The position numbers and the translations under genes are program-made. From assembly GCF_002192415.1 (NCBI RefSeq), contig NZ_CP021780.1, positions 992,001 through 1,056,000 on the forward strand: DNA of 64,000 bases. The letters are read 5' to 3'. This stretch comes from Paenibacillus donghaensis. GTDB lineage: Bacteria; Bacillota; Bacilli; Paenibacillales; Paenibacillaceae. Shown in pieces: positions 1-64,000 of this stretch. Within the stretch, counting starts at the first letter, position 1. Every line of letters begins with the position of its first letter. A model generated the notes under the pieces. That model ran no database searches. It was not told the origin of the DNA and saw nothing but the letters and a program-made list of their open reading frames with translations.

Positions 1-1
1 A

Positions 2-55
2 ACTAAGCAACTTGGAAATACGACGCCAAAACCGGCTCAGAAACCACAGCAGTAG
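2..55 (+). CDS. C-terminal end of an unidentified gene cut by the window edge
   Basis: The first bases read open in frame 2 for 17 codons (ending K-P-A-Q-K-P-Q-Q) to a TAG at 53-55. A strong terminator follows about 40 bases later, which suggests this is the tail of a real gene. Too little is visible to name it. The Lys/Pro/Gln-rich tail would fit a disordered C-terminus. Confidence 0.35.
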   Translation, partial: TKQLGNTTPKPAQKPQQ

Positions 56-95
56 GATTGTGAGCATTACTGCAGTAGGATAGCTGCAGAAGCAT

Positions 96-138
96 AAACC
101 GTTCTTTATTAGCCAATAGGCTATAAGGAGCGGTTTTT
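96..138 (+). terminator. Rho-independent terminator
   Basis: An 18-base arm (AACCGTTCTTTATTAGCC) and a complementary arm with few mismatches flank a short AATA loop and are followed by TTTTT. It closes the transcription unit that enters from the left of the window. Confidence 0.8.
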
Positions 139-300
139 GCTGATAAATGAGAAAGTGAATGATTATGTGAACGTTTACCAGTAGGACTATATAACCAAAA
201 GAAGGAATTTGGACAATAAGTGTTTATATTTCCCTGTACCTAGTGCCGATATATAAGGAGAAATGTCGAATGAGATAATATAGAAACGAGGTTGCTTGGA

Positions 301-2271
301 ATGAAGAAGAAATTCAGATTTACGGTTAGGAAGAAGCTTTACTTGTCGTTTTTTATAGTGCTGCTGATACCGGCTCTGATCATTGGGTGGACAGCGTCCG
401 AAACCTCCCGCGATAAGATGCAGGAGCAGATGCTGGGCAGCGCAGAGCAGAGCGTAGAGACAGTCAATTTGATTATCAGCAACGCCATTCAGGCCAAAAT
501 GCATGATGCAGATTATTTAACAAGTATCATCAATGCTTCGATGATCGATGGTCCGCGCAGTCCGCGTATTGTGCCATCACTGGAGCAGTATCTAGGCATG
601 CATGCTGACGCCAACGACATTTATATAGGTACTAAGGAGGGGCTGATGATCCGCGGCAAAGCCAAGGATGATTCCAGCTACGATCCGCGCGAGCGGGACT
701 GGTATAAGCTGGCGATGAAGACTCCGGGCAAAATCGCAATGACACCGATCATAATTAATACATCGGGCAAACCAGCGCTTGTGATGTCGAAGACCTTGCC
801 TGACGGCTCCGGGGTTCTGGGTATTTCACTTAATCTGGACGTGTTAAGCGCACAATCCAGTATACATATTGGAGACAAGGGTTATGTAGTCGTATTGGAT
901 GGAGCGAAGAAGGTGATCGTACATCCAGACCTAAAACCGGCGGACGAAGCCGGAAAGAGCTATGCTGACCCAATGTTTGCGGAACCAAGCGGCATCTTCG
1001 ATTACGATTTGGGGGACAATGGCAAAAAAATGGTCTTCCAGACTAATGAGGCTACTGGCTGGAAAATCGGAGGTTCGCTGTATGAGGAGGAGCTGAATGA
1101 AGGGGCCGACGCGATCCAGAGGATTGTAACGATTACGATTGTGGTCATTCTGCTCGTCCTGATTGCGGCTTGCTCCTTCTTGGTCAATTCCATCACCCGG
1201 CCGCTTCTGAGGCTGCAGGAATCGGCAGCGGTAATCAGCAAGGGTGACCTGACTGCGTTGATTGACACCCGCAAACAGGATGAAATCGGCAATGTGGCGC
1301 GCAGCTTCCAGAGCATGGTGGACAACCTGCGGGCAATGATTATGGGAGTTCAGGAGACAACCGAGCTGGTCTCGTCCTCGGCCGAGGAGTTGGCTGCCAG
1401 CGCAGAGCAGTCCAGCCATGCCATTGAACATGTCAGCGGCTCGGTGCAGGAGATGGCTGCGGGCAGCGAGCAGCAGGTGGGAAGCGTACAGCAAGGTGCA
1501 CAGAGCCTGACTAATATCTCTGCAGAGATTCAGAATCTGTCGGGCCAAATGCAGGAGATGTCTTCGGGCATGCAGCAGACGTCGGCTTCGGCACATGAAG
1601 GCAACCAAGCGGCGATGGAGGCCGCCCAGCAAATCTACAGTGTGCAGGAGACGGTTGGACGGCTGGATGGAATCGTGAATAAGCTGGGAGAACGTTCGCT
1701 TGAAATAGACAACATCGTTGAGGTAATCACCAATATCTCCCAGCAGACCAACCTGCTGGCACTGAATGCTTCTATTGAAGCCGCACGTGCGGGTGAGCAA
1801 GGCAGAGGGTTTGCTGTAGTGGCTTCAGAGGTGCGCAAGCTGGCCTTCAACTCTGAGCAATCCGCGTTCCAGATTAGCGAGCTGGTTCAAGCCGTCCGCA
1901 TGCATGTGGAAGAAGTAGCTGCCGAAATGGTAGTTACGAAGACGAAGGTCGAGAGCGGAATTGAAGCTGTGAACATCTCAGGCCGTTCCTTCTCGGAGAT
2001 TACACGGACTGTGGAACATTCCGCCTCCACCCTGGAGGAGCTGGCTAACGCAGCTCAGGAAATGAACGGTAATGCGGCTGCTGTAGTTGAGCATATGAAT
2101 AAGATCAAGTCGATCTCCGAGCATGCCTCCGAGATTACAGATTCGGTCTCAGCGGCGACGCAGCAGCAGCAGGCCTCCACAGAGGAGATTGCCTCCTCGG
2201 CAGCGGGATTGAGCAGCATGGCAGAGCAATTGCAGCAACTTGTGCTGCGCTTTAAAATTTATCATAACTAA
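301..2271 (+). CDS. Methyl-accepting chemotaxis protein
   Basis: Membrane chemoreceptor that would sense a ligand outside the cell and control CheA. The N-terminus has a membrane segment (about residues 13-32), then an extracellular region of about 240 residues resembling a dCache sensor, and a second membrane segment (about residues 278-300). A HAMP domain and a long coiled-coil signalling domain follow. The hairpin tip that contacts CheA/CheW is clear ([20 protein letters not shown], then GRGFAVVA). Length is typical of the family. The ATG at 301 is preferred over an in-frame TTG at 292, although neither has a strong ribosome binding site. It is a single-gene unit with terminators on both sides. 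The ligand cannot be told from sequence. Confidence 0.93.
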
Positions 2272-2307
2272 TGCTAAGATTATAATGATATAGTAAAAAA
2301 ATCCATG

Positions 2308-2339
2308 CCCCTCCGTCTGCAGACGGAGGGGTTATTCCT
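2308..2339 (+). terminator. Rho-independent terminator of the chemoreceptor gene
   Basis: A 24-base perfect palindrome (CCCCTCCGTCTG and its complement) is followed by TTATTCCTT. It separates the chemoreceptor gene from liaF. Confidence 0.85.
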
Positions 2340-2434
2340 TCTCACGCCGCTGTTCCCCGCAGCAGCTTTCATGTAAACTGAGGCTATAAGTTTAAACGAG
2401 TGCGTAATCAAACTCATCAAAGGGGAAATGGGAG

Positions 2435-3505
2435 ATGAAAAAAAGGTTAACAAGCCAGATTTTTGGCGGCCTGGTCTTGATTGGACTAGGGGTTTTGTTT
2501 CTGATGAGGCAGCTGGGTTATACGGATATCAACATCGGTTCCCTGTTCTCAACCTACTGGCCGGCTATTCTGATCTATATTGGAGTGCAGAACCTGCTTG
2601 GCGACAGTTCTAAGGGGAATTCTTTCCTCGGCGGTATCTTTTTTATATCGCTTGGCGTTTTTTTCCTGGGCCGCAATCTCGATTGGTTTGATCTGTCGGG
2701 CAGTGATTTCTTCAGAATGTTTATCCCGGTGATGCTGATCGGCGGCGGGCTGTATATCATCTTCAAGCCGCGCAGATCGCAGCCGCCTGCTCCTCCGGCT
2801 CCGCCTATGCCGCCAGGACCGTTTCCGCAAGGCCGTGATCCGCTGGACGCCCCGCCGCCGAAACCGCTGGAATCAACGCTGGATGAGCAATTCGAGCAGA
2901 AATTCGGCAAGTCTGCCGGAACACGTGACTGGAATGATTATCTGAACAAGGATCAGACGGATGCCGGCAGCAGCCAGGCCGGCCCGTCTACTCCCGAGCA
3001 GCGCTGGCAGGAGAAGCAGGAGCGGCACGAGCGCAAACGCCAGGAGCGGCATGAACGCCACGGCCACCGGCCTGGCAAATGGCATGAGGATTTCAAGGAT
3101 GAGAATTTCAGCGGCAACAGCAAGGATTCGACGAACCGGTCTGCTTTTATCGGAGATATCCATATGGGCCGGGAACACTTTCAATTGAAGAACAGCAACA
3201 TCTCACAATTTATCGGTGATACGGTGCTGGATCTGACCAATGCCCAGATTGCTTATGGGGAGACGAAGGTTAATATTTCCGCTTTTGTCGGCGATATTAA
3301 GGTATACATCCCGGATGATATGGACCTTGGCATATCGGTGAACAGCAGTTCCTTTATCGGTGATATGGAGGTGCTGGACCAATCACGCAGCGGATTCATG
3401 AGCAATGTGCAGTGCAGCACTCCCTACTATAAAGAAGCAGGCAAAAAGGTCCGGATCAACGTAAGTGCCTTCATCGGCGATATCAAAGTCAAAACGGTGG
3501 GTTAA
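2435..3505 (+). CDS. liaF: LiaF-like membrane regulator of the envelope stress response
   Basis: First gene of a liaF-liaS-liaR arrangement. In Bacillus, LiaF inhibits the kinase LiaS until cell-wall antibiotics perturb the lipid II cycle. Residues 1-110 hold four short hydrophobic segments with paired Gly-Leu-Leu motifs, as in the LiaF N-terminal domain. The C-terminal about 130 residues repeat an (S/A)FIGD motif five times, typical of the beta-helical cell-wall-active-antibiotics-response domain. A Pro-rich stretch and a highly charged Arg/His/Glu linker (about residues 110-235) lie between, making the protein longer (356 residues) than Bacillus LiaF (about 240). Start ATG 2435 has AAAGGGG upstream. 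It ends 2 bases before liaS. Confidence 0.88.
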   Translation: MKKRLTSQIFGGLVLIGLGVLFLMRQLGYTDINIGSLFSTYWPAILIYIGVQNLLGDSSKGNSFLGGIFFISLGVFFLGRNLDWFDLSGSDFFRMFIPVMLIGGGLYIIFKPRRSQPPAPPAPPMPPGPFPQGRDPLDAPPPKPLESTLDEQFEQKFGKSAGTRDWNDYLNKDQTDAGSSQAGPSTPEQRWQEKQERHERKRQERHERHGHRPGKWHEDFKDENFSGNSKDSTNRSAFIGDIHMGREHFQLKNSNISQFIGDTVLDLTNAQIAYGETKVNISAFVGDIKVYIPDDMDLGISVNSSSFIGDMEVLDQSRSGFMSNVQCSTPYYKEAGKKVRINVSAFIGDIKVKTVG

Positions 3506-3507
3506 GG

Positions 3508-4590
3508 ATGGGGAAGATCTTCAGTAATACTAAATGGATGCTGATGGTCTACTTCCTCCTTAGCGGAGGAGTGACAGCCGGAATGCTCTATGCCGGTGCC
3601 TGCCTGGGTTTCATCGAAGTGGCGGATTCCCGCATGTGGCTGTACCTGTGTCTCATTATTGTGCTATTCGCGGTCGTTGTCGGCTATATGGCAGGCCAGC
3701 GCATTCAGCGAAGGATTGATGATCTGGATCTGAATATGCTGCAGGTAGCCAAAGGCAATCTGTCGGTGCGGATGGCAAACAGTGAGGATCAGTCTTTTGC
3801 AAGGGTCTATCATGAGTTCAATATGATGATGGATACCGTGGAGAACAAAATGCAGATCCTGCAGCGGCTCGGCGAACAGGAAGTTATCGAGAAGGAACAG
3901 GCGGCGGAGAGTGCGGTACTGGAGGAGCGGCGGCGGATGGCCCGTGATTTGCATGACACGGTAAGCCAGCAGCTGTTCGCGATCCATATGTCCGCCTCTT
4001 CGCTGCCTAAAGTGCTGGAGCGCAATGAGGAGCAGGGCCAGACGGTGATGAACCAGCTGATTACCATGTCGCAAATGGCTCAGAAGCAGATGCGTGCGCT
4101 GATCGCCCAACTGCGTCCGGTAGAGCTGGAGGGGCGCAATCTGTTCGAAGCCCTGGAGAAATGGTTCCCCGACTATTGCCGCCAGAATGGCTTGAAGGGC
4201 ATGAAGGAGCTGGAGCTGCAGGGTGAGCTGTCGGAAGCCATCGAGCATCAGCTGTTCCTGATTATCCAGGAGGCGATGGCGAATATCGTCAAGCATGCAG
4301 GCGCATGCCTGGTGAGTCTCTCGCTGCGCGAAGGCCGCAGGCAGGTGGTGCTGAGCATCAGCGATGACGGGCAGGGCTTCGAGCATGTGCAGCAGAAGCA
4401 GGGCTCCTATGGTCTGATTACGATGCGTGAACGGGCGGAGAAGCTGGGCGGCCAGGTGGAGATTATCAGCCGCAAGGGAGCGGGAACGACGATTCGTGTA
4501 CATATCCCCAAGTTTGTTCAGGCTGCGGGCAATGTGGAGGGGAACACCAAAGCTATTACGGGCGCTGCTGCTCCCGAAGAGGAGGGTTAG
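3508..4590 (+). CDS. liaS: LiaS-type sensor histidine kinase
   Basis: Membrane kinase of the NarX/LiaS (HisKA_3) class. Two membrane segments (about residues 9-33 and 43-62) are separated by a very short external loop, as in intramembrane-sensing kinases. A HAMP-like linker and coiled coil lead to the H-box RRMARDLHDTVSQQLF with His149. The ATP-binding domain shows the N-box (IIQEAMANIVKHA) and G-box (DDGQGF). It lies between liaF and liaR with gaps of 2-3 bases, so the three are one operon. Expected role: phosphorylate LiaR on envelope stress, restrained by LiaF. Confidence 0.9.
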   Translation: MGKIFSNTKWMLMVYFLLSGGVTAGMLYAGACLGFIEVADSRMWLYLCLIIVLFAVVVGYMAGQRIQRRIDDLDLNMLQVAKGNLSVRMANSEDQSFARVYHEFNMMMDTVENKMQILQRLGEQEVIEKEQAAESAVLEERRRMARDLHDTVSQQLFAIHMSASSLPKVLERNEEQGQTVMNQLITMSQMAQKQMRALIAQLRPVELEGRNLFEALEKWFPDYCRQNGLKGMKELELQGELSEAIEHQLFLIIQEAMANIVKHAGACLVSLSLREGRRQVVLSISDDGQGFEHVQQKQGSYGLITMRERAEKLGGQVEIISRKGAGTTIRVHIPKFVQAAGNVEGNTKAITGAAAPEEEG

Positions 4591-4593
4591 AAC

Positions 4594-5247
4594 ATGAGTG
4601 TGATCAAAGTGCTGATTGTGGATGACCACGATATGGTCCGGATGGGCCTCAAAACCTACCTGATGCTGGAGCCAGTATTCGAGGTGACTGGTGAAGCGGC
4701 GAATGGGCATGAAGCCTTGGAACTGCTGCGCAAAGGCGGCGAGGAGGCGTTGCCTGATCTGGTGCTGATGGATCTGATGATGCCTGTGATGAACGGGGCG
4801 GAGACAACGAGAGCGGTGCTGGCTGAATTTCCGAAGCTCAAAATCGTTATCCTCACCAGCTTCCTGGAGGATGATCTGGTCGTGGATGCTATTGAAGCCG
4901 GTGCGATCAGCTATGTGCTGAAGACGGTATCGGCAGAGGAGCTGATCTACGCGCTGCAGGGGGCTTACCGCGGCATGCCTGTTATGACCGGCGATGTGTC
5001 GCAGGCGCTGACGCGCGGCATCCGCCAGCGGACGGTGCAGGGCGATTCCTCCGGCCTGACCGAACGCGAGAAGGAAGTGCTGCTGCTGATTGCCGAAGGC
5101 AAGACGAATAAGGATATCGGCGAAGAGCTGCATATCAGCATCAAAACGGTCAAGACACATGTCAGCAATCTGCTGATGAAATGCGAGCTGGATGACCGTA
5201 CGCAGCTGGCGATCTATGCCCACCGCAAGGGCTGGGCGCAAGGCTGA
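4594..5247 (+). CDS. liaR: LiaR-type response regulator (NarL/FixJ family)
   Basis: A receiver domain with acidic pair Asp10/Asp11, phosphoacceptor Asp60 (LVLMDLMMP) and conserved Lys in YVLKTVS is followed by a LuxR-type helix-turn-helix (LTEREKEVLLLIAEGKTNKD and the IKTVKTHVSNLL recognition helix). Its 217 residues match the family. Likely activated by LiaS phosphorylation. The Bacillus liaIH target genes are not in this window, so the regulon here is unknown. Confidence 0.92.
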   Translation: MSVIKVLIVDDHDMVRMGLKTYLMLEPVFEVTGEAANGHEALELLRKGGEEALPDLVLMDLMMPVMNGAETTRAVLAEFPKLKIVILTSFLEDDLVVDAIEAGAISYVLKTVSAEELIYALQGAYRGMPVMTGDVSQALTRGIRQRTVQGDSSGLTEREKEVLLLIAEGKTNKDIGEELHISIKTVKTHVSNLLMKCELDDRTQLAIYAHRKGWAQG

Positions 5248-5267
5248 AGAACCCTTGAATACATAGT

Positions 5268-5300
5268 ATGCCCGGAGTGCACCCGCACCCGGGCATGTTT
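5268..5300 (+). terminator. Probable terminator of liaFSR
   Basis: ATGCCCGG and CCGGGCAT form a stem around a 13-base loop, followed by GTTTGCTTG. The U-tract is weak. Confidence 0.5.
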
Positions 5301-5329
5301 GCTTGTGGCCGAGTGAGGTGGATCGCGAT

Positions 5330-5355
5330 TGCAACTATTTGCGCCGCTTATACGT
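5330..5355 (+). promoter_or_regulatory. Possible ECF-type promoter of the sigma factor operon
   Basis: TGCAAC (5330-5335) and CGT (5353-5355) are separated so that 17 bases lie between AAC and CGT, the layout of ECF sigma promoters. It ends about 24 bases before the sigma gene start, which would allow autoregulation. This is a pattern match only. Confidence 0.35.
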
Positions 5356-5378
5356 GGATACCGTGAAAGGGGGAGACC

Positions 5379-5858
5379 ATGGAGCTGGAGCTGCTGTACC
5401 AAAGATATGCCAGAGATCTGTACCGGTATCTATACTCCCTCTCAGGCGATCATCATATGGCGGAGGATCTGGTGCATGAAACGTTCTACCGTGCGTGTCT
5501 GTATCTGGAGCAGGCCGAGATCGAAGCGGTTAAACCGTGGTTGTTCAAAGTAGGCTACCGGGCGTTTATTGATCATACACGCAAAAGCAAACGGACCCTG
5601 CTGCGCAGGCAGCCGCCTGAGCGGCTGGATCGCCATACGCCTGAGCAGGAAATGCTGGATCAAGAGGGGCTGCAGCACATTCTTGCACTGATACACAGCC
5701 TTCCGCAGAAGGAAGCGCATGCCTTGCTGTTATGTGATCTGCATCAATGTAAACAGCAGGAAGCTGCCGACATTCTGGGCATGAAGCTTAACACGCTCAA
5801 AAGCCATCTGCTGCGCGGGCGCAGGACGATGCGGAGCTTATTGCAAAAGGAGGAGTGA
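5379..5858 (+). CDS. ECF-subfamily RNA polymerase sigma factor
   Basis: Alternative sigma factor of 159 residues. Region 2 is visible (DLYRYLYSLSGDHHMAEDLV...FYRA, then KPWLFKVGYRAFIDHTRKSK), and region 4 ends the protein (LPQKEAHALLLCDLHQ, then ADILGMKLNTLKSHLLRGR). It resembles Bacillus ECF sigmas such as SigM, SigX or SigV, but the sequence does not decide which. Start ATG 5379 follows AAAGGGGGAG. Its stop overlaps the ribosome binding site of the next gene, the usual coupling of an ECF sigma with its anti-sigma factor. Confidence 0.88.
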   Translation: MELELLYQRYARDLYRYLYSLSGDHHMAEDLVHETFYRACLYLEQAEIEAVKPWLFKVGYRAFIDHTRKSKRTLLRRQPPERLDRHTPEQEMLDQEGLQHILALIHSLPQKEAHALLLCDLHQCKQQEAADILGMKLNTLKSHLLRGRRTMRSLLQKEE

Positions 5859-5863
5859 TTCCA

Positions 5864-6628
5864 ATGGATGACCATAAACAGAATAATAACCTGACAGCTG
5901 AAGGTCAGGACGAAGGCGGCAGCGAAGCAAGCAATGATCAGGAAGACAAAGAATATTACCGCGCCATCTCCAAGGCTGTCCGCGACATTCAGGAGTCACC
6001 CGGACTTGAACCGGAGCGGGAACGGAAGCTGATCCGCACCGCGCAGCTTCGCGCCAGGCTCAATTCTGTCTTGACGACGCTTGCGATTCTCCTACTGATC
6101 CTGCCTGTGCTTACCCTTGGTTCCTACATCTATTATGGAATGAAGGCCAACGAGCTACTGGATGTATCCACCAAAACGTTCTATGTCACAGCCCCGAACC
6201 AAAGGCTGGCAGATTGGGGGCTGAAATCCAACATCGGCATCTTCTCCATGGATGCGCAGGCGCTGGCAGTTACCAGAGTCGGCAAGCAGGATATCCGAAG
6301 TGCAGAGCTGGACATCCGGTTCTCTATGGACCGGGTGAGCGAGGTGCAGCGCACAACGCTGCTGGAGGTGGCTTCTCCGGCGGTGGCGAGCCGGGAGAAT
6401 AACTATTTTATTCACCCGCTGGCGGCGATGACCTTTGATTCGGCCCGGGAGCTGGAGGTGCTTAACGGACTGCCTGATGAAAGTGTGGCCGAGTTGTATG
6501 TTTCGCTGGACACACTGTATTCGGAGGATGAGGTCCGGCAGGCTATGCCGGCGGAGCTGGATACGTCCTGGCTGGTGGTAGACTCGGGGACTACGAGCCT
6601 GGCCGTAAGGCAGTCGGTGAAGAGGTGA
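5864..6628 (+). CDS. Membrane anti-sigma factor, N-terminal part (frameshifted)
   Basis: Partner of the preceding sigma factor. A cytoplasmic charged region of about 70 residues is followed by one membrane segment (about residues 67-90, VLTTLAILLLILPVLTLGSY) and an external domain resembling the sigma factor regulator N- and C-terminal domains. ATG 5864 has AAAGGAGGAG at proper distance and is preferred over the GTG at 5855. The external domain reads well up to AELDTSWLVVDSG, then runs into 12 residues unlike the family and stops. The remainder continues in another frame from about 6589. The break lies at GGGG 6586-6589; one more G would restore a protein of about 364 residues. Either a true mutation or a base-calling error. 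Confidence 0.75.
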   Translation: MDDHKQNNNLTAEGQDEGGSEASNDQEDKEYYRAISKAVRDIQESPGLEPERERKLIRTAQLRARLNSVLTTLAILLLILPVLTLGSYIYYGMKANELLDVSTKTFYVTAPNQRLADWGLKSNIGIFSMDAQALAVTRVGKQDIRSAELDIRFSMDRVSEVQRTTLLEVASPAVASRENNYFIHPLAAMTFDSARELEVLNGLPDESVAELYVSLDTLYSEDEVRQAMPAELDTSWLVVDSGTTSLAVRQSVKR

Positions 6629-6957
6629 CGTTTGCCTTGCCGCTTGGATATCCCGCTCAGAATGACACAGATCCCTGGTCCCCATTCTTCGCGGCGCCGG
6701 ATCGTACAGAAACCAACCAGCAGCAGTTCCTTTCCATCATCCAGCAGCTGGCTGAGGCCGAACAGCTGGCCACAGCTGTATCCGGCGCGAAGGTGCTTGA
6801 TCTGCCGGAACGGGCGGAATACCTCAGCGGGCATCCGGTAATGATTTACGGAGCGGTGGTCACAGGCCCTGTGTCTGAACTTAAGAAGCTTGCGCAGACA
6901 AGTACGGTCCGTGCGGTCAAAGTAAAGGAGACAAGATTATGGAATTGGCATTCTTGA
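6589..6957 (+). CDS. Membrane anti-sigma factor, C-terminal part (frameshifted)
   Basis: Continuation of the anti-sigma external domain after the frame change. It reads DYEPGRKAVGEEVTFALPLG, then about 100 residues ending VYGAVVTGP-like (MIYGAVVTGPVSELKKL) and WNWHS, which fits the C-terminal half of the sigma factor regulator domain. An independent start would be GTG 6625, with no clear ribosome binding site, so translation as a separate gene is unlikely unless coupled through the overlapping TGA at 6626-6628. The coordinate given is where the open frame resumes, not a start codon. Confidence 0.65.
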   Translation, partial: DYEPGRKAVGEEVTFALPLGYPAQNDTDPWSPFFAAPDRTETNQQQFLSIIQQLAEAEQLATAVSGAKVLDLPERAEYLSGHPVMIYGAVVTGPVSELKKLAQTSTVRAVKVKETRLWNWHS

Positions 6958-7241
6958 ACAAGCATACATTGAAGCGCCTGTTGTCCTGGGCGGGGCTGTT
7001 GTCCTTTCTATTCGGCTTGCTCTCGCTGGCCCTGCTCAATGCCGCGCTGATCTTCAGGAACGTGCCGCTTGCGCAGCCTACCGCATTGTTGGTACCGGAG
7101 CTGCTGCTTGGAATATGCGGGCTGTTCGCGCCCAGAGGCCGCCGGTCATATGCTGTATGGGGGATCGCCATCCCGTTGTTTGTAAGCATTGGTATGTTTG
7201 TATTGTTTGGTTTGTCGTGGACCATCAACCCTCGGCCTTAA
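6939..7241 (+). CDS. Small membrane protein of unknown function
   Basis: 100 residues with three hydrophobic segments (about residues 13-40, 45-60 and 70-93), short basic loops and no recognised motif. ATG 6939 overlaps the end of the anti-sigma gene by 19 bases and has AAAGGAG 8 bases upstream, so it is very likely the last gene of the sigma operon. A role in regulating or serving the sigma-dependent envelope response is inferred from position only. Confidence 0.7.
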   Translation: MELAFLNKHTLKRLLSWAGLLSFLFGLLSLALLNAALIFRNVPLAQPTALLVPELLLGICGLFAPRGRRSYAVWGIAIPLFVSIGMFVLFGLSWTINPRP

Positions 7242-7252
7242 GCTGCGCAGAT

Positions 7253-7440
7253 GTTGCGGACTCCAGTGCCGCTATTTCGCGTAGATCGCCCATTTTGCTG
7301 CTGCTGCGGACTCCAGTGCCTCTATTCGAGCTAAAAGGCCTCCTTGTGGAGGCTTTTTATGGTTATAAGGGCACTGGAGTCCGTTGAGGCTCAAAAACAG
7401 CTGAAATCGGCACAATAAGGGCTATAGAGTCCGTATCTAC
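7253..7440. repeat. Intergenic array of inverted GGACTCCAGTGCC-type units, with a terminator inside
   Basis: GCGGACTCCAGTGCC occurs twice in direct orientation (near 7257 and 7308). Its complement (GGCACTGGAGTCCG) is near 7370, and a diverged inverted copy (GGGCTATAGAGTCCG) near 7419. Between the second and third units a terminator-like hairpin is present. The layout of alternating short units matches the other intergenic arrays in this window, although the unit sequence differs. Confidence 0.6.
7336..7358 (+). terminator. Rho-independent terminator after the sigma operon
   Basis: GCCTCC-TTGT-GGAGGC is followed by TTTTT. It is placed inside a larger inverted repeat (GGACTCCAGTGCC/GGCACTGGAGTCC). 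Confidence 0.7.
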
Positions 7441-7460
7441 ACTATTGTGGGGGTGTAGGT

Positions 7461-7665
7461 TGGCACGGCGTGGGTTGTGCGCCCGTGTGCACTTGTCCGT
7501 GTGTATTAGCCTTTGCCCTTAAGGTGGTCTAAGGTTTGGCACGGCGTGGTTTGTGCGCCCGTGTGTACTTGTCCGTGTGCATTAGTCTTTGCCCTTAAGA
7601 TGGTCTAAGGTTTGGCACGGCGTGGGTTGTGCGCCCGTGTGCCTTAGCCTTTGCCCTTATCGTCT
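7461..7665. repeat. Three tandem copies of a 76-bp repeat
   Basis: TGGCACGGCGTGG starts at 7461, 7537 and 7613, an exact 76-base period. Each copy continues with TTGTGCGCCCGTGTG and TTTGCCCTTA. The third copy lacks an internal part. No open reading frame of note covers it. Confidence 0.85.
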
Positions 7666-7743
7666 TAGCCTTTGCTCTTAAGGTTCTGGTGTCTGGCCCG
7701 GCGAGATTCATACGCCAGGGCTTGTCCCGTGCTTCCCTGCCCA

Positions 7744-7857
7744 GGGATCGGGTATCAGAGCGGAGAGTTTACGGCCGCCTTTGAAATCATGTTCCACCCG
7801 CAGGGTCCATTCAAGGGAACATGATTTCAACAGCGGCGGAGCCTGGTACCCGATCCC
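7744..7857. repeat. Long nested inverted repeat upstream of htrA
   Basis: Outer arms GGGATCGGGTA (7744-7754) and TACCCGATCCC (7847-7857), and inner 13-base arms GAAATCATGTTCC (7783-7795) and GGAACATGATTTC (7816-7828), with CCGCC/GGCGG between, can fold into one hairpin of about 114 bases. No T-tract follows, so a terminator is unlikely. It could be a small mobile repeat or a transcript structure. Confidence 0.7.
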
Positions 7858-7983
7858 CCCACTAATCTTTTTATCTAACCTTAAATTGTTTTTAATGTGA
7901 CCTTAAGGTTTAAAGTACAAAATAAGAACAAGAAATCAAATACACCTTGTCAGTCAGGACAGGGCGCGGGAGGAATGACAAAC

Positions 7984-9648
7984 ATGGACGAGAAGAACAA
8001 CAACTTTAATCGTGATAATGAACCGGCGTCGGATCGGGAATGGAATAATAGCGGCAGCAACCATGAAAGCAGCAATGATAACACTACGAACAGACAAGCT
8101 GAAGACACAGGGTCTTCTTACTACTATTCTTACGGGCCGTTCAAATCCTTGAACAAAGACGAAGTACCGGCAGACAGCAATACCCAGCATTACAACCGTC
8201 GTGAGTCGGAACGTGTAGAGGTTAGTCCTCCCGAACCTGTCCGGACGGCACCTCATAGCACTGTGCTGCGGACAACGGGGTATGACGGGAACGGCGGACG
8301 CGGTGGAAACGGATCGGACGGAGGCAACAACGGCTGGCAATATAAAAGCAAGCCGAAGCGCCCCGTGAAGGCCGTGCTAATTTCTTTTCTGGCCGGAATG
8401 ATCGTATTGTCGGGTTCGATGTTTGCTTCTGACCATTACAACTGGTTCACCGGAGGCCAGCAAACGACAGCGTCGATAAGCACGGTTGGTACAGCCAAAA
8501 CTACCAATGAAAGTGCAGGAGTGGCCCCCGTCACTTCAACCGCATCGCTTGTGAACGGAACAGGTGATGTGTCCAGCGTAGTGGACGGCGTTGGACCGGC
8601 CATCGTCAAGATTGAGACACTGGTCAACTCCGCCTCCCGCAGCAGAAGCCAAAGCAGCCAGACTGATCCGTTCTCGCAATTCTACTTCGGAGACCAGTAT
8701 GGCGGCAATAACTCACAGACTCAGCCTGATGCAGGAACCGGGTCAGGGTCAGACTCCTCCACACAGCTGGTGCCATTAGGAATCGGAACAGGCTTCATCT
8801 ATGACAAGGCCGGTTATATTCTGACCAACCAACACGTAGTCAACGGTGCGGATGTGATTCAGGTTACCATTGAAGGCAACAGCAAGCCATACGAAGCGAA
8901 GCTGCTTGGCTCCAGCAAGGATCTCGATCTGGCTGTGCTGAAGATTGAAGGGGACAACAATTTCCCAACCGTAGCACTTGGCGATTCCGACAGTCTGAAG
9001 GTAGGCTCTGAAGTGGTGGCTATCGGCAATCCGCAGGGCTTTGACCATACCGTTACTGCAGGGGTACTGAGCGCGAAGGGACGCAGCATTGACATTCCTG
9101 AAGAAGATGGCAGCGGAACACGCAATTACAAGGATTTGCTGCAGACGGATGCTTCCATCAACCCGGGGAACTCCGGAGGACCACTTTTGAACATGAACGG
9201 ACAGGTAATCGGGATGAACGTGGCTGTAAGCACAGACTCGCAGGGGATAGGTTTTGCTATCGCGGTCAACACCATCAAAGAAGTTGTGGATAAGCTGGAA
9301 GCCAACCAGGAAATTCCAAAAGAGCCGGTGCCGTTTATTGGAGCAACACTGATGACCATCACCGATGAGGTGGCGAAGCAGATGGGCACAGATCTGACTG
9401 AAGGTTCTGTAGTAGCTGAGATTATTTTTAAATCCCCAGCCTACAACGCCGACCTGCGTCCTTACGATATCATCACGGGTGCAAACGGCAAGAAATATGC
9501 CACCAACCAGGAATTGATTGAATTTATTCAGACCTTGAAGGTTGGCGACAAGGCAACGCTTAATGTGGTTCGTGACGGGAAGAAGCTGGATCTGAAGGTA
9601 ACGATCGGCAACAAAAATGATTTTGCCGCACAAACCCAAGAGCAATAA
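7984..9648 (+). CDS. HtrA/DegP-type membrane-anchored serine protease
   Basis: Quality-control protease acting at the outer face of the membrane. A disordered, Asn/Ser/Gly-rich cytoplasmic N-terminus of about 120 residues leads to one membrane segment (VLISFLAGMIVLSGSMF). The trypsin-like domain carries the His of TNQHVV, the Asp of DLDLAVLKI and the Ser of NPGNSGGPL. One PDZ domain follows (PFIGATLM...GSVVAEII...YDIITGANG). ATG 7984 fits the GGAGG at 7969-7973 better than ATG 7975, which is too close. A response regulator and kinase follow, resembling the Bacillus htrA/cssRS association, in which the kinase senses secretion stress. Confidence 0.92.
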   Translation: MDEKNNNFNRDNEPASDREWNNSGSNHESSNDNTTNRQAEDTGSSYYYSYGPFKSLNKDEVPADSNTQHYNRRESERVEVSPPEPVRTAPHSTVLRTTGYDGNGGRGGNGSDGGNNGWQYKSKPKRPVKAVLISFLAGMIVLSGSMFASDHYNWFTGGQQTTASISTVGTAKTTNESAGVAPVTSTASLVNGTGDVSSVVDGVGPAIVKIETLVNSASRSRSQSSQTDPFSQFYFGDQYGGNNSQTQPDAGTGSGSDSSTQLVPLGIGTGFIYDKAGYILTNQHVVNGADVIQVTIEGNSKPYEAKLLGSSKDLDLAVLKIEGDNNFPTVALGDSDSLKVGSEVVAIGNPQGFDHTVTAGVLSAKGRSIDIPEEDGSGTRNYKDLLQTDASINPGNSGGPLLNMNGQVIGMNVAVSTDSQGIGFAIAVNTIKEVVDKLEANQEIPKEPVPFIGATLMTITDEVAKQMGTDLTEGSVVAEIIFKSPAYNADLRPYDIITGANGKKYATNQELIEFIQTLKVGDKATLNVVRDGKKLDLKVTIGNKNDFAAQTQEQ

Positions 9649-9671
9649 TTGCCAGAGCGGCAACAGTGAAG

Positions 9672-9697
9672 CGGGAGGGGCAACCCTTCCGTTTTTG
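9672..9697 (+). terminator. Rho-independent terminator of htrA
   Basis: An 8-base stem (CGGGAGGG/CCCTTCCG, one G-T pair) with GCAA tetraloop is followed by TTTTTG. The following two-component genes therefore probably have their own promoter. Confidence 0.75.
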
Positions 9698-9801
9698 CTG
9701 AGATATAAGCCTGTATTCTTCTTGCCCGCAGATGCGAAGTGCATCGTTGACTGGTACAATACTAATATATATAAATATGAATCGACAATGGGGGCTGCTT
9801 G

Positions 9802-10491
9802 ATGCGACCGAATATTCTAATTATTGATGACGATGACAAAATCCTGTCCATGCTGCGCCGGGGGCTTGCTTTTGAAGGCTATGATGTCAAAACGGCGGTG
9901 AACGGCGCAGATGGTTTGCGCGCAGTAATCAGCAGTGATCCTGACGTGGTCATTCTGGATGTGATGATGCCGCAGGTGGATGGATATGAGGTGTGCCGGC
10001 GTTTGCGTGAGGGAGGCAGCAATGTGCCAGTGTTGATGCTTACAGCCAAGGATGAAATTGAGCACCGGGTCAAAGGTCTTGATCTGGGAGCCGATGATTA
10101 CCTGGTGAAGCCGTTTGCACTGGAAGAGCTGCTGGCCCGGGTGCGTGCGCTGCTGCGCCGCAAAAGTGATCAGAATGGTAACGGTGATCAGGCAGTTGCC
10201 TATGAGGATATAACGCTGGATGTGGATTCCCGTGAAGTGATCCGGGACGGCAAACGTCTGGAGCTGACCGCGAAGGAGTTTGAGCTGCTGCATCTGTTTA
10301 TGCAGAATCCGAAGCGTGTGCTGTCACGGGATTTGATAATGGACAAAATATGGGGCTACGACTACAGCGGCGAATCCAATGTGCTTGAGGTTTATATCGC
10401 CATGCTGCGCCAGAAGACGGAGGAGCACGGTGGCAAACGTCTGATTCAAACGATCCGGGGAGCCGGTTACATCCTAAGAGGTGACAATTAA
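9802..10491 (+). CDS. OmpR-family response regulator
   Basis: Receiver with acidic pair Asp9/Asp10 in LIIDDDDK, phosphoacceptor Asp53 (VVILDVMMP) and Lys in DDYLVKPF, then a winged-helix DNA-binding domain (LTAKEFELLHLFMQNPKRVL, then VLEVYIAMLRQK and IRGAGYIL). ATG 9802 is used; a TTG at 9799 lies directly before it. It is followed after one base by its kinase. Placement after htrA suggests a CssR-like role in secretion stress, which is inference. Confidence 0.9.
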   Translation: MRPNILIIDDDDKILSMLRRGLAFEGYDVKTAVNGADGLRAVISSDPDVVILDVMMPQVDGYEVCRRLREGGSNVPVLMLTAKDEIEHRVKGLDLGADDYLVKPFALEELLARVRALLRRKSDQNGNGDQAVAYEDITLDVDSREVIRDGKRLELTAKEFELLHLFMQNPKRVLSRDLIMDKIWGYDYSGESNVLEVYIAMLRQKTEEHGGKRLIQTIRGAGYILRGDN

Positions 10492-10492
10492 T

Positions 10493-11953
10493 ATGTCCAT
10501 AAGACTGCGGCTGACAGCTTGGTATTCTGGAATTTTGGCCGTTATGCTGCTGGCCTTATCAGCCGCAATTTACGGTTTTGTATATATTAATACTTATGGG
10601 GATTTGAAGGAACGGGTGCAGAAGCAGGCGGAACAACTCAAATTGGTTCCCATTTGGGGACTGAACAATTCATTGTTGAGTGTAGGCATGAATTTCTCCC
10701 AGGCCAGCCGTCTGGAGGAGGCCAACTATCTAGCCCAAACGCATATTTACCAAGGTAATATTACTCAATATACGGAAAATATGATTGCTTCACAAATTAC
10801 CTTTGATGTGCCGGATATTAAAGAGTTGGAACAATCCAAAGGGTTTGCACAAGCCACTGCGGGCGGTTATCATTTTATGATCTATCAGATCCCGCTGCGT
10901 AACCCTGTAGGCGATCCTGTCGCTATTCTGCAGGTGGCTACTCCAACCAATCAGGAAGACAGGCTGATGGCTCGCATTAAGAGCGTGCTGCTTTTTGGTT
11001 CTTTCGCCACCCTGTTTGCCGCCTTCACCTTCGGCTTGTTCCTGGCCCGCAAGGCGATGAGCCCGATCGAGAAGGTAATCGAGGCAGCCAACGGCATTCA
11101 GACAGGAACGGATCTTAGCTCCCGCATCGAAAACGACGGACCGCCCGATGAGATCGGCCGCCTGATTGCAACCGTTAACAGTATGCTTGGACGGATGGAG
11201 GGCTTCTACACAGAGCTGGAGGATTCGTATGCGGCCCAACGCCGGTTCGTCTCCGATGCGTCGCATGAGCTGCGCACGCCGCTCACGACCATTCGCGGTA
11301 ACATCGACCTGCTGCACAAAGTATGGGAAATGAAGCCTGGTGAAGGATCGATGACTGAAGAGGAAATCCGCCAGCTCTCGGTAGAGTCGGTGAAGGACAT
11401 CGCCGATGAATCGAAGCGGATGAGCCGCCTGGTGGCGGATATGCTCTCCCTGGCCCGTGCGGATACCGGGCGGACCTTCGACATCGAGCCGGTGGCACTG
11501 GAGCCGATGATGACCGAGGTGGCGCGTAGAGCCTCTTTCCTGCCGCATGAGGCAGAGTGGGTCACTGGCGATATGTCGGCCCTGAACGGCAAATATATCG
11601 TCGGCAACAAAGATTACCTGCAGCAGATGCTGTTTATCTTCATTGATAATGCCTTCAAGTATACCCCTTCCGGCGAGGTGACGCTGGATACGATTTTTTA
11701 CCAGAGCCAGGTGGGGATACGGATCAGGGATACAGGGATCGGGATGGACAAGGATGAGGTGCCGCATATTTTTGACCGCTTCTACCGGGCGGACGAGTCG
11801 CGCGGAATTACGGAAGGCATCGGCCTCGGGCTGTCGATTGCCAAATGGATTATTGACGAGCATGGCGGCTCTGTGGAGGTTGTGACACGCCAGGGTGAAG
11901 GGACTACCTTCGTGATTTGGCTGCCGCTTCTCTTTGCCCCGCCGCTGGAATAG
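10493..11953 (+). CDS. Sensor histidine kinase, partner of the preceding regulator
   Basis: Two membrane segments (about residues 8-32 and 165-185) enclose an external sensor region of about 130 residues. HAMP follows, then the H-box SDASHELRTPLTTIRGN, N-box FIDNAFKYTP, G-boxes DTGIGMDKDE and GLGLSIAKWI. ATG 10493 follows the regulator stop, with AGAGGTG upstream. Likely one operon with the regulator. The signal is unknown; misfolded secreted protein would be the analogy with CssS. Confidence 0.9.
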   Translation: MSIRLRLTAWYSGILAVMLLALSAAIYGFVYINTYGDLKERVQKQAEQLKLVPIWGLNNSLLSVGMNFSQASRLEEANYLAQTHIYQGNITQYTENMIASQITFDVPDIKELEQSKGFAQATAGGYHFMIYQIPLRNPVGDPVAILQVATPTNQEDRLMARIKSVLLFGSFATLFAAFTFGLFLARKAMSPIEKVIEAANGIQTGTDLSSRIENDGPPDEIGRLIATVNSMLGRMEGFYTELEDSYAAQRRFVSDASHELRTPLTTIRGNIDLLHKVWEMKPGEGSMTEEEIRQLSVESVKDIADESKRMSRLVADMLSLARADTGRTFDIEPVALEPMMTEVARRASFLPHEAEWVTGDMSALNGKYIVGNKDYLQQMLFIFIDNAFKYTPSGEVTLDTIFYQSQVGIRIRDTGIGMDKDEVPHIFDRFYRADESRGITEGIGLGLSIAKWIIDEHGGSVEVVTRQGEGTTFVIWLPLLFAPPLE

Positions 11954-11957
11954 ATGG

Positions 11958-11981
11958 TATAATAGGGCGGGTCCTATTATA
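11958..11981. promoter_or_regulatory. Palindrome between the kinase gene and ispH
   Basis: TATAATAGG and CCTATTATA flank a 6-base centre. The left arm contains a TATAAT -10-like hexamer, so it may overlap an ispH promoter or be an operator. There is no T-tract to make it a terminator. Confidence 0.35.
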
Positions 11982-12013
11982 GCAGTCAACGACAGCAGAA
12001 AGCTGGTGAAGTC

Positions 12014-12973
12014 ATGGAAGTCATTAAAATTTCTCCCCGGGGCTATTGCTACGGCGTTGTCGATGCCATGGTGATGGCACGGCAGGCGGCACAAAATCTA
12101 GACCTGCCCCGGCCGATTTATATATTGGGCATGATTGTGCACAACAGCCATGTGACCAACTCTTTTGAGGACGACGGCATTATCACACTCGACGGCCATA
12201 ACCGTCTGGATATTTTGGATAAGATCGACAGTGGTACGGTTATCTTCACCGCACATGGCGTATCCCCGGAAGTACGCAAGATTGCCAGAGCCAAGGGACT
12301 GACCACGGTGGATGCCACCTGTCCCGATGTGACCAAAACCCATGACCTGATCAAGGAGAAGACAGAGGAAGGGTATGAGGTAATTTATATCGGCAAGAGA
12401 GACCATCCCGAGCCGGAAGGTGCTGTTGGCATTGCGCCGGAGCATGTGCATCTGATCGAGAAGGAAGAGGAGATTGAAGGATTGTCGGTGTCTTCCTCCC
12501 GTATTGTGATCACGAATCAGACCACCATGAGCCAATGGGATATTAAGCATATTATGAAAAAGCTGCTGGTAAAATTCCCCGGGGCGGAAGTACACAACGA
12601 GATCTGCATGGCTACCCAGGTGCGACAGGAAGCTGTCGCCGAGCAGGCCGGACAGACTAATCTGGTGATTGTGGTAGGAGATCCTCGCAGCAACAACTCC
12701 AACCGCCTGGCCCAGGTATCGGAGGAGATCGCAGGCGTACCCGCCCATCGTATTGCCGATCTGTCCGAGCTCAAGGTGGAGTGGCTGCAGGGTGTCCGAG
12801 TAGTCGGAGTAACTTCGGGCGCTTCCACGCCTACACCGATTACCAAGGAAGTTATTAATTATCTGGAACAGTATGATCCCGAGCTTCCGGAGACATGGGA
12901 GATTAAACGTACAGTGAATATGGCTAAGCTGCTGCCGCCGGTCAAGAACAAAAGTGCTGCTGCCAATGGGTAA
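12014..12973 (+). CDS. ispH: 4-hydroxy-3-methylbut-2-enyl diphosphate reductase
   Basis: Last enzyme of the non-mevalonate isoprenoid pathway. It reduces HMBPP to isopentenyl and dimethylallyl diphosphate with a 4Fe-4S cluster. The three cluster cysteines are visible in [15 protein letters not shown] and EICMAT, with substrate-binding motifs HNSHV and AHGVSPEVR. Its 319 residues are near the Bacillus YqfP length. It ends in a basic tail. ATG 12014 has a weak AAAGCTGG upstream. It forms a single-gene unit with its own terminator. Confidence 0.95.
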
Positions 12974-13000
12974 TTAATGGCTTCGCAGCCCATATAGCAG

Positions 13001-13042
13001 AAGGTGGAGAGGGGAGTTTTCCCGTACTCCACCTTTTCTTTT
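13001..13042 (+). terminator. Rho-independent terminator of ispH
   Basis: AAGGTGGAG and CTCCACCTT enclose a 17-base loop and are followed by TTCTTTT. Confidence 0.75.
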
Positions 13043-13045
13043 GAC

Positions 13046-13074
13046 TTGACGAATGGTTATTTTTGCGGTAAAAT
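13046..13074 (+). promoter_or_regulatory. Sigma-A promoter of the DAHP synthase gene
   Basis: TTGACG (13046-13051) and TAAAAT (13069-13074) have exactly 17 bases between them. A leader of about 105 bases follows. No riboswitch or T-box pattern was recognised in it. Confidence 0.7.
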
Positions 13075-13183
13075 CGCTTTAGTGATTAAAAGCGTAGAAG
13101 CTTAAAAGCGAACACGCGTCGTAGTGTGAGAGTTTGAAATTATAACCAATAAATCAGCTATTGAATAGAAGGGGAGTTATAAC

Positions 13184-14230
13184 ATGATTGTGATTACATC
13201 GAACCAAACACCGGAAGCGCAGGTTAAGGATATCATTGCCGTAATTGAAAAAGAAGGCCTGCAGGTCCACCTGTCCAGAGGCGCGGACCATACTGTAATT
13301 GGTCTGGTGGGCGGGGTTACTCCCAAGCTCGCAGAACATCTGCGGCAGATGAAGGGCGTAGCCAATGTCGTCAAGATCTCGAAATCCTACAAGCTGGCGA
13401 GCCGCGATTTCCATCCCGAGGATACCGTAATTGATATCCGTGGTGTGAAGATCGGCGGGGAGAACCTTGTGATCATGGGCGGCCCTTGCGCCGTTGAATC
13501 ACCCGAGCAGATCGACGAGATTGCCCGGCTGGTCAAAGCCTCCGGCGCCCAGGTGCTGCGCGGCGGCGCGTTCAAGCCGCGTACCGGCCCTTACAGCTTC
13601 CAGGGCGTAGGTGTGGAAGGCCTGACCATGATGGCCGAGGCGGGCAAACGTCATGGCCTGCTGACCATTACAGAAGTAATGACTCCGGAATACGTCGATA
13701 TCTGTGCGGAGCACGCAGACATTCTGCAGGTCGGCACACGCAATATGCAGAACTTCGATCTGCTGCGCAAGCTCGGCACCTGCGGACGTCCGGTGCTGCT
13801 GAAGCGCGGCTTCAGCGCCACCTATGACGAACTGCTTAACGCGGCCGAATACATTCTGGCCGGGGGCAACCGTGACGTGATGCTCTGTGAGCGCGGTATC
13901 CGCACTTTTGAGACCTACACACGCAATACACTCGATTTATCGGCCATTCCGGTACTGCAGAGCCTGAGCCATCTGCCGGTGATTTCCGATCCAAGCCATG
14001 GTACAGGACGGCGTGAGCTGGTGGCACCGATGGCCAAGGCCTCGGTTGCAGCCGGAGCCAACGGCCTGATTATCGAGATGCATACGGATCCCGACAACTC
14101 TATGACCGGAGACGGCGTTCAATCCCTGTTCCCGGAGCAATTTGATGATCTGCTGAGAGATCTGGAAAAAATTGCACCGATCGTCGGACGCAAGTTCTCT
14201 TCTTCTCCCGAAACCGCTGCAGTTCTTTAA
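13184..14230 (+). CDS. aroF: 3-deoxy-7-phosphoheptulonate synthase (DAHP synthase)
   Basis: First enzyme of the shikimate pathway, condensing phosphoenolpyruvate and erythrose 4-phosphate. The N-terminal about 70 residues form the ferredoxin-like regulatory domain found in the Thermotoga-type enzyme rather than the chorismate mutase domain of Bacillus AroA. The catalytic barrel shows [46 protein letters not shown] and DPSHGTGRR. Its 348 residues are usual. The start has AAGGGGAG upstream. It stands alone between terminators. The regulatory domain suggests feedback by an aromatic amino acid, which cannot be chosen from sequence. Confidence 0.95.
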
Positions 14231-14256
14231 TTTTTTGGGCCGCCGGCCCTTCGATT

Positions 14257-14302
14257 ACAGCCCTCCGAACCCGCTTCAGGGCGCGGAAAGAGGGCTGTTT
14301 TT
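14257..14302 (+). terminator. Rho-independent terminator of the DAHP synthase gene
   Basis: ACAGCCCTC and GAGGGCTGT are followed by TTTT. A small GC-rich palindrome (GGGCCGCCGGCCC) lies just before it. Confidence 0.75.
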
Positions 14303-14405
14303 GTGTTGTCCGGGCATGATCTGCAGCCTGTCCCGTCCGAATCTGTTTTTTTCACCAAAGCGTCAGAATATCTTACATTGTCATAAGAAATACCTGACAT
14401 AAGCA

Positions 14406-14434
14406 TTGACGGTGTTAGGTATGAGATTTATAAT
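14406..14434 (+). promoter_or_regulatory. Sigma-A promoter of the glutamine synthetase gene
   Basis: TTGACG (14406-14411) and TATAAT (14429-14434) are 17 bases apart, close to the ideal. Upstream, TGTCA and TGACA (14379-14399) form an inverted repeat with 11 bases between, which is not the TGTNA-N7-TNACA spacing of GlnR/TnrA sites. In the leader, GAACATT (14460-14466) and AATGTTC (14486-14492) form another inverted repeat. Confidence 0.75.
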
Positions 14435-14514
14435 GACGACAGCAAAAAAATTAAAACAAGAACATTTGCATACTGTGAGCGGCCTAATGTTCGGAACTTG
14501 GGGAGGAAAAATTC

Positions 14515-15939
14515 ATGTCGGTTAAAAAAGTGTTGGAAACAATCAAAGAGAACAATATCGAATGGGTAGATTTTCGTTTCGTAGATTTAGGAGGACGTGC
14601 CCACCACATTTCGTTGCCTGCGTCCGAAGTGGAAGATGAAACTTTTGTAAACGGTGTGGCCTTTGACGGATCATCCATTACAGGGTTCCGCGGTATTGAA
14701 GAATCGGATATGGTCATGATGCCCGATCCAAGCACTACATATATCGACCCTTTCACAGCTCACCCTACGCTTAACATCATGTGTGACATCTTCACTCCTG
14801 ATGGTGAACGTTATGAGCGCGACCCACGCGGGATCGCAGTGAAAGCAGAAGAATTCCTGCAGGCAAGCGGCGTGGGATCAGCAGCATTCTTTGCACCTGA
14901 GTCCGAGTTCTTCATCTTCGACGATGTTCGCTACGAGAGCGGCATGAACAGCTCCTCTTATTTCGTAGATTCCGAAGAAGCAGCATGGAACACCGGCCGT
15001 AAAGAAGAAGGCGGCAACATGGCATTCAAGGTTGGAGTCAAAGGCGGCTATGTTCCGGTAGCACCAGTGGATTCCCAGCAGGATATCCGCAGTGAAATGT
15101 GCCGTTTGCTGGCTGAAGCGGGACTTCGCATTGAACGTCATCACCATGAAGTGGCTACGGCTGGACAAGCGGAAATTAACTTCCGTTTCGATACTCTGAA
15201 GAAAACAGCTGATAATCTCTTAACTTACAAATACATCGTGCAGAACACTGCGCGTCAATATGGCAAGGTAGCAACGTTCATGCCTAAGCCGCTCTTCGGA
15301 GACAACGGCAGCGGAATGCACGTTCACCAATCGATCTTCAACGGAAGCGAGCCATTGTTCTACGAGAAGGGTGCTTATGCCAACCTGAGTGAGATGGCTC
15401 TGAACTACATCGGCGGTATTCTCTACCATGCTCCGGCATTGATCGCCTTGACGAACCCAAGCACCAACTCATTCAAACGTCTGGTACCTGGTTATGAAGC
15501 ACCGGTCAACCTGGTTTACTCCAAGGGTAACCGTTCCGCTGCTGTTCGTATCCCGGTAGCGGCTGTGACTCCTAAAGGTTGTCGCATCGAGTTCCGTACA
15601 CCAGACTCTACAGCCAACCCTTACCTGGCGTTCTCGGCTATGCTGATGGCAGGTCTGGACGGAATCAAGAAGAAGATGAACCCGGAAGAGCTGGGATATG
15701 GTCCTTACGACAAAAATATCTACGAGCTGTCCGATGCTGAAAAAGCAAAAATCCGCAGCGTTCCAGGCACCCTGGACGAAGCGCTTGATGCTCTGGAAGC
15801 GGATCATGACTTCCTGACTGAAGGCGGCGTATTCACTGAAGACTTCATCGCCAACTATGTGTCCCTGAAACGTTCCGAAGCTCAAGCAGTAGCCATTCGT
15901 GTTCATCCACATGAATACTCCCTGTACTTCGACGTATAA
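14515..15939 (+). CDS. glnA: Glutamine synthetase type I, long (beta-like) form
   Basis: Makes glutamine from glutamate, ammonia and ATP as a dodecamer in the cytoplasm. Visible motifs: N-terminal VDFRFVDLGGRAHH, VAFDGSSI, metal-binding APESEFFIFD, the GDNGSGMHVHQS active site, NPSTNSFKRLVPGYEAP and ATP-binding RSAAVRIP. Its 474 residues and insertions are those of GSI-beta rather than the about 444-residue Bacillus GlnA. The segment DKNIYELSDAE holds Tyr403 at the place of the adenylylated Tyr of enteric enzymes. No glnR precedes it, unlike the usual Firmicute glnRA operon. GGGGAGG lies upstream of ATG 14515. It is a single gene, probably a second glutamine synthetase of this genome. Confidence 0.95.
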   Translation: MSVKKVLETIKENNIEWVDFRFVDLGGRAHHISLPASEVEDETFVNGVAFDGSSITGFRGIEESDMVMMPDPSTTYIDPFTAHPTLNIMCDIFTPDGERYERDPRGIAVKAEEFLQASGVGSAAFFAPESEFFIFDDVRYESGMNSSSYFVDSEEAAWNTGRKEEGGNMAFKVGVKGGYVPVAPVDSQQDIRSEMCRLLAEAGLRIERHHHEVATAGQAEINFRFDTLKKTADNLLTYKYIVQNTARQYGKVATFMPKPLFGDNGSGMHVHQSIFNGSEPLFYEKGAYANLSEMALNYIGGILYHAPALIALTNPSTNSFKRLVPGYEAPVNLVYSKGNRSAAVRIPVAAVTPKGCRIEFRTPDSTANPYLAFSAMLMAGLDGIKKKMNPEELGYGPYDKNIYELSDAEKAKIRSVPGTLDEALDALEADHDFLTEGGVFTEDFIANYVSLKRSEAQAVAIRVHPHEYSLYFDV

Positions 15940-15969
15940 GATAACTTAGCTCATACTTGTTTGGAGAAG

Positions 15970-16003
15970 AACCCCCGGAATCTGCTGATTCCGGGGGTTT
16001 TTG
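15970..16003 (+). terminator. Rho-independent terminator of glnA
   Basis: A perfect 11-base stem (CCCCCGGAATC/GATTCCGGGGG) with TGCT loop is followed by TTTTT. Confidence 0.9.
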
Positions 16004-16246
16004 AATTGTTTTAACTCTTCCTTTTAGCAGAGGGGTTCACAGATTTATTGGTGATGGTTCCTTACAGGGGCCTGGAAGGCCTTCTCCGGCTTCACAGCGG
16101 CGCAGTAGCACTTCTTAGAAGCGGTGATCTGAAGCGCCGCAGAATCTCTTGCAGGACTGCGAGGTGAAAGGTTTGTGTTGACAATCCAAACTGCAAAAAT
16201 GGTTGGACCAGGACAACCTCTGATCCAACCACTTTGCCTAATCTGC

Positions 16247-18820
16247 CTACGGCTCAATTCCCCATGCAAGCTGATCGTTAATGAAACCTGTAATCTGTTC
16301 ATTGTTTATGACTTGACTGCTTGATGCATCGAACGAGTAATCGTCAACCTGGCTGTAATTTGACCAATTGGTTTTGGAAAACCTCGCTTGAATTTCTGCA
16401 CTCTGTCCGGGATTAAGTGTTCCAGCCGAATTCGTAAAGGCAATTTCCAAATAATAATCGGCTCCTGCAACAGGATTCTCCAGCTTGACAAATTCGCTTG
16501 TTACATTCGCGCTCCCTACACTTGCCCAGTCGCACCAGAAATTCTGTGTGCTTTCACCGTCAATTGTATAGTAATAACGAAGTTTTATATCACTAAGATG
16601 GATAGCCGAGTCACCTGTGTTGACTAATTTGAATTTGGGTGAAATTCCGTTGGTTGATGCGCTCGTATTGCCGTTAAAGGATTGGATCGCCAAGTCTCCT
16701 GCGGGTACGGGAGCATCGCTGTCAATTACATTTAATGCAAGATCAGCGTTGTTTCCTCCGCTGAAATGAAAGGTTATGGCATGTTGGCCAGGCGGCAGCT
16801 TGGAAAGATAGGATGTAGACAGAACGAAAGTATTGCCTGATAGCGTATAATCCTGGCCAGGTTCAAGTGAATAAGATTGATTGGTAACGCTTGCAAGCTG
16901 ATGACCGTTTAATGTAACGGATATTTCAATATCCTGTTGCGGATCTGCCGCTTTATCGAATGTTGCATTCAGGGGAGAAATCGCAGCACTCGGTGTTGAA
17001 TCTACGATCTTGACTTTTAATACAGGATCTTGTCCTTGATTAAAGTCAAAGATGATCGAATGCTCGCCAATCGGCAGCCGGGCAAGGAATGCACTTTTCA
17101 GCAGAAGTGTATTTCCGCTTATAGTGTAATCCTCATCCACGGCCAATACATTGGCGCCCGCTCTAAGGGAGGTTAACGTATTGCCGTTAAAATTTACTGC
17201 AATTGCTTTGTCGCTTGGATTTGGCGTATATTTGTCAAATTCGACGTTTGCGGGTACGATGGATGCGCTTGGGGTTGGATGATCAACCTTTAAATTGGGC
17301 AGTTCGTCCAGCGTAATCACATAATTGCTCTGATAAAGCTCAGTCAGGGTATCCGGATAATTAAATGCGGAACTCATGAGATGCTCGCCATACCATGGGC
17401 AGAAATAGAGCCAGCCCGACTTTTCCTCTGTAAGATTTTGTACGCTTGGCACCGTGTCATTCTCCGTCATTGCCACCATTTTCGTACCATGGGTTAATTC
17501 AACAAGCTGATAGAAAATCGATGTAATGGCATCTTCATTGGGTACGCCCGACAAACCGTCATAGCGGTTGTAGATGGTATTGTATTTATCATACCCCACG
17601 ATATCCACCTGAGCATCGCCAGGATACCATGCGGGGGAAGAGTTGTACACGTAGCTGTTGTATGTCCAGATCAAGTTGTGCAAGCCGTACGTTTCAGTAA
17701 GCTCCGTATAGAGCATATCCCACAGCTCTTTGTAAACCTCCGCACCTGCCGAGGCCCACCAGAACCACGCGCCTTCCCCATTCACCCCGCCGTTGCCCTC
17801 AGCCTCGTGATAGGGGCGGAAAATAACAGGCACATTATTATCTTGCAGAATAAGCAGCTGTTCCGCCAAATCATCAATGGTCGTCATCACATATTGATAT
17901 TCTTTTGTGCCGGGAATCACTGCATTGGCTGTATTAAAATTGGTTTCAGTAGGCTTATAGGTGGCTTTTTTCCAATCCACAAACTCACCGGGCTGATAGG
18001 AATTGAAATCTCTTGGGACATTAATATGCCAGGAAGCCGTAGCGATCCCGTTTCGGTTATTAACCCAATCAATAACACGATTGGTTGTGCCGTCCTCCCA
18101 ACCGTATAACGGATTATAGTTCATAAGATCGAAGCCTCTGATTGCCGGATATTTTCCTGTTAAGTTGTGAATCCATTCAAACTCCAGTTCCGAATTGCCG
18201 TCATTTCCGCCTCCGTAAATCTCTTGCTGTCCCGAGATAATATTGTTGCCGTAAACCTCTGTTAAATAGTTCATTAAAATTTGGGTTTCCGCTGTGGCTT
18301 GACTATCTGTGAGGACGGGCTGTACATCCAGAGGATCAAGATCGGCATAATCCACGGTAAAGGTGTCGAAATAAGCAAATCCCCAGCCTGCCTTAACTTG
18401 TATTGTGTTGCTGCCTTGGTTCAGCTTATGAAAGCCGAAACCGAAATTCGACCACTCCTTAGTGTAGGGAAGCATATACGAGCCCTTATTAACGTCGTTA
18501 ATATTTAAATATTGAAGCCTGCCGTCAGGACTCAACTCTTGCATATACCGGGTGGAAATCGCATACATTCCGGTTTCCGGAACAGTGACTTGGAAGCTTA
18601 GTGTGCCGGAATTCTGCATCCAAACAAATCCATTTCCGGAGAATCCGGGCTTTGGTTGTCCGTAAATTTGAGTCACCACTTGAAGATCGGATGTGAGTTG
18701 AGCGTTTTCGCTTTCAATAACGAAAAGTGCGGTGTCTGCATGAACGGGCGCTGTCAACAAACCAAGCAGCAGAGAAAATGCGATTGCAATTGCGCTTGCC
18801 TTTTTTACTAAATAGTTCAT
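16247..18820 (-). CDS. Secreted multidomain GH26 beta-mannanase
   Basis: Extracellular endo-mannanase by family resemblance. Domain order: signal peptide ending at VHA-DT (about residue 28), an N-terminal carbohydrate-binding module of about 125 residues (CBM6/35-like), the GH26 barrel (about residues 165-510) with acid/base Glu in RPYHEAEG and nucleophile Glu in AMTENDT, two X2-type Ig-like modules (each with SGNT-L-L and LPxGxH motifs), and a C-terminal CBM3-like cellulose-binding module. ATG 18820 has GGAAAGG at good distance and is preferred over ATG 18838, which would put six more residues before the signal peptide. A consensus cre site lies 56 bases upstream. Substrate specificity within GH26 is inferred. 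Confidence 0.92.
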   Translation of the reverse strand: MNYLVKKASAIAIAFSLLLGLLTAPVHADTALFVIESENAQLTSDLQVVTQIYGQPKPGFSGNGFVWMQNSGTLSFQVTVPETGMYAISTRYMQELSPDGRLQYLNINDVNKGSYMLPYTKEWSNFGFGFHKLNQGSNTIQVKAGWGFAYFDTFTVDYADLDPLDVQPVLTDSQATAETQILMNYLTEVYGNNIISGQQEIYGGGNDGNSELEFEWIHNLTGKYPAIRGFDLMNYNPLYGWEDGTTNRVIDWVNNRNGIATASWHINVPRDFNSYQPGEFVDWKKATYKPTETNFNTANAVIPGTKEYQYVMTTIDDLAEQLLILQDNNVPVIFRPYHEAEGNGGVNGEGAWFWWASAGAEVYKELWDMLYTELTETYGLHNLIWTYNSYVYNSSPAWYPGDAQVDIVGYDKYNTIYNRYDGLSGVPNEDAITSIFYQLVELTHGTKMVAMTENDTVPSVQNLTEEKSGWLYFCPWYGEHLMSSAFNYPDTLTELYQSNYVITLDELPNLKVDHPTPSASIVPANVEFDKYTPNPSDKAIAVNFNGNTLTSLRAGANVLAVDEDYTISGNTLLLKSAFLARLPIGEHSIIFDFNQGQDPVLKVKIVDSTPSAAISPLNATFDKAADPQQDIEISVTLNGHQLASVTNQSYSLEPGQDYTLSGNTFVLSTSYLSKLPPGQHAITFHFSGGNNADLALNVIDSDAPVPAGDLAIQSFNGNTSASTNGISPKFKLVNTGDSAIHLSDIKLRYYYTIDGESTQNFWCDWASVGSANVTSEFVKLENPVAGADYYLEIAFTNSAGTLNPGQSAEIQARFSKTNWSNYSQVDDYSFDASSSQVINNEQITGFINDQLAWGIEP

Positions 18821-18875
18821 TTTCACTTTCCTTTCCATGTAAAATTTGATAGATCATCTTGCACCTCAGAGCGAA

Positions 18876-18889
18876 TGTAACCGCTCACA
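18876..18889 (-). promoter_or_regulatory. Consensus cre (CcpA) site upstream of the mannanase gene
   Basis: TGTAACCGCTCACA matches all fixed positions of the cre consensus TGWAANCGNTNWCA. It lies 56 bases before the mannanase start, so carbon catabolite repression by CcpA is expected. Confidence 0.75.
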
Positions 18890-19189
18890 TTAAACGTAGC
18901 ATATATATCATTTTATGTAAATAAATGGACAGATAAAAAATGTAGCGTAGCAAAATAACCCAATTTATCAACTGTATGTTTCCCTTGCTTCTTTACACCA
19001 GAAAGGAGATCTAAACGCTGAACGGATTGCGACAAAAGTATACCTCATTACCCAACAATTGACCTTGCCTATGCTCAAAAACTTGAATGAACTTCTATAA
19101 GGAGCTCTAAATAGTAACAGGTGTGCTTGTTATTTACGAAACTGCTTTCGGTTAATTGAAAGGTATTCAATAAAAACAAAATAATCATC

Positions 19190-19217
19190 TTTACAACCTG
19201 TTAATCTGGTGTAATAA
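19190..19217 (+). promoter_or_regulatory. Probable promoter of the GH94 operon
   Basis: TTTACA (19190-19195) and TAATAA (19212-19217) are 16 bases apart. The -10 element overlaps the left edge of the palindromic operator. Confidence 0.5.
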
Positions 19218-19247
19218 TCATTAACGAAAGCGGTTTCGTTAATGATT
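19216..19247. promoter_or_regulatory. 32-bp palindromic operator upstream of the GH94 operon
   Basis: Two 14-base arms (AATCATTAACGAAA and complement) surround a GCGG centre. The core CGAAAGCGGTTTCG resembles a LacI/CcpA-family half-site pair (12 of 14 cre positions), but the long symmetry suggests a dedicated regulator. A weaker relative (ACGAAACTGCTTTCGGT) lies at about 19137-19153. No regulator gene is adjacent. Confidence 0.7.
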
Positions 19248-19297
19248 CGGATAACGTAACGAACCCTGCGCCATTATCACGGAGAGGATGATTTCAT

Positions 19298-22039
19298 TTG
19301 GTTCAAACGCAGAAGCAGAAGCATGGCTGGAGATTTACTGGCACTAACGGGGATTTCAAGCTTGAACAGCCGGAGAGCAGCAGTTATTTATATTTCCCGC
19401 TAGTCAATGAAGGAGGGATGATGTCTTCGGTCAGCCCCAAGCTGCACGGTCAGGTGGCCTCCGGGCACAATACCTTCCTTACACCGCCACTGTCGGTGGA
19501 GGATCTGCATAATTCGCGGGCATCCCGCAATTTCTGGATTCATCTGGAGGGCCAAGGCGTTTGGTCGGCAGCAGGCAATTCCGCGAAACAAAATGCGGAG
19601 GTGTATACAGATGAGGCCGATCCAGTGGAGCTGGAGGCGGGACTATTATGGCACAGAGTAACGCGTAGCAGCCTGCAGTTGGGGATAACTGCGGAAATTA
19701 CCAGCTTCGTGCCTTGCGGCCAGGACCGCGTAGAGCTGATGAAGGTAACGCTGAAGAACAGCGGGTCAGAGCCGCTGGAGCTGACGCCAACGGCAGCCAT
19801 ACCACTCTATGCCCGCTCAGCGGATGATCTGCGCGACCACCGGCATGTCACCTCATTGCTTCACCGCACGTATACGTCCGCTTATGGTGTGGAGGTGCAG
19901 CCCGCGCTTTCCTTTGACGAGCGCGGCCACCGGATTAACCATACCTCCTATGGTGTATTTGGAGCGGAAGGCAATGGAGCCGGTCCGGTTGGTCTGTTCC
20001 CGGTCCAGGAACAATTTATCGGGGAAGGCGGCAGCCTGGATTGGCCGGAAGCTGTAGTGCTGAATACAGAAGCCGCCGAAGCGGTAGACGGAGCAGCACT
20101 GGAAGGGTATGAGGCCATCGGCGGCATTCGTTTTGCCCAAGTGATTCTGCAGCCGGGAGCAAGCAAAAGTTATGTGCTGGTGCTGGCGATTGATGAGGAT
20201 AGAATCGACGTTCCTGTACTGATGGAGCGCTACGGTTCTGAAACGGGCTTTGATTCCCATCTGAAGCAGACGCAAGCCTTCTGGGCTGACAAGGTCAATA
20301 CGGTACAGTTCGAAACCGGCGATTCGGCTGCGGATCAATGGATGAAATGGGTGACACTGCAGCCGGTGCTGAGAAGACTGTATGGAAATTCCTTTCTGCC
20401 CTACCATGACTATGGCAGGGGTGGGCGCGGCTGGCGGGATCTGTGGCAGGACTGCCTGGCTCTGCTGATCATGGAGCCGGGCGAAGTGCGTTCGCTGCTG
20501 CTGAATAATTATGCCGGCGTGCGGATTGACGGCAGCAATGCAACGATTATCGGCCAGCAGCCGGGTGAATTCATCGCTGACCGCAACAATATTCCGCGTG
20601 TCTGGATGGATCATGGGGCCTGGCCGTTCCTGACGACGCTGCTGTATCTTAATCAGAGCGGCGATTTGGAGTTCCTGCTGCAGGAGCAGACCTATTTCCG
20701 CGATGCCTTCAGCAGCCGCTGCAAGCAGCGTAATCCGGACTGGAGCGCCGCAGATGGCAGTGATCTCAGAACAGCAGCGGGAGAGATCTATAAGGGGACG
20801 ATCCTGGAGCATATCCTGCTGCAGAATCTGGTGCCATTCTTTAATGTGGGAGAACACAACAACATCCTGCTGGAGGGTGCGGACTGGAATGACGGCCTGG
20901 ATATGGGCGCACAACGCGGTGAGAGCGTAGCCTTCACTTCATTTTATGCCAGTAATCTGCTCGAAATCTCACGGCTGCTGGATACACTGCAACAGCGCAA
21001 AGGCCTGAAGACGGTTGAACTGGCTGAGGAAATGGTGCTGCTGCTGGATACTCTGGGTGAAGCGATTGACTACGAATCCATCTCAGGCAAACTGAGCAGG
21101 CTGGAGGCGTATTACAGTGCAGCAGCCAATGAAGTGAGCGGCAATAAGGCGGTGCTTGAAATCGGCCGGGTGGCCGCGGATTTGGCGGGCAAAGCTGAGT
21201 GGATGTTTGAGCATTTGCGCAGCAGCGAATGGATAACCAGTACATCCGGCGACGGCTGGTTCAACGGGTACTATAATAACGATGCCGAACGTGTAGAAGG
21301 GGAATTTGCCGCAGGCGTCCGCATGACCCTTACAGGCCAGGTATTCCCGCTGCTTGGGGCTGCGGCAGCACCGGAGCAGGTGCCGCAGATCATAGCTGCC
21401 GTAGAGCGCAATCTGCTTGATCCGAATATCGGCTACAGGCTGAATACCCGTTTTGGCGGCATCCAGCAGAATTTGGGCCGGGCGTTCGGATTTGCTTTTG
21501 GGCATAAAGAAAACGGGGCAATGTTCAGCCATATGACTGTGATGTACGCCAATGCCCTCTATAAACGCGGATATGTGCAGGAAGGGTATAAAGTGCTGGA
21601 CTCTCTGTACCGGCTAAGCACAGATTTCGAACGCAGCCGTATGTATCCGGGTATTCCTGAATACATCAACGAGCAAGGCCGGGGGATGTATACGTATCTG
21701 ACCGGTTCGGCGAGCTGGCTGCTGCTGACGATGGTCAATGAGGTGTTTGGCGTGAAAGGGCTGCTCGGCGATCTGCTGCTGGCACCGAAGCTGGTGAAGC
21801 AGCAATTCGGACCTGATGGCACAGCCTCCATCGAAACGCTCTTCGCAGACCGCAGGCTGAGGGTGGTCTATAAGGCTGCTGGGAGCGTGGAATATGGGGA
21901 GTACCAGATACAATCCGTACTGCTGAATGGCAGTGAGGTGACGCTGCAGCGTGTCGAGGAGGGGTTGCTGATTGAGCGCAGGCTGATTGCCGCATTATCT
22001 GCGGAAGGTATCCACTGCCTGGAAGTCGAATTAGTGTAA
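19298..22039 (+). CDS. GH94 disaccharide phosphorylase (cellobiose/laminaribiose type)
   Basis: Cytoplasmic phosphorylase that would cleave a beta-linked glucose disaccharide with phosphate, giving glucose 1-phosphate. It has an N-terminal beta-sandwich (about 300 residues), a helical linker and an (alpha/alpha)6 barrel. GH94 hallmarks are visible: YHDYGRGGRGWRDLWQD, the catalytic Asp in EGADWNDGLDMG, and SGDGWFNGYYNNDAERVEG. No signal peptide. 913 residues is longer than cellobiose phosphorylases (about 810) and near the length reported for Paenibacillus laminaribiose phosphorylase, but the substrate cannot be fixed here. The start is TTG 19298 with GGAGAGG 10 bases upstream. Followed by a mutarotase-like gene; probably one operon. 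Confidence 0.85.
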   Translation: MVQTQKQKHGWRFTGTNGDFKLEQPESSSYLYFPLVNEGGMMSSVSPKLHGQVASGHNTFLTPPLSVEDLHNSRASRNFWIHLEGQGVWSAAGNSAKQNAEVYTDEADPVELEAGLLWHRVTRSSLQLGITAEITSFVPCGQDRVELMKVTLKNSGSEPLELTPTAAIPLYARSADDLRDHRHVTSLLHRTYTSAYGVEVQPALSFDERGHRINHTSYGVFGAEGNGAGPVGLFPVQEQFIGEGGSLDWPEAVVLNTEAAEAVDGAALEGYEAIGGIRFAQVILQPGASKSYVLVLAIDEDRIDVPVLMERYGSETGFDSHLKQTQAFWADKVNTVQFETGDSAADQWMKWVTLQPVLRRLYGNSFLPYHDYGRGGRGWRDLWQDCLALLIMEPGEVRSLLLNNYAGVRIDGSNATIIGQQPGEFIADRNNIPRVWMDHGAWPFLTTLLYLNQSGDLEFLLQEQTYFRDAFSSRCKQRNPDWSAADGSDLRTAAGEIYKGTILEHILLQNLVPFFNVGEHNNILLEGADWNDGLDMGAQRGESVAFTSFYASNLLEISRLLDTLQQRKGLKTVELAEEMVLLLDTLGEAIDYESISGKLSRLEAYYSAAANEVSGNKAVLEIGRVAADLAGKAEWMFEHLRSSEWITSTSGDGWFNGYYNNDAERVEGEFAAGVRMTLTGQVFPLLGAAAAPEQVPQIIAAVERNLLDPNIGYRLNTRFGGIQQNLGRAFGFAFGHKENGAMFSHMTVMYANALYKRGYVQEGYKVLDSLYRLSTDFERSRMYPGIPEYINEQGRGMYTYLTGSASWLLLTMVNEVFGVKGLLGDLLLAPKLVKQQFGPDGTASIETLFADRRLRVVYKAAGSVEYGEYQIQSVLLNGSEVTLQRVEEGLLIERRLIAALSAEGIHCLEVELV

Positions 22040-22076
22040 TTCCTAAGGAAATACACTTAACAAGGAGGCAGCAAGA

Positions 22077-22961
22077 GTGGCTCACATCTTATCGAATGGA
22101 ATCATCACCGTGGAGATTGCGGAGGTGGGAGAATACCGGCAATCCCGTTTTGACTGGACGGGCTGGATTACGCAGGTGACGCTGGAGCAAGGGCAGCATA
22201 CGTTCTGTGTACCGGAAAGCTTGATTCCCGGGCACGGAAGCGGGGGATTGGGACTCTGCAATGAGTTTGGCATTTCCCGGGCAATCGGATATGAAACGGC
22301 AAAGCCGGGAGAATGGTTCCCGAAGCCGGGAGTCGGGCTGCTGCAGCGACCGAACAACGGACCCTACGATTTTTTCAAACCTTATGAAATAGAACCTTTT
22401 ACCGTAACTTCAACAAAGGATTCTAACCAGATCGTATATAACGTTCAGGGTGCAGATAGTGGCGGCTATCGCATACAGCTCCGCAAAGCCATAGCGATAG
22501 ACAAGAATACTCTGACCATCAGCTACGAGCTTGAAAATCAGGGGACAGAGCCTTTTGAAACCGAAGAATATGTGCATAACTTCATTGGCATCAATGGAGC
22601 GCAGACCAGCGGAGACTATGAATTGCGTTTCGCCGAGGAGCTTGTCATTGAGGAGACGGAATCGGATTATACTGCCCAGCTGCTACAGGCGGAAGGGAAA
22701 ACCATCAGTTGGAACAGTATCCCTATTCAACCTTATTATTGCAGAATATCCGGCTGGGAAGAGCCGCGAGCAATGAATTGGGAGCTGATTCACAAGCCCA
22801 GCGGAGCAGGCGTATCCGAAAGTGGGGATTTCCCGGTCAGCAAGATTGCATTATGGGGAGAGAGCCATGTGATTTCACCGGAAGTTTTTGTTAACATTAG
22901 CCTTTTACCGCGTCAAAGCAAGCGCTGGGCGCGGAGCTACCGTTTTTTTGCTGCTGAATAA
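22077..22961 (+). CDS. Mutarotase-like protein of unknown function
   Basis: 294 residues, beta-rich, without signal peptide. The pattern (FDWTGWITQV, GHGSGGLGLCNEFG, KPGVGLL, EEYVHNFIGING, ISGWEEPRAMNWELI) resembles galactose-mutarotase/aldose-epimerase fold proteins, but the catalytic His/Glu set was not identified. GTG 22077 has AAGGAGG about 9 bases upstream and lies 37 bases after the GH94 stop, so co-transcription is likely. A role in anomer interconversion or in handling the sugar used by the phosphorylase is inference. Confidence 0.6.
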   Translation: MAHILSNGIITVEIAEVGEYRQSRFDWTGWITQVTLEQGQHTFCVPESLIPGHGSGGLGLCNEFGISRAIGYETAKPGEWFPKPGVGLLQRPNNGPYDFFKPYEIEPFTVTSTKDSNQIVYNVQGADSGGYRIQLRKAIAIDKNTLTISYELENQGTEPFETEEYVHNFIGINGAQTSGDYELRFAEELVIEETESDYTAQLLQAEGKTISWNSIPIQPYYCRISGWEEPRAMNWELIHKPSGAGVSESGDFPVSKIALWGESHVISPEVFVNISLLPRQSKRWARSYRFFAAE

Positions 22962-22995
22962 GCTGTGAACTGACCGGCTATGTGAATAATTATAC

Positions 22996-23024
22996 TTGCT
23001 GGTGTGTGAGAATACTGCTATCAT
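22996..23024 (+). promoter_or_regulatory. Possible sigma-A promoter of serC
   Basis: TTGCTG and TATCAT are separated by 17 bases, about 45 bases before the serC start. Confidence 0.45.
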
Positions 23025-23068
23025 AATCGATATCCATATTGATAGGAGAGAAAGGGTGGGGAGTAATT

Positions 23069-24157
23069 TTGAGCAAGAGAGCGTATAATTTCAACGCCGG
23101 TCCGGCGGCATTGCCGCTTGAAGTATTGGAACGTGCACAGGCAGAGTTTGTTGATTTCCGGGAGAGCGGAATGTCCATCATGGAAATGTCGCACCGTGGG
23201 GCGATATACGAATCCGTGCATAATGAAGCGCAGGAACGTCTGCTGTCGCTGCTCGGCAATCCCACAGGCTACAAGGTATTGTTCTTGCAGGGCGGGGCAA
23301 CTACACAGTTCGCCATGATCCCGATGAACTTTATTTCGGCCGGCCAGGTGGGCAGCTATGTCATGACGGGAAGCTGGGCTGACAAAGCGTTCAAGGAAGC
23401 CAAGCTGGCTGGTGGCGCACATGTAGCTGCTTCTTCCGAAGATCGCAAGTTCCTTGCCATTCCTGCGCTGAGTGAGATCCAAGCAGCGGACAACGCCGCT
23501 TATCTGCATGTTACCTCCAATGAGACTATTGAAGGTACTCAATACGCCGAATTCCCTGATGCGGGCTCCATTCCGCTGATCGCCGACATGTCCAGTGATA
23601 TCCTGAGCCGCAGCTTTGATGTCAATCAGTTCGGACTGATCTACGCGGGTGCTCAGAAGAACCTTGGACCCTCGGGTGTAACTGTAGTAATCGCCAAGGA
23701 AGAATTGATTGCGGAATCGCCGAAGAACATTCCGACGATTCTTCGCTACGATACTCATTACAAGAACAACTCTCTTTACAATACGCCGCCATCTTACTCT
23801 GTATATATGGTGAATGAAGTGCTGAAATGGATCGGTGAACAGGGCGGTCTGGCCGGCATCGAAGCCAAGAACCGCGACAAAGCGGGCCTGCTCTATGATC
23901 ATATCGACGGCAGCGACGGCTTCTACCACGGGGTTGCCGAGCAAGGCAGCCGCTCCATTATGAACGTAACGTTCCGCATGAATTCCGAGGAGCTGGAGAA
24001 ACAGTTCGTCAAGGCTGCGGAGCAGGAAGGGTTCGTTGGCCTTAAGGGCCACCGCAGTGTTGGAGGCTTGCGTGCTTCCATCTACAACGCGGTTCCTTAT
24101 GAGAGTGTCAAAGCACTCTCCGACTTCATGACTCATTTCCGCCAAACGCAAGGTTAA
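23069..24157 (+). CDS. serC: Phosphoserine aminotransferase
   Basis: PLP enzyme of serine biosynthesis (3-phosphohydroxypyruvate to phosphoserine), also used in pyridoxine synthesis in some bacteria. Motifs: AYNFNAGPAALP at the N-terminus, EMSHRG, FLQGGATTQF, the PLP lysine in IYAGAQKNLGPSG, and the C-terminal GLKGHRSVGGLRAS. 362 residues, full length. TTG 23069 with GGTGGGGAG 6 bases upstream gives the conserved N-terminus (MSKRAYNFNAGP); the ATG at 23039 would add ten non-conserved residues. Confidence 0.95.
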   Translation: MSKRAYNFNAGPAALPLEVLERAQAEFVDFRESGMSIMEMSHRGAIYESVHNEAQERLLSLLGNPTGYKVLFLQGGATTQFAMIPMNFISAGQVGSYVMTGSWADKAFKEAKLAGGAHVAASSEDRKFLAIPALSEIQAADNAAYLHVTSNETIEGTQYAEFPDAGSIPLIADMSSDILSRSFDVNQFGLIYAGAQKNLGPSGVTVVIAKEELIAESPKNIPTILRYDTHYKNNSLYNTPPSYSVYMVNEVLKWIGEQGGLAGIEAKNRDKAGLLYDHIDGSDGFYHGVAEQGSRSIMNVTFRMNSEELEKQFVKAAEQEGFVGLKGHRSVGGLRASIYNAVPYESVKALSDFMTHFRQTQG

Positions 24158-24172
24158 TTACAGTTGATATCT

Positions 24173-24201
24173 AACCTTCCGTCTTTGGCGGAGGGTTTTT
24201 G
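24173..24201 (+). terminator. Rho-independent terminator of serC
   Basis: AACCTTCCG and CGGAGGGTT pair around a 7-base loop, followed by a T-tract. Confidence 0.8.
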
Positions 24202-24204
24202 TCT

Positions 24205-24278
24205 CGCGCATTCCGTAGGAACAGCCCGCCTTTGACCTTACGAACTTGCGAATTCCGCAGGAACAACCCGCTTTTGAT
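24205..24278. repeat. Two direct copies of a GCGCATTCCGNAGGAACA-type unit
   Basis: GCATTCCGTAGGAACAGCCC and CGAATTCCGCAGGAACAACC start 36 bases apart. Further copies occur at 24605 and at 51504 and 51547, always beside the other dispersed repeats described for this window. Confidence 0.75.
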
Positions 24279-24585
24279 GTTACTACTTAGGACTCTTTAT
24301 CAAAAGATTTATGCAGAATCTGTTCCATCCTTAGGAGCCGAACAATTAGTTGCGAAACTGCATCTATTTAACCGTTTTTTTCCGTTTTGGAGGAAATAAG
24401 TGCGAATACGCATCTATTTTAGACTTTTGAGCGTTCCAAGAGTGAGTTACTCGAAATTAGGTGTAGATTTGCACTTATTTGCCTGCTGATGGACGTTTCG
24501 GCTGAATTTAGTTGCAGTTTCGCATCTAATTACTGGAAAGGCTGCAGGGCAGACTATAAATTCTGGCTGGAACCTGAGTAGTAAC
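24279..24585. repeat. Element with GTTACTACTTAGG terminal inverted repeats and hairpin units (copy A)
   Basis: Ends GTTACTACTTAGGACT (24279-24294) and its imperfect complement (GGAACCTGAGTAGTAAC, 24569-24585) match the perfect ends of the element at 51099. The 307-base interior holds four hairpin units of about 24-26 bases, the clearest being AATTTAGTTGCAGTTTCGCA followed by TCTAATT. No transposase. A short open frame across it looks accidental. Confidence 0.7.
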
Positions 24586-24601
24586 GTTTTTGACGTTAAG
24601 G

Positions 24602-24836
24602 TGTTGCGCATTCCGAAGGAACAGCCTGTCTTTGAACTTAACCCCCGGCCGAGCATCCCGTCAGGGATAGCCAACTAACATCAGCGGCGTCCAAGCGGTC
24701 CCGAAGGGATAAGCGGTCCACCCTCCCCAACTGCCTAGACACCGTACCGCCGGACTCCTTCGCCAAGCTTGCGGGAGTCCAGAGGGTGCAGCCCTTTGGG
24801 GCCCTCCCTTGGAAGGGAGGGTTTGGGAGGGATCGA
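24602..24836. repeat. Dispersed composite GC-rich repeat, copy 1
   Basis: Starts with GCGCATTCCGAAGGAACAGC and runs through CCCGTCAGGGATAGC, GCGTCCAAGCGGTCCCG, CGCCAAGCTTGCGGG, GTCCAGAGGGTGCA and CCCTTTGGGGCCCTCCC to GGAAGGGAGGGTTTGGGAGG. The same succession occurs at 51545-51774. It ends about 40 bases before trmL and contains several perfect short palindromes. Confidence 0.85.
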
Positions 24837-24875
24837 AATCTATTACAGCCAGCAAAGAGAGGAAACATCCATATT

Positions 24876-25340
24876 ATGCCACTACATATTGTACTGGTTG
24901 AGCCAGAGATTCCGGCCAATACCGGCAACATCGCCCGCACTTGCGCCGCTACAGGCACTCACCTTCATCTGGTGCGCCCGCTCGGCTTCCGTACAGACGA
25001 TGCCACACTGAAACGCGCAGGCCTGGATTATTGGCACGCCGTACATATTGAATATCATGATTCATTTGCTGAAGTGCTGGAGAAGTACAGCGAAGGCCGG
25101 TTCTTCTATGCAACCACCAAGGCGGAGAAGAGATATTGCGACTTCTCCTTCCAGGATGGAGATTTCTTCGTATTCGGCAAGGAGACCAAGGGATTGTCTG
25201 CGGAGATTCTGGAGTCCGGCAAGGAAACTAACATGCGGATGCCAATGAGCGATGCGGTACGATCGCTGAATTTGTCCAATTCTGCGGCAATTATTGTGTA
25301 TGAAGCACTTCGTCAGCTCGATTTTCCGAAACTTGTCTAA
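24876..25340 (+). CDS. trmL: tRNA (cytidine/uridine-2'-O-)-methyltransferase, SPOUT family
   Basis: Methylates the wobble nucleotide (position 34) of leucine tRNAs by family knowledge. The 154-residue knotted SPOUT fold is recognised from LVEPEIPANTGNIARTCAAT at the start, RPLGF, FFVFGKETKGL and the C-terminal MRMPMSDAVRSLNLSNSAAI. ATG 24876 starts the conserved sequence; in-frame codons further upstream lie in the dispersed repeat and are not part of the protein. GAGAGG sits rather far (about 14 bases) from the start. Promoter unclear because the repeat abuts it. Confidence 0.93.
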   Translation: MPLHIVLVEPEIPANTGNIARTCAATGTHLHLVRPLGFRTDDATLKRAGLDYWHAVHIEYHDSFAEVLEKYSEGRFFYATTKAEKRYCDFSFQDGDFFVFGKETKGLSAEILESGKETNMRMPMSDAVRSLNLSNSAAIIVYEALRQLDFPKLV

Positions 25341-25373
25341 AAGTAGACATTTTTTTCGAGAAATCCAGCAGGA

Positions 25374-25404
25374 TTCGACAATTAAGTAACGAAATGAATG
25401 ATAA
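25374..25404 (+). promoter_or_regulatory. Promoter with Spo0A box upstream of the abrB-like gene
   Basis: TTCGACA (25374-25380), the exact complement of the Spo0A box TGTCGAA, overlaps a -35-like TCGACA. TGATAA follows after 18 bases (25399-25404). In Bacillus, Spo0A represses abrB through such boxes; the arrangement here would do the same. Confidence 0.5.
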
Positions 25405-25462
25405 GTGCCGAAATAAGTAGTAGATACTAATATTAGTTGAACAGGAGAGGTGTACGTTAGAT

Positions 25463-25717
25463 ATGAAACCTGCTGGTGTAGTTCGCAAAGTGGATCAGCT
25501 GGGTAGAATTGTTCTGCCTAAGTCCCTGCGTAAAAGGTATCAGATGAATGAAGGCGATCCGGTTGAAATATTGGTTCAGGGAGATCATATTATTTTGGAG
25601 CGTTATCGTCCGAAATGTGTCTTCTGCGGATCGATGGAAGGCGTAAGCGAATATAGGGACCGTTATATTTGCTCTACGTGTCTCACCGAAATGACGCAAT
25701 TGCCACGACACGCTTAA
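25463..25717 (+). CDS. AbrB-family transition-state regulator with cysteine-rich tail
   Basis: 84 residues. The N-terminal swapped-hairpin DNA-binding domain is clear (GVVRKVDQLGRIVLPKSLRK, then GDPVEILVQGDHIIL). Instead of the usual AbrB C-terminal dimerisation region, the last about 30 residues hold CVFC and CSTC, spaced as a small zinc ribbon. AGGAGAGG precedes the ATG. A Spo0A-box-like promoter upstream supports a transition-state or sporulation role. It might be AbrB itself, Abh or another paralogue, so no gene symbol is given. Confidence 0.85.
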   Translation: MKPAGVVRKVDQLGRIVLPKSLRKRYQMNEGDPVEILVQGDHIILERYRPKCVFCGSMEGVSEYRDRYICSTCLTEMTQLPRHA

Positions 25718-25754
25718 GAGCCTTATTGGAGAAGTATCCAAGAACAGATTGTAC

Positions 25755-25797
25755 AAAAAAGACAACCTTCAGCAGCTGCGGAGGGTTGTCTTTGCTG
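25755..25797. terminator. Bidirectional terminator between abrB-like gene and a small minus-strand gene
   Basis: AAAGACAACC and GGTTGTCTTT pair around about 17 bases. On the minus strand the stem is followed by six T, on the plus strand by TTTGCTGTTT. It serves both convergent genes. Confidence 0.75.
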
Positions 25798-25798
25798 T

Positions 25799-25903
25799 TT
25801 ATAAACCTTTGGTCTGATCGTCGTTGTACGATGAGGTCAGAATACCGGCCAGGAATAACACAAATACCAGGGTTACAATCCAAAAGGTCAAGGAGAACGA
25901 CAT
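25799..25903 (-). CDS. 34-residue single-span membrane protein
   Basis: ATG at 25903 (minus strand) with GGGAGGTG 5 bases upstream opens a frame of 34 codons to TAA. The product is a hydrophobic helix of about 20 residues (LTFWIVTLVFVLFLAGIL) with a short polar tail rich in Asn, Asp and Gln. A good ribosome binding site, fitting terminator directly after the stop and high hydrophobicity support a real gene. Function unknown. Confidence 0.65.
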   Translation of the reverse strand: MSFSLTFWIVTLVFVLFLAGILTSSYNDDQTKGL

Positions 25904-25991
25904 GCGGGCACCTCCCAATCTGGCTGTAAAGCTTACCCTGATTATAACTTGCTTGCTGCCGGAAATAAATGCAAAAATGTGAGAAATGTCA

Positions 25992-26071
25992 GAAACGGAT
26001 GCCTGAAAGCGATACGTAGTATCGCTGCTTCGGAAGCATACGCTTTGCAGAGGACGGCGAAGCCGTTTCTA
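25992..26071. repeat. ~80-bp hairpin repeat, copy 1
   Basis: Begins GAAACGGATGCCTGAAAG, contains the palindrome AGCGATACGTAGTATCGCT and GCTTCGGAAGC, and ends GGCGAAGCCGTTTCT. The outer GAAACGG/CCGTTTC are complementary. A close copy lies at 34676-34756 and a shortened one at 32410-32452. This copy reaches the stop codon of the phosphodiester glycosidase gene. Confidence 0.85.
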
Positions 26072-27136
26072 CTTGAAGAATAAAAAATTGGTTGGCACAG
26101 GCCGCAGATTGCCGTCTGAAGGATGGTTGACTACCCGGCCGTTAAAGATCAGTGACGAAGAACCTCCGCCATCCAGATTATAGGCATCGATAACACCCAT
26201 ATTGAATAGCTTGTTCTGAAGTTCTTCCAAGGCTGCCCCGGAGCTGCCATATTCGTTATAACCGTCTGCGACCATAACCAGCAGCTGATCATCCTTATAT
26301 TTGCCCATTACAGTGCGGGGAGCACGCCCGGGAGCCTGCTTCCATTTCTGCGGAATGGGAACCTTGGTGCTGTTCTTCAAGAGAACAGGCACAAAGGTGG
26401 CGCCGAATTTCGGCTTCTGCTGGTCCAGCTGTGAGCGGTTGTAGAACTTCCCGCCGATCAGTTGGCCGGACTGGTTCAGTCCAACGAAGCTTAGGTCCTT
26501 ATAAGTAGGTTCAAAACCATATAAATACTGGCCGCCCACAATCGTTGTGCTTAAAGGATAACGTTTGCCTGCTTTATCGGCAAAGCCGCCCGCATTGATT
26601 CCGGCAATGGCCCCGTGGCGGCTTACCGCCTGCATGGTGGTTTCAGCTCCGCTTGAGGTTTCCTCTGCGAGGCTCATCGACATGGCTTCCGGGTCCTTTA
26701 GTTTGATTTTGAGCGCATAGGCTTTATAGTTGCCGGGGTTCAGCCGGTATAATTCGATCCGAATTCGGTCGCTGCTGATCACTTCCGACGGGGTTCCCAG
26801 CTTCGAGGTAATCCGGCGGTTATAGATCAATTGAGGCCGGGCCGTCTGTGCGGTGGCTGTGTGGACCAGCTCATTCATGGTACGGGTAGTGTCCTTGTAC
26901 AGCTTGGCGCTGGCGCTTACCGAATCGATGGTGTAGGAGGCGGCTTCGCTTGCGGCGGACAGTTTCTCCTTAATCGTGGCAGTTTCCTGGACCGGACCCG
27001 GTGTTGCAGAGAACTGCGATACCTGAAGATCCAGCTGCAGCTGGGGCTGATGCCACCATAGCCCGATCAGGAGTCCGAAAAAGGGTGCGGTCAGCAGCAT
27101 GAAGAAACGGTTGACTTTTTTGACAGGTGTCATCAT
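26069..27136 (-). CDS. Phosphodiester glycosidase (NAGPA-like domain) membrane protein
   Basis: An N-terminal membrane anchor (about residues 12-28) is followed by a helical linker and a domain of about 230 residues similar to the exopolysaccharide/NAGPA family: AGINAGGFADKAGKRYPLST, the APRTVMGKYKDDQLLVMVAD core and LDGGGSSSLIFNGRVVNHPS. Members hydrolyse sugar phosphodiesters in the envelope; the substrate here is unknown. It overlaps the preceding small gene by 4 bases, so the two are co-translated. The stop coincides with the edge of the ~80-bp repeat. Confidence 0.82.
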   Translation of the reverse strand: MMTPVKKVNRFFMLLTAPFFGLLIGLWWHQPQLQLDLQVSQFSATPGPVQETATIKEKLSAASEAASYTIDSVSASAKLYKDTTRTMNELVHTATAQTARPQLIYNRRITSKLGTPSEVISSDRIRIELYRLNPGNYKAYALKIKLKDPEAMSMSLAEETSSGAETTMQAVSRHGAIAGINAGGFADKAGKRYPLSTTIVGGQYLYGFEPTYKDLSFVGLNQSGQLIGGKFYNRSQLDQQKPKFGATFVPVLLKNSTKVPIPQKWKQAPGRAPRTVMGKYKDDQLLVMVADGYNEYGSSGAALEELQNKLFNMGVIDAYNLDGGGSSSLIFNGRVVNHPSDGNLRPVPTNFLFFK

Positions 27137-27540
27137 TTAATCAGATCCATCTCTTTCTTCAGCGCATCGAGCTGCTTGCGCACCTCGCTCAGCTGGGTGT
27201 ACAGCTTGTTGCTGTTGTCTGTTTTGGCACTGGCATTGTCTTTGGTAAAGGTCAGCAGCTCGTTGAAGCTCTGCACGGTATTCTGCAACTCCTTCACCTC
27301 TGAGGACAGGACGGCTATTCTTGCTTCATAATCACTTTTCAAAACGGTAAGCTGCTGTTGGCTTTGAAGGCTGAGCTCGGATAAGACCTGTTGTTTCAGG
27401 TGGTTGGTGTAGCTGTATACAGCATAAACCCCGAGGCCGATTATCAAAATCCAGAACAGTAAAAACCATTTTACGGAAGGGCCGCTTCTCGCTGTGGATC
27501 GGCGCGAGTGTACCTGGGACTTTTCCGCTAGCGGTTGCAT
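27133..27540 (-). CDS. Membrane-anchored coiled-coil protein
   Basis: 135 residues: a basic N-terminus, one membrane segment (WFLLFWILIIGLGVYAVYSY), then about 85 residues of heptad-rich coiled coil to the end. GAGGTGA precedes the ATG. It is the first gene of a two-gene operon with the phosphodiester glycosidase. The coiled coil may pair with the helical linker of that enzyme, which is inference. No specific family recognised. Confidence 0.7.
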   Translation of the reverse strand: MQPLAEKSQVHSRRSTARSGPSVKWFLLFWILIIGLGVYAVYSYTNHLKQQVLSELSLQSQQQLTVLKSDYEARIAVLSSEVKELQNTVQSFNELLTFTKDNASAKTDNSNKLYTQLSEVRKQLDALKKEMDLIK

Positions 27541-27823
27541 TTGATCACCTCAAGCTCTTCTTTTTTCAAGTCCCCATTCTATCAGACTTTAGCTATTTTC
27601 GCAAAAATGAAAGAGTCTCAGTAAATAAGAAAAAGTAATTGCATCCTATTAAACTACTGCGATACAATTTCTATAGATTGGAATATCTGATAGACGTATT
27701 CAAGGTAAATGATTAATGGGCTGAGCTTACACCACCGCTCCTTGCATGCGTTATAAATGGAAACGCTGCGGCGCTTTCCTCTTTGGATAAATTATATATA
27801 TATAGCAGGAGGTCTGGGCACGA

Positions 27824-28480
27824 ATGATGAAAGTTTGGCAGGTGGTCATAGTGGGGTGTCACCCCACAAGCATGCTGGGGACGAAATTGATTCTGGAAGA
27901 GAAAGGGGAGCTTCAGGTACTGGGGATGTACTCCACATGGAGCGAATGCGTTCCCGTTGTCCGGACGATGCAGCCCGAGCTGGTGCTGGCGGACTATCAT
28001 ATGCCAGAAGGCAATATCGAAGAAGTGTTGTTAAGTATGAAAAAAAGCTCGCCATCCTCCCATTTTGTGGTGATGACAGAGGAAGACGGCAGAGAATTGC
28101 TGCAACCGCTTATTGGGCTAGGGGCCAGCGGCATTCTATCCAAGGGGGTGTCTCCTGGACAGCTTCTGCAGCTGATTCAGGGTCTGCGGGAGGGATTCAT
28201 TTCGCTGCCTTTGGAATGGCTGGAGAAGGGTTTCTGGCCGCTTGCTTCAGCCAAGGGACTGGACAGTGTCATGCAGCTGAACCAGACGGAGATGTTCATT
28301 ATGCAGCGGATCGTTCAGGGGATCACCTATGACAAGATTGCACTTGAAATTGAGGTGAGCCGCCGTTCCATCGACAATTATTTGCGTAAAATTTACGTCA
28401 AGCTTGATGTTTCAACAAGAGCGCAGGCGATTGAGAAATTTGCGCTCTTCTCCAGGCAAACCAAACCGATGTATGCATAA
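27824..28480 (+). CDS. ComA-like response regulator with atypical receiver
   Basis: LuxR-type regulator of 218 residues. The receiver has Asp57 (LVLADYHMP), a Thr in VVMTEED and a Lys in GILSKGV, but where the acidic pair normally lies it reads VVIVGCHP, so both metal-binding acids are missing. The C-terminal helix-turn-helix is (FIMQRIVQGITYDKIALEIE, then SRRSIDNYLRKIYVKLDVST), closest in style to ComA/DegU. AGGAGG lies 9 bases upstream. No kinase is adjacent. Activity may be phosphorylation-independent. Confidence 0.8.
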   Translation: MMKVWQVVIVGCHPTSMLGTKLILEEKGELQVLGMYSTWSECVPVVRTMQPELVLADYHMPEGNIEEVLLSMKKSSPSSHFVVMTEEDGRELLQPLIGLGASGILSKGVSPGQLLQLIQGLREGFISLPLEWLEKGFWPLASAKGLDSVMQLNQTEMFIMQRIVQGITYDKIALEIEVSRRSIDNYLRKIYVKLDVSTRAQAIEKFALFSRQTKPMYA

Positions 28481-28615
28481 TCCTGGTTTCACGACATAAT
28501 AGAAATCAAGGGTGAATAAGGTGGGGATAGAAAGAGAGAGAATCTTCAACCGGATCAGGCCTGGCAGCCAAGCTCGTGCCAGCTGCTTACCTTACCAGGA
28601 AAGGGGGGATTCTGT

Positions 28616-29833
28616 GTGAACTATGAGTTTTCTGCTCGCGCACACACGTTACTGTCATCACCGCTCCTAAGCATCCGTACACAGACAAGGAGAGGCTCCA
28701 TGATATCGCTCGCCGAGGAATTGCCGGCTGAAGAGCTGTTCCCGCTGTCACTGCTGGCCGAAACAGCTTCCACTGTCATTTCCGCCGATGCGGGTGCGCT
28801 GCAATACGGAGATCCTGAAGGCTATGGACCGCTGCGTGAATGGCTGGCCGGAGATTGGCTGCGGGCCAAGGGGGTAGAGGTTGCTGAAGGGGGCGTGCTG
28901 CTTACAACAGGCAGCCAGCAGGCTATCGATCTGTTCTCCCGTGTCTACATTGATCCGGGAGACCGTGTGCTGGTGGAGAATCCTACCTCGCCGGGATTCC
29001 TGCAGGCGCTGCGGATGCAGGGAGCTGTGATCATTCCGGTACGCGGTGACGCCCACGGGCTGCTGCCGGACCATCTGCGGGCCCAGATTGCGCAGCATAA
29101 GCCGAAGATGCTGTTCGCGGCCCCGAGCTTCACCAATCCCAGCGGCATTCTATGGAGCCTTGCCCGGCGCAAGGAAGTGCTGGAGCTATGCGCTTCCTGC
29201 AATGTACTGATCGTTGAGGATGATTCATACGGAGATCTTCATTTTCAGAGATATGGTGAACCTCCGGCACGGAAATATCCTTCCCTGTATTCGCTGGAGA
29301 ATGTGAGCAGCGGCGGACACGTCCTGTACATCGGCTCTTTCAGCAAAACGGTAGCACCCGCGCTGCGGACGGGCTGGGCCGCAGGCAGCCCCGAGCTGAT
29401 CGGTATGATGACCGCTGCCAAGCAAATGGCGGACTGGCAATCCAGCTCGCTCAACCAGCGGCTGCTGCATCATCTGCTGGATGTCTCGGCGTTCGATCTG
29501 CGAGAGCATATTGCGCTGCTGAACCGGGAATATAATACCCGGCTGAAGCTGATGGCCGAGCTGTTGAAGCGGCAAGCCTGGAAGAACAGTGCTTATGCCC
29601 TGCCGGCAGGCGGAATGTTCCTGTGGGTAGCGCTGCCAGAGGGGCTAGACGCCTTGGCCTTGCTTAAGGTGGCGTTATCCAAAGGCGTGGCCTTTCTGCC
29701 GGGGCCGTCATGCAGTGTGGACGGCGGCGCGGGCCACATCCGCCTGAATTTCAGCCATCCCGGCCGGGATGAGCTGCTGCTCGGCATGAACCTGATGAGT
29801 GAAGCGGTCAGCGAGTTTACGGCGCGGAGCTGA
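28616..29833 (+). CDS. PLP-dependent aminotransferase, class I/II (MocR/2-aminoadipate type without HTH)
   Basis: Fold-type I aminotransferase of 405 residues. Motifs: LQYGDPEGYGPLREWLAG, TTGSQQAIDLFSRVYIDPGD, the NPSG of SFTNPSGILWS, EDDSYGDL, and the PLP lysine in IGSFSKTVAPALRTGW. This is the catalytic domain seen in MocR regulators and in archaeal/bacterial 2-aminoadipate aminotransferases, here without a DNA-binding domain. GTG 28616 has GGAAAGGGGGG upstream. Amino acid substrate unknown; no pathway neighbours. Confidence 0.87.
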   Translation: MNYEFSARAHTLLSSPLLSIRTQTRRGSMISLAEELPAEELFPLSLLAETASTVISADAGALQYGDPEGYGPLREWLAGDWLRAKGVEVAEGGVLLTTGSQQAIDLFSRVYIDPGDRVLVENPTSPGFLQALRMQGAVIIPVRGDAHGLLPDHLRAQIAQHKPKMLFAAPSFTNPSGILWSLARRKEVLELCASCNVLIVEDDSYGDLHFQRYGEPPARKYPSLYSLENVSSGGHVLYIGSFSKTVAPALRTGWAAGSPELIGMMTAAKQMADWQSSSLNQRLLHHLLDVSAFDLREHIALLNREYNTRLKLMAELLKRQAWKNSAYALPAGGMFLWVALPEGLDALALLKVALSKGVAFLPGPSCSVDGGAGHIRLNFSHPGRDELLLGMNLMSEAVSEFTARS

Positions 29834-29889
29834 GGGTGGGGGCTGTGGCTGGCGGGGTAGAGGTGCGGCTGCTAAAGTAGGGCGAAGGT

Positions 29890-30290
29890 GTGGTATGGGA
29901 ACGGAAGAGTAAAGGTAAGAGGAAGTTTAGGGCAAAGGTAAGATGAATGAGTGCAAGTGCTAGGCAAAGGTAAGTGCAAGACAAAGGCAAGTGTAAGGCA
30001 AAGGTAAGTGTAAGACAAAGGTAAGCGTTAGTGCTAGGCAAGTGGCAAGATAGAGGTAAGTGCGAGTGCGAGTGCGAGTGCGAGTGCGAGTGCGAGTGCG
30101 AGTGCAAGTGAGAGTGCAAGTGCAAGTGTGAGTGCAAGTGCAAGTGCAAGTGCAAGTGCAAGTGCAAGTGCAAGTGCAAGGACAAGGCAAAGTCAGAAGC
30201 GAAATCAAGTGTAAAGCAAGATGTACAGATAGAAACAAAGTCTGATGCAAAATCACAATCACAATCACAATCACAATCACAACTAAAACT
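29890..30290. repeat. Degenerate GGCAAAGGTAAGTG repeats grading into hexamer microsatellites
   Basis: From about 29890 short AGGCAAAGGTAAGTG-like motifs recur. 30058-30180 is a near-perfect hexamer run, GTGCGA about seven times then GTGCAA about twelve times. 30252-30283 is (TCACAA) about five times. Reading frame 1 is open from 30112 to 30396 with Lys/Cys, then Lys/Ser/Gln-rich sequence, but has no convincing start. Best taken as expanding simple repeats. Confidence 0.85.
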
Positions 30291-30310
30291 AGAAGCAAAG
30301 TTGAGGAAAA

Positions 30311-30352
30311 ATCAGCAGCGGTCTCCAGTGATGGAGGACTGCTGCTTTTTTT
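30311..30352 (+). terminator. Strong rho-independent terminator after the hexamer repeats
   Basis: AGCAGCGGTCTCCA and TGGAGGACTGCTGCT pair with a GTGA loop, followed by seven T. It may end the aminotransferase transcript, which would then include the repeat region as a 3' untranslated tail. Confidence 0.8.
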
Positions 30353-30470
30353 GCCTTTTATCGAAAATTGTAGGCCACTTCTCACCTATATTGTAATCCT
30401 CCGGCTGATGTTGACGAGGTCCTGCCCAGTAACCTATCTCCTTTTATAGACGAATTTGGAAGAGCCTCTT

Positions 30471-30768
30471 GTTACACTTAAGCTGCCGAGTTGGCCGGAT
30501 CTAGCTATGCATACTGCTGAGCGTAATTAGTTGCGAAAACGCATCTAATTGGCGGACTTTTTCCGTTTTGAAGCAAATAGATGCAAAAAGGCATCTAATT
30601 TCGGCATTCGAGCGCTTCTGACCTGATTTACTCGAATTTAGTTGCAGTTTCGCACTTATTTGCCTGATTATTGCTGATTTGGTTGAAATTAGTTGCACAT
30701 TCACATCTATTTGCTCCGGCTGTTCCAGGGTAACGTTCTAAATCCTCGCTGTGACTTAAGTAGTGATC
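30471..30768. repeat. Degenerate hairpin-unit element (copy B)
   Basis: Interior units of the copy A kind: TTAGTTGCGAAAACGCATCT, AATAGATGCAAAAAGGCATC, TTTAGTTGCAGTTTCGCACT and ATTAGTTGCACATTCACATC. The right edge CTTAAGTAGTGAT and left edge GTTACACTTAAG resemble worn terminal repeats. Confidence 0.6.
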
Positions 30769-30859
30769 TGAAACAAAATTTATTCTCTCGCCGACGCTGA
30801 AGTTCTGTTTGATAGTGTTTAATCTGTTGCAGACCTGATGGGTGTTGGAGCAGATGCAT

Positions 30860-31085
30860 CAGCCTAAGCGGAGAGTGCGGGGAGTTGGAGGGAGAGTGTG
30901 GGGGTGGAGGGAGAGTGTAGGGCTGGAAGCGGAGAGTGCGGGGATGGACGCGGAGAGTGCAGGGCTGAGAGCGGAGAATACAAGGTGGAGGGAGAATATA
31001 GGGCTGGAAGCGGAGAGTGCAGGGCTGAGAGCGAAGAATACAGGGTGGAGGGAGAATGTAGGACTGGAGGCAGAGCGTGCTGAGT
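30860..31085. repeat. G-rich imperfect repeats (GCGGAGAGTGCAGGGCTG type)
   Basis: The motif GGAGAGTGCAGGGCTGAGAG and GGAGGGAGAATATAGGGCTG alternate with a rough 60-base higher period. Frames across it on both strands give low-complexity peptides and are not called as genes. Confidence 0.7.
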
Positions 31086-31147
31086 GAGGCGGAGTGAGCG
31101 GGGCATGAGGAGGAGAGGACGGTGTTGGCCGTAGAGAGAGCGGAATA

Positions 31148-31460
31148 GCCGCAAAGAGGGGGCTGGACGTATAAAGTGTGATGCTAGCCGCAAAGAGGGG
31201 GCTGGACGTATAAAGTGCGGTGTTGGCCGCAGGGAGGGGGGGCTGGACGTATATAGTGCGGTGCTAGCCGCAAAGAGGGGACTGGACGTATAAAGTGCGA
31301 TGCTAGCCGCAAAGAGGGGGCTGGACGTATAAAGTGCGGTGCTGGCCGCAAAGAGGGGGGCTGGACGTATATAGTGCGGTGCTGGCCGCAAAGAGGGGGG
31401 CTGGACGTATATAGTGCGGTGCTAGCCGCAGGGAGGGGGGCTGGACTTGTACTAGCCGGG
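31148..31460. repeat. Eight tandem copies of a 39-41-bp repeat
   Basis: GCCGCAAAGAG (or GCCGCAGGGAG) begins at 31148, 31187, 31226, 31267, 31306, 31345, 31385 and 31425. Each unit continues with GGGGCTGGACGTATAAAGTG. Length variation comes from G runs of five to seven and TATAAAG/TATATAG changes. A 175-codon minus-strand frame across it is repeat-derived and not supported as a gene. Confidence 0.88.
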
Positions 31461-31511
31461 CCATCGTAGCGGCCCGGCTAATATGTGTTGGCGGCGACAT
31501 CCCCGCGCCGC

Positions 31512-32339
31512 CTATTCCCGGGACGCGCCGGCTTCGGTTACGGCGGCGTATTCCAGCAGCGCCGCACGCCCGGCTGCGGTCAGCGTGTACCGCCCGCGGT
31601 TCACCCGGGTGAACCAGCGGTAGTAGTTGCGCTGCAGGATCGCCGCTGCGGTGGGCACACCGCTGCGCCGCCGCAGCTCGGCCGGTGTGACACCGGCGGC
31701 CGATGCCCTGCCGCCGGCTGCGTCCGCGCCGGCGGTGTCCTGCGCCGCGGCTGCGCGCGCGGCGCGCTTGGCGGCAGCGGCCAGCTCGGCCGCCGCTGCA
31801 TCCGCCTCGGCGGCGGTCAGCGCGAGGGCGACGCGCAGCGCCTTCTCGCGGTAGGCGGTCACGAGCTTGACGCGCGTGCTGCCGCCGGTGTTGTAGTCGC
31901 CGCTGCGCTCGCGGAACTCATAGAGCAGGCGCTCGCGGCGCCGTGCCCCGCCGCGGGCGGGCGCAGGCGGCGGCTCCGGCTCCGCGAGCACCTCGACCAG
32001 CGGAGCCTTCGTCTTGTAGAAGACTACGGTGATCAGCCCGAGGCCGAGGCGGCGGCACAGTCCGCTGAGCTCGCCCCAGCGCTGGTTGACCGCTCCTTTT
32101 TTGTCACGCACCCGCTCCACCGCAAGATATACATTCGGACTGAGGCGCAGCCGCTCCACACCCTGCAGCAGCAGGGCCAGATTGAACGATTTCTTCAGCT
32201 CCACAATCAGCGGCTGCTCTTCGCCCTCGCGCATTCCCACCAGATCACAGGTCCTCACTTCGCCTTTCACTATATACCCCTGCTGCTCAAAAAAAAGCTT
32301 CAGCGGAGCATACAGCTCCGTCTCATGTTTTACCGCCAT
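31512..32339 (-). CDS. DUF2161-type protein with PD-(D/E)XK nuclease-like domain
   Basis: The N-terminal about 120 residues look like a restriction-endonuclease fold: CDLVGMREGEEQPLIVELKK gives the D...ExK motif. The middle (about residues 120-150) is Pro/Arg-rich. A second region (about residues 175-225) is extremely Ala-rich (EADAAAAELAAAAKRAARAA). The last part (RRRSGVPTAAAILQRNYYRW...RGRYTLTAAGRAALLEY) resembles a winged-helix. GC content is clearly higher than neighbours over the Ala-rich part. Function unknown; nuclease activity is inferred only from the motif. Confidence 0.75.
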   Translation of the reverse strand: MAVKHETELYAPLKLFFEQQGYIVKGEVRTCDLVGMREGEEQPLIVELKKSFNLALLLQGVERLRLSPNVYLAVERVRDKKGAVNQRWGELSGLCRRLGLGLITVVFYKTKAPLVEVLAEPEPPPAPARGGARRRERLLYEFRERSGDYNTGGSTRVKLVTAYREKALRVALALTAAEADAAAAELAAAAKRAARAAAAQDTAGADAAGGRASAAGVTPAELRRRSGVPTAAAILQRNYYRWFTRVNRGRYTLTAAGRAALLEYAAVTEAGASRE

Positions 32340-32409
32340 CTCAAGTCACTCCTGTACTGCTTATTCATGAATTATAAGAATCTATAGGTTGCACACAATT
32401 TGCCGCAGC

Positions 32410-32452
32410 AACGGATGCCGTCTCTTTCAGAGGAAGGCGAAGCCGCTTCTTC
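32410..32452. repeat. ~80-bp hairpin repeat, shortened copy
   Basis: ACGGATGCC and CAGAGGAAGGCGAAGCCGCT match the ends of the copies at 25992 and 34676, but the middle palindromes are deleted. It lies upstream of prkA, while a full copy lies downstream of it. Confidence 0.6.
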
Positions 32453-32573
32453 TTGGATGCTCTATTATAGCACAGCAAAAAAGAGGTCAACTATTCCGGG
32501 CTCGCCGCATAGGTATGTAATACACTTTTTAAAGCTGTAAAGGCCATAGGAGCGCAAGAGGAGGCAGCGAGCA

Positions 32574-34469
32574 ATGGACATTTTTGAGCGTATATCTTCG
32601 TATCGAGCAGAGAACAAGCGTTTGGCGTGGGCCGGCACCTTCAAGGACTATATAGAATTGCTGAAAAAAGACCCCTCTCCCGCCAAATCGGCGCACTCCC
32701 GCGTGTATGACATGATCAAGTCGCATGGCGTAGAGGATATCAATGGACGCAAAAGGTATAAGTTTTTTGAACAGGAAATCTTCGGATTGGACCGTGCGGT
32801 GGAAAAGCTGGTGGAGGAGTATTTCCATTCAGCCGCCCGGCGGCTCGATGTGCGCAAGCGGATATTGCTGCTCATGGGACCGGTCAGCGGGGGCAAGTCG
32901 ACGCTGGTGACGCTGCTGAAGCGCGGGCTGGAGCAGTATTCCCGTACTGACGGGGGAGCGGTGTATGCCGTGGAAGGCTGCCCGATGCATGAGGACCCGC
33001 TGCATTTGATTCCGCTGGAGCTGCGCCCGGAGATTGAGAAGGTGCTGGGCGTGCGGATTGAAGGCAATCTATGCCCTTCCTGCCAGATGCGCGTGAAGAA
33101 TGAATATGCCGGAGACATCGAGCAGGTGCGGGTGGTCCGGGTGCTTTTATCGGAAGAAGAACGGGTAGGCATCGGGACCTTCAGTCCGTCCGACCCCAAG
33201 TCGCAGGATATCGCCGATCTGACCGGCAGCATCGACTTCTCGACGATCACCGAATTTGGTTCGGAATCCGACCCGCGCGCCTACCGCTTCGACGGAGAGC
33301 TGAACAAGGCCAACCGCGGCCTGATGGAGTTCCAGGAAATGCTCAAATGCGACGAGAAATTTCTGTGGAATCTGCTCTCGCTGACGCAGGAGGGCAACTT
33401 CAAGGCCGGACGGTTCGCGTTGATCAGCGCGGATGAGATGATTATCGCCCATACGAATGAGACGGAATATAAATCTTTTATCTCCAACAAAAAAAATGAA
33501 GCACTCCAATCCCGCATGATCGTTATGCCGGTGCCCTATAACCTGAGAGTGTCAGAGGAGGAGAAGATTTACGCCAAGCTGATCGGCCAAAGCGACATGA
33601 ACCATGTGCATATTGCTCCGCATGCGCTGCGGGCGGCAGCGATTTTCTCCATTCTGACACGGCTGAAGGAGAGTAAGAAGCAGGGCATGGACCTGATCAA
33701 GAAGCTGCGGATGTACGACGGGGAAGAGGTTGAGGGCTACAAAGAGGCCGATCTCAAGGAGATGCAGACGGAATATCTGGACGAAGGCATGTCCGGCATC
33801 GATCCACGATATGTCATTAACCGGATTTCCAGTGCGCTGATCAAAGGCGATCTCCAGTGCATGAACGCACTCGATGTGCTGCGGGCGATCAAGGACGGCC
33901 TGGACCAGCATCCTTCCATCTCCAAGGAGGAGCGGGAGCGTTATCTGAATTTTATCTCCATTGCCCGCAAGGAATACGACGTTCTGGCCAAAAGCGAAGT
34001 GCAGAAGGCCTTCGTCTACTCCTTCGAGGAATCCGCCAAGACCCTGTTCGAGAATTATCTCGACAATATCGAGGCCTTCTGCAACTGGGCCAAAATCCGT
34101 GACCCGCTGACCGATGAGGAGATGGAGCCGGATGAGCGGCTGATGCGTTCGATTGAGGAGCAGATCGGCATCTCCGAGAATGCCAAGAAAGCGTTCCGCG
34201 AAGAGATTCTGATCCGCATCTCCGCCTACTCGCGCAAAGGCAAGAAGTTTGAATACAACAACCATGACCGGCTGCGCGAAGCCATCGAGAAGAAGCTGTT
34301 CACCGACCTCAAGGACATTGTCAAAATCACCACTTCGTCCAAAACGCCGGATGAAAGCCAGCTGAAACGGATCAACGAGGTCAGCCGCCGCCTCATCGAC
34401 GAGCATGGCTATTGCCCAACCTGCGCTAACGAGCTGCTGAAGTATGTGGGCAGTCTGCTGAACCGTTAA
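32574..34469 (+). CDS. prkA: PrkA-type AAA+ protein kinase/protease
   Basis: Sporulation-associated protein. Residues about 1-380 hold the PrkA AAA domain with Walker A GPVSGGKSTL, Walker B-like FALISADEM and DLTGSIDFSTITEFGSESDP; the C-terminal PrkA domain follows and ends with CPTCANELLKYVG. 631 residues is full length. In Bacillus it is expressed under sigma-E and affects the Hpr/sigma-K pathway. A strong AGGAGG precedes ATG 32574. In many spore formers prkA, yhbH and spoVR occur together; here spoVR lies 2.8 kb away on the opposite strand and yhbH is not in the window. Confidence 0.95.
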   Translation: MDIFERISSYRAENKRLAWAGTFKDYIELLKKDPSPAKSAHSRVYDMIKSHGVEDINGRKRYKFFEQEIFGLDRAVEKLVEEYFHSAARRLDVRKRILLLMGPVSGGKSTLVTLLKRGLEQYSRTDGGAVYAVEGCPMHEDPLHLIPLELRPEIEKVLGVRIEGNLCPSCQMRVKNEYAGDIEQVRVVRVLLSEEERVGIGTFSPSDPKSQDIADLTGSIDFSTITEFGSESDPRAYRFDGELNKANRGLMEFQEMLKCDEKFLWNLLSLTQEGNFKAGRFALISADEMIIAHTNETEYKSFISNKKNEALQSRMIVMPVPYNLRVSEEEKIYAKLIGQSDMNHVHIAPHALRAAAIFSILTRLKESKKQGMDLIKKLRMYDGEEVEGYKEADLKEMQTEYLDEGMSGIDPRYVINRISSALIKGDLQCMNALDVLRAIKDGLDQHPSISKEERERYLNFISIARKEYDVLAKSEVQKAFVYSFEESAKTLFENYLDNIEAFCNWAKIRDPLTDEEMEPDERLMRSIEEQIGISENAKKAFREEILIRISAYSRKGKKFEYNNHDRLREAIEKKLFTDLKDIVKITTSSKTPDESQLKRINEVSRRLIDEHGYCPTCANELLKYVGSLLNR

Positions 34470-34597
34470 GCCGCCGTTCATCGGTTGAGGTTATTCATTT
34501 GACGTTAATCATTGTGCGATGACTTGCGGTGATACCACCTGCCTCGCAATATCGGAACATGTTCGTTCACCAACCACGAACCTGCCGGATGTTTACA

Positions 34598-34625
34598 GGA
34601 CCGCCTCCGGGCGGTCTGTTTGTAC
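34598..34625 (+). terminator. Probable terminator of prkA
   Basis: GACCGCC-TCCG-GGCGGTC is followed by TGTTTGT. The T-tract is interrupted. Confidence 0.55.
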
Positions 34626-34675
34626 AAATATAATTTATACGTTCTACACTATAAATTATCCTTCTATTTCTCACT

Positions 34676-34756
34676 GAAACGGATACCTGAAAGAGATACG
34701 TAGTAGCGCTGCTTCGGAAGCATACGCTTTACAGAGGGCGGCGAAGCCGTTTCTAT
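34676..34756. repeat. ~80-bp hairpin repeat, copy 2
   Basis: Same order of motifs as the copy at 25992: GAAACGGATACCTGAAAG, GATACGTAGTAGCGCTGC, TTCGGAAGCATACGCTTT, GGCGAAGCCGTTTCT. About ten base differences over 80. Confidence 0.85.
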
Positions 34757-34857
34757 TTGTTTATGCCTGCCTGAAAGAATAGGGGCTATACGGTCCGTAC
34801 ACTCAGATTGCCCAAGAACTAAATTCGCCTAAAGACCCTCCAACCTCTCGCATAACA

Positions 34858-34906
34858 AAGGGTGTCCCAGCAGCCATGCACACATGGCGATTGGGACACC
34901 CTTTTT
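34858..34906. terminator. Long stem terminator-like hairpin
   Basis: AAAGGGTGTCCCA and TGGGACACCCTTT pair, with an inner CCATG/CATGG hairpin and TTTTT after the stem on the plus strand. It lies directly downstream of the minus-strand gene remnant at 34924, for which it would be the original terminator. Confidence 0.65.
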
Positions 34907-34923
34907 ACAATAACCTATCCGGC

Positions 34924-35380
34924 TTAAGGTTTAATGACTACATAGCTGCCCAGCCCGAACAGTTCGGTGGTCTCGACCTTGTCGGGGGCGACGGACTGGA
35001 AGACATCTGCGGTATCCTGCACCAGTTCGTCGTCGGTACCCTTGGCGAGCAAACGGATGACGATCAGCTCCTCGCCCTGTTTCAGCAGTTCGGCCAGCTT
35101 GGATTTATACTTGTCCATAGAGTTGATTTCCAAGCCTTGGGTGACTCGATGTGCAGCGTCAAGGTCGTATAATCATAGCCATACCGGGAGGCCCCAAGAA
35201 TCATCGGGTTCTGATAGATGACTTTCTCGAACGTATCACCAGGGTTTCGGTGTTCTGCGCCTCAGGGAATGCGCTGAGTGAAATGTCGTTCACCCCGTCC
35301 AGCATATTCAGCGCTAGATATGGAGCAGACAGCAAAGCAGGAACAATCCCGCGCCATGGCGCTTGATATAATGAAGGTAC
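34924..35380 (-). pseudogene. Decayed gene with two frameshifts and no 5' end
   Basis: Minus-strand reading gives three consecutive pieces in different frames: LNMLDGVNDISLSAFPEAQN, then GDTFEKVIYQNPMILGASRY with YDYTTLTLHIE, then MDKYKSKLAELLKQGEELIV to SYVVIKP and a stop at 34924. Frame changes lie near 35237 and 35140; each would be healed by one extra base. The pieces resemble the C-terminal region of a large Paenibacillus surface or transglutaminase-like protein, but I am not certain of the family. The 5' part is gone, as the AraC gene begins at 35404. Confidence 0.6.
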
Positions 35381-35403
35381 CGTACGGGAAAGGTTGATGA
35401 GGG

Positions 35404-36294
35404 TTGAATTACCGCGAAGATATAGATCGTTGTATTGCATTTATCGAATCGAACATTCGTGAAGAGCTGAGCATGGACAGGATCGCTGCGGAAGCGGGGT
35501 ATTCGGTGTATCATTTCTGCCGGGTGTTCAGCTTGTGCAAGGGGATGCCAGTGATAGAATACGTGCGCAGACGCAGGCTGTCGCTGGCCGCAAGTGAGTT
35601 GTTTAACGGACGAAGGATCATCGATATTGCGCTGGACTATGGATTTGAGACGCAGAGCGGATTCACCAAAGCTTTTCGCAAAAGCTTCGGCTACAGTCCC
35701 GGGCAATATGCAGCACGCCTCAGCAGATTCACGGCAACGGCAACAGCATTAGAACAGGGAGGGTATCCTATGAAACCAGTAATTGTGACGATACCTGCTT
35801 TTAAAGTGGCGGGATATGGCATTGAGACTAATATTGCCGGGGGCAGCTACACCAAGGACATCGCATCCTTCTGGAGCCACTATGAGGGGGAGAACCTGGA
35901 GTCCAAAATGTATGAAATTCTCGACCCGCCCCAGCACGGGGAGGTGGGGTTATGTGTGCCTTCTCCCACTGAGCAGAACGGGAACGCCACTTACCTGCTG
36001 GGTGTGATTGTCGAGGATTTCAGCCAGGTGACCGCCGACATGCTCACGATCGAGGTGCCGACAGCGGAATATGCTGTGTTCACCACGCCGCCGGTAGATA
36101 TCTCGGGTGAGCAGGAGTCGGATGAGTTTGCACGGGTGATCCAGAGCACCTGGAAATACATTTTTGAGGTCTGGTTTCCGGAGAGCGGCTATGTGTATGA
36201 CGAGCGCAAGCTGGATTTCGAGTTCTACGATGAGCGCTGCCATGCCAGACCGGATACGGTGATGGAGATTTATGTTCCGGTACAGGCGGGGTAG
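35404..36294 (+). CDS. AraC-family regulator with GyrI-like effector-binding domain
   Basis: An N-terminal pair of AraC helix-turn-helices (IAAEAGYSVYHFCRVFSLCK, then IIDIALDYGFETQSGFTKAF, RKSFGYSPGQY) is joined to a C-terminal domain of about 155 residues of the GyrI/BmrR small-molecule-binding type (MKPVIVTIPAFKVAGYGIET, TIEVPTAEYAVFTTP, WFPESGYVYDERKLDFEFYD). The start is TTG 35404. Regulators of this build often respond to drugs or dyes. Nearest neighbour downstream is phzF on the other strand. A paralogue of the same build is at 51778-52653. Confidence 0.88.
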   Translation: MNYREDIDRCIAFIESNIREELSMDRIAAEAGYSVYHFCRVFSLCKGMPVIEYVRRRRLSLAASELFNGRRIIDIALDYGFETQSGFTKAFRKSFGYSPGQYAARLSRFTATATALEQGGYPMKPVIVTIPAFKVAGYGIETNIAGGSYTKDIASFWSHYEGENLESKMYEILDPPQHGEVGLCVPSPTEQNGNATYLLGVIVEDFSQVTADMLTIEVPTAEYAVFTTPPVDISGEQESDEFARVIQSTWKYIFEVWFPESGYVYDERKLDFEFYDERCHARPDTVMEIYVPVQAG

Positions 36295-36302
36295 AAGGCA
36301 GA

Positions 36303-37172
36303 CTACAAATCGATCGAAATCAGCTGGATATTGGCCGCAATTCCGCCGATCTCAATCTTCGAGATGTGCTGATCGGCAGTGACACTTAAGCGCCCGCGGA
36401 TCTCCGACGGCTGGTTCATGGCATACCCTTGAGCTAGAACCACCTCACGTGCCTGCTCTGCCGACAGTCTGCCATGATGGTATAAATAACATAATAAGGC
36501 GCCATTGGAGGTCCCGGTCGCACTCTCTTCGGGAATATCGTACAGCGGGGCGAAGTTTCTGCACTCGGCGGTAGTCCCGGCGGGAGTATCCAGTGCGAAC
36601 AGATGGTAGCCTACTGCGTCATGCTGCCTGCATATCTCAATGATTTGAGCAGAATCCGGCTCAATCCGCCGCAGCATATCAACGCTATGGACCGGCACCA
36701 GAATATCGCGCAGCCCTGTAGATACAATCTGTACCGGCAAGTCGGCATCCAGTGCATCGGGAGAGATCCGCAACGATTCGGCAATCGGCAGCTTGTCGAG
36801 AATGTCGCCAAACTGCGGCAGCGCCTGTGCCAGATAAATATAACCGTCTGCCTGCACATTAACCTCCAGAATGCCCGCACCTGTCTCCAGCGAGTAGATT
36901 CCAGCCCGGATCTGCCCTTGCGAGAACATCAGACTGAAGGTGGCAATCGTGGCATGGCCGCATACATCCACCTCATGGCCAGGTGTGAAATAGCGCAGCT
37001 TGTAATCGGCTCTCACTGATTCCTCCATGAAGGCAGTCTCCGAGAAGCCGACCTTGGCTGCAACCTGCTGCATCTGGTCCGCTGTCAGGGAATCTGCGCC
37101 GAGCACGACCCCGGCCGGATTCCCGCCGGAATGATTGTGGGCAAAAGCATCTAGCGTATAAACCTTAACCAT
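36303..37172 (-). CDS. PhzF-family isomerase-like protein
   Basis: 289 residues with the two-lobed diaminopimelate-epimerase-like fold of PhzF. N-terminal VYTLDAFAHNHSGGNPAGVV, catalytic Glu in GFSETAFM, YFTPGHEVDVCGHATIAT, and the second-lobe ESATGTSNGALLCYLYHHG. There are no phenazine genes nearby, so the biological substrate is unknown, as for most PhzF homologues. It ends 8 bases from the convergent AraC gene. Confidence 0.9.
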   Translation of the reverse strand: MVKVYTLDAFAHNHSGGNPAGVVLGADSLTADQMQQVAAKVGFSETAFMEESVRADYKLRYFTPGHEVDVCGHATIATFSLMFSQGQIRAGIYSLETGAGILEVNVQADGYIYLAQALPQFGDILDKLPIAESLRISPDALDADLPVQIVSTGLRDILVPVHSVDMLRRIEPDSAQIIEICRQHDAVGYHLFALDTPAGTTAECRNFAPLYDIPEESATGTSNGALLCYLYHHGRLSAEQAREVVLAQGYAMNQPSEIRGRLSVTADQHISKIEIGGIAANIQLISIDL

Positions 37173-37243
37173 CCTGTATATTCACTCCGTTTCTTGATGT
37201 TGTATTTCTGCCTGTAGATATAGATCATAGGTCATTTGTCTCG

Positions 37244-37291
37244 AAAAAACAAAGCCAGCCGTGCTCCGGTAAACCGGAAGCCAGCTGGCTT
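37244..37291 (-). terminator. Terminator of spoVR
   Basis: On the minus strand AAGCCAGC and GCTGGCTT pair around an inner CCGG-containing hairpin, then TGTTTTTTC follows. Confidence 0.75.
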
Positions 37292-37314
37292 GTCGTATGA
37301 TTGCTGATCTACAT

Positions 37315-38706
37315 TCACATAAACTTCCGCTGCACCCGCTTGCCGTCATAGGTGAACAGCGCTTTTTTATCCTCCACCACGGTCTGCAGATGTACGGTCC
37401 TGCCCCACAGCTTGTAGAGATGCGGCAGTGTGCGCTCCAGGTATTTCAGGTCCAGCTCAATGCTCTCATAGCGGTGGATGATCAGCAGCTCGCCGTTGCG
37501 CTCATAGTCGGCATCCTGGATCACCAGGTACGGCGAACCGCCGTTGACCCGGGCCAGCACCAGCTGGTCGCGCACATGCTCCCAGGCTTTGTCGGTAATC
37601 TTCCATTCCGGGCCTTTTTTCTCAAAAATATAAAGGTCCAGATCGTTCACCAACTCCTTGGACAGATAGCTGCGGATGAAAGAGATGTCGGATTCCAGTT
37701 CGCGCACCTCGAACATTTTGTCCCGGTCCCAGCGGCGTTCGATGTCCTCGAAGATCTTCAGCCCCAGATAATAGGGATTCAGGATCTGCCGGGACGGCTG
37801 CACCACGGAGGAGTTTAGCTTGGCGTATTCAATCGTCTCCTCGGAGGTCAGATCCAGCTCGCGCATGATCCGCTGATGCCAGTAGGAGGCCCAGCCTTCG
37901 TTCATGATCTTCGTCTCCATCTGCGGCCAGAAATAGAGCATCTCGTCGTGAAGCATGGTCATAATGTCACGCTGCCAGTCCTCCAGAGCGGTGGAATATT
38001 GCTGGATGAACCAGACGATGTCCTTCTCCGGCTCTGGCGGGAACGCGCGGGTGGAGGAGGGGGCTTCTTCCGGCCCGGCTTGGTTTGGATCGAGGTCCCA
38101 CAGTTCATTGTAGGGGTTAGCCGGACGGTTGCTGCCGGGAGGGGTGAGCTTGCGTTCCTTCATTTTGGCTTCCAGCAGATGGGTCTTGCCCAGCTTGCGC
38201 GGCTGGATCAGACTGGGATCGATATGCTCCTGCACGGCAAGCACGGAATCGATGAAGCTCTCGACGGCTTCGGTGCCGTAGGTGACGGAATAATCGGCGA
38301 TCCGGTCGGCGGTGGCGGACATGCTCTCGACCATATCCCGGTTGGACATGGAGAAGCGCATATTGTTCTTGAAGAAATCGCAGTGTGCCAGCACATGCGC
38401 GACGATCAGCTTGTTCTGGACCAGCGAGTTGCCGTCGAGCAGGAAGGCGTAACACGGATTGGAGTTGATGACCAATTCATAAATTTTGCTGAGGCCAAAA
38501 TCGTATTGCGATTTCATTTTATGAAAGGTTTTGCCGAAGCTCCAGTGTCCAAACCGGGTCGGCATGCCGTAGGCACCAAAGGTATAGATAATATCGGCGG
38601 GGCATATTTCATAACGCATCGGATAGAAGTCCAGGCCGAACCCGGTGGCAATCTCGGTAATTTCGGCGATGGACCGCTCCAGCGCTTGAATCTCACTCTC
38701 TGGCAT
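37315..38706 (-). CDS. spoVR: Stage V sporulation protein R
   Basis: 463 residues, near the Bacillus SpoVR length (468). Family features: N-terminal [72 protein letters not shown], and the [14 protein letters not shown] motif. It is required for normal spore cortex formation in Bacillus and is expressed in the mother cell. GAAGGGAG lies upstream of ATG 38706. It is a single-gene unit with its own terminator. The gap to the next gene holds only a G-rich stretch. Confidence 0.95.
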
Positions 38707-38932
38707 GAACGTATCGCTCCCTTCTGCTTGCTGGTTGCTGCGGCGCTAAGCAGCTTGCTCCGCAAGGCCCGGCGGCTGCGGCCGGAACCGTTCTTATTAT
38801 GTATATGGGGGGTGTGGGGGGAGTATGCTGAGCGAAACATGAAAGGAGAGACGTAGATATTAATGGAAATTGCAGGATTTTCCTTAGTAATGTAGAAGAT
38901 TAGTCGTATGGCTATGTATAGGAGGGATTCAA

Positions 38933-40237
38933 ATGGATGTCGCTTTGTACGAGGGGGAAATACTCAATATTACGGCCGAAATCAGCAGATATAGTGAAGT
39001 AGAAAAAGAAAGAATGATTGATAAGTATCGGAAAGCTGCTGAAAAAAAGGCAATGCTTTGTCCTTACTGTCATGAGGAGCTACGCCTGCGTGCTGGAGAA
39101 ATTCGCGATATTCATTTTGCTCATCTCAAAGGCATGTCTTGTCAGGAATCTGAGGCATACGATACTTATCATAAGCAAACGAAACGGGAGAATAAAAAGC
39201 ATTCCGTTATCAAGGAGATTATCTATAACGAACTTAAAGGTCAGGAGCTGATAAGACCTGATCTGAAAGTTGAGTATGGCTATAAAGAAAAAGCTGAAGA
39301 AAAGTGGAAGCACTACCCTGATATTTATCTTAATAAAAATGGCCGTGAATTTGCCGTCTCTGTGATTACGAATGTCCATGAAATTGGAGACGAGAAGTTC
39401 GTAAAAACTATTAATAAACGGAATAAGTACTTTACAGATAAAGGTCTTGAATCCATCTGGTTTGTGGAAGACAGGGAATTAGCGGATGATTATGAGCATA
39501 GGGTCCTTCACTTGTGGGAAGCCGAGTATGGCTTGGCCATAAAGACGGAAGAGGATTACAAATGGGATGAATTATTGAAGGAACTGAGGGAGCAATTTCC
39601 AGGCTATACTATTCCTCGATTATTTGGATACAGAGCACATGGCCCCATGAATCATGATGTGAGAAGTCTGTATTATGTTCACTCCATCGGAGATGAAATT
39701 ACGTTCTCTGTGTATAGATTGATCCTTGATCAAATGCGGTCACCATTCAGAGCCTTTGCATTAACTAAAGGATATCGAATGAATATTTCTCAAGCTTTGA
39801 TCGTTCGGGATGAAATTCTGCTCAGCGATAAGGATCAGGAAGACGGGAACAGGCTTGAATTTGCCAATCGAGTACTGTATCAGATTGAAGCCTTAGAAGC
39901 AGCGGATGCGGTAAGAAGAGAATCCAACGAAACCAGGAATGAACAGCAGGCAAGGGAGGAATATCTTGCATCAATAGCTCAAGAAACACTCGAAGAAGTG
40001 GCTGAAGCCCATTTCACAGTAGAAATTGATGTGGTTGAGTATATCTCGAAATTAAAATACTTGTCCTTGTCTCCTCAAGAATCAGAAGCGCTGTTTTATT
40101 TTCTTAAGTTACATAGAAGAGAACTTGAGGATTACGGATTAACTCTGTTGGATGTGAAGAAATGGGTCAGATACGCTTTAGGTAAAATAAATGATCCGAA
40201 GATTCGTATGTGGCTTGTTGAGATAGAAGATTTATGA
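38933..40237 (+). CDS. CoiA-like protein, 3' end interrupted by the TnpB element
   Basis: The N-terminal region has the CoiA-type zinc-finger and nuclease start (CPYCHEELRLRAGEIRDIHF, AHLKG), then a predicted PD-(D/E)XK-like part (PDIYLNKNGREFAVSVITNV) and a long helical C-terminus. CoiA promotes processing of incoming DNA in competence; this is a divergent relative. GC content is lower than most neighbours. AGGAGGGATTC precedes ATG 38933. The current stop (TGA 40235-40237) uses the first bases of the mobile element. If the element is removed, the frame continues through 41697-41770 (Y-MEQEMIQSIVFEDLQLPV... to TAA), followed by a good terminator, so the original protein was about 25 residues longer. 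Confidence 0.75.
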   Translation: MDVALYEGEILNITAEISRYSEVEKERMIDKYRKAAEKKAMLCPYCHEELRLRAGEIRDIHFAHLKGMSCQESEAYDTYHKQTKRENKKHSVIKEIIYNELKGQELIRPDLKVEYGYKEKAEEKWKHYPDIYLNKNGREFAVSVITNVHEIGDEKFVKTINKRNKYFTDKGLESIWFVEDRELADDYEHRVLHLWEAEYGLAIKTEEDYKWDELLKELREQFPGYTIPRLFGYRAHGPMNHDVRSLYYVHSIGDEITFSVYRLILDQMRSPFRAFALTKGYRMNISQALIVRDEILLSDKDQEDGNRLEFANRVLYQIEALEAADAVRRESNETRNEQQAREEYLASIAQETLEEVAEAHFTVEIDVVEYISKLKYLSLSPQESEALFYFLKLHRRELEDYGLTLLDVKKWVRYALGKINDPKIRMWLVEIEDL

Positions 40238-41696
40238 ATTAGCCGAGAACACTCGTGACTTTAGTCGTGAGATGAATGGGCTTCGGACAAGGCGTATCTT
40301 TAGATACGTCAATGGTCCGACAGGTGTTTCTTGAAAACAATCAAAACACTGTTATTTAGGGATAATCACTCGAATGATTCAACCTATGATATCCTGTATT
40401 TGAGGTCACAACTTCAGAATTGAAAGTGATTGTGATTATGTTCATCTAACCCTTCAACACCAGAAAGTGAGGTGAAACCATGTTGGTAAATAAAGCCTAC
40501 AAATTCCGTCTCTATCCCAGCCCAGCACAAGAAGTCCTCATCGCTAAAACCATAGGATGCTGTCGGTTTGTGTTTAATCACTTCTTAGCGAAGTGGAACG
40601 ATAGCTTCCAAGCAACCGGTAAAGGATTATCGTATGATTCCTGTTCTTCGGAACTGCCGAATTTGAAGAAGGAACTCCCTTGGTTAAAAGAAGTCGATAG
40701 CATTGCGATCCAATCGTCTGTGAAGAACCTTGCGGATGCCTTCACTCGATTTTTCAAGAGACAAAACGATGCCCCCTGTTTCAAGTCCAAAAAAAACAAG
40801 GTTCAGGCGTATACAACGAAACACACGAGCGGAAACATTGCGGTGGACGGAAATCAGATGAAGTTACCCAAACTTGGACGTGTACGTTTCGCAAAGTCCA
40901 GAGAAGTCGAAGGCCGCATCCAATCCGCTACGATAAGGCGCAATCCTTCCGGTACATACTTTGTCTCGTTGGTAGTGGAAACCGAAGTGCATGCCTTGCC
41001 CAAAACCAACCAAGAAGTCGGAATTGATCTTGGGTTAAAGGATTTCGCGATTCTATCGAATGGTGAAGTGTTTGCGAATCCCAAATTTCTACGGAAGATA
41101 GAGCAAAAACTCATTCGGGAGCAGCGGATCTTATCGAGACGGGTGAAGGGGTCATCGAACTGGAATCAGCAGCGAATCCAAGTGGCTCGAATCCACGAAC
41201 GTATAGTCAATGCCAGAACCGATTACTTGCACAAGATTTCAACGCACATTGTCAAAAACCACGACCTGATTGCGATTGAAGATTTGCAAGTCTCGAATCT
41301 GATGAAAAATCATAAACTGGCGAAAGCAATTAGCGAAGTTTCTTGGTATCAATTCCGAACCCTGCTTGAATATAAAGCGAAGTGGTATGGACGCAGGGTG
41401 GTTACTGTAGGCAAAACCTTTGCCTCTTCGCAGTTGTGTTCGTGTTGTGGAACCAAAAACAAAGACGTAAAGGATCTGAAGCTACGACAATGGACGTGTA
41501 CGAACTGTGGAACTCATCATGATCGAGATTTCAATGCCAGCCTGAATATTCTATCTGAAGGAAAAAGACTGCTTACCGTGTAGCGATTACACGAACTGTC
41601 GGAACGACAGGGATAGCTTGGTGGTATATATTACCAATTCTGTTCGGTAGAATGGACTACCCAAGAATCTCGTGGCTTTAGCCATGAGAGGTTCAA
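40236..41696 (+). mobile_element. TnpB-only IS200/IS605-type (IS1341-like) element
   Basis: The left end follows TTTAT (40231-40235) and has a hairpin with CTCGTGACTTTAGTCGTGAG. The right end has the related hairpin CTCGTGGCTTTAGCCATGAG (41669-41688) and ends at ...GTTCAA. There are no inverted repeats and no target duplication, as expected for this group. It contains tnpB and no tnpA, so mobility would need a transposase in trans. Ends are inferred from the hairpins and from the restored reading frame of the interrupted gene. Confidence 0.75.
40480..41583 (+). CDS. tnpB: TnpB RNA-guided nuclease
   Basis: 367 residues. The N-terminal helix-turn-helix/wedge region begins [14 protein letters not shown]. 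The RuvC-like catalytic acids are all present: Asp183 in GIDLGLKD, Glu267 in IAIEDLQ and Asp350 in HDRDFNAS. The zinc finger has Cys320/Cys323 and Cys340/Cys343. The protein therefore looks intact and active. TnpB proteins cut DNA under guidance of an omega RNA made from the right end of the element, next to a short motif equal to the bases left of the element (here TTTAT). AGTGAGG precedes ATG 40480. Confidence 0.93.
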
Positions 41697-41715
41697 ATAT
41701 GGAGCAGGAAATGAT
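41560..41715 (+). ncRNA. Predicted omega RNA scaffold (to 41696) and resident guide
   Basis: The tnpB 3' end and the right end (CTGTCGGAACGACAG hairpin, GGTGGTATATATTACC hairpin, then the terminal CTCGTGGC/GCCATGAG hairpin) form the region from which omega RNAs derive. The guide would be the bases after GTTCAA at 41696, starting ATATGGAGCAGG. The 5' limit is not defined by sequence. Confidence 0.5.
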
Positions 41716-41787
41716 TCAATCCATCGTCTTTGAAGATTTACAGCTTCCAGTGAACACGTTATTTAGTCTATAACAACAAACACAATT

Positions 41788-41822
41788 AGCCGGGGCGAGA
41801 TCATTCTCGACCGGTTATTTTT
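41788..41822 (+). terminator. Original terminator of the CoiA-like gene
   Basis: CCGG-GG-CGAGA and TCTCG-A-CCGG pair, then TTATTTTTG. It lies 17 bases after the TAA (41771-41773) that would end the uninterrupted gene. Confidence 0.75.
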
Positions 41823-41910
41823 GTTGCCGGACATCAAGCATCTTAGCTGATTGTAGGGGGATGACCGGGGTAGCGTGGGTGGGACAGTTATTCCGGTGCC
41901 GCTTCCCAAA

Positions 41911-42102
41911 CGAAATACCTGCAAATCTGCAGGTATTTCGGGACTTTCACAGCGTTATGAGGTGAATTCCTGCGAAAATACAGGTATTTACCGGGTTCGT
42001 TCTCACAAACGGAAGATAACGTCTAAAAACCTGCACATTTGCAGGAATTCGTCCCAAAGGCTGGAGTGCGGCACCAAAGCCTGCACATTTGCAGGAATTT
42101 CT
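41911..42102. repeat. Array of four palindromic CCTGCANATNTGCAGG units
   Basis: Unit 1 (41911-41940) is a 30-base palindrome with 13-base arms (CGAAATACCTGCA). Units near 41962, 42025 and 42076 are related (ATTCCTGCGAAAATACAGGT, AACCTGCACATTTGCAGG twice). Spacing is 50-60 bases. The last unit is interrupted by the IS4-family element and continues at 43648. A 77-codon open frame through it looks accidental. Confidence 0.75.
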
Positions 42103-43647
42103 CAGTAATTTTGCAAAGAACATCACACGAGGAGGCGTGGTAGGCTTATTTACTGTAAGTTACGTTTTGGGAGGGGCGTATTTTGTACACTTTCCCTGGC
42201 CCCAGGCGAACGCGTCTGGGGTCTACTCAAAAAAAGCAAAAAAAAGCCACCTCCACTTAAGCCTACACACACCTCATTTTTTTGGATTGGTCTAGCTTCA
42301 GTTGTTCATCACTTGTAACTTACCTAAAATTGGATAGGCTTAGGCTTCAACACTTTCGGCCGAGTCGCTGGTCTGCCTCCCTTGTTCCTTCGCCCTTTGC
42401 TCGTTCGCTCTTTCGGTCGGTTTAGATGCTTCAGGAAATCCGCCAACGTTCCTTTTATATACAAGCGGAACACGGCTAGCACCCGGCCGATTCGCTGCTT
42501 CGGTGCATAACACAGACGGAGCTCTTCGCAGAGCACATACGCAATCAGGTAGAGGTAGATCAGGTTCCATACGGCTTCCGGGTTCCGGCTGCTATAGATT
42601 TTTTTCAGGTGTAAGTTGGATTTCATACATTTAAAAAAGAGTTCTACTTTCCAGCGGTAGCGGTACAGCTGTGCGACTTCGAGAGCCGTGATATCCCAGC
42701 GATTGGTGAGAACACGAACCAGGTGAGCCTTCTTTTTCTTGTCCGTATACTTGTACTCCACGAGCCGAAATACACCGGTTTTCCCCGTCTTCGGACACGT
42801 CAGCTCCACATCCGCATCCAGCACCAGTCCCGCTGCCTTCACCTTCCGCGTTTTAAGCACCTTCACTTTGCTATTTTGCTTGAGGCGAGCGACGAACAGA
42901 ATACCTGCCTGGAGCCATTGTAGATATTGAGTGTAGTGAATATACCCCCGGTCGAACAAATACGTAATCCCTGTTTGCCAAACCAATGCCGCTAGCACAT
43001 CAGTGTCCATATCGGCCACCGTCGCGGTAGAAAGCACCGGAGCCATGGGAATCGCCGAGTGCTCGCCCGTCAGGTGCAAGCAGGTATGCATCTTGACGGC
43101 GTTTTTTCCAGTTTGCTGGTAGGCCCATTGGCCGCGAACCCGCCCCAGCGTCAGGCTGGTGGAATCGACTGCTGCGAGGGGGCCCAACTTTTTCAGTTTT
43201 TTAGGCAGGGACGGTCCTTCCTGTTCCAACAGATGCTCCAGGCGAGAGAGGTATAGCTCACGGAGCACCTCCGGGGGCAGTTCGCCGAGCTTGCGGTTCA
43301 AGGACGACTGGTGAATGGATTGAATTCCGGTGCATTCTTGCATCCACGTAGAACTCTCTACATGATCTGCAATCTCTTGAGTCCCTTTTCGTCCTCTAAA
43401 TATGGCCTCTAAAAAGAGAAACACCGTGTTGCCCCAGTGAAGTTTTTTGGCATAACGGTCGCCGAGCAGCAAGGAAGCATTGCGATCTAACCATTGGGTG
43501 ACTTGACATAACAACACCTTTTCAGCTACTTTATTAACCAAGAGATCTCCTTTCGTGGGTGTGTGTATACTTCTACGATAATGGAGTCTCTTTTTTTTGT
43601 AAATATTCCCTGACTGCTTTGATGTCAGGTTCTTTGCAAAATTACTG
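42103..43647 (-). mobile_element. IS4-family insertion sequence, complete
   Basis: Identical 19-base terminal inverted repeats (CAGTAATTTTGCAAAGAAC) at 42103-42121 and 43629-43647 bound 1,545 bases. Flanks are an exact 9-base duplication, GGAATTTCT (42094-42102 and 43648-43656). It contains one transposase gene. About 180 bases at the left side (42125-42300) are non-coding. Perfect ends and duplication point to recent insertion. Confidence 0.93.
42324..43541 (-). CDS. IS4-family transposase
   Basis: 405 residues with DDE catalytic residues: Asp in LAAVDSTSL, Asp in YLFDRGYIHY and Glu in the YREK signature YRYRWKVELFFKCMKSNLHL. An N-terminal DNA-binding region and a very basic C-terminal tail are present. 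TTG start at 43541 with AAAGGAGATC upstream. Full length for the family and without internal stops, so probably functional. Confidence 0.93.
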   Translation of the reverse strand: MVNKVAEKVLLCQVTQWLDRNASLLLGDRYAKKLHWGNTVFLFLEAIFRGRKGTQEIADHVESSTWMQECTGIQSIHQSSLNRKLGELPPEVLRELYLSRLEHLLEQEGPSLPKKLKKLGPLAAVDSTSLTLGRVRGQWAYQQTGKNAVKMHTCLHLTGEHSAIPMAPVLSTATVADMDTDVLAALVWQTGITYLFDRGYIHYTQYLQWLQAGILFVARLKQNSKVKVLKTRKVKAAGLVLDADVELTCPKTGKTGVFRLVEYKYTDKKKKAHLVRVLTNRWDITALEVAQLYRYRWKVELFFKCMKSNLHLKKIYSSRNPEAVWNLIYLYLIAYVLCEELRLCYAPKQRIGRVLAVFRLYIKGTLADFLKHLNRPKERTSKGRRNKGGRPATRPKVLKPKPIQF

Positions 43648-43656
43648 GGAATTTCT

Positions 43657-43873
43657 GCCGAAAGGAGCCACGCGCACTGATTCCCGTATAATCAGAAGCC
43701 ATTTCTATCGGCAATGAGATGCTGAACCAACCCATTCCGCTTAAGAAGCTACTATTAGCAGCCTAACCCATGATTACTCAACACCCGTCAGCAGTTCAGC
43801 AACTTTGTTCGCATTAAGTACCCACACACGCACCCGCACCGGGGGGAAGGATAACTGGATAGTGACGGTACTA
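43657..43873. other. Non-coding spacer right of the IS element
   Basis: No gene, terminator or clear promoter was recognised between the IS target site and the tandem duplication. It begins with the continuation of the interrupted palindromic unit (GCCGAAAGG). Confidence 0.5.
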
Positions 43874-43996
43874 GTAAGGTGTGGGTAGCGGTGGTGTGGA
43901 TGATGGAACTGGCGCAGGTGTACGTGAGTTACTGGTAAGGTGTGGGTAGCGGTGGTGTGGATGATGGAACTAGCGCAGGTGTACGTGAGTTACTGT
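43874..43996. repeat. Tandem duplication of a 61-bp unit
   Basis: GTAAGGTGTGGGTAGCGGTG starts at 43874 and 43935. The copies are nearly identical (one GGC/AGC change). An open frame enters the lipoprotein gene from here, but the signal peptide starts only at 44170. Confidence 0.85.
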
Positions 43997-44169
43997 TGTT
44001 AGAGCGGGTGATGGTGATGGTGGTAGACCTATGTAGAGTTGTTGTTGGCGGTTTGGGTGGGGATATGGATCTTGGCGGGCGTAGGTGTAGACGTGTACTG
44101 GTGGTGATGCGGGTGATTTATTGCGGAAATTACTGGCGTAATATGGTAATGTGGAGTGGGGGTGCCAGT

Positions 44170-44955
44170 ATGAGAAAAACAATGATCCAACTACTACTTG
44201 TGGTATCTACGGGAGCGCTGCTGCTGACCGGATGCTCGGATAACCGTACCGATTCGGCGGCACCTGATTCACTTGTAACAACAATACCTTCCACGACGCA
44301 GCAGGCAGGCGGCGGTGGTAAAGAAGCGGCAGCGGGAACTCCTGACTCCAGCCAACCGTCAACAGCCACCACAGCTGCTCCAGCTCAGCCACCTGCTGCA
44401 TCTCCAGCAGTCGCTCCAGCTCAGCCATCCGCAACTACGCCAGCGTCAGATTCGACGCTTTCGCCCGCCGCTTCCGAGCCCCCTCCAATATTTGGAGGAG
44501 CTACAAGCAGCAAACCCAAATTCTCCTACCTGGAGCAGCTCAGCAGCGAGCGGCTGAACTTGTATAAGCGGTTTGAGAGCAGCAAGGACATCAGCTATCT
44601 GCGGGAGTTTACGCCGGAAGAGATGCTGCTGGTGTATCTGCAGGCCGTGGCCAGAGGCGATGCGGATCTGATCTACCTGTTCACCTATAACGGCGGTAAG
44701 CTGCCGGCTGCGGACACCTTCCGCCAGCAATATTATGATGAGCTGTCGAACAAAGAGCTCGAAAGCTCACTCAAGATGAGATATTATGATTCCGTTACCG
44801 CCCAGCAGGATGCAGCAACCGAAGCGGAACGTACGGTGGTGATCAGCGCAAGTATTGGATTATACACCAGCCAGATAGCCTACGGTCTGAAACAGGAACA
44901 AGGCATCTGGAAGATGGATATCTATCATTTGATAGAGCATGCGAAACAACCTTGA
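44170..44955 (+). CDS. Lipoprotein of unknown function
   Basis: ATG 44170 gives MRKTMIQLLLVVSTGALLLTGC, a typical lipoprotein signal with lipobox LTGC (Cys22). A Ser/Thr/Pro/Ala-rich linker of about 85 residues follows, then a folded domain of about 140 residues (FTPEEMLLVYLQAVARGDAD, FRQQYYDELSNKELESSLKM, GIWKMDIYHLIE) reminiscent of NTF2-like accessory domains. It is 25 bases upstream of a two-component system and probably in its operon, suggesting a sensory or envelope function. In-frame codons back to 43942 lie in repeats and are not used. Confidence 0.75.
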   Translation: MRKTMIQLLLVVSTGALLLTGCSDNRTDSAAPDSLVTTIPSTTQQAGGGGKEAAAGTPDSSQPSTATTAAPAQPPAASPAVAPAQPSATTPASDSTLSPAASEPPPIFGGATSSKPKFSYLEQLSSERLNLYKRFESSKDISYLREFTPEEMLLVYLQAVARGDADLIYLFTYNGGKLPAADTFRQQYYDELSNKELESSLKMRYYDSVTAQQDAATEAERTVVISASIGLYTSQIAYGLKQEQGIWKMDIYHLIEHAKQP

Positions 44956-44980
44956 CCTAACGATTGGAGTGAAGAACAAA

Positions 44981-45703
44981 TTGGCACACCGTATATTATT
45001 GATTGAAGATGACCGGGACATCAGCGAGATGGTCCGGTCTTACCTGTCCAGGGAAGGGCTCGAGGTGGAGAGCGTTTTTGACGGAGAGGCTGCCGAGACG
45101 GCCTTTCGGACGAAGGGGCCATTCGATCTCGTCCTGCTGGACCTGATGCTGCCCAAACGCAGCGGCACAGAGCTGCTGCAGACGTTCCGCGCCGGGAGCC
45201 TGGTTCCGGTAATGATCATGTCCGCCAAGGACACGGACGTGGACAAGGCTTTGTCGCTGGGCTTCGGGGCCGATGATTATATAACGAAGCCCTTCTCCAT
45301 GATTGAGCTGCTGGCGAGGGTGAAGGCGGCGATCCGCCGGGCCGGTTACAACGCAGCGCCAAGTTCGGCGCCTGAAGCACCCGCTCCGGTGAACCAGGTG
45401 GTGACGCTGAAGGGGTTGACCGTGGATCTGGATAATTTCTCGGCGGCAAAGAACGGGGAAGACATTAAGCTGACAGCCAAGGAATTTCATATTCTGAAGC
45501 TGTTCGTGACCCATCCCGGCAGAGTGTTCACGAAGGCGCAGATCTATGCCAACGTGTGGGAGGACGATTATTACGGGGATGAGAATGTAATCAATGTACA
45601 TATGAGAAGGCTGCGCGAGAAGATTGAAGATGATCCTTCCCACCCGGAGTATATCAAGACGTTATGGGGGATTGGCTATAAGCTGGGAGAGCCGGTGCAA
45701 TGA
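44981..45703 (+). CDS. OmpR-family response regulator of the ABC transporter locus
   Basis: Receiver with Glu-Asp-Asp in LLIEDDRD, phosphoacceptor Asp in LVLLDLMLP and Lys in DDYITKPFS. The winged helix has LTAKEFHILKLFVTHPGRVF and VINVHMRRLREKIED. TTG 44981 has GGAG 11 bases upstream and starts at the conserved part; ATG 44939, inside the lipoprotein gene, would add 14 residues. It overlaps the kinase by 4 bases. Likely controls the BcrAB-like transporter through the direct repeats at 46671-46691. Confidence 0.88.
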   Translation: MAHRILLIEDDRDISEMVRSYLSREGLEVESVFDGEAAETAFRTKGPFDLVLLDLMLPKRSGTELLQTFRAGSLVPVMIMSAKDTDVDKALSLGFGADDYITKPFSMIELLARVKAAIRRAGYNAAPSSAPEAPAPVNQVVTLKGLTVDLDNFSAAKNGEDIKLTAKEFHILKLFVTHPGRVFTKAQIYANVWEDDYYGDENVINVHMRRLREKIEDDPSHPEYIKTLWGIGYKLGEPVQ

Positions 45704-46629
45704 CTACACTGCTAATAGCCCTGATCCTTGTGCTGATCATAGTCTGGCAAGCGTTGCAGCTGCGCCAGGGTGACCGTTCATTGGCCTACATTCATACCAA
45801 GCTGAGCGCCATTATCAGCGAAGGCTCACATGAACGGCTGCTGGTGTTCAACAGCAGGCAAGCACTGCAACTGCTGCTGAATGACCTGAATCGGCTGCTG
45901 GACATCAACCATAGGGGCAGCGTAGAGCGGATTCGGCTGGAGAAGTCGATGCGCAATATGCTCTCCAATATCTCCCATGATCTCAAGACGCCGCTGACGG
46001 TTGTGCTTGGCTATATTGAGACACTTTTGCATGATGAAGGGATGCCGGCAGAGGAGCGAGAACGTATGCTGCGGAAGATTCACAGCAAAGCGGGGGAAGT
46101 GATTGTGCTGATGAATACCTTCTTCGATCTGGCGAAGCTGGAATCCGGGGACAAGGAGATCCCGTTATCCAGGGTGGAGCTGGGCGAGGTCTGCCGGCGC
46201 AATGTATTGTCCTTCTATGATATGCTGAGCGCGCAGGGCGGCGAGGTGTCCATTGAACTACCGGATGAACCGCTCTACATGATGGGGAACGAAGAGGCGC
46301 TGGACCGGATTCTGACCAATCTGCTGTCCAATGCGATTACTTATGGCAGCGAGGGCGGCGTGCTGGGTCTGAAGCTGCGGGAGGACAACAACCAGCTGTA
46401 CATTGAAGTCTGGGACCGTGGCAAAGGCATCGCCGAGCGCCATCAGGACAAGGTGTTCGAACGCCTGTATACGCTGGAGGATTCGCGCAACCGATTCTAC
46501 CAGGGCAGCGGCCTTGGCCTGACCATTACCAAAAGATTAACGGAGCAGATGAACGGCACGATTACCTTAAGCAGCAAACCGTATGACAAGACGGTATTCA
46601 CGCTTGCTTTTCGCAAATTAAGCTTCTAG
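45700..46629 (+). CDS. Sensor histidine kinase of the ABC transporter locus
   Basis: 309 residues: one N-terminal membrane helix (LLIALILVLIIVWQALQL) with almost no external part, then a coiled region, H-box NISHDLKTPLTVVLGYIE, N-box ILTNLLSNAITYG, and G-boxes WDRGKGIAERH and GSGLGLTITKRL. Lack of a sensor domain is typical of kinases that respond through a partner transporter or membrane signal. ATG overlaps the regulator stop by 4 bases. Confidence 0.88.
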   Translation: MTTLLIALILVLIIVWQALQLRQGDRSLAYIHTKLSAIISEGSHERLLVFNSRQALQLLLNDLNRLLDINHRGSVERIRLEKSMRNMLSNISHDLKTPLTVVLGYIETLLHDEGMPAEERERMLRKIHSKAGEVIVLMNTFFDLAKLESGDKEIPLSRVELGEVCRRNVLSFYDMLSAQGGEVSIELPDEPLYMMGNEEALDRILTNLLSNAITYGSEGGVLGLKLREDNNQLYIEVWDRGKGIAERHQDKVFERLYTLEDSRNRFYQGSGLGLTITKRLTEQMNGTITLSSKPYDKTVFTLAFRKLSF

Positions 46630-46670
46630 CCAGCCGCAAGCCGCACGGTCCCGGTATCTTGAACACTCAG

Positions 46671-46691
46671 CTTAAGAATCTCTTAAGAATC
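46671..46691 (+). promoter_or_regulatory. Direct repeats, probable binding site of the OmpR-type regulator
   Basis: CTTAAGAATC occurs at 46671-46680 and 46682-46691, an 11-base period as is usual for OmpR/PhoB-type sites. A -10-like TAGAAT follows at 46720-46725 without a good -35, which fits an activator-dependent promoter for the transporter genes. Confidence 0.6.
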
Positions 46692-46766
46692 AGGTAATAA
46701 AAAAGCATATTCTGCTGTGTAGAATAAATACCAGGAAGACAAGACACACCAAAGGGGATACAGGAT

Positions 46767-47687
46767 ATGAACCATATCGTGCGGACGCGGAATTTAACGA
46801 AGCTCTATAAGGACAAAGAGGCAGTAAGCAATGTAAATATGAACATCAAGCAAGGGGAAGTCTACGGGTTCCTTGGGCCGAACGGAGCCGGTAAAACAAC
46901 CGTAATGAAGATGATCACCAATCTGGTGAAGCCGACCAACGGTGAGATTGAATTTTTTGGCGAGAAAATGACCAGCCGCTCTTACGAAATGCTCAAACGG
47001 ATGGGTTGCATTATTGAATATCCGGTATTCTATGACAAGCTGTCGGCCAGAGAAAACTTGATCCTGCATGGCGAATATATGGGCCTTTATGACCCGAAGG
47101 CGATGGAAGAGGCACTGGAGCTGGTGAAGCTGGCCGGCATTGACAACAAGCCTGTCAAGCAATTCTCCCTGGGTATGAAGCAGCGGCTGGGTATTGCCCG
47201 GGCCGTGATGACCAAGCCGGAGCTCCTGATTCTTGATGAGCCGATTAACGGACTTGATCCGCAGGGCATCAAGGAGATGAGAGAGCTCTTCCGGATGTTA
47301 AGCCACGAATATGGGATGACGCTGCTGATCTCCAGTCACATCCTGGCTGAAATTGAACAGATTGCCGATACGATTGGGGTCATTCGCCAGGGTATTCTTG
47401 TCGAGGAAGTGACGATGGATTCGATCCGCGGCCAGAATTCGGAATACACCGAGATAGTAACCAAGGAGAGCACGAAAGCCCTCTATGTGCTGGAGCATAA
47501 GCTGGGCCTGACCAATTACAAGGTGATGGACGGGCAGACGATTCGTATCTATGATGGCGGGATATCTCAGCGGGAGCTGAACAAGGCGCTTGTGAACGCC
47601 GACGTGGAGCTGGAGAGCATCAGCAAGAAATATCATTCCCTTGAAGACTACTTCTTGAACCTGACTGGGGGTGAGGGCGTTGCTTAA
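46767..47687 (+). CDS. BcrA-like ABC transporter ATP-binding protein
   Basis: 306 residues of the DrrA/BcrA class. Walker A GPNGAGKTT, Q-loop region, signature LGMKQRLGIARAV, Walker B LLILDEPINGLDPQG and H-loop ISSHILAEIEQ. The C-terminal about 90 residues form the extension of this class. AAAGGGG precedes ATG 46767. With the following permease it would export or remove a cell-wall-active peptide (bacitracin or lantibiotic type); this comes from resemblance and from the adjacent two-component system. Confidence 0.88.
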   Translation: MNHIVRTRNLTKLYKDKEAVSNVNMNIKQGEVYGFLGPNGAGKTTVMKMITNLVKPTNGEIEFFGEKMTSRSYEMLKRMGCIIEYPVFYDKLSARENLILHGEYMGLYDPKAMEEALELVKLAGIDNKPVKQFSLGMKQRLGIARAVMTKPELLILDEPINGLDPQGIKEMRELFRMLSHEYGMTLLISSHILAEIEQIADTIGVIRQGILVEEVTMDSIRGQNSEYTEIVTKESTKALYVLEHKLGLTNYKVMDGQTIRIYDGGISQRELNKALVNADVELESISKKYHSLEDYFLNLTGGEGVA

Positions 47688-48372
47688 ACTTATGACTCTG
47701 GAGATCCGCAAGTTTAAGCTGGGCGGACTGTTTAAAGCGGTACTTATCGCCAACCTCGTCATTCTGGCTTTTATGATAATGGTTATTTTCATCGACCAAG
47801 GGGAGATTGATCCGACGTTTGCTACGTTCTCTGAGGTGTTCGACGGGCTGTCTGTTTTTGTGAAAACAACGTTTATTATCTTCGCTTCGGTTCTGTTGAG
47901 CAAGCTGGTAATTGAAGAATATAGGAGCAACACAATAAGCCTGCTGTTCATGTATCCCATTCCGCGCAAAAGCCTGATGACCGCCAAGCTGATTATTGTG
48001 TTCCTGTTCACCCTTGTGAATATTATCGTATCCAACATTGTGCTTGGTGCCATAATCGTGGGCATTAATCATTTTGTAGAGGTTATACCGGGAACGATTT
48101 CCCTGCAGGATGCTGGCACAGAGCTGGTCACAATCATGGCCGATGCGGTCTATGCCGCCGGAATCAGCTTGATTGCCCTATTCGTAGGGATGCGCAAAAA
48201 ATCAGTCTCCGCCACTATTGTTACAGCGGTACTGGTTGCGTCTCTGATCTCTTCCGGGTGGGGGGACTTCCGGCTTGGCAATCTGGTAGGCGTGTCCGTC
48301 TCGCTTGGGCTGGTGGGGATGGTGATTGCCTATCTCTCTATCCGCAATGTCGAATCCGAGGATATTGCTTAA
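47671..48372 (+). CDS. ABC-2 type permease
   Basis: 233 residues with about six membrane segments (AVLIANLVILAFMIMVIFID, TFIIFASVLLSKLVI, LIIVFLFTLVNIIVSNIVLG, the two after 155, and a last one near 215). The motif EEYRSNTISLLFMYPIPRKS is typical of BcrB-like permeases. GTG 47671 overlaps the ATPase gene by 17 bases; TTG 47680 is an alternative start with GGGGG at better distance. Confidence 0.82.
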   Translation: MRALLKLMTLEIRKFKLGGLFKAVLIANLVILAFMIMVIFIDQGEIDPTFATFSEVFDGLSVFVKTTFIIFASVLLSKLVIEEYRSNTISLLFMYPIPRKSLMTAKLIIVFLFTLVNIIVSNIVLGAIIVGINHFVEVIPGTISLQDAGTELVTIMADAVYAAGISLIALFVGMRKKSVSATIVTAVLVASLISSGWGDFRLGNLVGVSVSLGLVGMVIAYLSIRNVESEDIA

Positions 48373-48393
48373 GATGAATAAAGGATTATTAGG

Positions 48394-48424
48394 GCCTCTG
48401 TCTCAGACAGAGGCTTATTTTTTT
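48394..48424 (+). terminator. Rho-independent terminator of the transporter operon
   Basis: GCCTCTGTCT-C-AGACAGAGGC is followed by TTATTTTTTT. Confidence 0.85.
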
Positions 48425-48501
48425 GTGTTAGCGGATGCGGAGGCACACAATTTTGATATAATAGATTCACAATAGGGCGAACGTGAGAAAGGAAGTGGAC
48501 T

Positions 48502-50118
48502 GTGCAGGTAGATAACCATCTGATTCTAAAGCGAATCGTTACAGATGAGGGGATATATAAGTCGTTTTTCGAGAATCATCCCGATTATATTTTTGTGATG
48601 GACCTGCAGGGCAGTTATGTACATGCGAACCGCTCTGCGCGTGAGCTTGCTGGTTATTCCTGTGAGGATCTGAACGAGCTATCCAAGGAAGTGCTGTTGT
48701 CTGATAGCCGTTTTATTTGCCGCCATTATTTCTCCAGAGTGCTGAATGGTGAATCCTCATGCTTCGAGATTGATTTTACCGACAAGGAAGGCGTGGTCCA
48801 TCGGGTTCAGGTAAGTTATGTACCCATTACTGTTGATGATGAGATCATCGGAGCATTCAGCATTGCCAAGGATATCACCGAACGGGGCAAAGTGCAGGAT
48901 GAGATTCGGCTGGAGCTGGAGGAAGATCCACAAGCACAGGCGCTCCATAGCTCGATTGAACCGGTTCTGGAGCATTTGCAGGAGCTGCATGAACGGCATA
49001 GCCTGATCCTCAACTCCGTATCGGAAGGGATATTTGGTCTGGATGCGCAAGGGAGAACCATCTTTATTAATCCTGCTGCCATGCGGATGCTTGGGTATTC
49101 GCAGGAGGAGTTTCTGGGCCTGCACAATATCTCCAATCTAAATCATACCCGTGCAGACGGCTCCAATTATAACCCCGCAGAATCGCCGATCAGCCAGACC
49201 ATAGCAGATGGCCTGAACCGTGTGATGGATGACGGGATATTCTGGCGGAAGGACGGCACCAGTTTTTTTGTGAACTACCGAGTCGCCCCACTGATAGACA
49301 AGGGCCAAATTGCAGGTGCAGTAGTTGCCTTCAGCGATATTACCGGTGAACGCGAGATTCTGCACGCCAAGGAATCGGCAGAACGGGCGGCGCAGGCGAA
49401 GTCCGATTTCCTGGCGATGATGAGTCATGAGATCCGCACACCGATGAACGGAATGATCGGAATGGCCGATCTGCTGCTGGAAACCGAGCTTACCGAGGAT
49501 CAGCACAACTATGCCGAGATTCTGCGCAGCAGCAGCTACAGCTTGCTGCAGATTCTGAATGATATTCTGGATTTCAGCAAGATTGAAGCAGGCAAAATGT
49601 CGCTGCAGAAGGAAAGCTTTGATCTGCGTGAAATGCTCGAAGGTATAGTTAATTTATTCACCCCCAAAGCGGAGGAGAAGGCGTTGTCCCTCCGGTGGTG
49701 GGCGGATACAAGTGTGCCGCAATGGGTCACAACAGATTCCAACAGATTGCGGCAGATTATCGTCAATCTGGTTGGCAATGCGCTTAAATTCACCGAACAA
49801 GGCAATGTTACGCTCTCGGTCAAGAATATTCTGCTGCCGTACTCGCGTGAATTTCTGCTGGAATTCTCTGTGCGTGATACCGGGGTGGGCATTCATGGCA
49901 GCAAGCTGAACCTGCTGTTTCAATCCTTCTCCCAGCTGCATCCGTCCATTAACCGCAAATATGGGGGGACGGGACTGGGGCTTGCGATCTGCAAGCAGCT
50001 GGTTGAATTGATGGGAGGAACTATTTTTGTGGAGAGTGAGGAGGGTGTCGGCTCTACTTTCCGTTTCATGCTGCCGTTTATTGAGGAGGAGCATGACCGC
50101 ACGAACGATTCCATCTAG
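48502..50118 (+). CDS. Soluble PAS-domain histidine kinase (orphan)
   Basis: 538 residues, no membrane segment. Two PAS domains (about residues 15-130 with [20 protein letters not shown], and 165-290 with [20 protein letters not shown]), a coiled linker, then H-box [21 protein letters not shown]-box [16 protein letters not shown]-boxes [10 protein letters not shown] and [22 protein letters not shown] 48502 has AAGGAAGTGG upstream. No response regulator is adjacent. It could feed the sporulation phosphorelay as an orphan kinase or another pathway; that is speculation. Confidence 0.88.
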
Positions 50119-50127
50119 CCTACAGCA

Positions 50128-50172
50128 CAAACCTCCGTCCCTGTTGCCTGCTTAGCAATGGGACGGAGGTTG
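50128..50172. terminator. Bidirectional terminator-like hairpin between kinase and degV genes
   Basis: AACCTCCGTCCC and GGGACGGAGGTT pair around an 18-base loop. T-tracts are short on both sides. Confidence 0.6.
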
Positions 50173-50187
50173 AGGGTTGGTAACAGC

Positions 50188-51039
50188 TTATGGCTGCAGC
50201 ATATACATCAGCCCAACGGTTTGAGGACCGCAGTGGCTCCCGATAACACAGCCTGCATGAATGATAGCAATCTCCTGCACACCCGTCTGCTCACGCAAGG
50301 CGGTCTGCAGGTATTTGGCGTCTTCTTCGGCCAGGGTATGGGCAATAATCAGCAGCTCCTTGTCCATTCGGTCGGCATCCAGCATCGCATTCTGCAGCAT
50401 CTGATCGACAGCCTTCTCTTTCTTGCCGCGAACCTTGTTGATCGGCACTATTGCCCCGTCAATCAACTTAAGCACAGGCCGGATCTTGAGCAGACTGCCA
50501 ATGAAATTGGTCATGCCGGAGCAGCGCCCGCCCATATATAGGTAATCCAGCGTGTCTACTACAAATTGGGTTTCCACCAGATTGCGGCTGTGTTTAAGCA
50601 TCGCCGCTATTTCTGCTGCGCTTGTTCCTGCCGCAGCCGCACGTACAGCCTTCATTATCAGCAGAGCGATTCCTCCGCATAAGGTAGAGGAGTCAATAAT
50701 CTCTATCCGGCCTGCCGGGAACTCTCCGGCTGCCAGCAGGGCATTCTGATATGTCGAAGACAACGAGGAGGAGAGGCTGATATAGACGATATCCCCACCG
50801 CTGTCGATAACTGGCTGGAACGCCTTCATGAAGTCAGCCGGCGAAGGGGCTGCGGTCTTGGGCAGCGTACCGCTTACGGCTACCCGGCGGTAGACCTCCT
50901 CCGGTGTGATTTCTTCACCATCCTTATAGGTTCCATCTTCAAAAACTACGTATAAGGGGACAACTCCGATTGAATAGGTCTCCTTCCAGCTCTGAGGCAA
51001 ATCGGAAGTGCTGTCTGAAAATATACTCACGTTAGACAT
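50188..51039 (-). CDS. DegV family fatty-acid-binding protein
   Basis: 283 residues. N-terminal SIFSDSTSDLPQSWKETYSI, then TAAPSPADFMKAF, ISLSSSLSSTYQNALLAA, IIDSSTLCGG, and GRCSGMTNFIGSLLKIRPVL. DegV/FakB proteins bind a fatty acid and present it to a FakA kinase for phosphorylation into phospholipid synthesis. No fakA is nearby. GAGGAGAAATCC precedes ATG 51039. Single-gene unit. Confidence 0.92.
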   Translation of the reverse strand: MSNVSIFSDSTSDLPQSWKETYSIGVVPLYVVFEDGTYKDGEEITPEEVYRRVAVSGTLPKTAAPSPADFMKAFQPVIDSGGDIVYISLSSSLSSTYQNALLAAGEFPAGRIEIIDSSTLCGGIALLIMKAVRAAAAGTSAAEIAAMLKHSRNLVETQFVVDTLDYLYMGGRCSGMTNFIGSLLKIRPVLKLIDGAIVPINKVRGKKEKAVDQMLQNAMLDADRMDKELLIIAHTLAEEDAKYLQTALREQTGVQEIAIIHAGCVIGSHCGPQTVGLMYMLQP

Positions 51040-51098
51040 GGATTTCTCCTCACCATTTCTTGGATGATATGAATAAGTTACATTTTCTTATAATCTAC

Positions 51099-51367
51099 GT
51101 TACTACTTAGGACCCTAGCCATCCCCAAGTAGGTTTGTGCCTTCGGAGTAGTACAACAGAGGTGGCTATGGGGAAAAAATACCGTTAATACCTGGCTCAT
51201 GCTCGATTGTCGTGTCTTATAGGGAAAAGTTACCACTACATCATCTATTGAGGGCTTTTCGGAGCGGATAGGACCTCATTAGCGGTAAAAATTCCCTATA
51301 AGCTCGCCAGAACGCCCAACTAGCGGTAGAATTTCCCTATCATTCCTCACTGGTCCTAAGTAGTAAC
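51099..51367. repeat. 269-bp element with perfect 16-bp terminal inverted repeats (copy C)
   Basis: GTTACTACTTAGGACC (51099-51114) and its exact complement (51352-51367) bound an interior with four units of the type TAGGGAA...TTACCGCTA in alternating orientation. No coding capacity. The ends match copy A (24279-24585), but the interior units are different in sequence. Confidence 0.85.
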
Positions 51368-51501
51368 CAATCTACTAATTATACCAAGACCTGTCCAATT
51401 CTCAAAATGAAAAAACAAGAAAAAGAGACTGCCGGAAATATCGGCAGCCTTCTTACTAGCTGTATAGGAAATTATGATTTTCTTTTGTTGTATATAAGGT
51501 C

Positions 51502-51774
51502 TTGCGCATTCCGAAGGAACAGCCTGCCTTTGCTCTTAGGATTTTGCGCATTCCGAAGGAACAGCCCGCCTTTGCTCTTGCCCCCGGCGTGCGTCCCGTC
51601 AGGGATAGCGGGCCGCCCATGCGAGCGTCCAAGCGGTCCCGCAGGGATAAGCGCTCCTTCCCCCCAGCCTCCTAATCACCGTACTGCCAGGCTCATTCGC
51701 CAAGCTTGCGGGTGTCCAGAGGGTGCAACCCTTTGGGGCCCTCCCTTGGAAGGGAGGGTTTGGGAGGGATCGAT
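51502..51774. repeat. Dispersed composite GC-rich repeat, copy 2
   Basis: Two GCGCATTCCGAAGGAACAGC units (51504 and 51547) are followed by the same string of motifs as the copy at 24602-24836, ending with CCCTTTGGGGCCCTCCC and GGAAGGGAGGGTTTGGGAGG just beyond the 3' end of the minus-strand AraC gene. Same orientation as copy 1. Confidence 0.85.
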
Positions 51775-51777
51775 GTT

Positions 51778-52653
51778 TTACTTTATCACCGGAATCCAGA
51801 CTTCACAGCGGTAATCTTCCCCGTCCACTCCCGGAGGATAGAGTTCAAACTCTGGTCCGCCGGAATGTTCATATCCGGTGGAAGGGAACCACTCCTGAAA
51901 GATTCGCTGCCATACCTTCTGGATGGCATCCGGCAGAGGCCCGACGGAGGTGAAGACGGCATAGCTGGTCGAAGGAATATCCCTGATCTCATAGCCTTCA
52001 GGATCGGTATCGGGACTGGCCTCTACAGCAATCCAGTAGGACAGCTCTTCCTTCTCATGACAGATGTCCATACAGATCCCGAGCAGATCTTTGTCTCCGC
52101 CGATTGCAAACAGCCGGTCAGAGGTTCCATCGGCATTAGCCTCCTGCCAGAACAGGGGGATTCTGCGGAAATTCTCGCCTTCTTTGGTGCTGACCTTCAA
52201 TGATTTCCCAATAACCGAAAAAGCTTCTTTATGCACAATTCTGTAGTCCATTTCTTGATCTCCCTTCAAAGATAAATGAAAGGAGAGGCGTGGGAAGGCT
52301 TTCAGCTGAACTCCCGGCTTCCGTGCGGCGGATGGTGAGATTCCATGTGCCTTACGGAAGGCCTTGGCGAAGGCTTCAGGGGATTCATAGCCGTATTTCA
52401 GGGCAATATCGAGCACACGTAGCTTGGATACCGCTAGCTCTTGTGCGGCCAGTGTTAGTCTCCGCCTGCGCACATAATCGGCCACCGAAACACCGGTAAG
52501 CATACTGAACATACGCTGGAAATGAAAGGAGGAGGAGTAAGCAACTTTGGCAATTTCATCGATGTGCATAGGCTCCTCCATTTTGCTCTCCATATAATCC
52601 AATGCTTCTGTCATGCGGTACAGCCATTCCAATTCGCCATCTCCCTTATGCAT
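51778..52653 (-). CDS. AraC-family regulator with GyrI-like effector-binding domain (second copy)
   Basis: Two AraC helix-turn-helices (IAKVAYSSSFHFQRMFSMLT, LDIALKYGYESPEAFAKAFR, KAHGISPSAAR) and a C-terminal GyrI-like domain (MDYRIVHKEAFSVIGKSLKV, SYWIAVEASPDTDPEGYEIR, TSYAVFTSVGPLPDAIQKVW, WFPSTGYEHSGGPEFELYPP). ATG 52653 is chosen over ATG 52665 because AGGA lies just upstream. Same domain order as the regulator at 35404 but clearly diverged. Target genes unknown. Confidence 0.87.
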   Translation of the reverse strand: MHKGDGELEWLYRMTEALDYMESKMEEPMHIDEIAKVAYSSSFHFQRMFSMLTGVSVADYVRRRRLTLAAQELAVSKLRVLDIALKYGYESPEAFAKAFRKAHGISPSAARKPGVQLKAFPRLSFHLSLKGDQEMDYRIVHKEAFSVIGKSLKVSTKEGENFRRIPLFWQEANADGTSDRLFAIGGDKDLLGICMDICHEKEELSYWIAVEASPDTDPEGYEIRDIPSTSYAVFTSVGPLPDAIQKVWQRIFQEWFPSTGYEHSGGPEFELYPPGVDGEDYRCEVWIPVIK

Positions 52654-52740
52654 TGATCCTATCATTCGGCAGGCCTATCTGTCCTGTCATTCCATGCGGT
52701 TGTTAGACAGGTATAGTATAACCGAAGCAGGAGTGGGGAG

Positions 52741-54429
52741 TCAGCCTTTCAGCTTGTAGACGGCAGCTTCATAGGGGCGCAGCAGTCCAGGCAGTACTGA
52801 ACTCTCCGCATAGTTTCCGATAATCCTTGCTTCTAGGCGTTTCAGCTCATCCGGCAGCTCCGCTTGCTGCGGCTGGTCGCTGAAATTAAGCAAAACCAGC
52901 CAGCGTATATCTTCCAGAGTGCGTGTATAGGCATAGATATATTCATGCTCGGGGAGCAATAGCTCATAGTCTCCGTAAACCATAACCGGATGATGTTTGC
53001 GCAGGGCTATCAGCTGCCGGTAATAATGAAACACGGAATCCGGGTCAGCCAGCGCTTCCTCTACATTAATGGAAGTATAGTTCGGATTCACCTTCAACCA
53101 AGGGGTACCATCCGTGAAGCCTCCATGCTCAGCCGTGCTCCACTGCATGGGGGTTCGGGCATTATCACGGCCTTTGGCGTGAATCGCCTTCAGAATAGTC
53201 TCATGCTCCACATCGCCGGCTTTCATCTTCTCCCTGTACATATTATGGGTCTCAATATCCTGATAATCCTCCAGCACCGGGAACTTCACATTCGTCATCC
53301 CAATCTCCTCACCTTGATAAATATAGGGAGTACCCTTCAGGGTGTGGAGCAGCGTGGCCAGCATCTTGGCAGAGAGCACACGGTAAGCTCCGTCATTCCC
53401 GAACCGTGAGACCATCCGCGGTTGGTCATGGTTGTTGAGGTACAGGCTGTTCCAGCCTTGCTCGGCCAGTCCAACCTGCCATTTATGGAGAATCGCGCGC
53501 AGGCCTTGCAGACTCCACGGGGTGACATCCCATTTGCCGTCTGGTCCCGAATCCACATCCATATGCTCGAATTGAAAGACCATTTGCAGCTCATTGCGGT
53601 CTTCTGCGGTGTAGAGAATCGCATCCTCAACAGTAGCTCCAGGAGTTTCGCCAACGGTCATAATGTCGTATTTGGATAACACCTGCCGGTTCATTTCCTG
53701 CAAAAACTCATGGACCCGCGGCCCATTCATATAATATTCTCCCCCTCCGGCCAGCTCGCCGGGAGCCAGATCCGCCCGTTCCACAGTAGGCAGGCCATCT
53801 GCCTTGGAGATCAGATTGATCACGTCCATCCGCAGCCCGTCGACCCCCTTGTCCAGCCAGAAGGTGATCATCTTGTAGAGAGCCTCGCGCAGGCGCGGGT
53901 TCTCCCAGTTCAGGTCTGGCTGCTTGCGCGAGAACAGGTGGAGGTAATATTCGCCGGTGGCTTCATCCAGCTCCCAGGCCGGTCCGCTGAAGATGGAGCT
54001 CCAATTGTTGGGCGGCTCGCCGTCTGGACCGCCCGGCCGCCAGATATAATAATCGCGGTACGGGTTCTCCTTGGAGGAGCGGGATTCCGCGAACCAGGCA
54101 TGCTCATCCGAGGAGTGGTTGATCACAAGGTCCATCATCAGCCGTATGCCGCGTTCATGTAGTCCGCTGAGCAGCTCTTCCCAGTCCTGAAGGTTGCCGA
54201 ATTCATCCATAATATCCTGATAGTCACTGATATCATAGCCGTTGTCATCGTTGGGAGACTTGTATACCGGGGACAGCCAGACTACGTCGATTCCCAGCTT
54301 CTGCAGATAATCCAGACGGGAGATGATGCCGCGCAGATCGCCGATCCCGTCGCCGTTGCTGTCCTGGAAGCTGCGCGGATAGATTTGATAGACCACAGCT
54401 TCTTTCCAAAAGGTTCTGTTCATTGTCAT
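52741..54429 (-). CDS. GH13 alpha-glucosidase / oligo-1,6-glucosidase
   Basis: Cytoplasmic enzyme (no signal peptide) that hydrolyses short alpha-glucosides. GH13 motifs: AVVYQIYPRSFQDSNGDGIG, region I DLVINHSSDEH, region II GLRMDVINLI (nucleophile Asp), region III TVGETPG (acid/base Glu), region IV LNNHDQPR. About 562 residues, as oligo-1,6-glucosidases. MDVINLI with Val after the nucleophile points to alpha-1,6 preference in this subfamily. ATG 54429 has AAAGGAG 7 bases upstream. Last gene of the maltose cluster, after a terminator-like hairpin, so partly independent expression is possible. Confidence 0.92.
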   Translation of the reverse strand: MTMNRTFWKEAVVYQIYPRSFQDSNGDGIGDLRGIISRLDYLQKLGIDVVWLSPVYKSPNDDNGYDISDYQDIMDEFGNLQDWEELLSGLHERGIRLMMDLVINHSSDEHAWFAESRSSKENPYRDYYIWRPGGPDGEPPNNWSSIFSGPAWELDEATGEYYLHLFSRKQPDLNWENPRLREALYKMITFWLDKGVDGLRMDVINLISKADGLPTVERADLAPGELAGGGEYYMNGPRVHEFLQEMNRQVLSKYDIMTVGETPGATVEDAILYTAEDRNELQMVFQFEHMDVDSGPDGKWDVTPWSLQGLRAILHKWQVGLAEQGWNSLYLNNHDQPRMVSRFGNDGAYRVLSAKMLATLLHTLKGTPYIYQGEEIGMTNVKFPVLEDYQDIETHNMYREKMKAGDVEHETILKAIHAKGRDNARTPMQWSTAEHGGFTDGTPWLKVNPNYTSINVEEALADPDSVFHYYRQLIALRKHHPVMVYGDYELLLPEHEYIYAYTRTLEDIRWLVLLNFSDQPQQAELPDELKRLEARIIGNYAESSVLPGLLRPYEAAVYKLKG

Positions 54430-54455
54430 AACCATTCTCCTTTATAGAGGGGATA

Positions 54456-54490
54456 ATAAAAACGCCCCATAAGCTGAAGCTTCCGGGGCA
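54456..54490 (-). terminator. Terminator after the maltose phosphorylase gene
   Basis: On the minus strand GCCCC and GGGGC pair around an inner AAGCTTCAGCTT hairpin, followed by GTTTTTATT. It lies between the phosphorylase and GH13 genes. Confidence 0.65.
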
Positions 54491-54501
54491 GGGTGTATAG
54501 C

Positions 54502-56820
54502 TTAAGCAGTGATGGAAACCCCGTCGGCAGTAATCGTACCGAGTCCCTCGATTTCGTATTCCTGATCGTAAAGGGTCAGAGCAGCCGGAATCTCGGTTTC
54601 ATTCGTAACAGTCACCTGTTGATCGGTGACGCTGACCTTCAGGCGTGAGCCGCGGAACATGATCTTGAAGGCATAAGAGGTCCAGTGGCCAGGGTTGGAA
54701 GGCGCAAGTCTCAGACGGCCGTCCTCTACACGAAGTCCGCCGAAGCCATGGACCACGGACATCCAGGTGCCAGCCATGCTGGTGCTGTGACAGCCGTCCT
54801 CGGTGTCATTGTTGTAATTGTCCAGGTCCAGCCTTGAGGTGCGCAGATACATCTCATAGGCTTTTTCCATATAACCCAGCTCGCAAGCCAGAATCGCATG
54901 AATGCAAGGGGAGAGGGAGGACTCATGGACGGTAATTGGCTCATAGAAATCGAAATTGCGGCGTTTGGTTTCCAGGTCATAGCGGTCGCCGAGGAAATAG
55001 AGTCCCTGCAGCACATCGGCCTGCTTAATGAAGCAAGAGCGCAGAATCCGGTCCCAGGACCATTTCTGGTTCAGTGGCAGATGCTCAGGCAGCATATCCT
55101 TGACCAGGATAATTTCCTTGTCGAGGAAGCCGTCCTGCTGCAGGAAGATGCCACGTTCGTCGTCCAGCGGATAATACATCTTGGCGATAATCTCGCTCCA
55201 CTTCGCCGTTTCCTCCTCTAGCAGCTCAAGCTTGTCGACCAGCTCGGCATAACGTGCCGGCTCCTGCTCCTGCAGATAGCTCAGCGCCTCCAGCGTATAT
55301 TCCATCGTCCAGGAAGCCATCCGGTTGGTGTACCAGTTGTTGTTCACATTGTTCTCGTATTCGTTCGGTCCGGTGACGCCGAGCATGACATACTTCTCCT
55401 TGTGCGGCACATAATGGACCCGTTCCTCCCAGAAGCGGGAGATTTCCACCAGCACCTCCAGCCCATATTGCCCCAGGTAGGCTTGATCGCCGGTATAATT
55501 CACATAGTTATAAATAGCATGGGCAATTGCCCCGTTGCGGTGAATCTCTTCAAACGTGATTTCCCATTCATTGTGGCACTCTTCGCCGTTCATAGTGACC
55601 ATCGGGTAGAGGGCGCCTTTGCGGAATCCCAGCTTGCGGGCGTTCTCCTTGGCTTTCTCCAGATGCTTATAGCGGTAGATCAGCAGGTTGCGGGCAATCG
55701 TGGAGTCAGCGGTACTGAGGTAAAAAGGCACACAATACGCTTCCGTATCCCAGTAGGTGCTGCCGCCGTATTTCTCGCCTGTGAACCCTTTGGGCCCGAT
55801 GTTCAGTCGGTCGTCCTCGCCATTATACGTCTGGTTCAGCTGAAAAATATTGAAACGGATCGCCTGCTGCGCCGAAACGTCACCTTCGATATAAATGTCG
55901 CTTTCCTTCCACTTGTCTCTCCAAGCTGCGGCCTGTTCACTCAGCAGAGCCACGAATCCGGCTTCCCGGGCGCTGTTCAGCGCCGCCGACGCCGCATCGA
56001 CAAGCTGGCCGAGTCCATGATTGCGGGAGGTGACGTTAGCGGCATATTTATAAATAACGATCTGATCGCCGGGCTTTACCGACAAATGGACTGTACTGGC
56101 CACGTATTTCTCCTGCTCGATGACTTCAGCTTCTGCATTCAGTTGTTCGCCGTTGACCAGAATGTCAAAAGCCATAGCCGAGGTTACATGGAAGTCGAGT
56201 TTTTTGGTCTTCAGGGTAAGGTAGCCGCTATCCGGCTCGCCTTTCTTCTCTACCTCATTCCAGAACTTCTCATCATAATTGGAATCCTTGTTCTTGATAT
56301 CGCCGTCGAGATAAGGAGTGACCGTGATTTCACCGTTGAAATTTAGCGGAAGAATGGAGTAGCGAATCGCGCCAATCTCCTGGCGGACCATACTGACCAT
56401 ACGGATGCTCTCCACTTTGACTTCCTTGCCATCTTCCAGAGCGGCAGTGAAGCTGCGCGAAAGCGTGCCTTCTTTCATATTCAATACCCGGCGGAACTCG
56501 GAGACAGTACACTTCGCCAGATCAAGCGGGGTACCATCGATGTCGATGTTAATGCCAATCCAGTTGGTGCTGTTCAGTACTTTGGCAAAATACTCTGGAT
56601 AGCCGTTTTTCCACCAGCCGACGCGTGTTTTGTCAGGGTAATAAACACCCGCCATATAGCTGCCCTGCAGGCTGCGGCCGCTGTATTGCTCTTCGAAGTT
56701 GGCACGTCCGCCCATATAACCGTTTCCGATACTAAAGACGCTTTCGGAGATTTCCTGAGTCTGTGGATCAAAGGATTCCTCAATGATGGACCATTCATCA
56801 ATTTTTAAATATTGTTTCAA
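54502..56820 (-). CDS. GH65 maltose phosphorylase
   Basis: Cleaves maltose with phosphate to beta-glucose 1-phosphate and glucose. 772 residues. An N-terminal beta-sandwich (FSIGNGYMGGRANFEE) is followed by the helical barrel with WDTEAYCVPFYL, MNGEECHNEWEITFEEIHRN, the catalytic Glu in GVTGPNEYENNVNNNWYT and ESSLSPCIHAILA. Length and HNEWEITFEE resemble maltose phosphorylases, but kojibiose or trehalose phosphorylase cannot be fully excluded. The start is TTG at 56820 with AAAGGAG 10 bases upstream. beta-Phosphoglucomutase just upstream supports the product assignment. Confidence 0.9.
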   Translation of the reverse strand: MKQYLKIDEWSIIEESFDPQTQEISESVFSIGNGYMGGRANFEEQYSGRSLQGSYMAGVYYPDKTRVGWWKNGYPEYFAKVLNSTNWIGINIDIDGTPLDLAKCTVSEFRRVLNMKEGTLSRSFTAALEDGKEVKVESIRMVSMVRQEIGAIRYSILPLNFNGEITVTPYLDGDIKNKDSNYDEKFWNEVEKKGEPDSGYLTLKTKKLDFHVTSAMAFDILVNGEQLNAEAEVIEQEKYVASTVHLSVKPGDQIVIYKYAANVTSRNHGLGQLVDAASAALNSAREAGFVALLSEQAAAWRDKWKESDIYIEGDVSAQQAIRFNIFQLNQTYNGEDDRLNIGPKGFTGEKYGGSTYWDTEAYCVPFYLSTADSTIARNLLIYRYKHLEKAKENARKLGFRKGALYPMVTMNGEECHNEWEITFEEIHRNGAIAHAIYNYVNYTGDQAYLGQYGLEVLVEISRFWEERVHYVPHKEKYVMLGVTGPNEYENNVNNNWYTNRMASWTMEYTLEALSYLQEQEPARYAELVDKLELLEEETAKWSEIIAKMYYPLDDERGIFLQQDGFLDKEIILVKDMLPEHLPLNQKWSWDRILRSCFIKQADVLQGLYFLGDRYDLETKRRNFDFYEPITVHESSLSPCIHAILACELGYMEKAYEMYLRTSRLDLDNYNNDTEDGCHSTSMAGTWMSVVHGFGGLRVEDGRLRLAPSNPGHWTSYAFKIMFRGSRLKVSVTDQQVTVTNETEIPAALTLYDQEYEIEGLGTITADGVSITA

Positions 56821-56920
56821 GTTTAACCGACTCCTTTAAATGGGGGATGAGGATATAGAATGAACTAAATTTGTGTATTAGAAGAGGAGAACTCACATTA
56901 CCTATTACTGTTAATGTTCG

Positions 56921-57583
56921 TCAAACGACTGCAAATGATTCCCTGAGTACTGCAACGCTGATGTGCGCAAGGGAAGGGACGACCATATTCGCTGCCCTCA
57001 GTGTCTGCGGTGAACCGATGCCCACACTGATCATGCCGGCGCGGGTGGCAGCTATGATGCCAGCTTCGGCATCTTCAAAGACGACGCAGTGTTCAGGATG
57101 AATATTCACTGCTGTGGCTCCCAATAGAAAGACTTCAGGGTCGGGTTTCGCTGCGCTAGTATGCGTGCCGTCGATAATAGCATCGAAGTAAGGCGTCAGC
57201 CCGGTATTATTCAGAATAGTCATTGCGTTCTTGCTAGCGGAGCCAAGGGCTACCTTGATGCCTTGGTCGCGGCACTCCTCCAGGAACTTAAGTGCACCAG
57301 GCAAAATTTCTGAACTGTCCATCTTGGCGATGTATTCGATATAACGGTTATTTTTCCTTTCTGCCAGCTGAGCTTTCTCTTCTTCATCCAGCGTCAGTCC
57401 GCCGATTTCGAGCAGAATGTTTAGCGAGGCGACTCTGCTGACGCCTTTGAGACGTTCGTTATCCTGTTCGGTGAACAGGAAGCCAAGGCTCTCTGCGAGT
57501 TCCTTCCATGCTATATAATGATATTTAGCGGTGTCGACCAGTACTCCATCCAAGTCGAACAAACAGGCTTTAATTTGTGTCAT
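56921..57583 (-). CDS. pgmB: beta-phosphoglucomutase
   Basis: HAD-family enzyme converting beta-glucose 1-phosphate (product of maltose phosphorylase) into glucose 6-phosphate. Motif I FDLDGVLVDTAKYHY (both catalytic Asp), cap-domain LKGVSRVASL, motif II LGSASKNA, motif III Lys in SAAKPDPEVF, motif IV VFEDAEAGI. 220 residues. ATG 57583 has AGGAGG 6 bases upstream and is preferred to the in-frame codon at 57622. First gene of the phosphorylase operon. Confidence 0.95.
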   Translation of the reverse strand: MTQIKACLFDLDGVLVDTAKYHYIAWKELAESLGFLFTEQDNERLKGVSRVASLNILLEIGGLTLDEEEKAQLAERKNNRYIEYIAKMDSSEILPGALKFLEECRDQGIKVALGSASKNAMTILNNTGLTPYFDAIIDGTHTSAAKPDPEVFLLGATAVNIHPEHCVVFEDAEAGIIAATRAGMISVGIGSPQTLRAANMVVPSLAHISVAVLRESFAVV

Positions 57584-57648
57584 TGTTGTACCTCCTAAAA
57601 GTTTAGTAGAGCATTCCTCCAACGCTCAAAAAAGGTGATAAATAAGTA

Positions 57649-57676
57649 TTTATATGTAGCGCAAACGTTTGTACAA
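57649..57676 (-). promoter_or_regulatory. Promoter of pgmB with LacI-type operator between -35 and -10
   Basis: On the minus strand TTGTAC (57671-57676) and TATAAA (57649-57654) are 16 bases apart. The palindromic GCAAACGTTTGT (57661-57672) lies mainly in the spacer, so a bound LacI-family repressor (MalR-like product of the next gene) would block it. Confidence 0.65.
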
Positions 57677-57683
57677 ATCTCCA

Positions 57684-57720
57684 AAAAATAAATGAAGCTT
57701 GAAACAGCTTCATTTATTTA
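57684..57720 (-). terminator. Terminator of the LacI-family regulator gene
   Basis: AAATAAATGAAGC and GCTTCATTTATTT pair around a 7-base loop on the minus strand, with T-rich sequence after. Confidence 0.7.
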
Positions 57721-57731
57721 ATACGGGTAGA

Positions 57732-58769
57732 TCATTTCTGACTTAGTGAATACATGGAAGATTCTCTTACAATCAGACGATGGGGGATAACAAATCTGTT
57801 GGTATAACCTGCATCGGTATTCGGATTCTTGATGCTTTGGATCAGCACCTGAGATGCTGTGTAGCCAAGATGATAAATTCCAATGTCAATGCTGCTGATC
57901 GGCGGGCTGGACAATTCCGAAAGCGGAATATTGTTGAAACTCACGATAGCCAGATCTTCAGGGACTTTGTACTTCAGTTCATTTAGTCCACGCAATACTC
58001 CGAACGACACCATATCATCCACTGCTACCAGCGCGGTCGGCCGATTGGGGAGGTTCATGAAGAAAGACATCGCCCTATAACCGCTATCCTGCAGAAATTC
58101 ACCTTCAACAATCCATTCAGGCCGCATCTCCAAACCGTTGCTCAGCATGGCTTTGCGGTATCCTTCGAGGCGGTCGCGCGAAACGATAAGGTTAGGCGGT
58201 CCGCTGACGAAGCCGATGCGTTCATGACCCATCGAGATCAAATGATGTGTAGCGTCGTACGCTGCCATGACATTATCATTATCTACAGATAATATATTCT
58301 CATAGCGGTCGCTTCGCCCTACCAGAACGAATTGATAAGCGTTGCTCTCCAGAAAATCAATAACAGCATCATCTTTACGGGAATACAGCAGAATAACGCC
58401 GTCAACACGGCGTCCCTTGAGAAGACGGGAGACGGATTCAAGTTCTTCCTTTTCATTTGCACCGGAGCTGATCAGCACATCATAGCCGGAACGGCTCGAT
58501 TGTGTGACGATCCCACGGATCAATTCCATGAAAAAGAGATTGGAGAACAGCTCTTCAGCAGGTTTCGGAAGGATGATACAAATGCTGTTAGTAGTCTTGG
58601 ATACCAGACTTTTGGCCATCATATTAGGGGTGTATCCCATATCCTCCATGATAACTTTGACCTTACGGGAAGTTTCCAAGCTAATTCTTGGATGGTTGGA
58701 CAATACCCGGGATACAGTGGAGGGAGAAACTCCCGCTTTCTTGGCCACGTCCTTAATGGTAACTGCCAT
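57732..58769 (-). CDS. LacI-family transcriptional regulator (MalR-like)
   Basis: 345 residues. N-terminal LacI helix-turn-helix (TIKDVAKKAGVSPSTVSRVL, SNHPRISLET) and hinge (MGYTPNMMAKSL), then a periplasmic-binding-like effector domain (RRVDGVILLYSRKD, SMGHERIGFVSGP, PTALVAVDDMVSFG, PPISSIDIG). AAGGAGG precedes ATG 58769. Located between the maltose phosphorylase genes and the pullulanase, with GCAAACG-type operators near both, so it most likely controls both. Effector probably maltose or a maltodextrin. Confidence 0.92.
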   Translation of the reverse strand: MAVTIKDVAKKAGVSPSTVSRVLSNHPRISLETSRKVKVIMEDMGYTPNMMAKSLVSKTTNSICIILPKPAEELFSNLFFMELIRGIVTQSSRSGYDVLISSGANEKEELESVSRLLKGRRVDGVILLYSRKDDAVIDFLESNAYQFVLVGRSDRYENILSVDNDNVMAAYDATHHLISMGHERIGFVSGPPNLIVSRDRLEGYRKAMLSNGLEMRPEWIVEGEFLQDSGYRAMSFFMNLPNRPTALVAVDDMVSFGVLRGLNELKYKVPEDLAIVSFNNIPLSELSSPPISSIDIGIYHLGYTASQVLIQSIKNPNTDAGYTNRFVIPHRLIVRESSMYSLSQK

Positions 58770-58991
58770 AGAAACCTCCTTATGGAACCGTTTGCTTTAC
58801 ACAGTAATATTAATCGAAGAACTGTCAATTGTAAATAGATAAAGTCTTTATGAAAGTTGGTAAAGCTACTTTTGGAGGATGTATAAGAAATTTTAGGGAA
58901 TAATTGTATATTTATACTAAAAAATAAAGAAAAAATGAGCTTGAGGCAGATAATAAAACCAAATTGCTGCTGAATACTGTTTTAGTATGGT

Positions 58992-59004
58992 GCAAACGAT
59001 TTGC
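58992..59004. promoter_or_regulatory. LacI-type operator-like site upstream of pullulanase
   Basis: GCAAACGATTTGC, an odd-length palindrome of the same type as the site before pgmB. Confidence 0.5.
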
Positions 59005-59086
59005 TCCTATAGATAACCAATCATCAACAAAGGAAAAGGCGCAGATAGAACCAGGGGAATGGGGGAATTATTAAATTAAAATTTAG

Positions 59087-59144
59087 TTGACAATAACTTA
59101 ATAACGGGATTAATATGAGAATCAAAATATGGTAAGCGTTTACA
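59087..59144 (+). promoter_or_regulatory. Pullulanase promoter with cre-like site
   Basis: TTGACA (59087-59092) and TTAATA (59110-59115) are 17 bases apart. GGTAAGCGTTTACA (59131-59144) directly downstream matches 13 of 14 cre positions, so CcpA repression of initiation or elongation is likely. Confidence 0.6.
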
Positions 59145-59219
59145 AGTGCGGATTCTATGCGGATGTTCTGGTGAACAAGTGATAGTGTCTGATGAGACTG
59201 TGTTTGTGCACATCATCGT

Positions 59220-59231
59220 GCAAACGTTTGT
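59220..59231. promoter_or_regulatory. LacI-type operator in the pullulanase leader
   Basis: GCAAACGTTTGT, identical to the 12-base operator in the pgmB promoter. It sits about 160 bases before the pullulanase start. Confidence 0.6.
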
Positions 59232-59388
59232 CTTCCTTTGTTGTCCAATGGCTTAACTTTGATGAGGATGGTGCCGCTGTTCATTTGGCTTGACGAGCCG
59301 CGTACGGGGCTGGTGTTGATTTCTTCGCACGGGGGATGCGAGCCGCAGAATTGAGCGGTTCATTAACAATTATGGGGGGATGGACGGA

Positions 59389-61473
59389 ATGAAATTTGCT
59401 TTATGGAGTAAGAAAGCTTTGGCTATCACAATAATCATTGCTCTGGTGTTCTCCGGTTTCGGTATAAATCCGGTTAACGTTGAGGCAGCAACGACGAAGG
59501 TGGTTCTGGTTGGTGATCTGCAGTCGAAGTTGTCGCCGGAGGCTAAGAATTGGAATGAGAATTCAAGCGTAACGCAAATGACTTACGGAGAAAATGGCTA
59601 TTACTCATTTACCGGCACACTGCCGGCGGGAACTTATCATTATAAAGTTGCTCTTAACGGATCTTGGGATGAAAGTTATGGATACGGTAGCTATACTAAT
59701 CCACAGGGCGTTTCAGATGCCGAGAATATTGAAATTTCATTAGCCGCTGAGACGGAAGTAACCTTTTACTATAACGATAACACTAAGAAAATCGCAGATT
59801 CCACGTATTACACACCGATTGCGTCCGATAAGCTGCCGAGAGTGATCGGAACCGTGCAAACCGAGTTGGGTGATGCCAATGATTCTTCCCCAGCTGACGC
59901 GAGAACCACATTAGCAGATCCTGATTATGACGGTGTGTATGAGTCAACTGTTGATGTACCTCAAGGCGATTACACTTACAAGATATTTGTTCCGGGAGAC
60001 ACTGCGGCAACGGATATTTCCTATCCGGAGACAGAACAAACCTTGAATCTTCCTTCGAAGCTTCCAGTTACCTTCAAGTTCAATACGAAGGAGAACAGTG
60101 TGGCCGCCGAATTTACGGTTCCTGTAGAACCTGGAGTGGTAAACCCCGTACCAGCAGGAAACATACGGGTTCACTACAAAGCCAGTGATTATACCGATAA
60201 AGGATTGTGGCTGTGGGGTGATGTTATAACACCATCCGCTGGTTGGGCTATGGGAGCAACTCCGTTTCCAGAAGGGCAAGTTGATTCCTATGGAGCTTAT
60301 GTTGACGTGCCACTTAAGGATGGAGCAAAGCAAATATCGTTTATTGCGTTAAAGCGCTCTAGCGGGGATAAAGACGGAGGAGACAAAATATTCTCCATCA
60401 ACACTCCACAAACCAATGAAATCTGGATTACAGAAGGCTCCGATGCTGTCACGCCTTACGAACCGGTTACACTTCCCGCCAACACCGTTCGAATCCATTA
60501 TATGAGATCAGACTCCACTCAAAGTCAGTATGGATTATGGCTGTGGGATGATGTTGCCATGCCTTCCGATAACTTGCCCGGAGCCTGGCCCGCAGACGCA
60601 ACCCCATTTCCGGAAGGGCAAATGGATCACTTCGGCGCTTATGTGGATGTTCCACTCTTAGAGAATGCCAAGAAAATGGGCTTTATCGTCATGAAACCGT
60701 CGAACGGAGACAAAGACGGGGATAACAAAACCTTTACCCTCTTGGACCGTTATAATCAGCTATGGGTGAAGGAAGGCGATAACCAGGTGTATGTTTCTCC
60801 GTTTGGTGAAACGCCAGTCGGTTTAGTTACCGCAGAAGTCTTATCAACTAGCCAAATTCTTCTCGGATTTACGTTAACCGATGGTCTGGATGCAGCCGCA
60901 TTAAAGACAGGAATTACCGTGAAGGACTCAGAAGGTACTGTTATAACAGTATCTGCTGTATCCATTACAAGCAAAACTTCGATAGAAGTCGATACAGAGT
61001 CCTTTGATCTGGACAAAACTCCTTTGAGTGTTACTTATTCGGGGAAAACGGTATCCGCTACCAGCGGCTGGAGAATGCTTGATGAAATGTACAATTATAC
61101 GGGAGATGATCTCGGTGCCACATACAAAACGGCGGACAAATCTGCCACACTGAAGCTGTGGGCGCCTAAAGCGACCAGCGTTGTGGCGAATGTATATGAT
61201 AAGGACGACTCGAACATTTCTGTAGGCAGCGTTGACCTAACGAAAGGCGAGCAGGGGGTCTGGTCGGCCGATCTGAAGCCAGCTGATCTGACGGGTGCAC
61301 CCGCCGCAAATGATGTGCGGGGATTCTACTATCAATACGAAGTAACCAATGATGGTATAACCCATAAAGTGCTTGATCCTTACGCCAAATCAATGGCTGT
61401 ATTCACCGTGGATACCACGGGTGCTGCAGGCGTTGGGGGGATACGGTGGGCAAAGCGGCAATTGTCGATTTAA
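59389..61473 (+). CDS. Secreted pullulanase, N-terminal part (frameshifted)
   Basis: Signal peptide (about residues 1-33, cleavage near NVEA-ATT). Two modules of X25 type (VVLVGDLQSKL...GTYHYKVALN and VIGTVQTELG...GDYTYKIFVPG), two CBM41 starch-binding modules (each with GLWLW(G/D)DV and ATPFPEGQ), an Ig-like linker, and a CBM48-type domain (ATLKLWAPKATSVVANVYDK). ATG 59389 has the G run at 59374-59379 at proper distance; ATG 59380 is too close. After GAAGVGG the frame runs 11 residues to a stop at 61471, while the catalytic domain continues one frame back. The break is at the six-G run 61435-61440; one more G heals it. Confidence 0.85.
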   Translation: MKFALWSKKALAITIIIALVFSGFGINPVNVEAATTKVVLVGDLQSKLSPEAKNWNENSSVTQMTYGENGYYSFTGTLPAGTYHYKVALNGSWDESYGYGSYTNPQGVSDAENIEISLAAETEVTFYYNDNTKKIADSTYYTPIASDKLPRVIGTVQTELGDANDSSPADARTTLADPDYDGVYESTVDVPQGDYTYKIFVPGDTAATDISYPETEQTLNLPSKLPVTFKFNTKENSVAAEFTVPVEPGVVNPVPAGNIRVHYKASDYTDKGLWLWGDVITPSAGWAMGATPFPEGQVDSYGAYVDVPLKDGAKQISFIALKRSSGDKDGGDKIFSINTPQTNEIWITEGSDAVTPYEPVTLPANTVRIHYMRSDSTQSQYGLWLWDDVAMPSDNLPGAWPADATPFPEGQMDHFGAYVDVPLLENAKKMGFIVMKPSNGDKDGDNKTFTLLDRYNQLWVKEGDNQVYVSPFGETPVGLVTAEVLSTSQILLGFTLTDGLDAAALKTGITVKDSEGTVITVSAVSITSKTSIEVDTESFDLDKTPLSVTYSGKTVSATSGWRMLDEMYNYTGDDLGATYKTADKSATLKLWAPKATSVVANVYDKDDSNISVGSVDLTKGEQGVWSADLKPADLTGAPAANDVRGFYYQYEVTNDGITHKVLDPYAKSMAVFTVDTTGAAGVGGIRWAKRQLSI

Positions 61474-64000
61474 GCCAGACTAACCCCGATTCTTTTAGCT
61501 ATGCTGATATTGCAGGTTATGAAGATCGCGAAGATGCCATTGTATATGAAGTCCATGTTAGAGACTTTACATCCGATCCTACGATCGAAGACAGCCTGAG
61601 CGGCGAAAGATGGGGCTCTTATGATGCTTTTGCCAAGAAGCTCGATTACATTAAATCCCTAGGTGTAACCCATATTCAATTGATGCCTGTAATGGCTTGG
61701 TATTATGGGGATGAAACGAATATGAAAGATAGAGAGCTGAATTATTCAACGCAAAACAATGAATACAACTGGGGTTATGATCCTCATAACTATTTCTCTC
61801 CGGACGGCGCTTATTCCGAGAAACCTGCCGATCCAGAGCAGCGGATCAAAGAATTAAAAGGCTTAATTGATGCGGTGCATGAGGCAGGCATGGGTGTCAT
61901 CCTAGACGTTGTCTATACCCACATGGCGAAGAAAGAGTTTTTAAACGACATCGTACCTAATTACTATGCATTCCAAGATGCAAACGGTGGCTTTATCGGC
62001 GGGTTCGGAAACAACCTGGCGACCAACCATAAGATGGCAGAGAAGCTGATGGTAGACTCCGTTAAATACTGGTTCAAGGAGTACAAAATAGATGGCATGC
62101 GCTGGGACATGATGGGCGACGCGACAGCAGACGCCGTGCAGCATGCATATGATGCCGCGGAAGCCATTAATCCGAAGGCTCTCTTCATAGGAGAAGGCTG
62201 GAAAACGTTCGGCGGTGATGCATCCGACCCATCCCTTGCGGGTAAAGGCGCAGATCAAAGCTGGATGGACAAGACGGACAGTGTTGGCGTATTCTCCGAT
62301 GAATTCCGGAATGAATTAAAGTCCGGTTACGGTTCGGAAGGTGAACCGAGACTTATTACGGGCGGAGCACGTTCGATTACAACCATTCTGAACAATATTA
62401 AAGGTCAGCCTTCGAATATTCCTGCGGATGATCCAGGAGATATCGTGCCGTATATCGAAGCACATGACAACCTGACGCTGCACGATGTTATTGCGCAATC
62501 AATCAAGAAAGATCCAGCAATCGCAGAGAATGAGCTTGAAATTCAGCAGCGGATTAGACTTGGCAATATGTTGGTCCTTACCTCGCAGGGTACGTCCTTC
62601 CTTCAAGCTGGGCAGGAATATGGACGCACGAAGCAATGGCTGGGAACCGGTATTCCTGAACAAAAATACACAGAATTAAAAGATAAAGCTGACAAATCCT
62701 TCGGTTATTTCATCAACGATTCTTACGATTCATCGGATGCAATCAATAGGTTTGATTGGACGAAAGCAACGGATGAAGTGAAGTTCCCTATGCAGAACTC
62801 GACGAGAGAATATACGGCGGGTCTGATCGAACTAAGAAAGTCTAGCAATGCATTCCGGTTGGGGGACAAAAGTTTGGTTGACTCCAATATTAACCTGATT
62901 TCCGCGCCGGAAATGAAGGCAACTGATCTTGTGATCGGTTACACCAACAAAGCAACCGATGGAACGGGGATCTACTATGTCTTCATGAATGGAGACAGCA
63001 CCTCAAGAACACTTACGCTTTCAGAGGATCTGACTGGCGGTAAGGTACTTGTCGACAACGATGAAGCCGGTGTTCAAGCTATTCCGGTTGATCATCAGTC
63101 TGGATTTACCTTGACAGCAAGTTCCATTACACTGGAGCCGCTGACCGCTGTAATTATTCAGAAGGATGCTGCCGCCGCTGTCCTCACTTCTTTGGAAATG
63201 GACAGTGCCAGCTACGCACTACAAATAAATAATACGCATCAAATGGCAGTTTTTGCGAAATATGATGACGGCAGCAGAAGTAATATTACGACCAAAGCCA
63301 CTTACGTTTCCGATAAGGAGAATGTAGCTACCGTAACGAAGAAAGGCCAAGTGAAAGCGGTTGGCTTGGGAACGGCCAAAATTACAATTACGTACGGTGC
63401 TAAAACATTAAACGTTGCTGTTAAGGTTACTGCCGAGCCGGTTGATAACAAGCGGTATGTCCAGTTCACCTATACCCGTGAAGACAACAATTACAAGGAT
63501 TGGAACCTCTGGGTTTGGGGCACTGGAATAAAAGATGACCAAATTGATTTCACAACCTTTAAGAATGGGACGGCAAGTGTGCTGATCGAGGTGGCACCAA
63601 ATGCAACGAACGTTGGATTCCTGGTCCGCAAAGGAACGGATTGGAATACCGCAAAACAGGATTACCCCGACAACCGCGAAATTCCGCTCACGTCGGGTGA
63701 ATCATTCTTTAAAGTCAACGTGACCAGCATGGTCAAAGAAATTGATATTACACCGAGCGTAAGTGGTCCAGTCATGGAGAATGGCGAGATTACCTTCATT
63801 TACCGGGATGATGATGTGTTCCGCAGCGGCAATATAGCTGCAATAACGGATGCCAAAGTGAAAGTGAATGGCATGGAGTACGACATGACCTATGATGCCG
63901 ATAAAGAATGGTTCAGCTACAAGCTGTCCAATTTGAAAGAGGGGACGTATAAGTATACCTTCCTGCTTACGAAAGACGGCGACACTACGGAGTTCACTGA
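61440..64000 (+). CDS. Secreted pullulanase, catalytic and C-terminal part (frameshifted, cut by window end)
   Basis: Open from the G run at 61440 to the window end (853 codons). It starts DTVGKAAIVDLSQTNP and gives a complete GH13 type I pullulanase domain: signature YNWGYDP (about 61763), region I DVVYTH, region II DGMRWDMMG (nucleophile Asp at 62106-62108), region III IGEGWKT, region IV EAHDNLTLHD. A Big_2-like Ig module (about 63175-63430) and another CBM41-like module (YVQFTYTREDNNYKDWNLWV) follow, then further beta-rich sequence. There is no start codon with ribosome binding site, so this is the continuation of the preceding gene. The whole protein exceeds 1,530 residues. Debranches alpha-1,6 links in pullulan and starch outside the cell. 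Confidence 0.85.

Follow-up and report, generated by a model that had tools for sequence, protein, structure and literature searches.

The element at positions 51099-51367 of the analyzed stretch of the Paenibacillus donghaensis chromosome (64 kb in its whole length, referred to as the window) is best read as a non-autonomous IS66-type MITE. It is likely moved by the transposase TnpC and carries an array of four motifs also found without recognizable transposon ends in related bacteria; judged from sequence comparison, we give this reading a probability of about 0.6. According to the proposed mechanism, an IS66 transposase would act on the MITE ends in trans, and TnpC would favor the dyads of one MITE family, alpha, which would thereby serve as landing pad for the swarm. 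A phased protein-binding array, whose like-oriented units are spaced about five helical turns apart, would predate the IS66 ends, which would have captured such arrays probably three times, giving rise to the families alpha, beta, and gamma. The element itself is short, non-coding, and multicopy with inverted ends, and in this respect is a MITE. Its features are:

51099-51367, plus strand: gamma-family IS66-type MITE, 269 bp, 90% identical to the full-length gamma consensus
51099-51114, plus strand: left terminal inverted repeat GTTACTACTTAGGACC, 16 bp
51352-51367, minus strand: right terminal inverted repeat, perfect, exact complement of GTTACTACTTAGGACC
51091-51098, no strand: left copy of the target duplication, TAATCTAC
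51368-51375, no strand: right copy of the target duplication, CAATCTAC, matching the left copy in 7 of 8 bases
51167-51187, plus strand: unit u1
51218-51238, plus strand: unit u2
51280-51298, minus strand: unit u3, reversed
51321-51339, minus strand: unit u4, reversed

An earlier note on this DNA had described perfect 16-bp inverted ends, which are indeed present at 51099-51114 and 51352-51367, and four units in alternating orientation. The four units are there, their order being two forward and then two reversed rather than alternating. The 8-bp target duplication with one mismatch that flanks the element is absent from that note. The distance between u3 and u4 is 41 bp compared with 51-52 bp in other gamma copies, which hold about 11 additional bases between these two units. 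Within the window, the 16-bp end pattern has four matches at up to three mismatches (shuffled sequences: mean 0.13, maximum 2).

Further copies, proposed as a check in the earlier note, were detected by BLAST in the P. donghaensis genome (8.54 Mb, one contig, with the window at 992001-1056000), giving 42 matches to the element, itself included. The ends occur 439 times (211 + 228) in this genome at up to two mismatches compared with five times (3 + 2) for the reversed-pattern control and are therefore not a product of chance. An apparent skew in how the ends are oriented across the chromosome was rejected, as it is an artefact of the selection of positions. Across 60 genomes, ends at up to one mismatch were found in four, namely P. 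donghaensis (352), G027 (15), and two others with one each. The exact 13-bp end pair at a distance of 280-310 bp was not found in a collection of 84,980 species, from which the P. donghaensis genome is possibly left out. A transposase-based search of genome contigs for named relatives gave 24 stretches with the pattern, none of them confirmed. Genome G027 harbors a related family of 183-184-bp MITEs with ends like GTTACTACTTAGGTAC (L066, L067, L078, L082, L073) and an IS66 element of 1084 bp that has an internal deletion and an 8-bp duplication; the single MITE copy inspected there contains no four-unit array.

The chromosome that hosts the MITEs also contains three full-length IS66-family elements:

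L088 847-2473: full-length IS66-family element, 1627 bp, both ends perfect
L090 1362-2963: full-length IS66-family element, 1602 bp, one mismatch in one end
L119 856-2458: full-length IS66-family element, 1603 bp, one mismatch in one end

Their transposase frames are open (509-518 aa, stop to stop) and contain the domains PF03050, zf-IS66, and NF033517. Two of the elements are 99.6% identical and the third 86%, and each is flanked by an 8-bp duplication centered on an alpha dyad. The MITE consensuses match the outer 16-27 bp of these elements at the one or the other end. Because full-length IS66 elements with the same ends reside in the chromosome, the element at 51099-51367 is assigned to the IS66 type; shared ends and duplications suggest that the MITEs are likely moved in trans by the IS66 transposase TnpC. 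The transposon-like character that the earlier note had ascribed to the ends is thus borne out: the element has further copies, target duplications of 8 bp, and autonomous partners of the IS66 family. Relatives of the transposase at 46-49% identity were detected in genomes G112 and G085; these have the first 13 bp of the ends in common and are flanked by duplications of 8 bp, which contain a mismatch in one of four cases. Names among the best 120 of 5124 transposase relatives include Paenibacillus and Cohnella. A second, different IS66 transposase gene is located at G000:C1:7904649-7905509 (539 aa open frame), a locus without ends at up to four mismatches.

Cataloguing was based on 170 P. donghaensis loci, a subset of all ends, and yielded 108 end pairs flanked by 8-bp duplications (one mismatch allowed), or 101 distinct insertions once shared ends were removed; 69 of the 101 have exact duplications. 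Catalogued elements of up to 440 bp cluster into groups of 43, 25, and 21 plus two singletons. They represent alpha (~310 bp), beta (~298 and ~420 bp), and gamma (~280 bp, including the window element). The two beta forms are related (78% over 240 bp), while alpha, gamma, and beta298 have only about 16-26 terminal bases in common. Despite these unrelated interiors, each family contains four units of ~20 bp in a common layout, spaced 50/61/51 bp in alpha, 50/62/50 bp in beta298, and ~51/62/52 bp in gamma, the first gap of the latter being taken from the consensus. The alpha unit is the dyad TARNTGC-N6-GCANYTA, beta and gamma units measure 19-21 bp, and units of all three families mostly start and end with TA. 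In the window, alpha is represented by two copies:

24279-24585, plus strand: alpha-family MITE whose right end departs from the 16-bp pattern at 3 positions
24347-24366, 24397-24416, 24458-24477, and 24509-24528: dyads of this alpha copy
30471-30767, no strand: decayed alpha copy whose end remnants have 6 and 4 mismatches
30528, 30578, 30639, and 30690: dyads of the decayed copy, spacing 50/61/51

The earlier statement that the copy at 24279 keeps the ends and changes the units needs amendment: its interior is different, belonging to alpha, and its right end deviates from the 16-bp pattern by three mismatches. The broader proposal that ends and units evolve separately is strengthened by three unrelated interiors between identical ends and by the recurrence of the array layout elsewhere without recognizable ends. 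A single 20-bp match at 34778-34799 is 100% identical to a beta-family unit, with no longer beta match in the 64-kb window. Next to both MITE copies, at 24210-24845 and 51500-51770, lies a dispersed repeat (GCGCATTCCGAAGGAACAGCC...), followed in both cases by a common GC-rich stretch ending in GGAAGGGAGGGTTTGGGAGGGATCGA.

In all families, the units are more conserved than the spacers. The values are 0.888 versus 0.733 in alpha (17 aligned copies; the observed value is attained by 0 of 276 rotations), 0.986 versus 0.935 in beta298 (20 copies; 2 of 265), 0.964 versus 0.923 in beta420 (13 copies; 0 of 392), and 0.865 versus 0.735 in gamma (15 copies; 0 of 247), the masks of gamma and beta420 including three of the four units. 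Alpha copies were selected for at least one perfect dyad, which introduces a mild bias, and gamma copies were collected by ends and length, not by units. Within alpha dyads, perfect palindromes are found in 21 of 216 cases compared with 59.8 expected, without prior alignment of the copies in a single orientation, and the most common half-site seems to differ between dyad positions.

Analysis of the landing sites revealed that most of the catalogued copies have landed inside other members of the swarm. With the flanks joined across the element, 69 of the 101 insertions lie inside alpha copies (51 of the 69 with exact duplications), and 68 of these 69 are located at the exact center of an alpha dyad. 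All four dyads are used, with insertion centers at 80.5 in u1 (18), 130.5 in u2 (12), 191.5 in u3 (16), and 242.5 in u4 (22); the remaining insertion, at 220.5, has a weak alignment. Insertion at the dyad center makes the 8-bp duplication C-N6-G. By class of inserted element, the share landing in alpha is 12/26 for alpha, 23/28 for beta298, 14/20 for beta420, 16/23 for gamma, and 4/4 for IS66 or composite elements, and loci partly chosen for dyads contribute only six of the 101 insertions. Landing sites for the swarm are thus a feature of alpha, which in turn leads to nesting: at L119, one alpha copy is inserted in a dyad of a second, and the inner copy hosts an IS66 element. None of the 101 catalogued insertions lies inside a beta or gamma copy, and landing sites are therefore not provided by all types of unit. 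Insertions stay clear of genes: of 89 empty sites with sufficient flanking sequence, 10 hit an ORF of at least 100 aa, versus 1740 of 2000 random sites of the window.

A larger mobile unit that includes the palindrome flanks would make insertion into palindromes only apparent, and identical half-sites do flank many copies. This explanation is scarcely credible, given that the duplicated 8 bp vary between sites, that all four alpha dyads are used, that, with the element taken out, the joined flanks match an alpha copy through the insertion point, and that 32 of the 101 insertions lie outside alpha. At these 32 sites, counted on both strands, T is found at position 1 in 47 of 64 cases and A at position 2 in 45 of 64. 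Twelve of the sites are dyad-like; the 20 others still show T in 27/40 cases at position 1, A in 24/40 at position 2, and A or G in 27/40 at position 3, compared with T in only 16/40 at position 5. Outside alpha and aside from dyad-like sites, the consensus therefore consists of little beyond TA at both ends. Since this TA bias persists outside alpha, the transposase itself seems to prefer TA at both ends. We infer that TnpC prefers a symmetric, TA-flanked 20-bp target, for which alpha dyads would be the best sites, so that alpha would act as an intergenic landing pad.

The array also occurs in settings without recognizable transposon ends. Two cases are present in the window:

7256-7433, no strand: four-unit array with other motifs (GCGGACTCC...), spacing ~50/59/50, no terminal repeat detectable in the flanks
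41916-42097, no strand: four-unit array of TACCTGC-N6-GCAGGTA-type dyads, spacing 51/61/50, no terminal repeat detectable in the flanks

A terminator-like hairpin (GCCTCCTTGTGGAGGCTTTTTA) at 7336-7362 occupies the center of the former, between u2 and u3, and a tandem repeat around GGTTTGGCACGGCGTGGGTTGTGCGCCCGTGTG adjoins it at 7450-7650. Two P. donghaensis gamma arrays (L266, L281) likewise have no ends at up to four mismatches. The gamma unit occurs 43 times in P. donghaensis, once in G091, and in none of 98 other genomes; around the G091 match there are four related units at about gamma spacing, without ends. The alpha dyad is found 835 times in P. donghaensis (control 0) and 0-5 times in each of 39 other genomes (controls 0-4). 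Pairs of alpha dyads at array spacing are confined to two of 100 genus genomes, P. donghaensis with 344 and G101 with seven.

All arrays could be old MITE relics, with a layout that arose once in an IS66-type MITE, ends that were lost elsewhere, and a unit conservation that reflects search bias. Decayed alpha copies with end remnants do exist in P. donghaensis (30471-30767 and L101), and the G101 arrays were found by their dyad pattern, so their conserved dyads are partly selected for. We nevertheless regard this as unlikely. Genome G101, which has no IS66 transposase match, contains 60 alpha dyads at up to one mismatch (control 9), and the 20 loci with at least two dyads show no end remnant (mean best mismatch 5.5, shuffled 5.4). 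Aligned stretches of these arrays are only about 69-80% alike, and yet the 51/61/51 spacing is kept: the 37 gaps between neighboring dyads, all of 50-66 bp, include 18 of 51 bp and eight of 61 bp. This spacing is only partly independent evidence, because the loci were found by dyads and seven of them by the pair pattern, which already limits the gap. Gamma units are more conserved than spacers although the copies of this family were chosen by their ends and length. That motifs vary so much among arrays also speaks against relics.

This motif variety was uncovered by a motif-free detector, which compares four stretches of 20 bp all against all, u1 and u2 being read directly and u3 and u4 as complements. 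In addition to the window, it was run on 400 kb of G091, 200 kb of G112, 200 kb of G063, and 376 kb drawn from 20 genomes in other families of this order. Spacings of 30-80 were tried, and tandem repeats, which the detector also reports, were removed. The detector returned 25 matches at a direct spacing of 50-52, one at 49, and 11 distributed over ten other spacings, where some arrays may be counted at two adjacent spacings; 100 kb of E. coli gave one match, at spacing 42. Array motifs vary widely between matches, and arrays with other motifs were found in the genus genomes G091, G112, and G063 as well as in G042 of another family, the best array outside the genus being L329 of G042 (score 102 of 120).

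Around 23 arrays of these four genomes, neither IS66 ends (5.61 mismatches, shuffled 5.39) nor an excess of 14-bp inverted matches (10.04, shuffled 10.20) was detected. The mismatch-tolerant flank test applied here recovers the ends of the 24279 copy (0 and 1 mismatch); it was used instead of an exact 10-bp flank test, which misses these known ends. Tandem runs of a dyad-like motif (AAATGAGGGGCAAAAGTGCCCC) with a 51-bp period were observed in G063 (L318, 7282-8000 and 17598-17960), their period being equal to the array spacing and their location inside long frames according to crude ORF calls.

Taken together, the array is probably a separate, widespread module that the IS66-type ends of the MITEs now enclose. 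In a free-centre lattice grid, a shift of the windows trades against the center distance, so that only the direct spacing of 50-52 bp counts as independent, and center-to-center spacings from a self-dyad search were too noisy. As 51 bp correspond to about five and 61 bp to about six helical turns, the sites may face one side of the DNA; such helical phasing may hold, with the center distance less well fixed.

An RNA function would account for the arrays differently: u1 with u4 and u2 with u3 would pair into a bidirectional 3' UTR hairpin comparable to REP elements or terminators. The element at 51099-51367 indeed folds better than shuffled sequences on both strands (z -4.64 and -4.38). Among 24 arrays with genes called on both sides, 12 are placed convergently, nine in tandem, and three divergently (crude ORF calls). 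REP-like repeats have a comparable placement relative to their flanking genes. The pairing itself finds little backing in the units, and we consider an RNA element distinctly improbable. Over 27 arrays, likeness is about the same for each of the six possible pairings of units (14.0-15.5 matches of 20), and the presumed helix partners hardly exceed the other combinations (helix pairs 14.8, direct pairs 14.6, cross pairs 14.2). Loop complementarity between u2 and u3 of alpha is 0.435 compared with a shuffled-pair mean of 0.566, again without a uniform orientation of the copies. No Rfam family reaches the gathering score in the window, and none covers an array in nine array loci, the one match there being a cobalamin riboswitch outside the array. 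Thus, the "foldable" units of the earlier note hold insofar as the element folds better than shuffles, while the near-equal likeness of the four units does not resemble RNA helices. Because all six pairs are about equally alike, a repeated recognized motif fits better than two RNA helices, and the four-unit array is likely a set of protein-binding sites.

A more far-reaching interpretation, to which we lend somewhat less than even odds, is that the arrays form an undescribed class of intergenic elements that is present in this genus and, beyond it, in one or more further families of the order. It would be defined by four ~20-bp dyads, two forward and two reversed, separated by ~5/6/5 helical turns. 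The dyads would be specific to genomes or families as if tracking their own DNA-binding proteins, IS66 ends would have captured arrays several times, and in one species this would have created a self-made landing pad.

A transposon family that brings along its preferred target, and thereby stacks within itself and outside of genes, clearly illustrates how a compact genome can tolerate hundreds of copies, and it opens the target choice of TnpC to direct testing. Should the array prove to be an independent module, a large bacterial group possesses a common intergenic element that has neither a name nor a binding protein, to which the many motif families offer a route.

No open-licence paper was found that combines IS66, MITE, and Paenibacillus, and no described MITE family with this layout came to light there, in line with the earlier note, which had known of none. 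Likewise, the open-licence literature searched offered no description of an IS66-type MITE with such targeting or of a fixed four-unit array, and no matching element appears in the available excerpts of PMC9769881, PMC3189936, PMC3733652, and PMC2267715.

With the IS66 family, the elements described here share a transposase with PF03050 and zf-IS66 domains, 8-bp target duplications, and inverted ends; the closest subgroup is presumably that of the single-transposase members such as ISBst12. Accounts of IS66 elements usually report no strict target specificity, and in this they differ from the strong preference for one 20-bp dyad and the MITE swarm of P. donghaensis. Insertion into dispersed palindromes has been described for IS1397, IS621, and ISRm22, which target REPs, ISRm22 at the palindrome axis (Tobes and Pareja 2006, PMC1525189, as far as excerpted). 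IS66 does not occur in the main text of that paper, and the host in its excerpted cases is a REP (PMC1525189), whereas in P. donghaensis the host is a four-site MITE belonging to the same mobile family. In Coxiella, IS1111 was reported inside QMITE2, with the MITE palindrome as IS target in two cases (PMC10969869, in excerpt). The excerpt does not state that the element shares the MITE ends (PMC10969869); in P. donghaensis, by contrast, there are 68 precise cases and the ends are shared. As dispersed intergenic palindromes in regular composite arrays, the four-unit arrays correspond in this respect to REP/BIME elements. BIMEs and REPINs, to the extent covered by the available parts of PMC2817692 and PMC3116915, likewise consist of several short, regularly spaced intergenic dyads; the arrays described here are set apart by their fixed layout of two forward and two reversed units, their ~51/61/51 spacing, and their many unrelated motif families.
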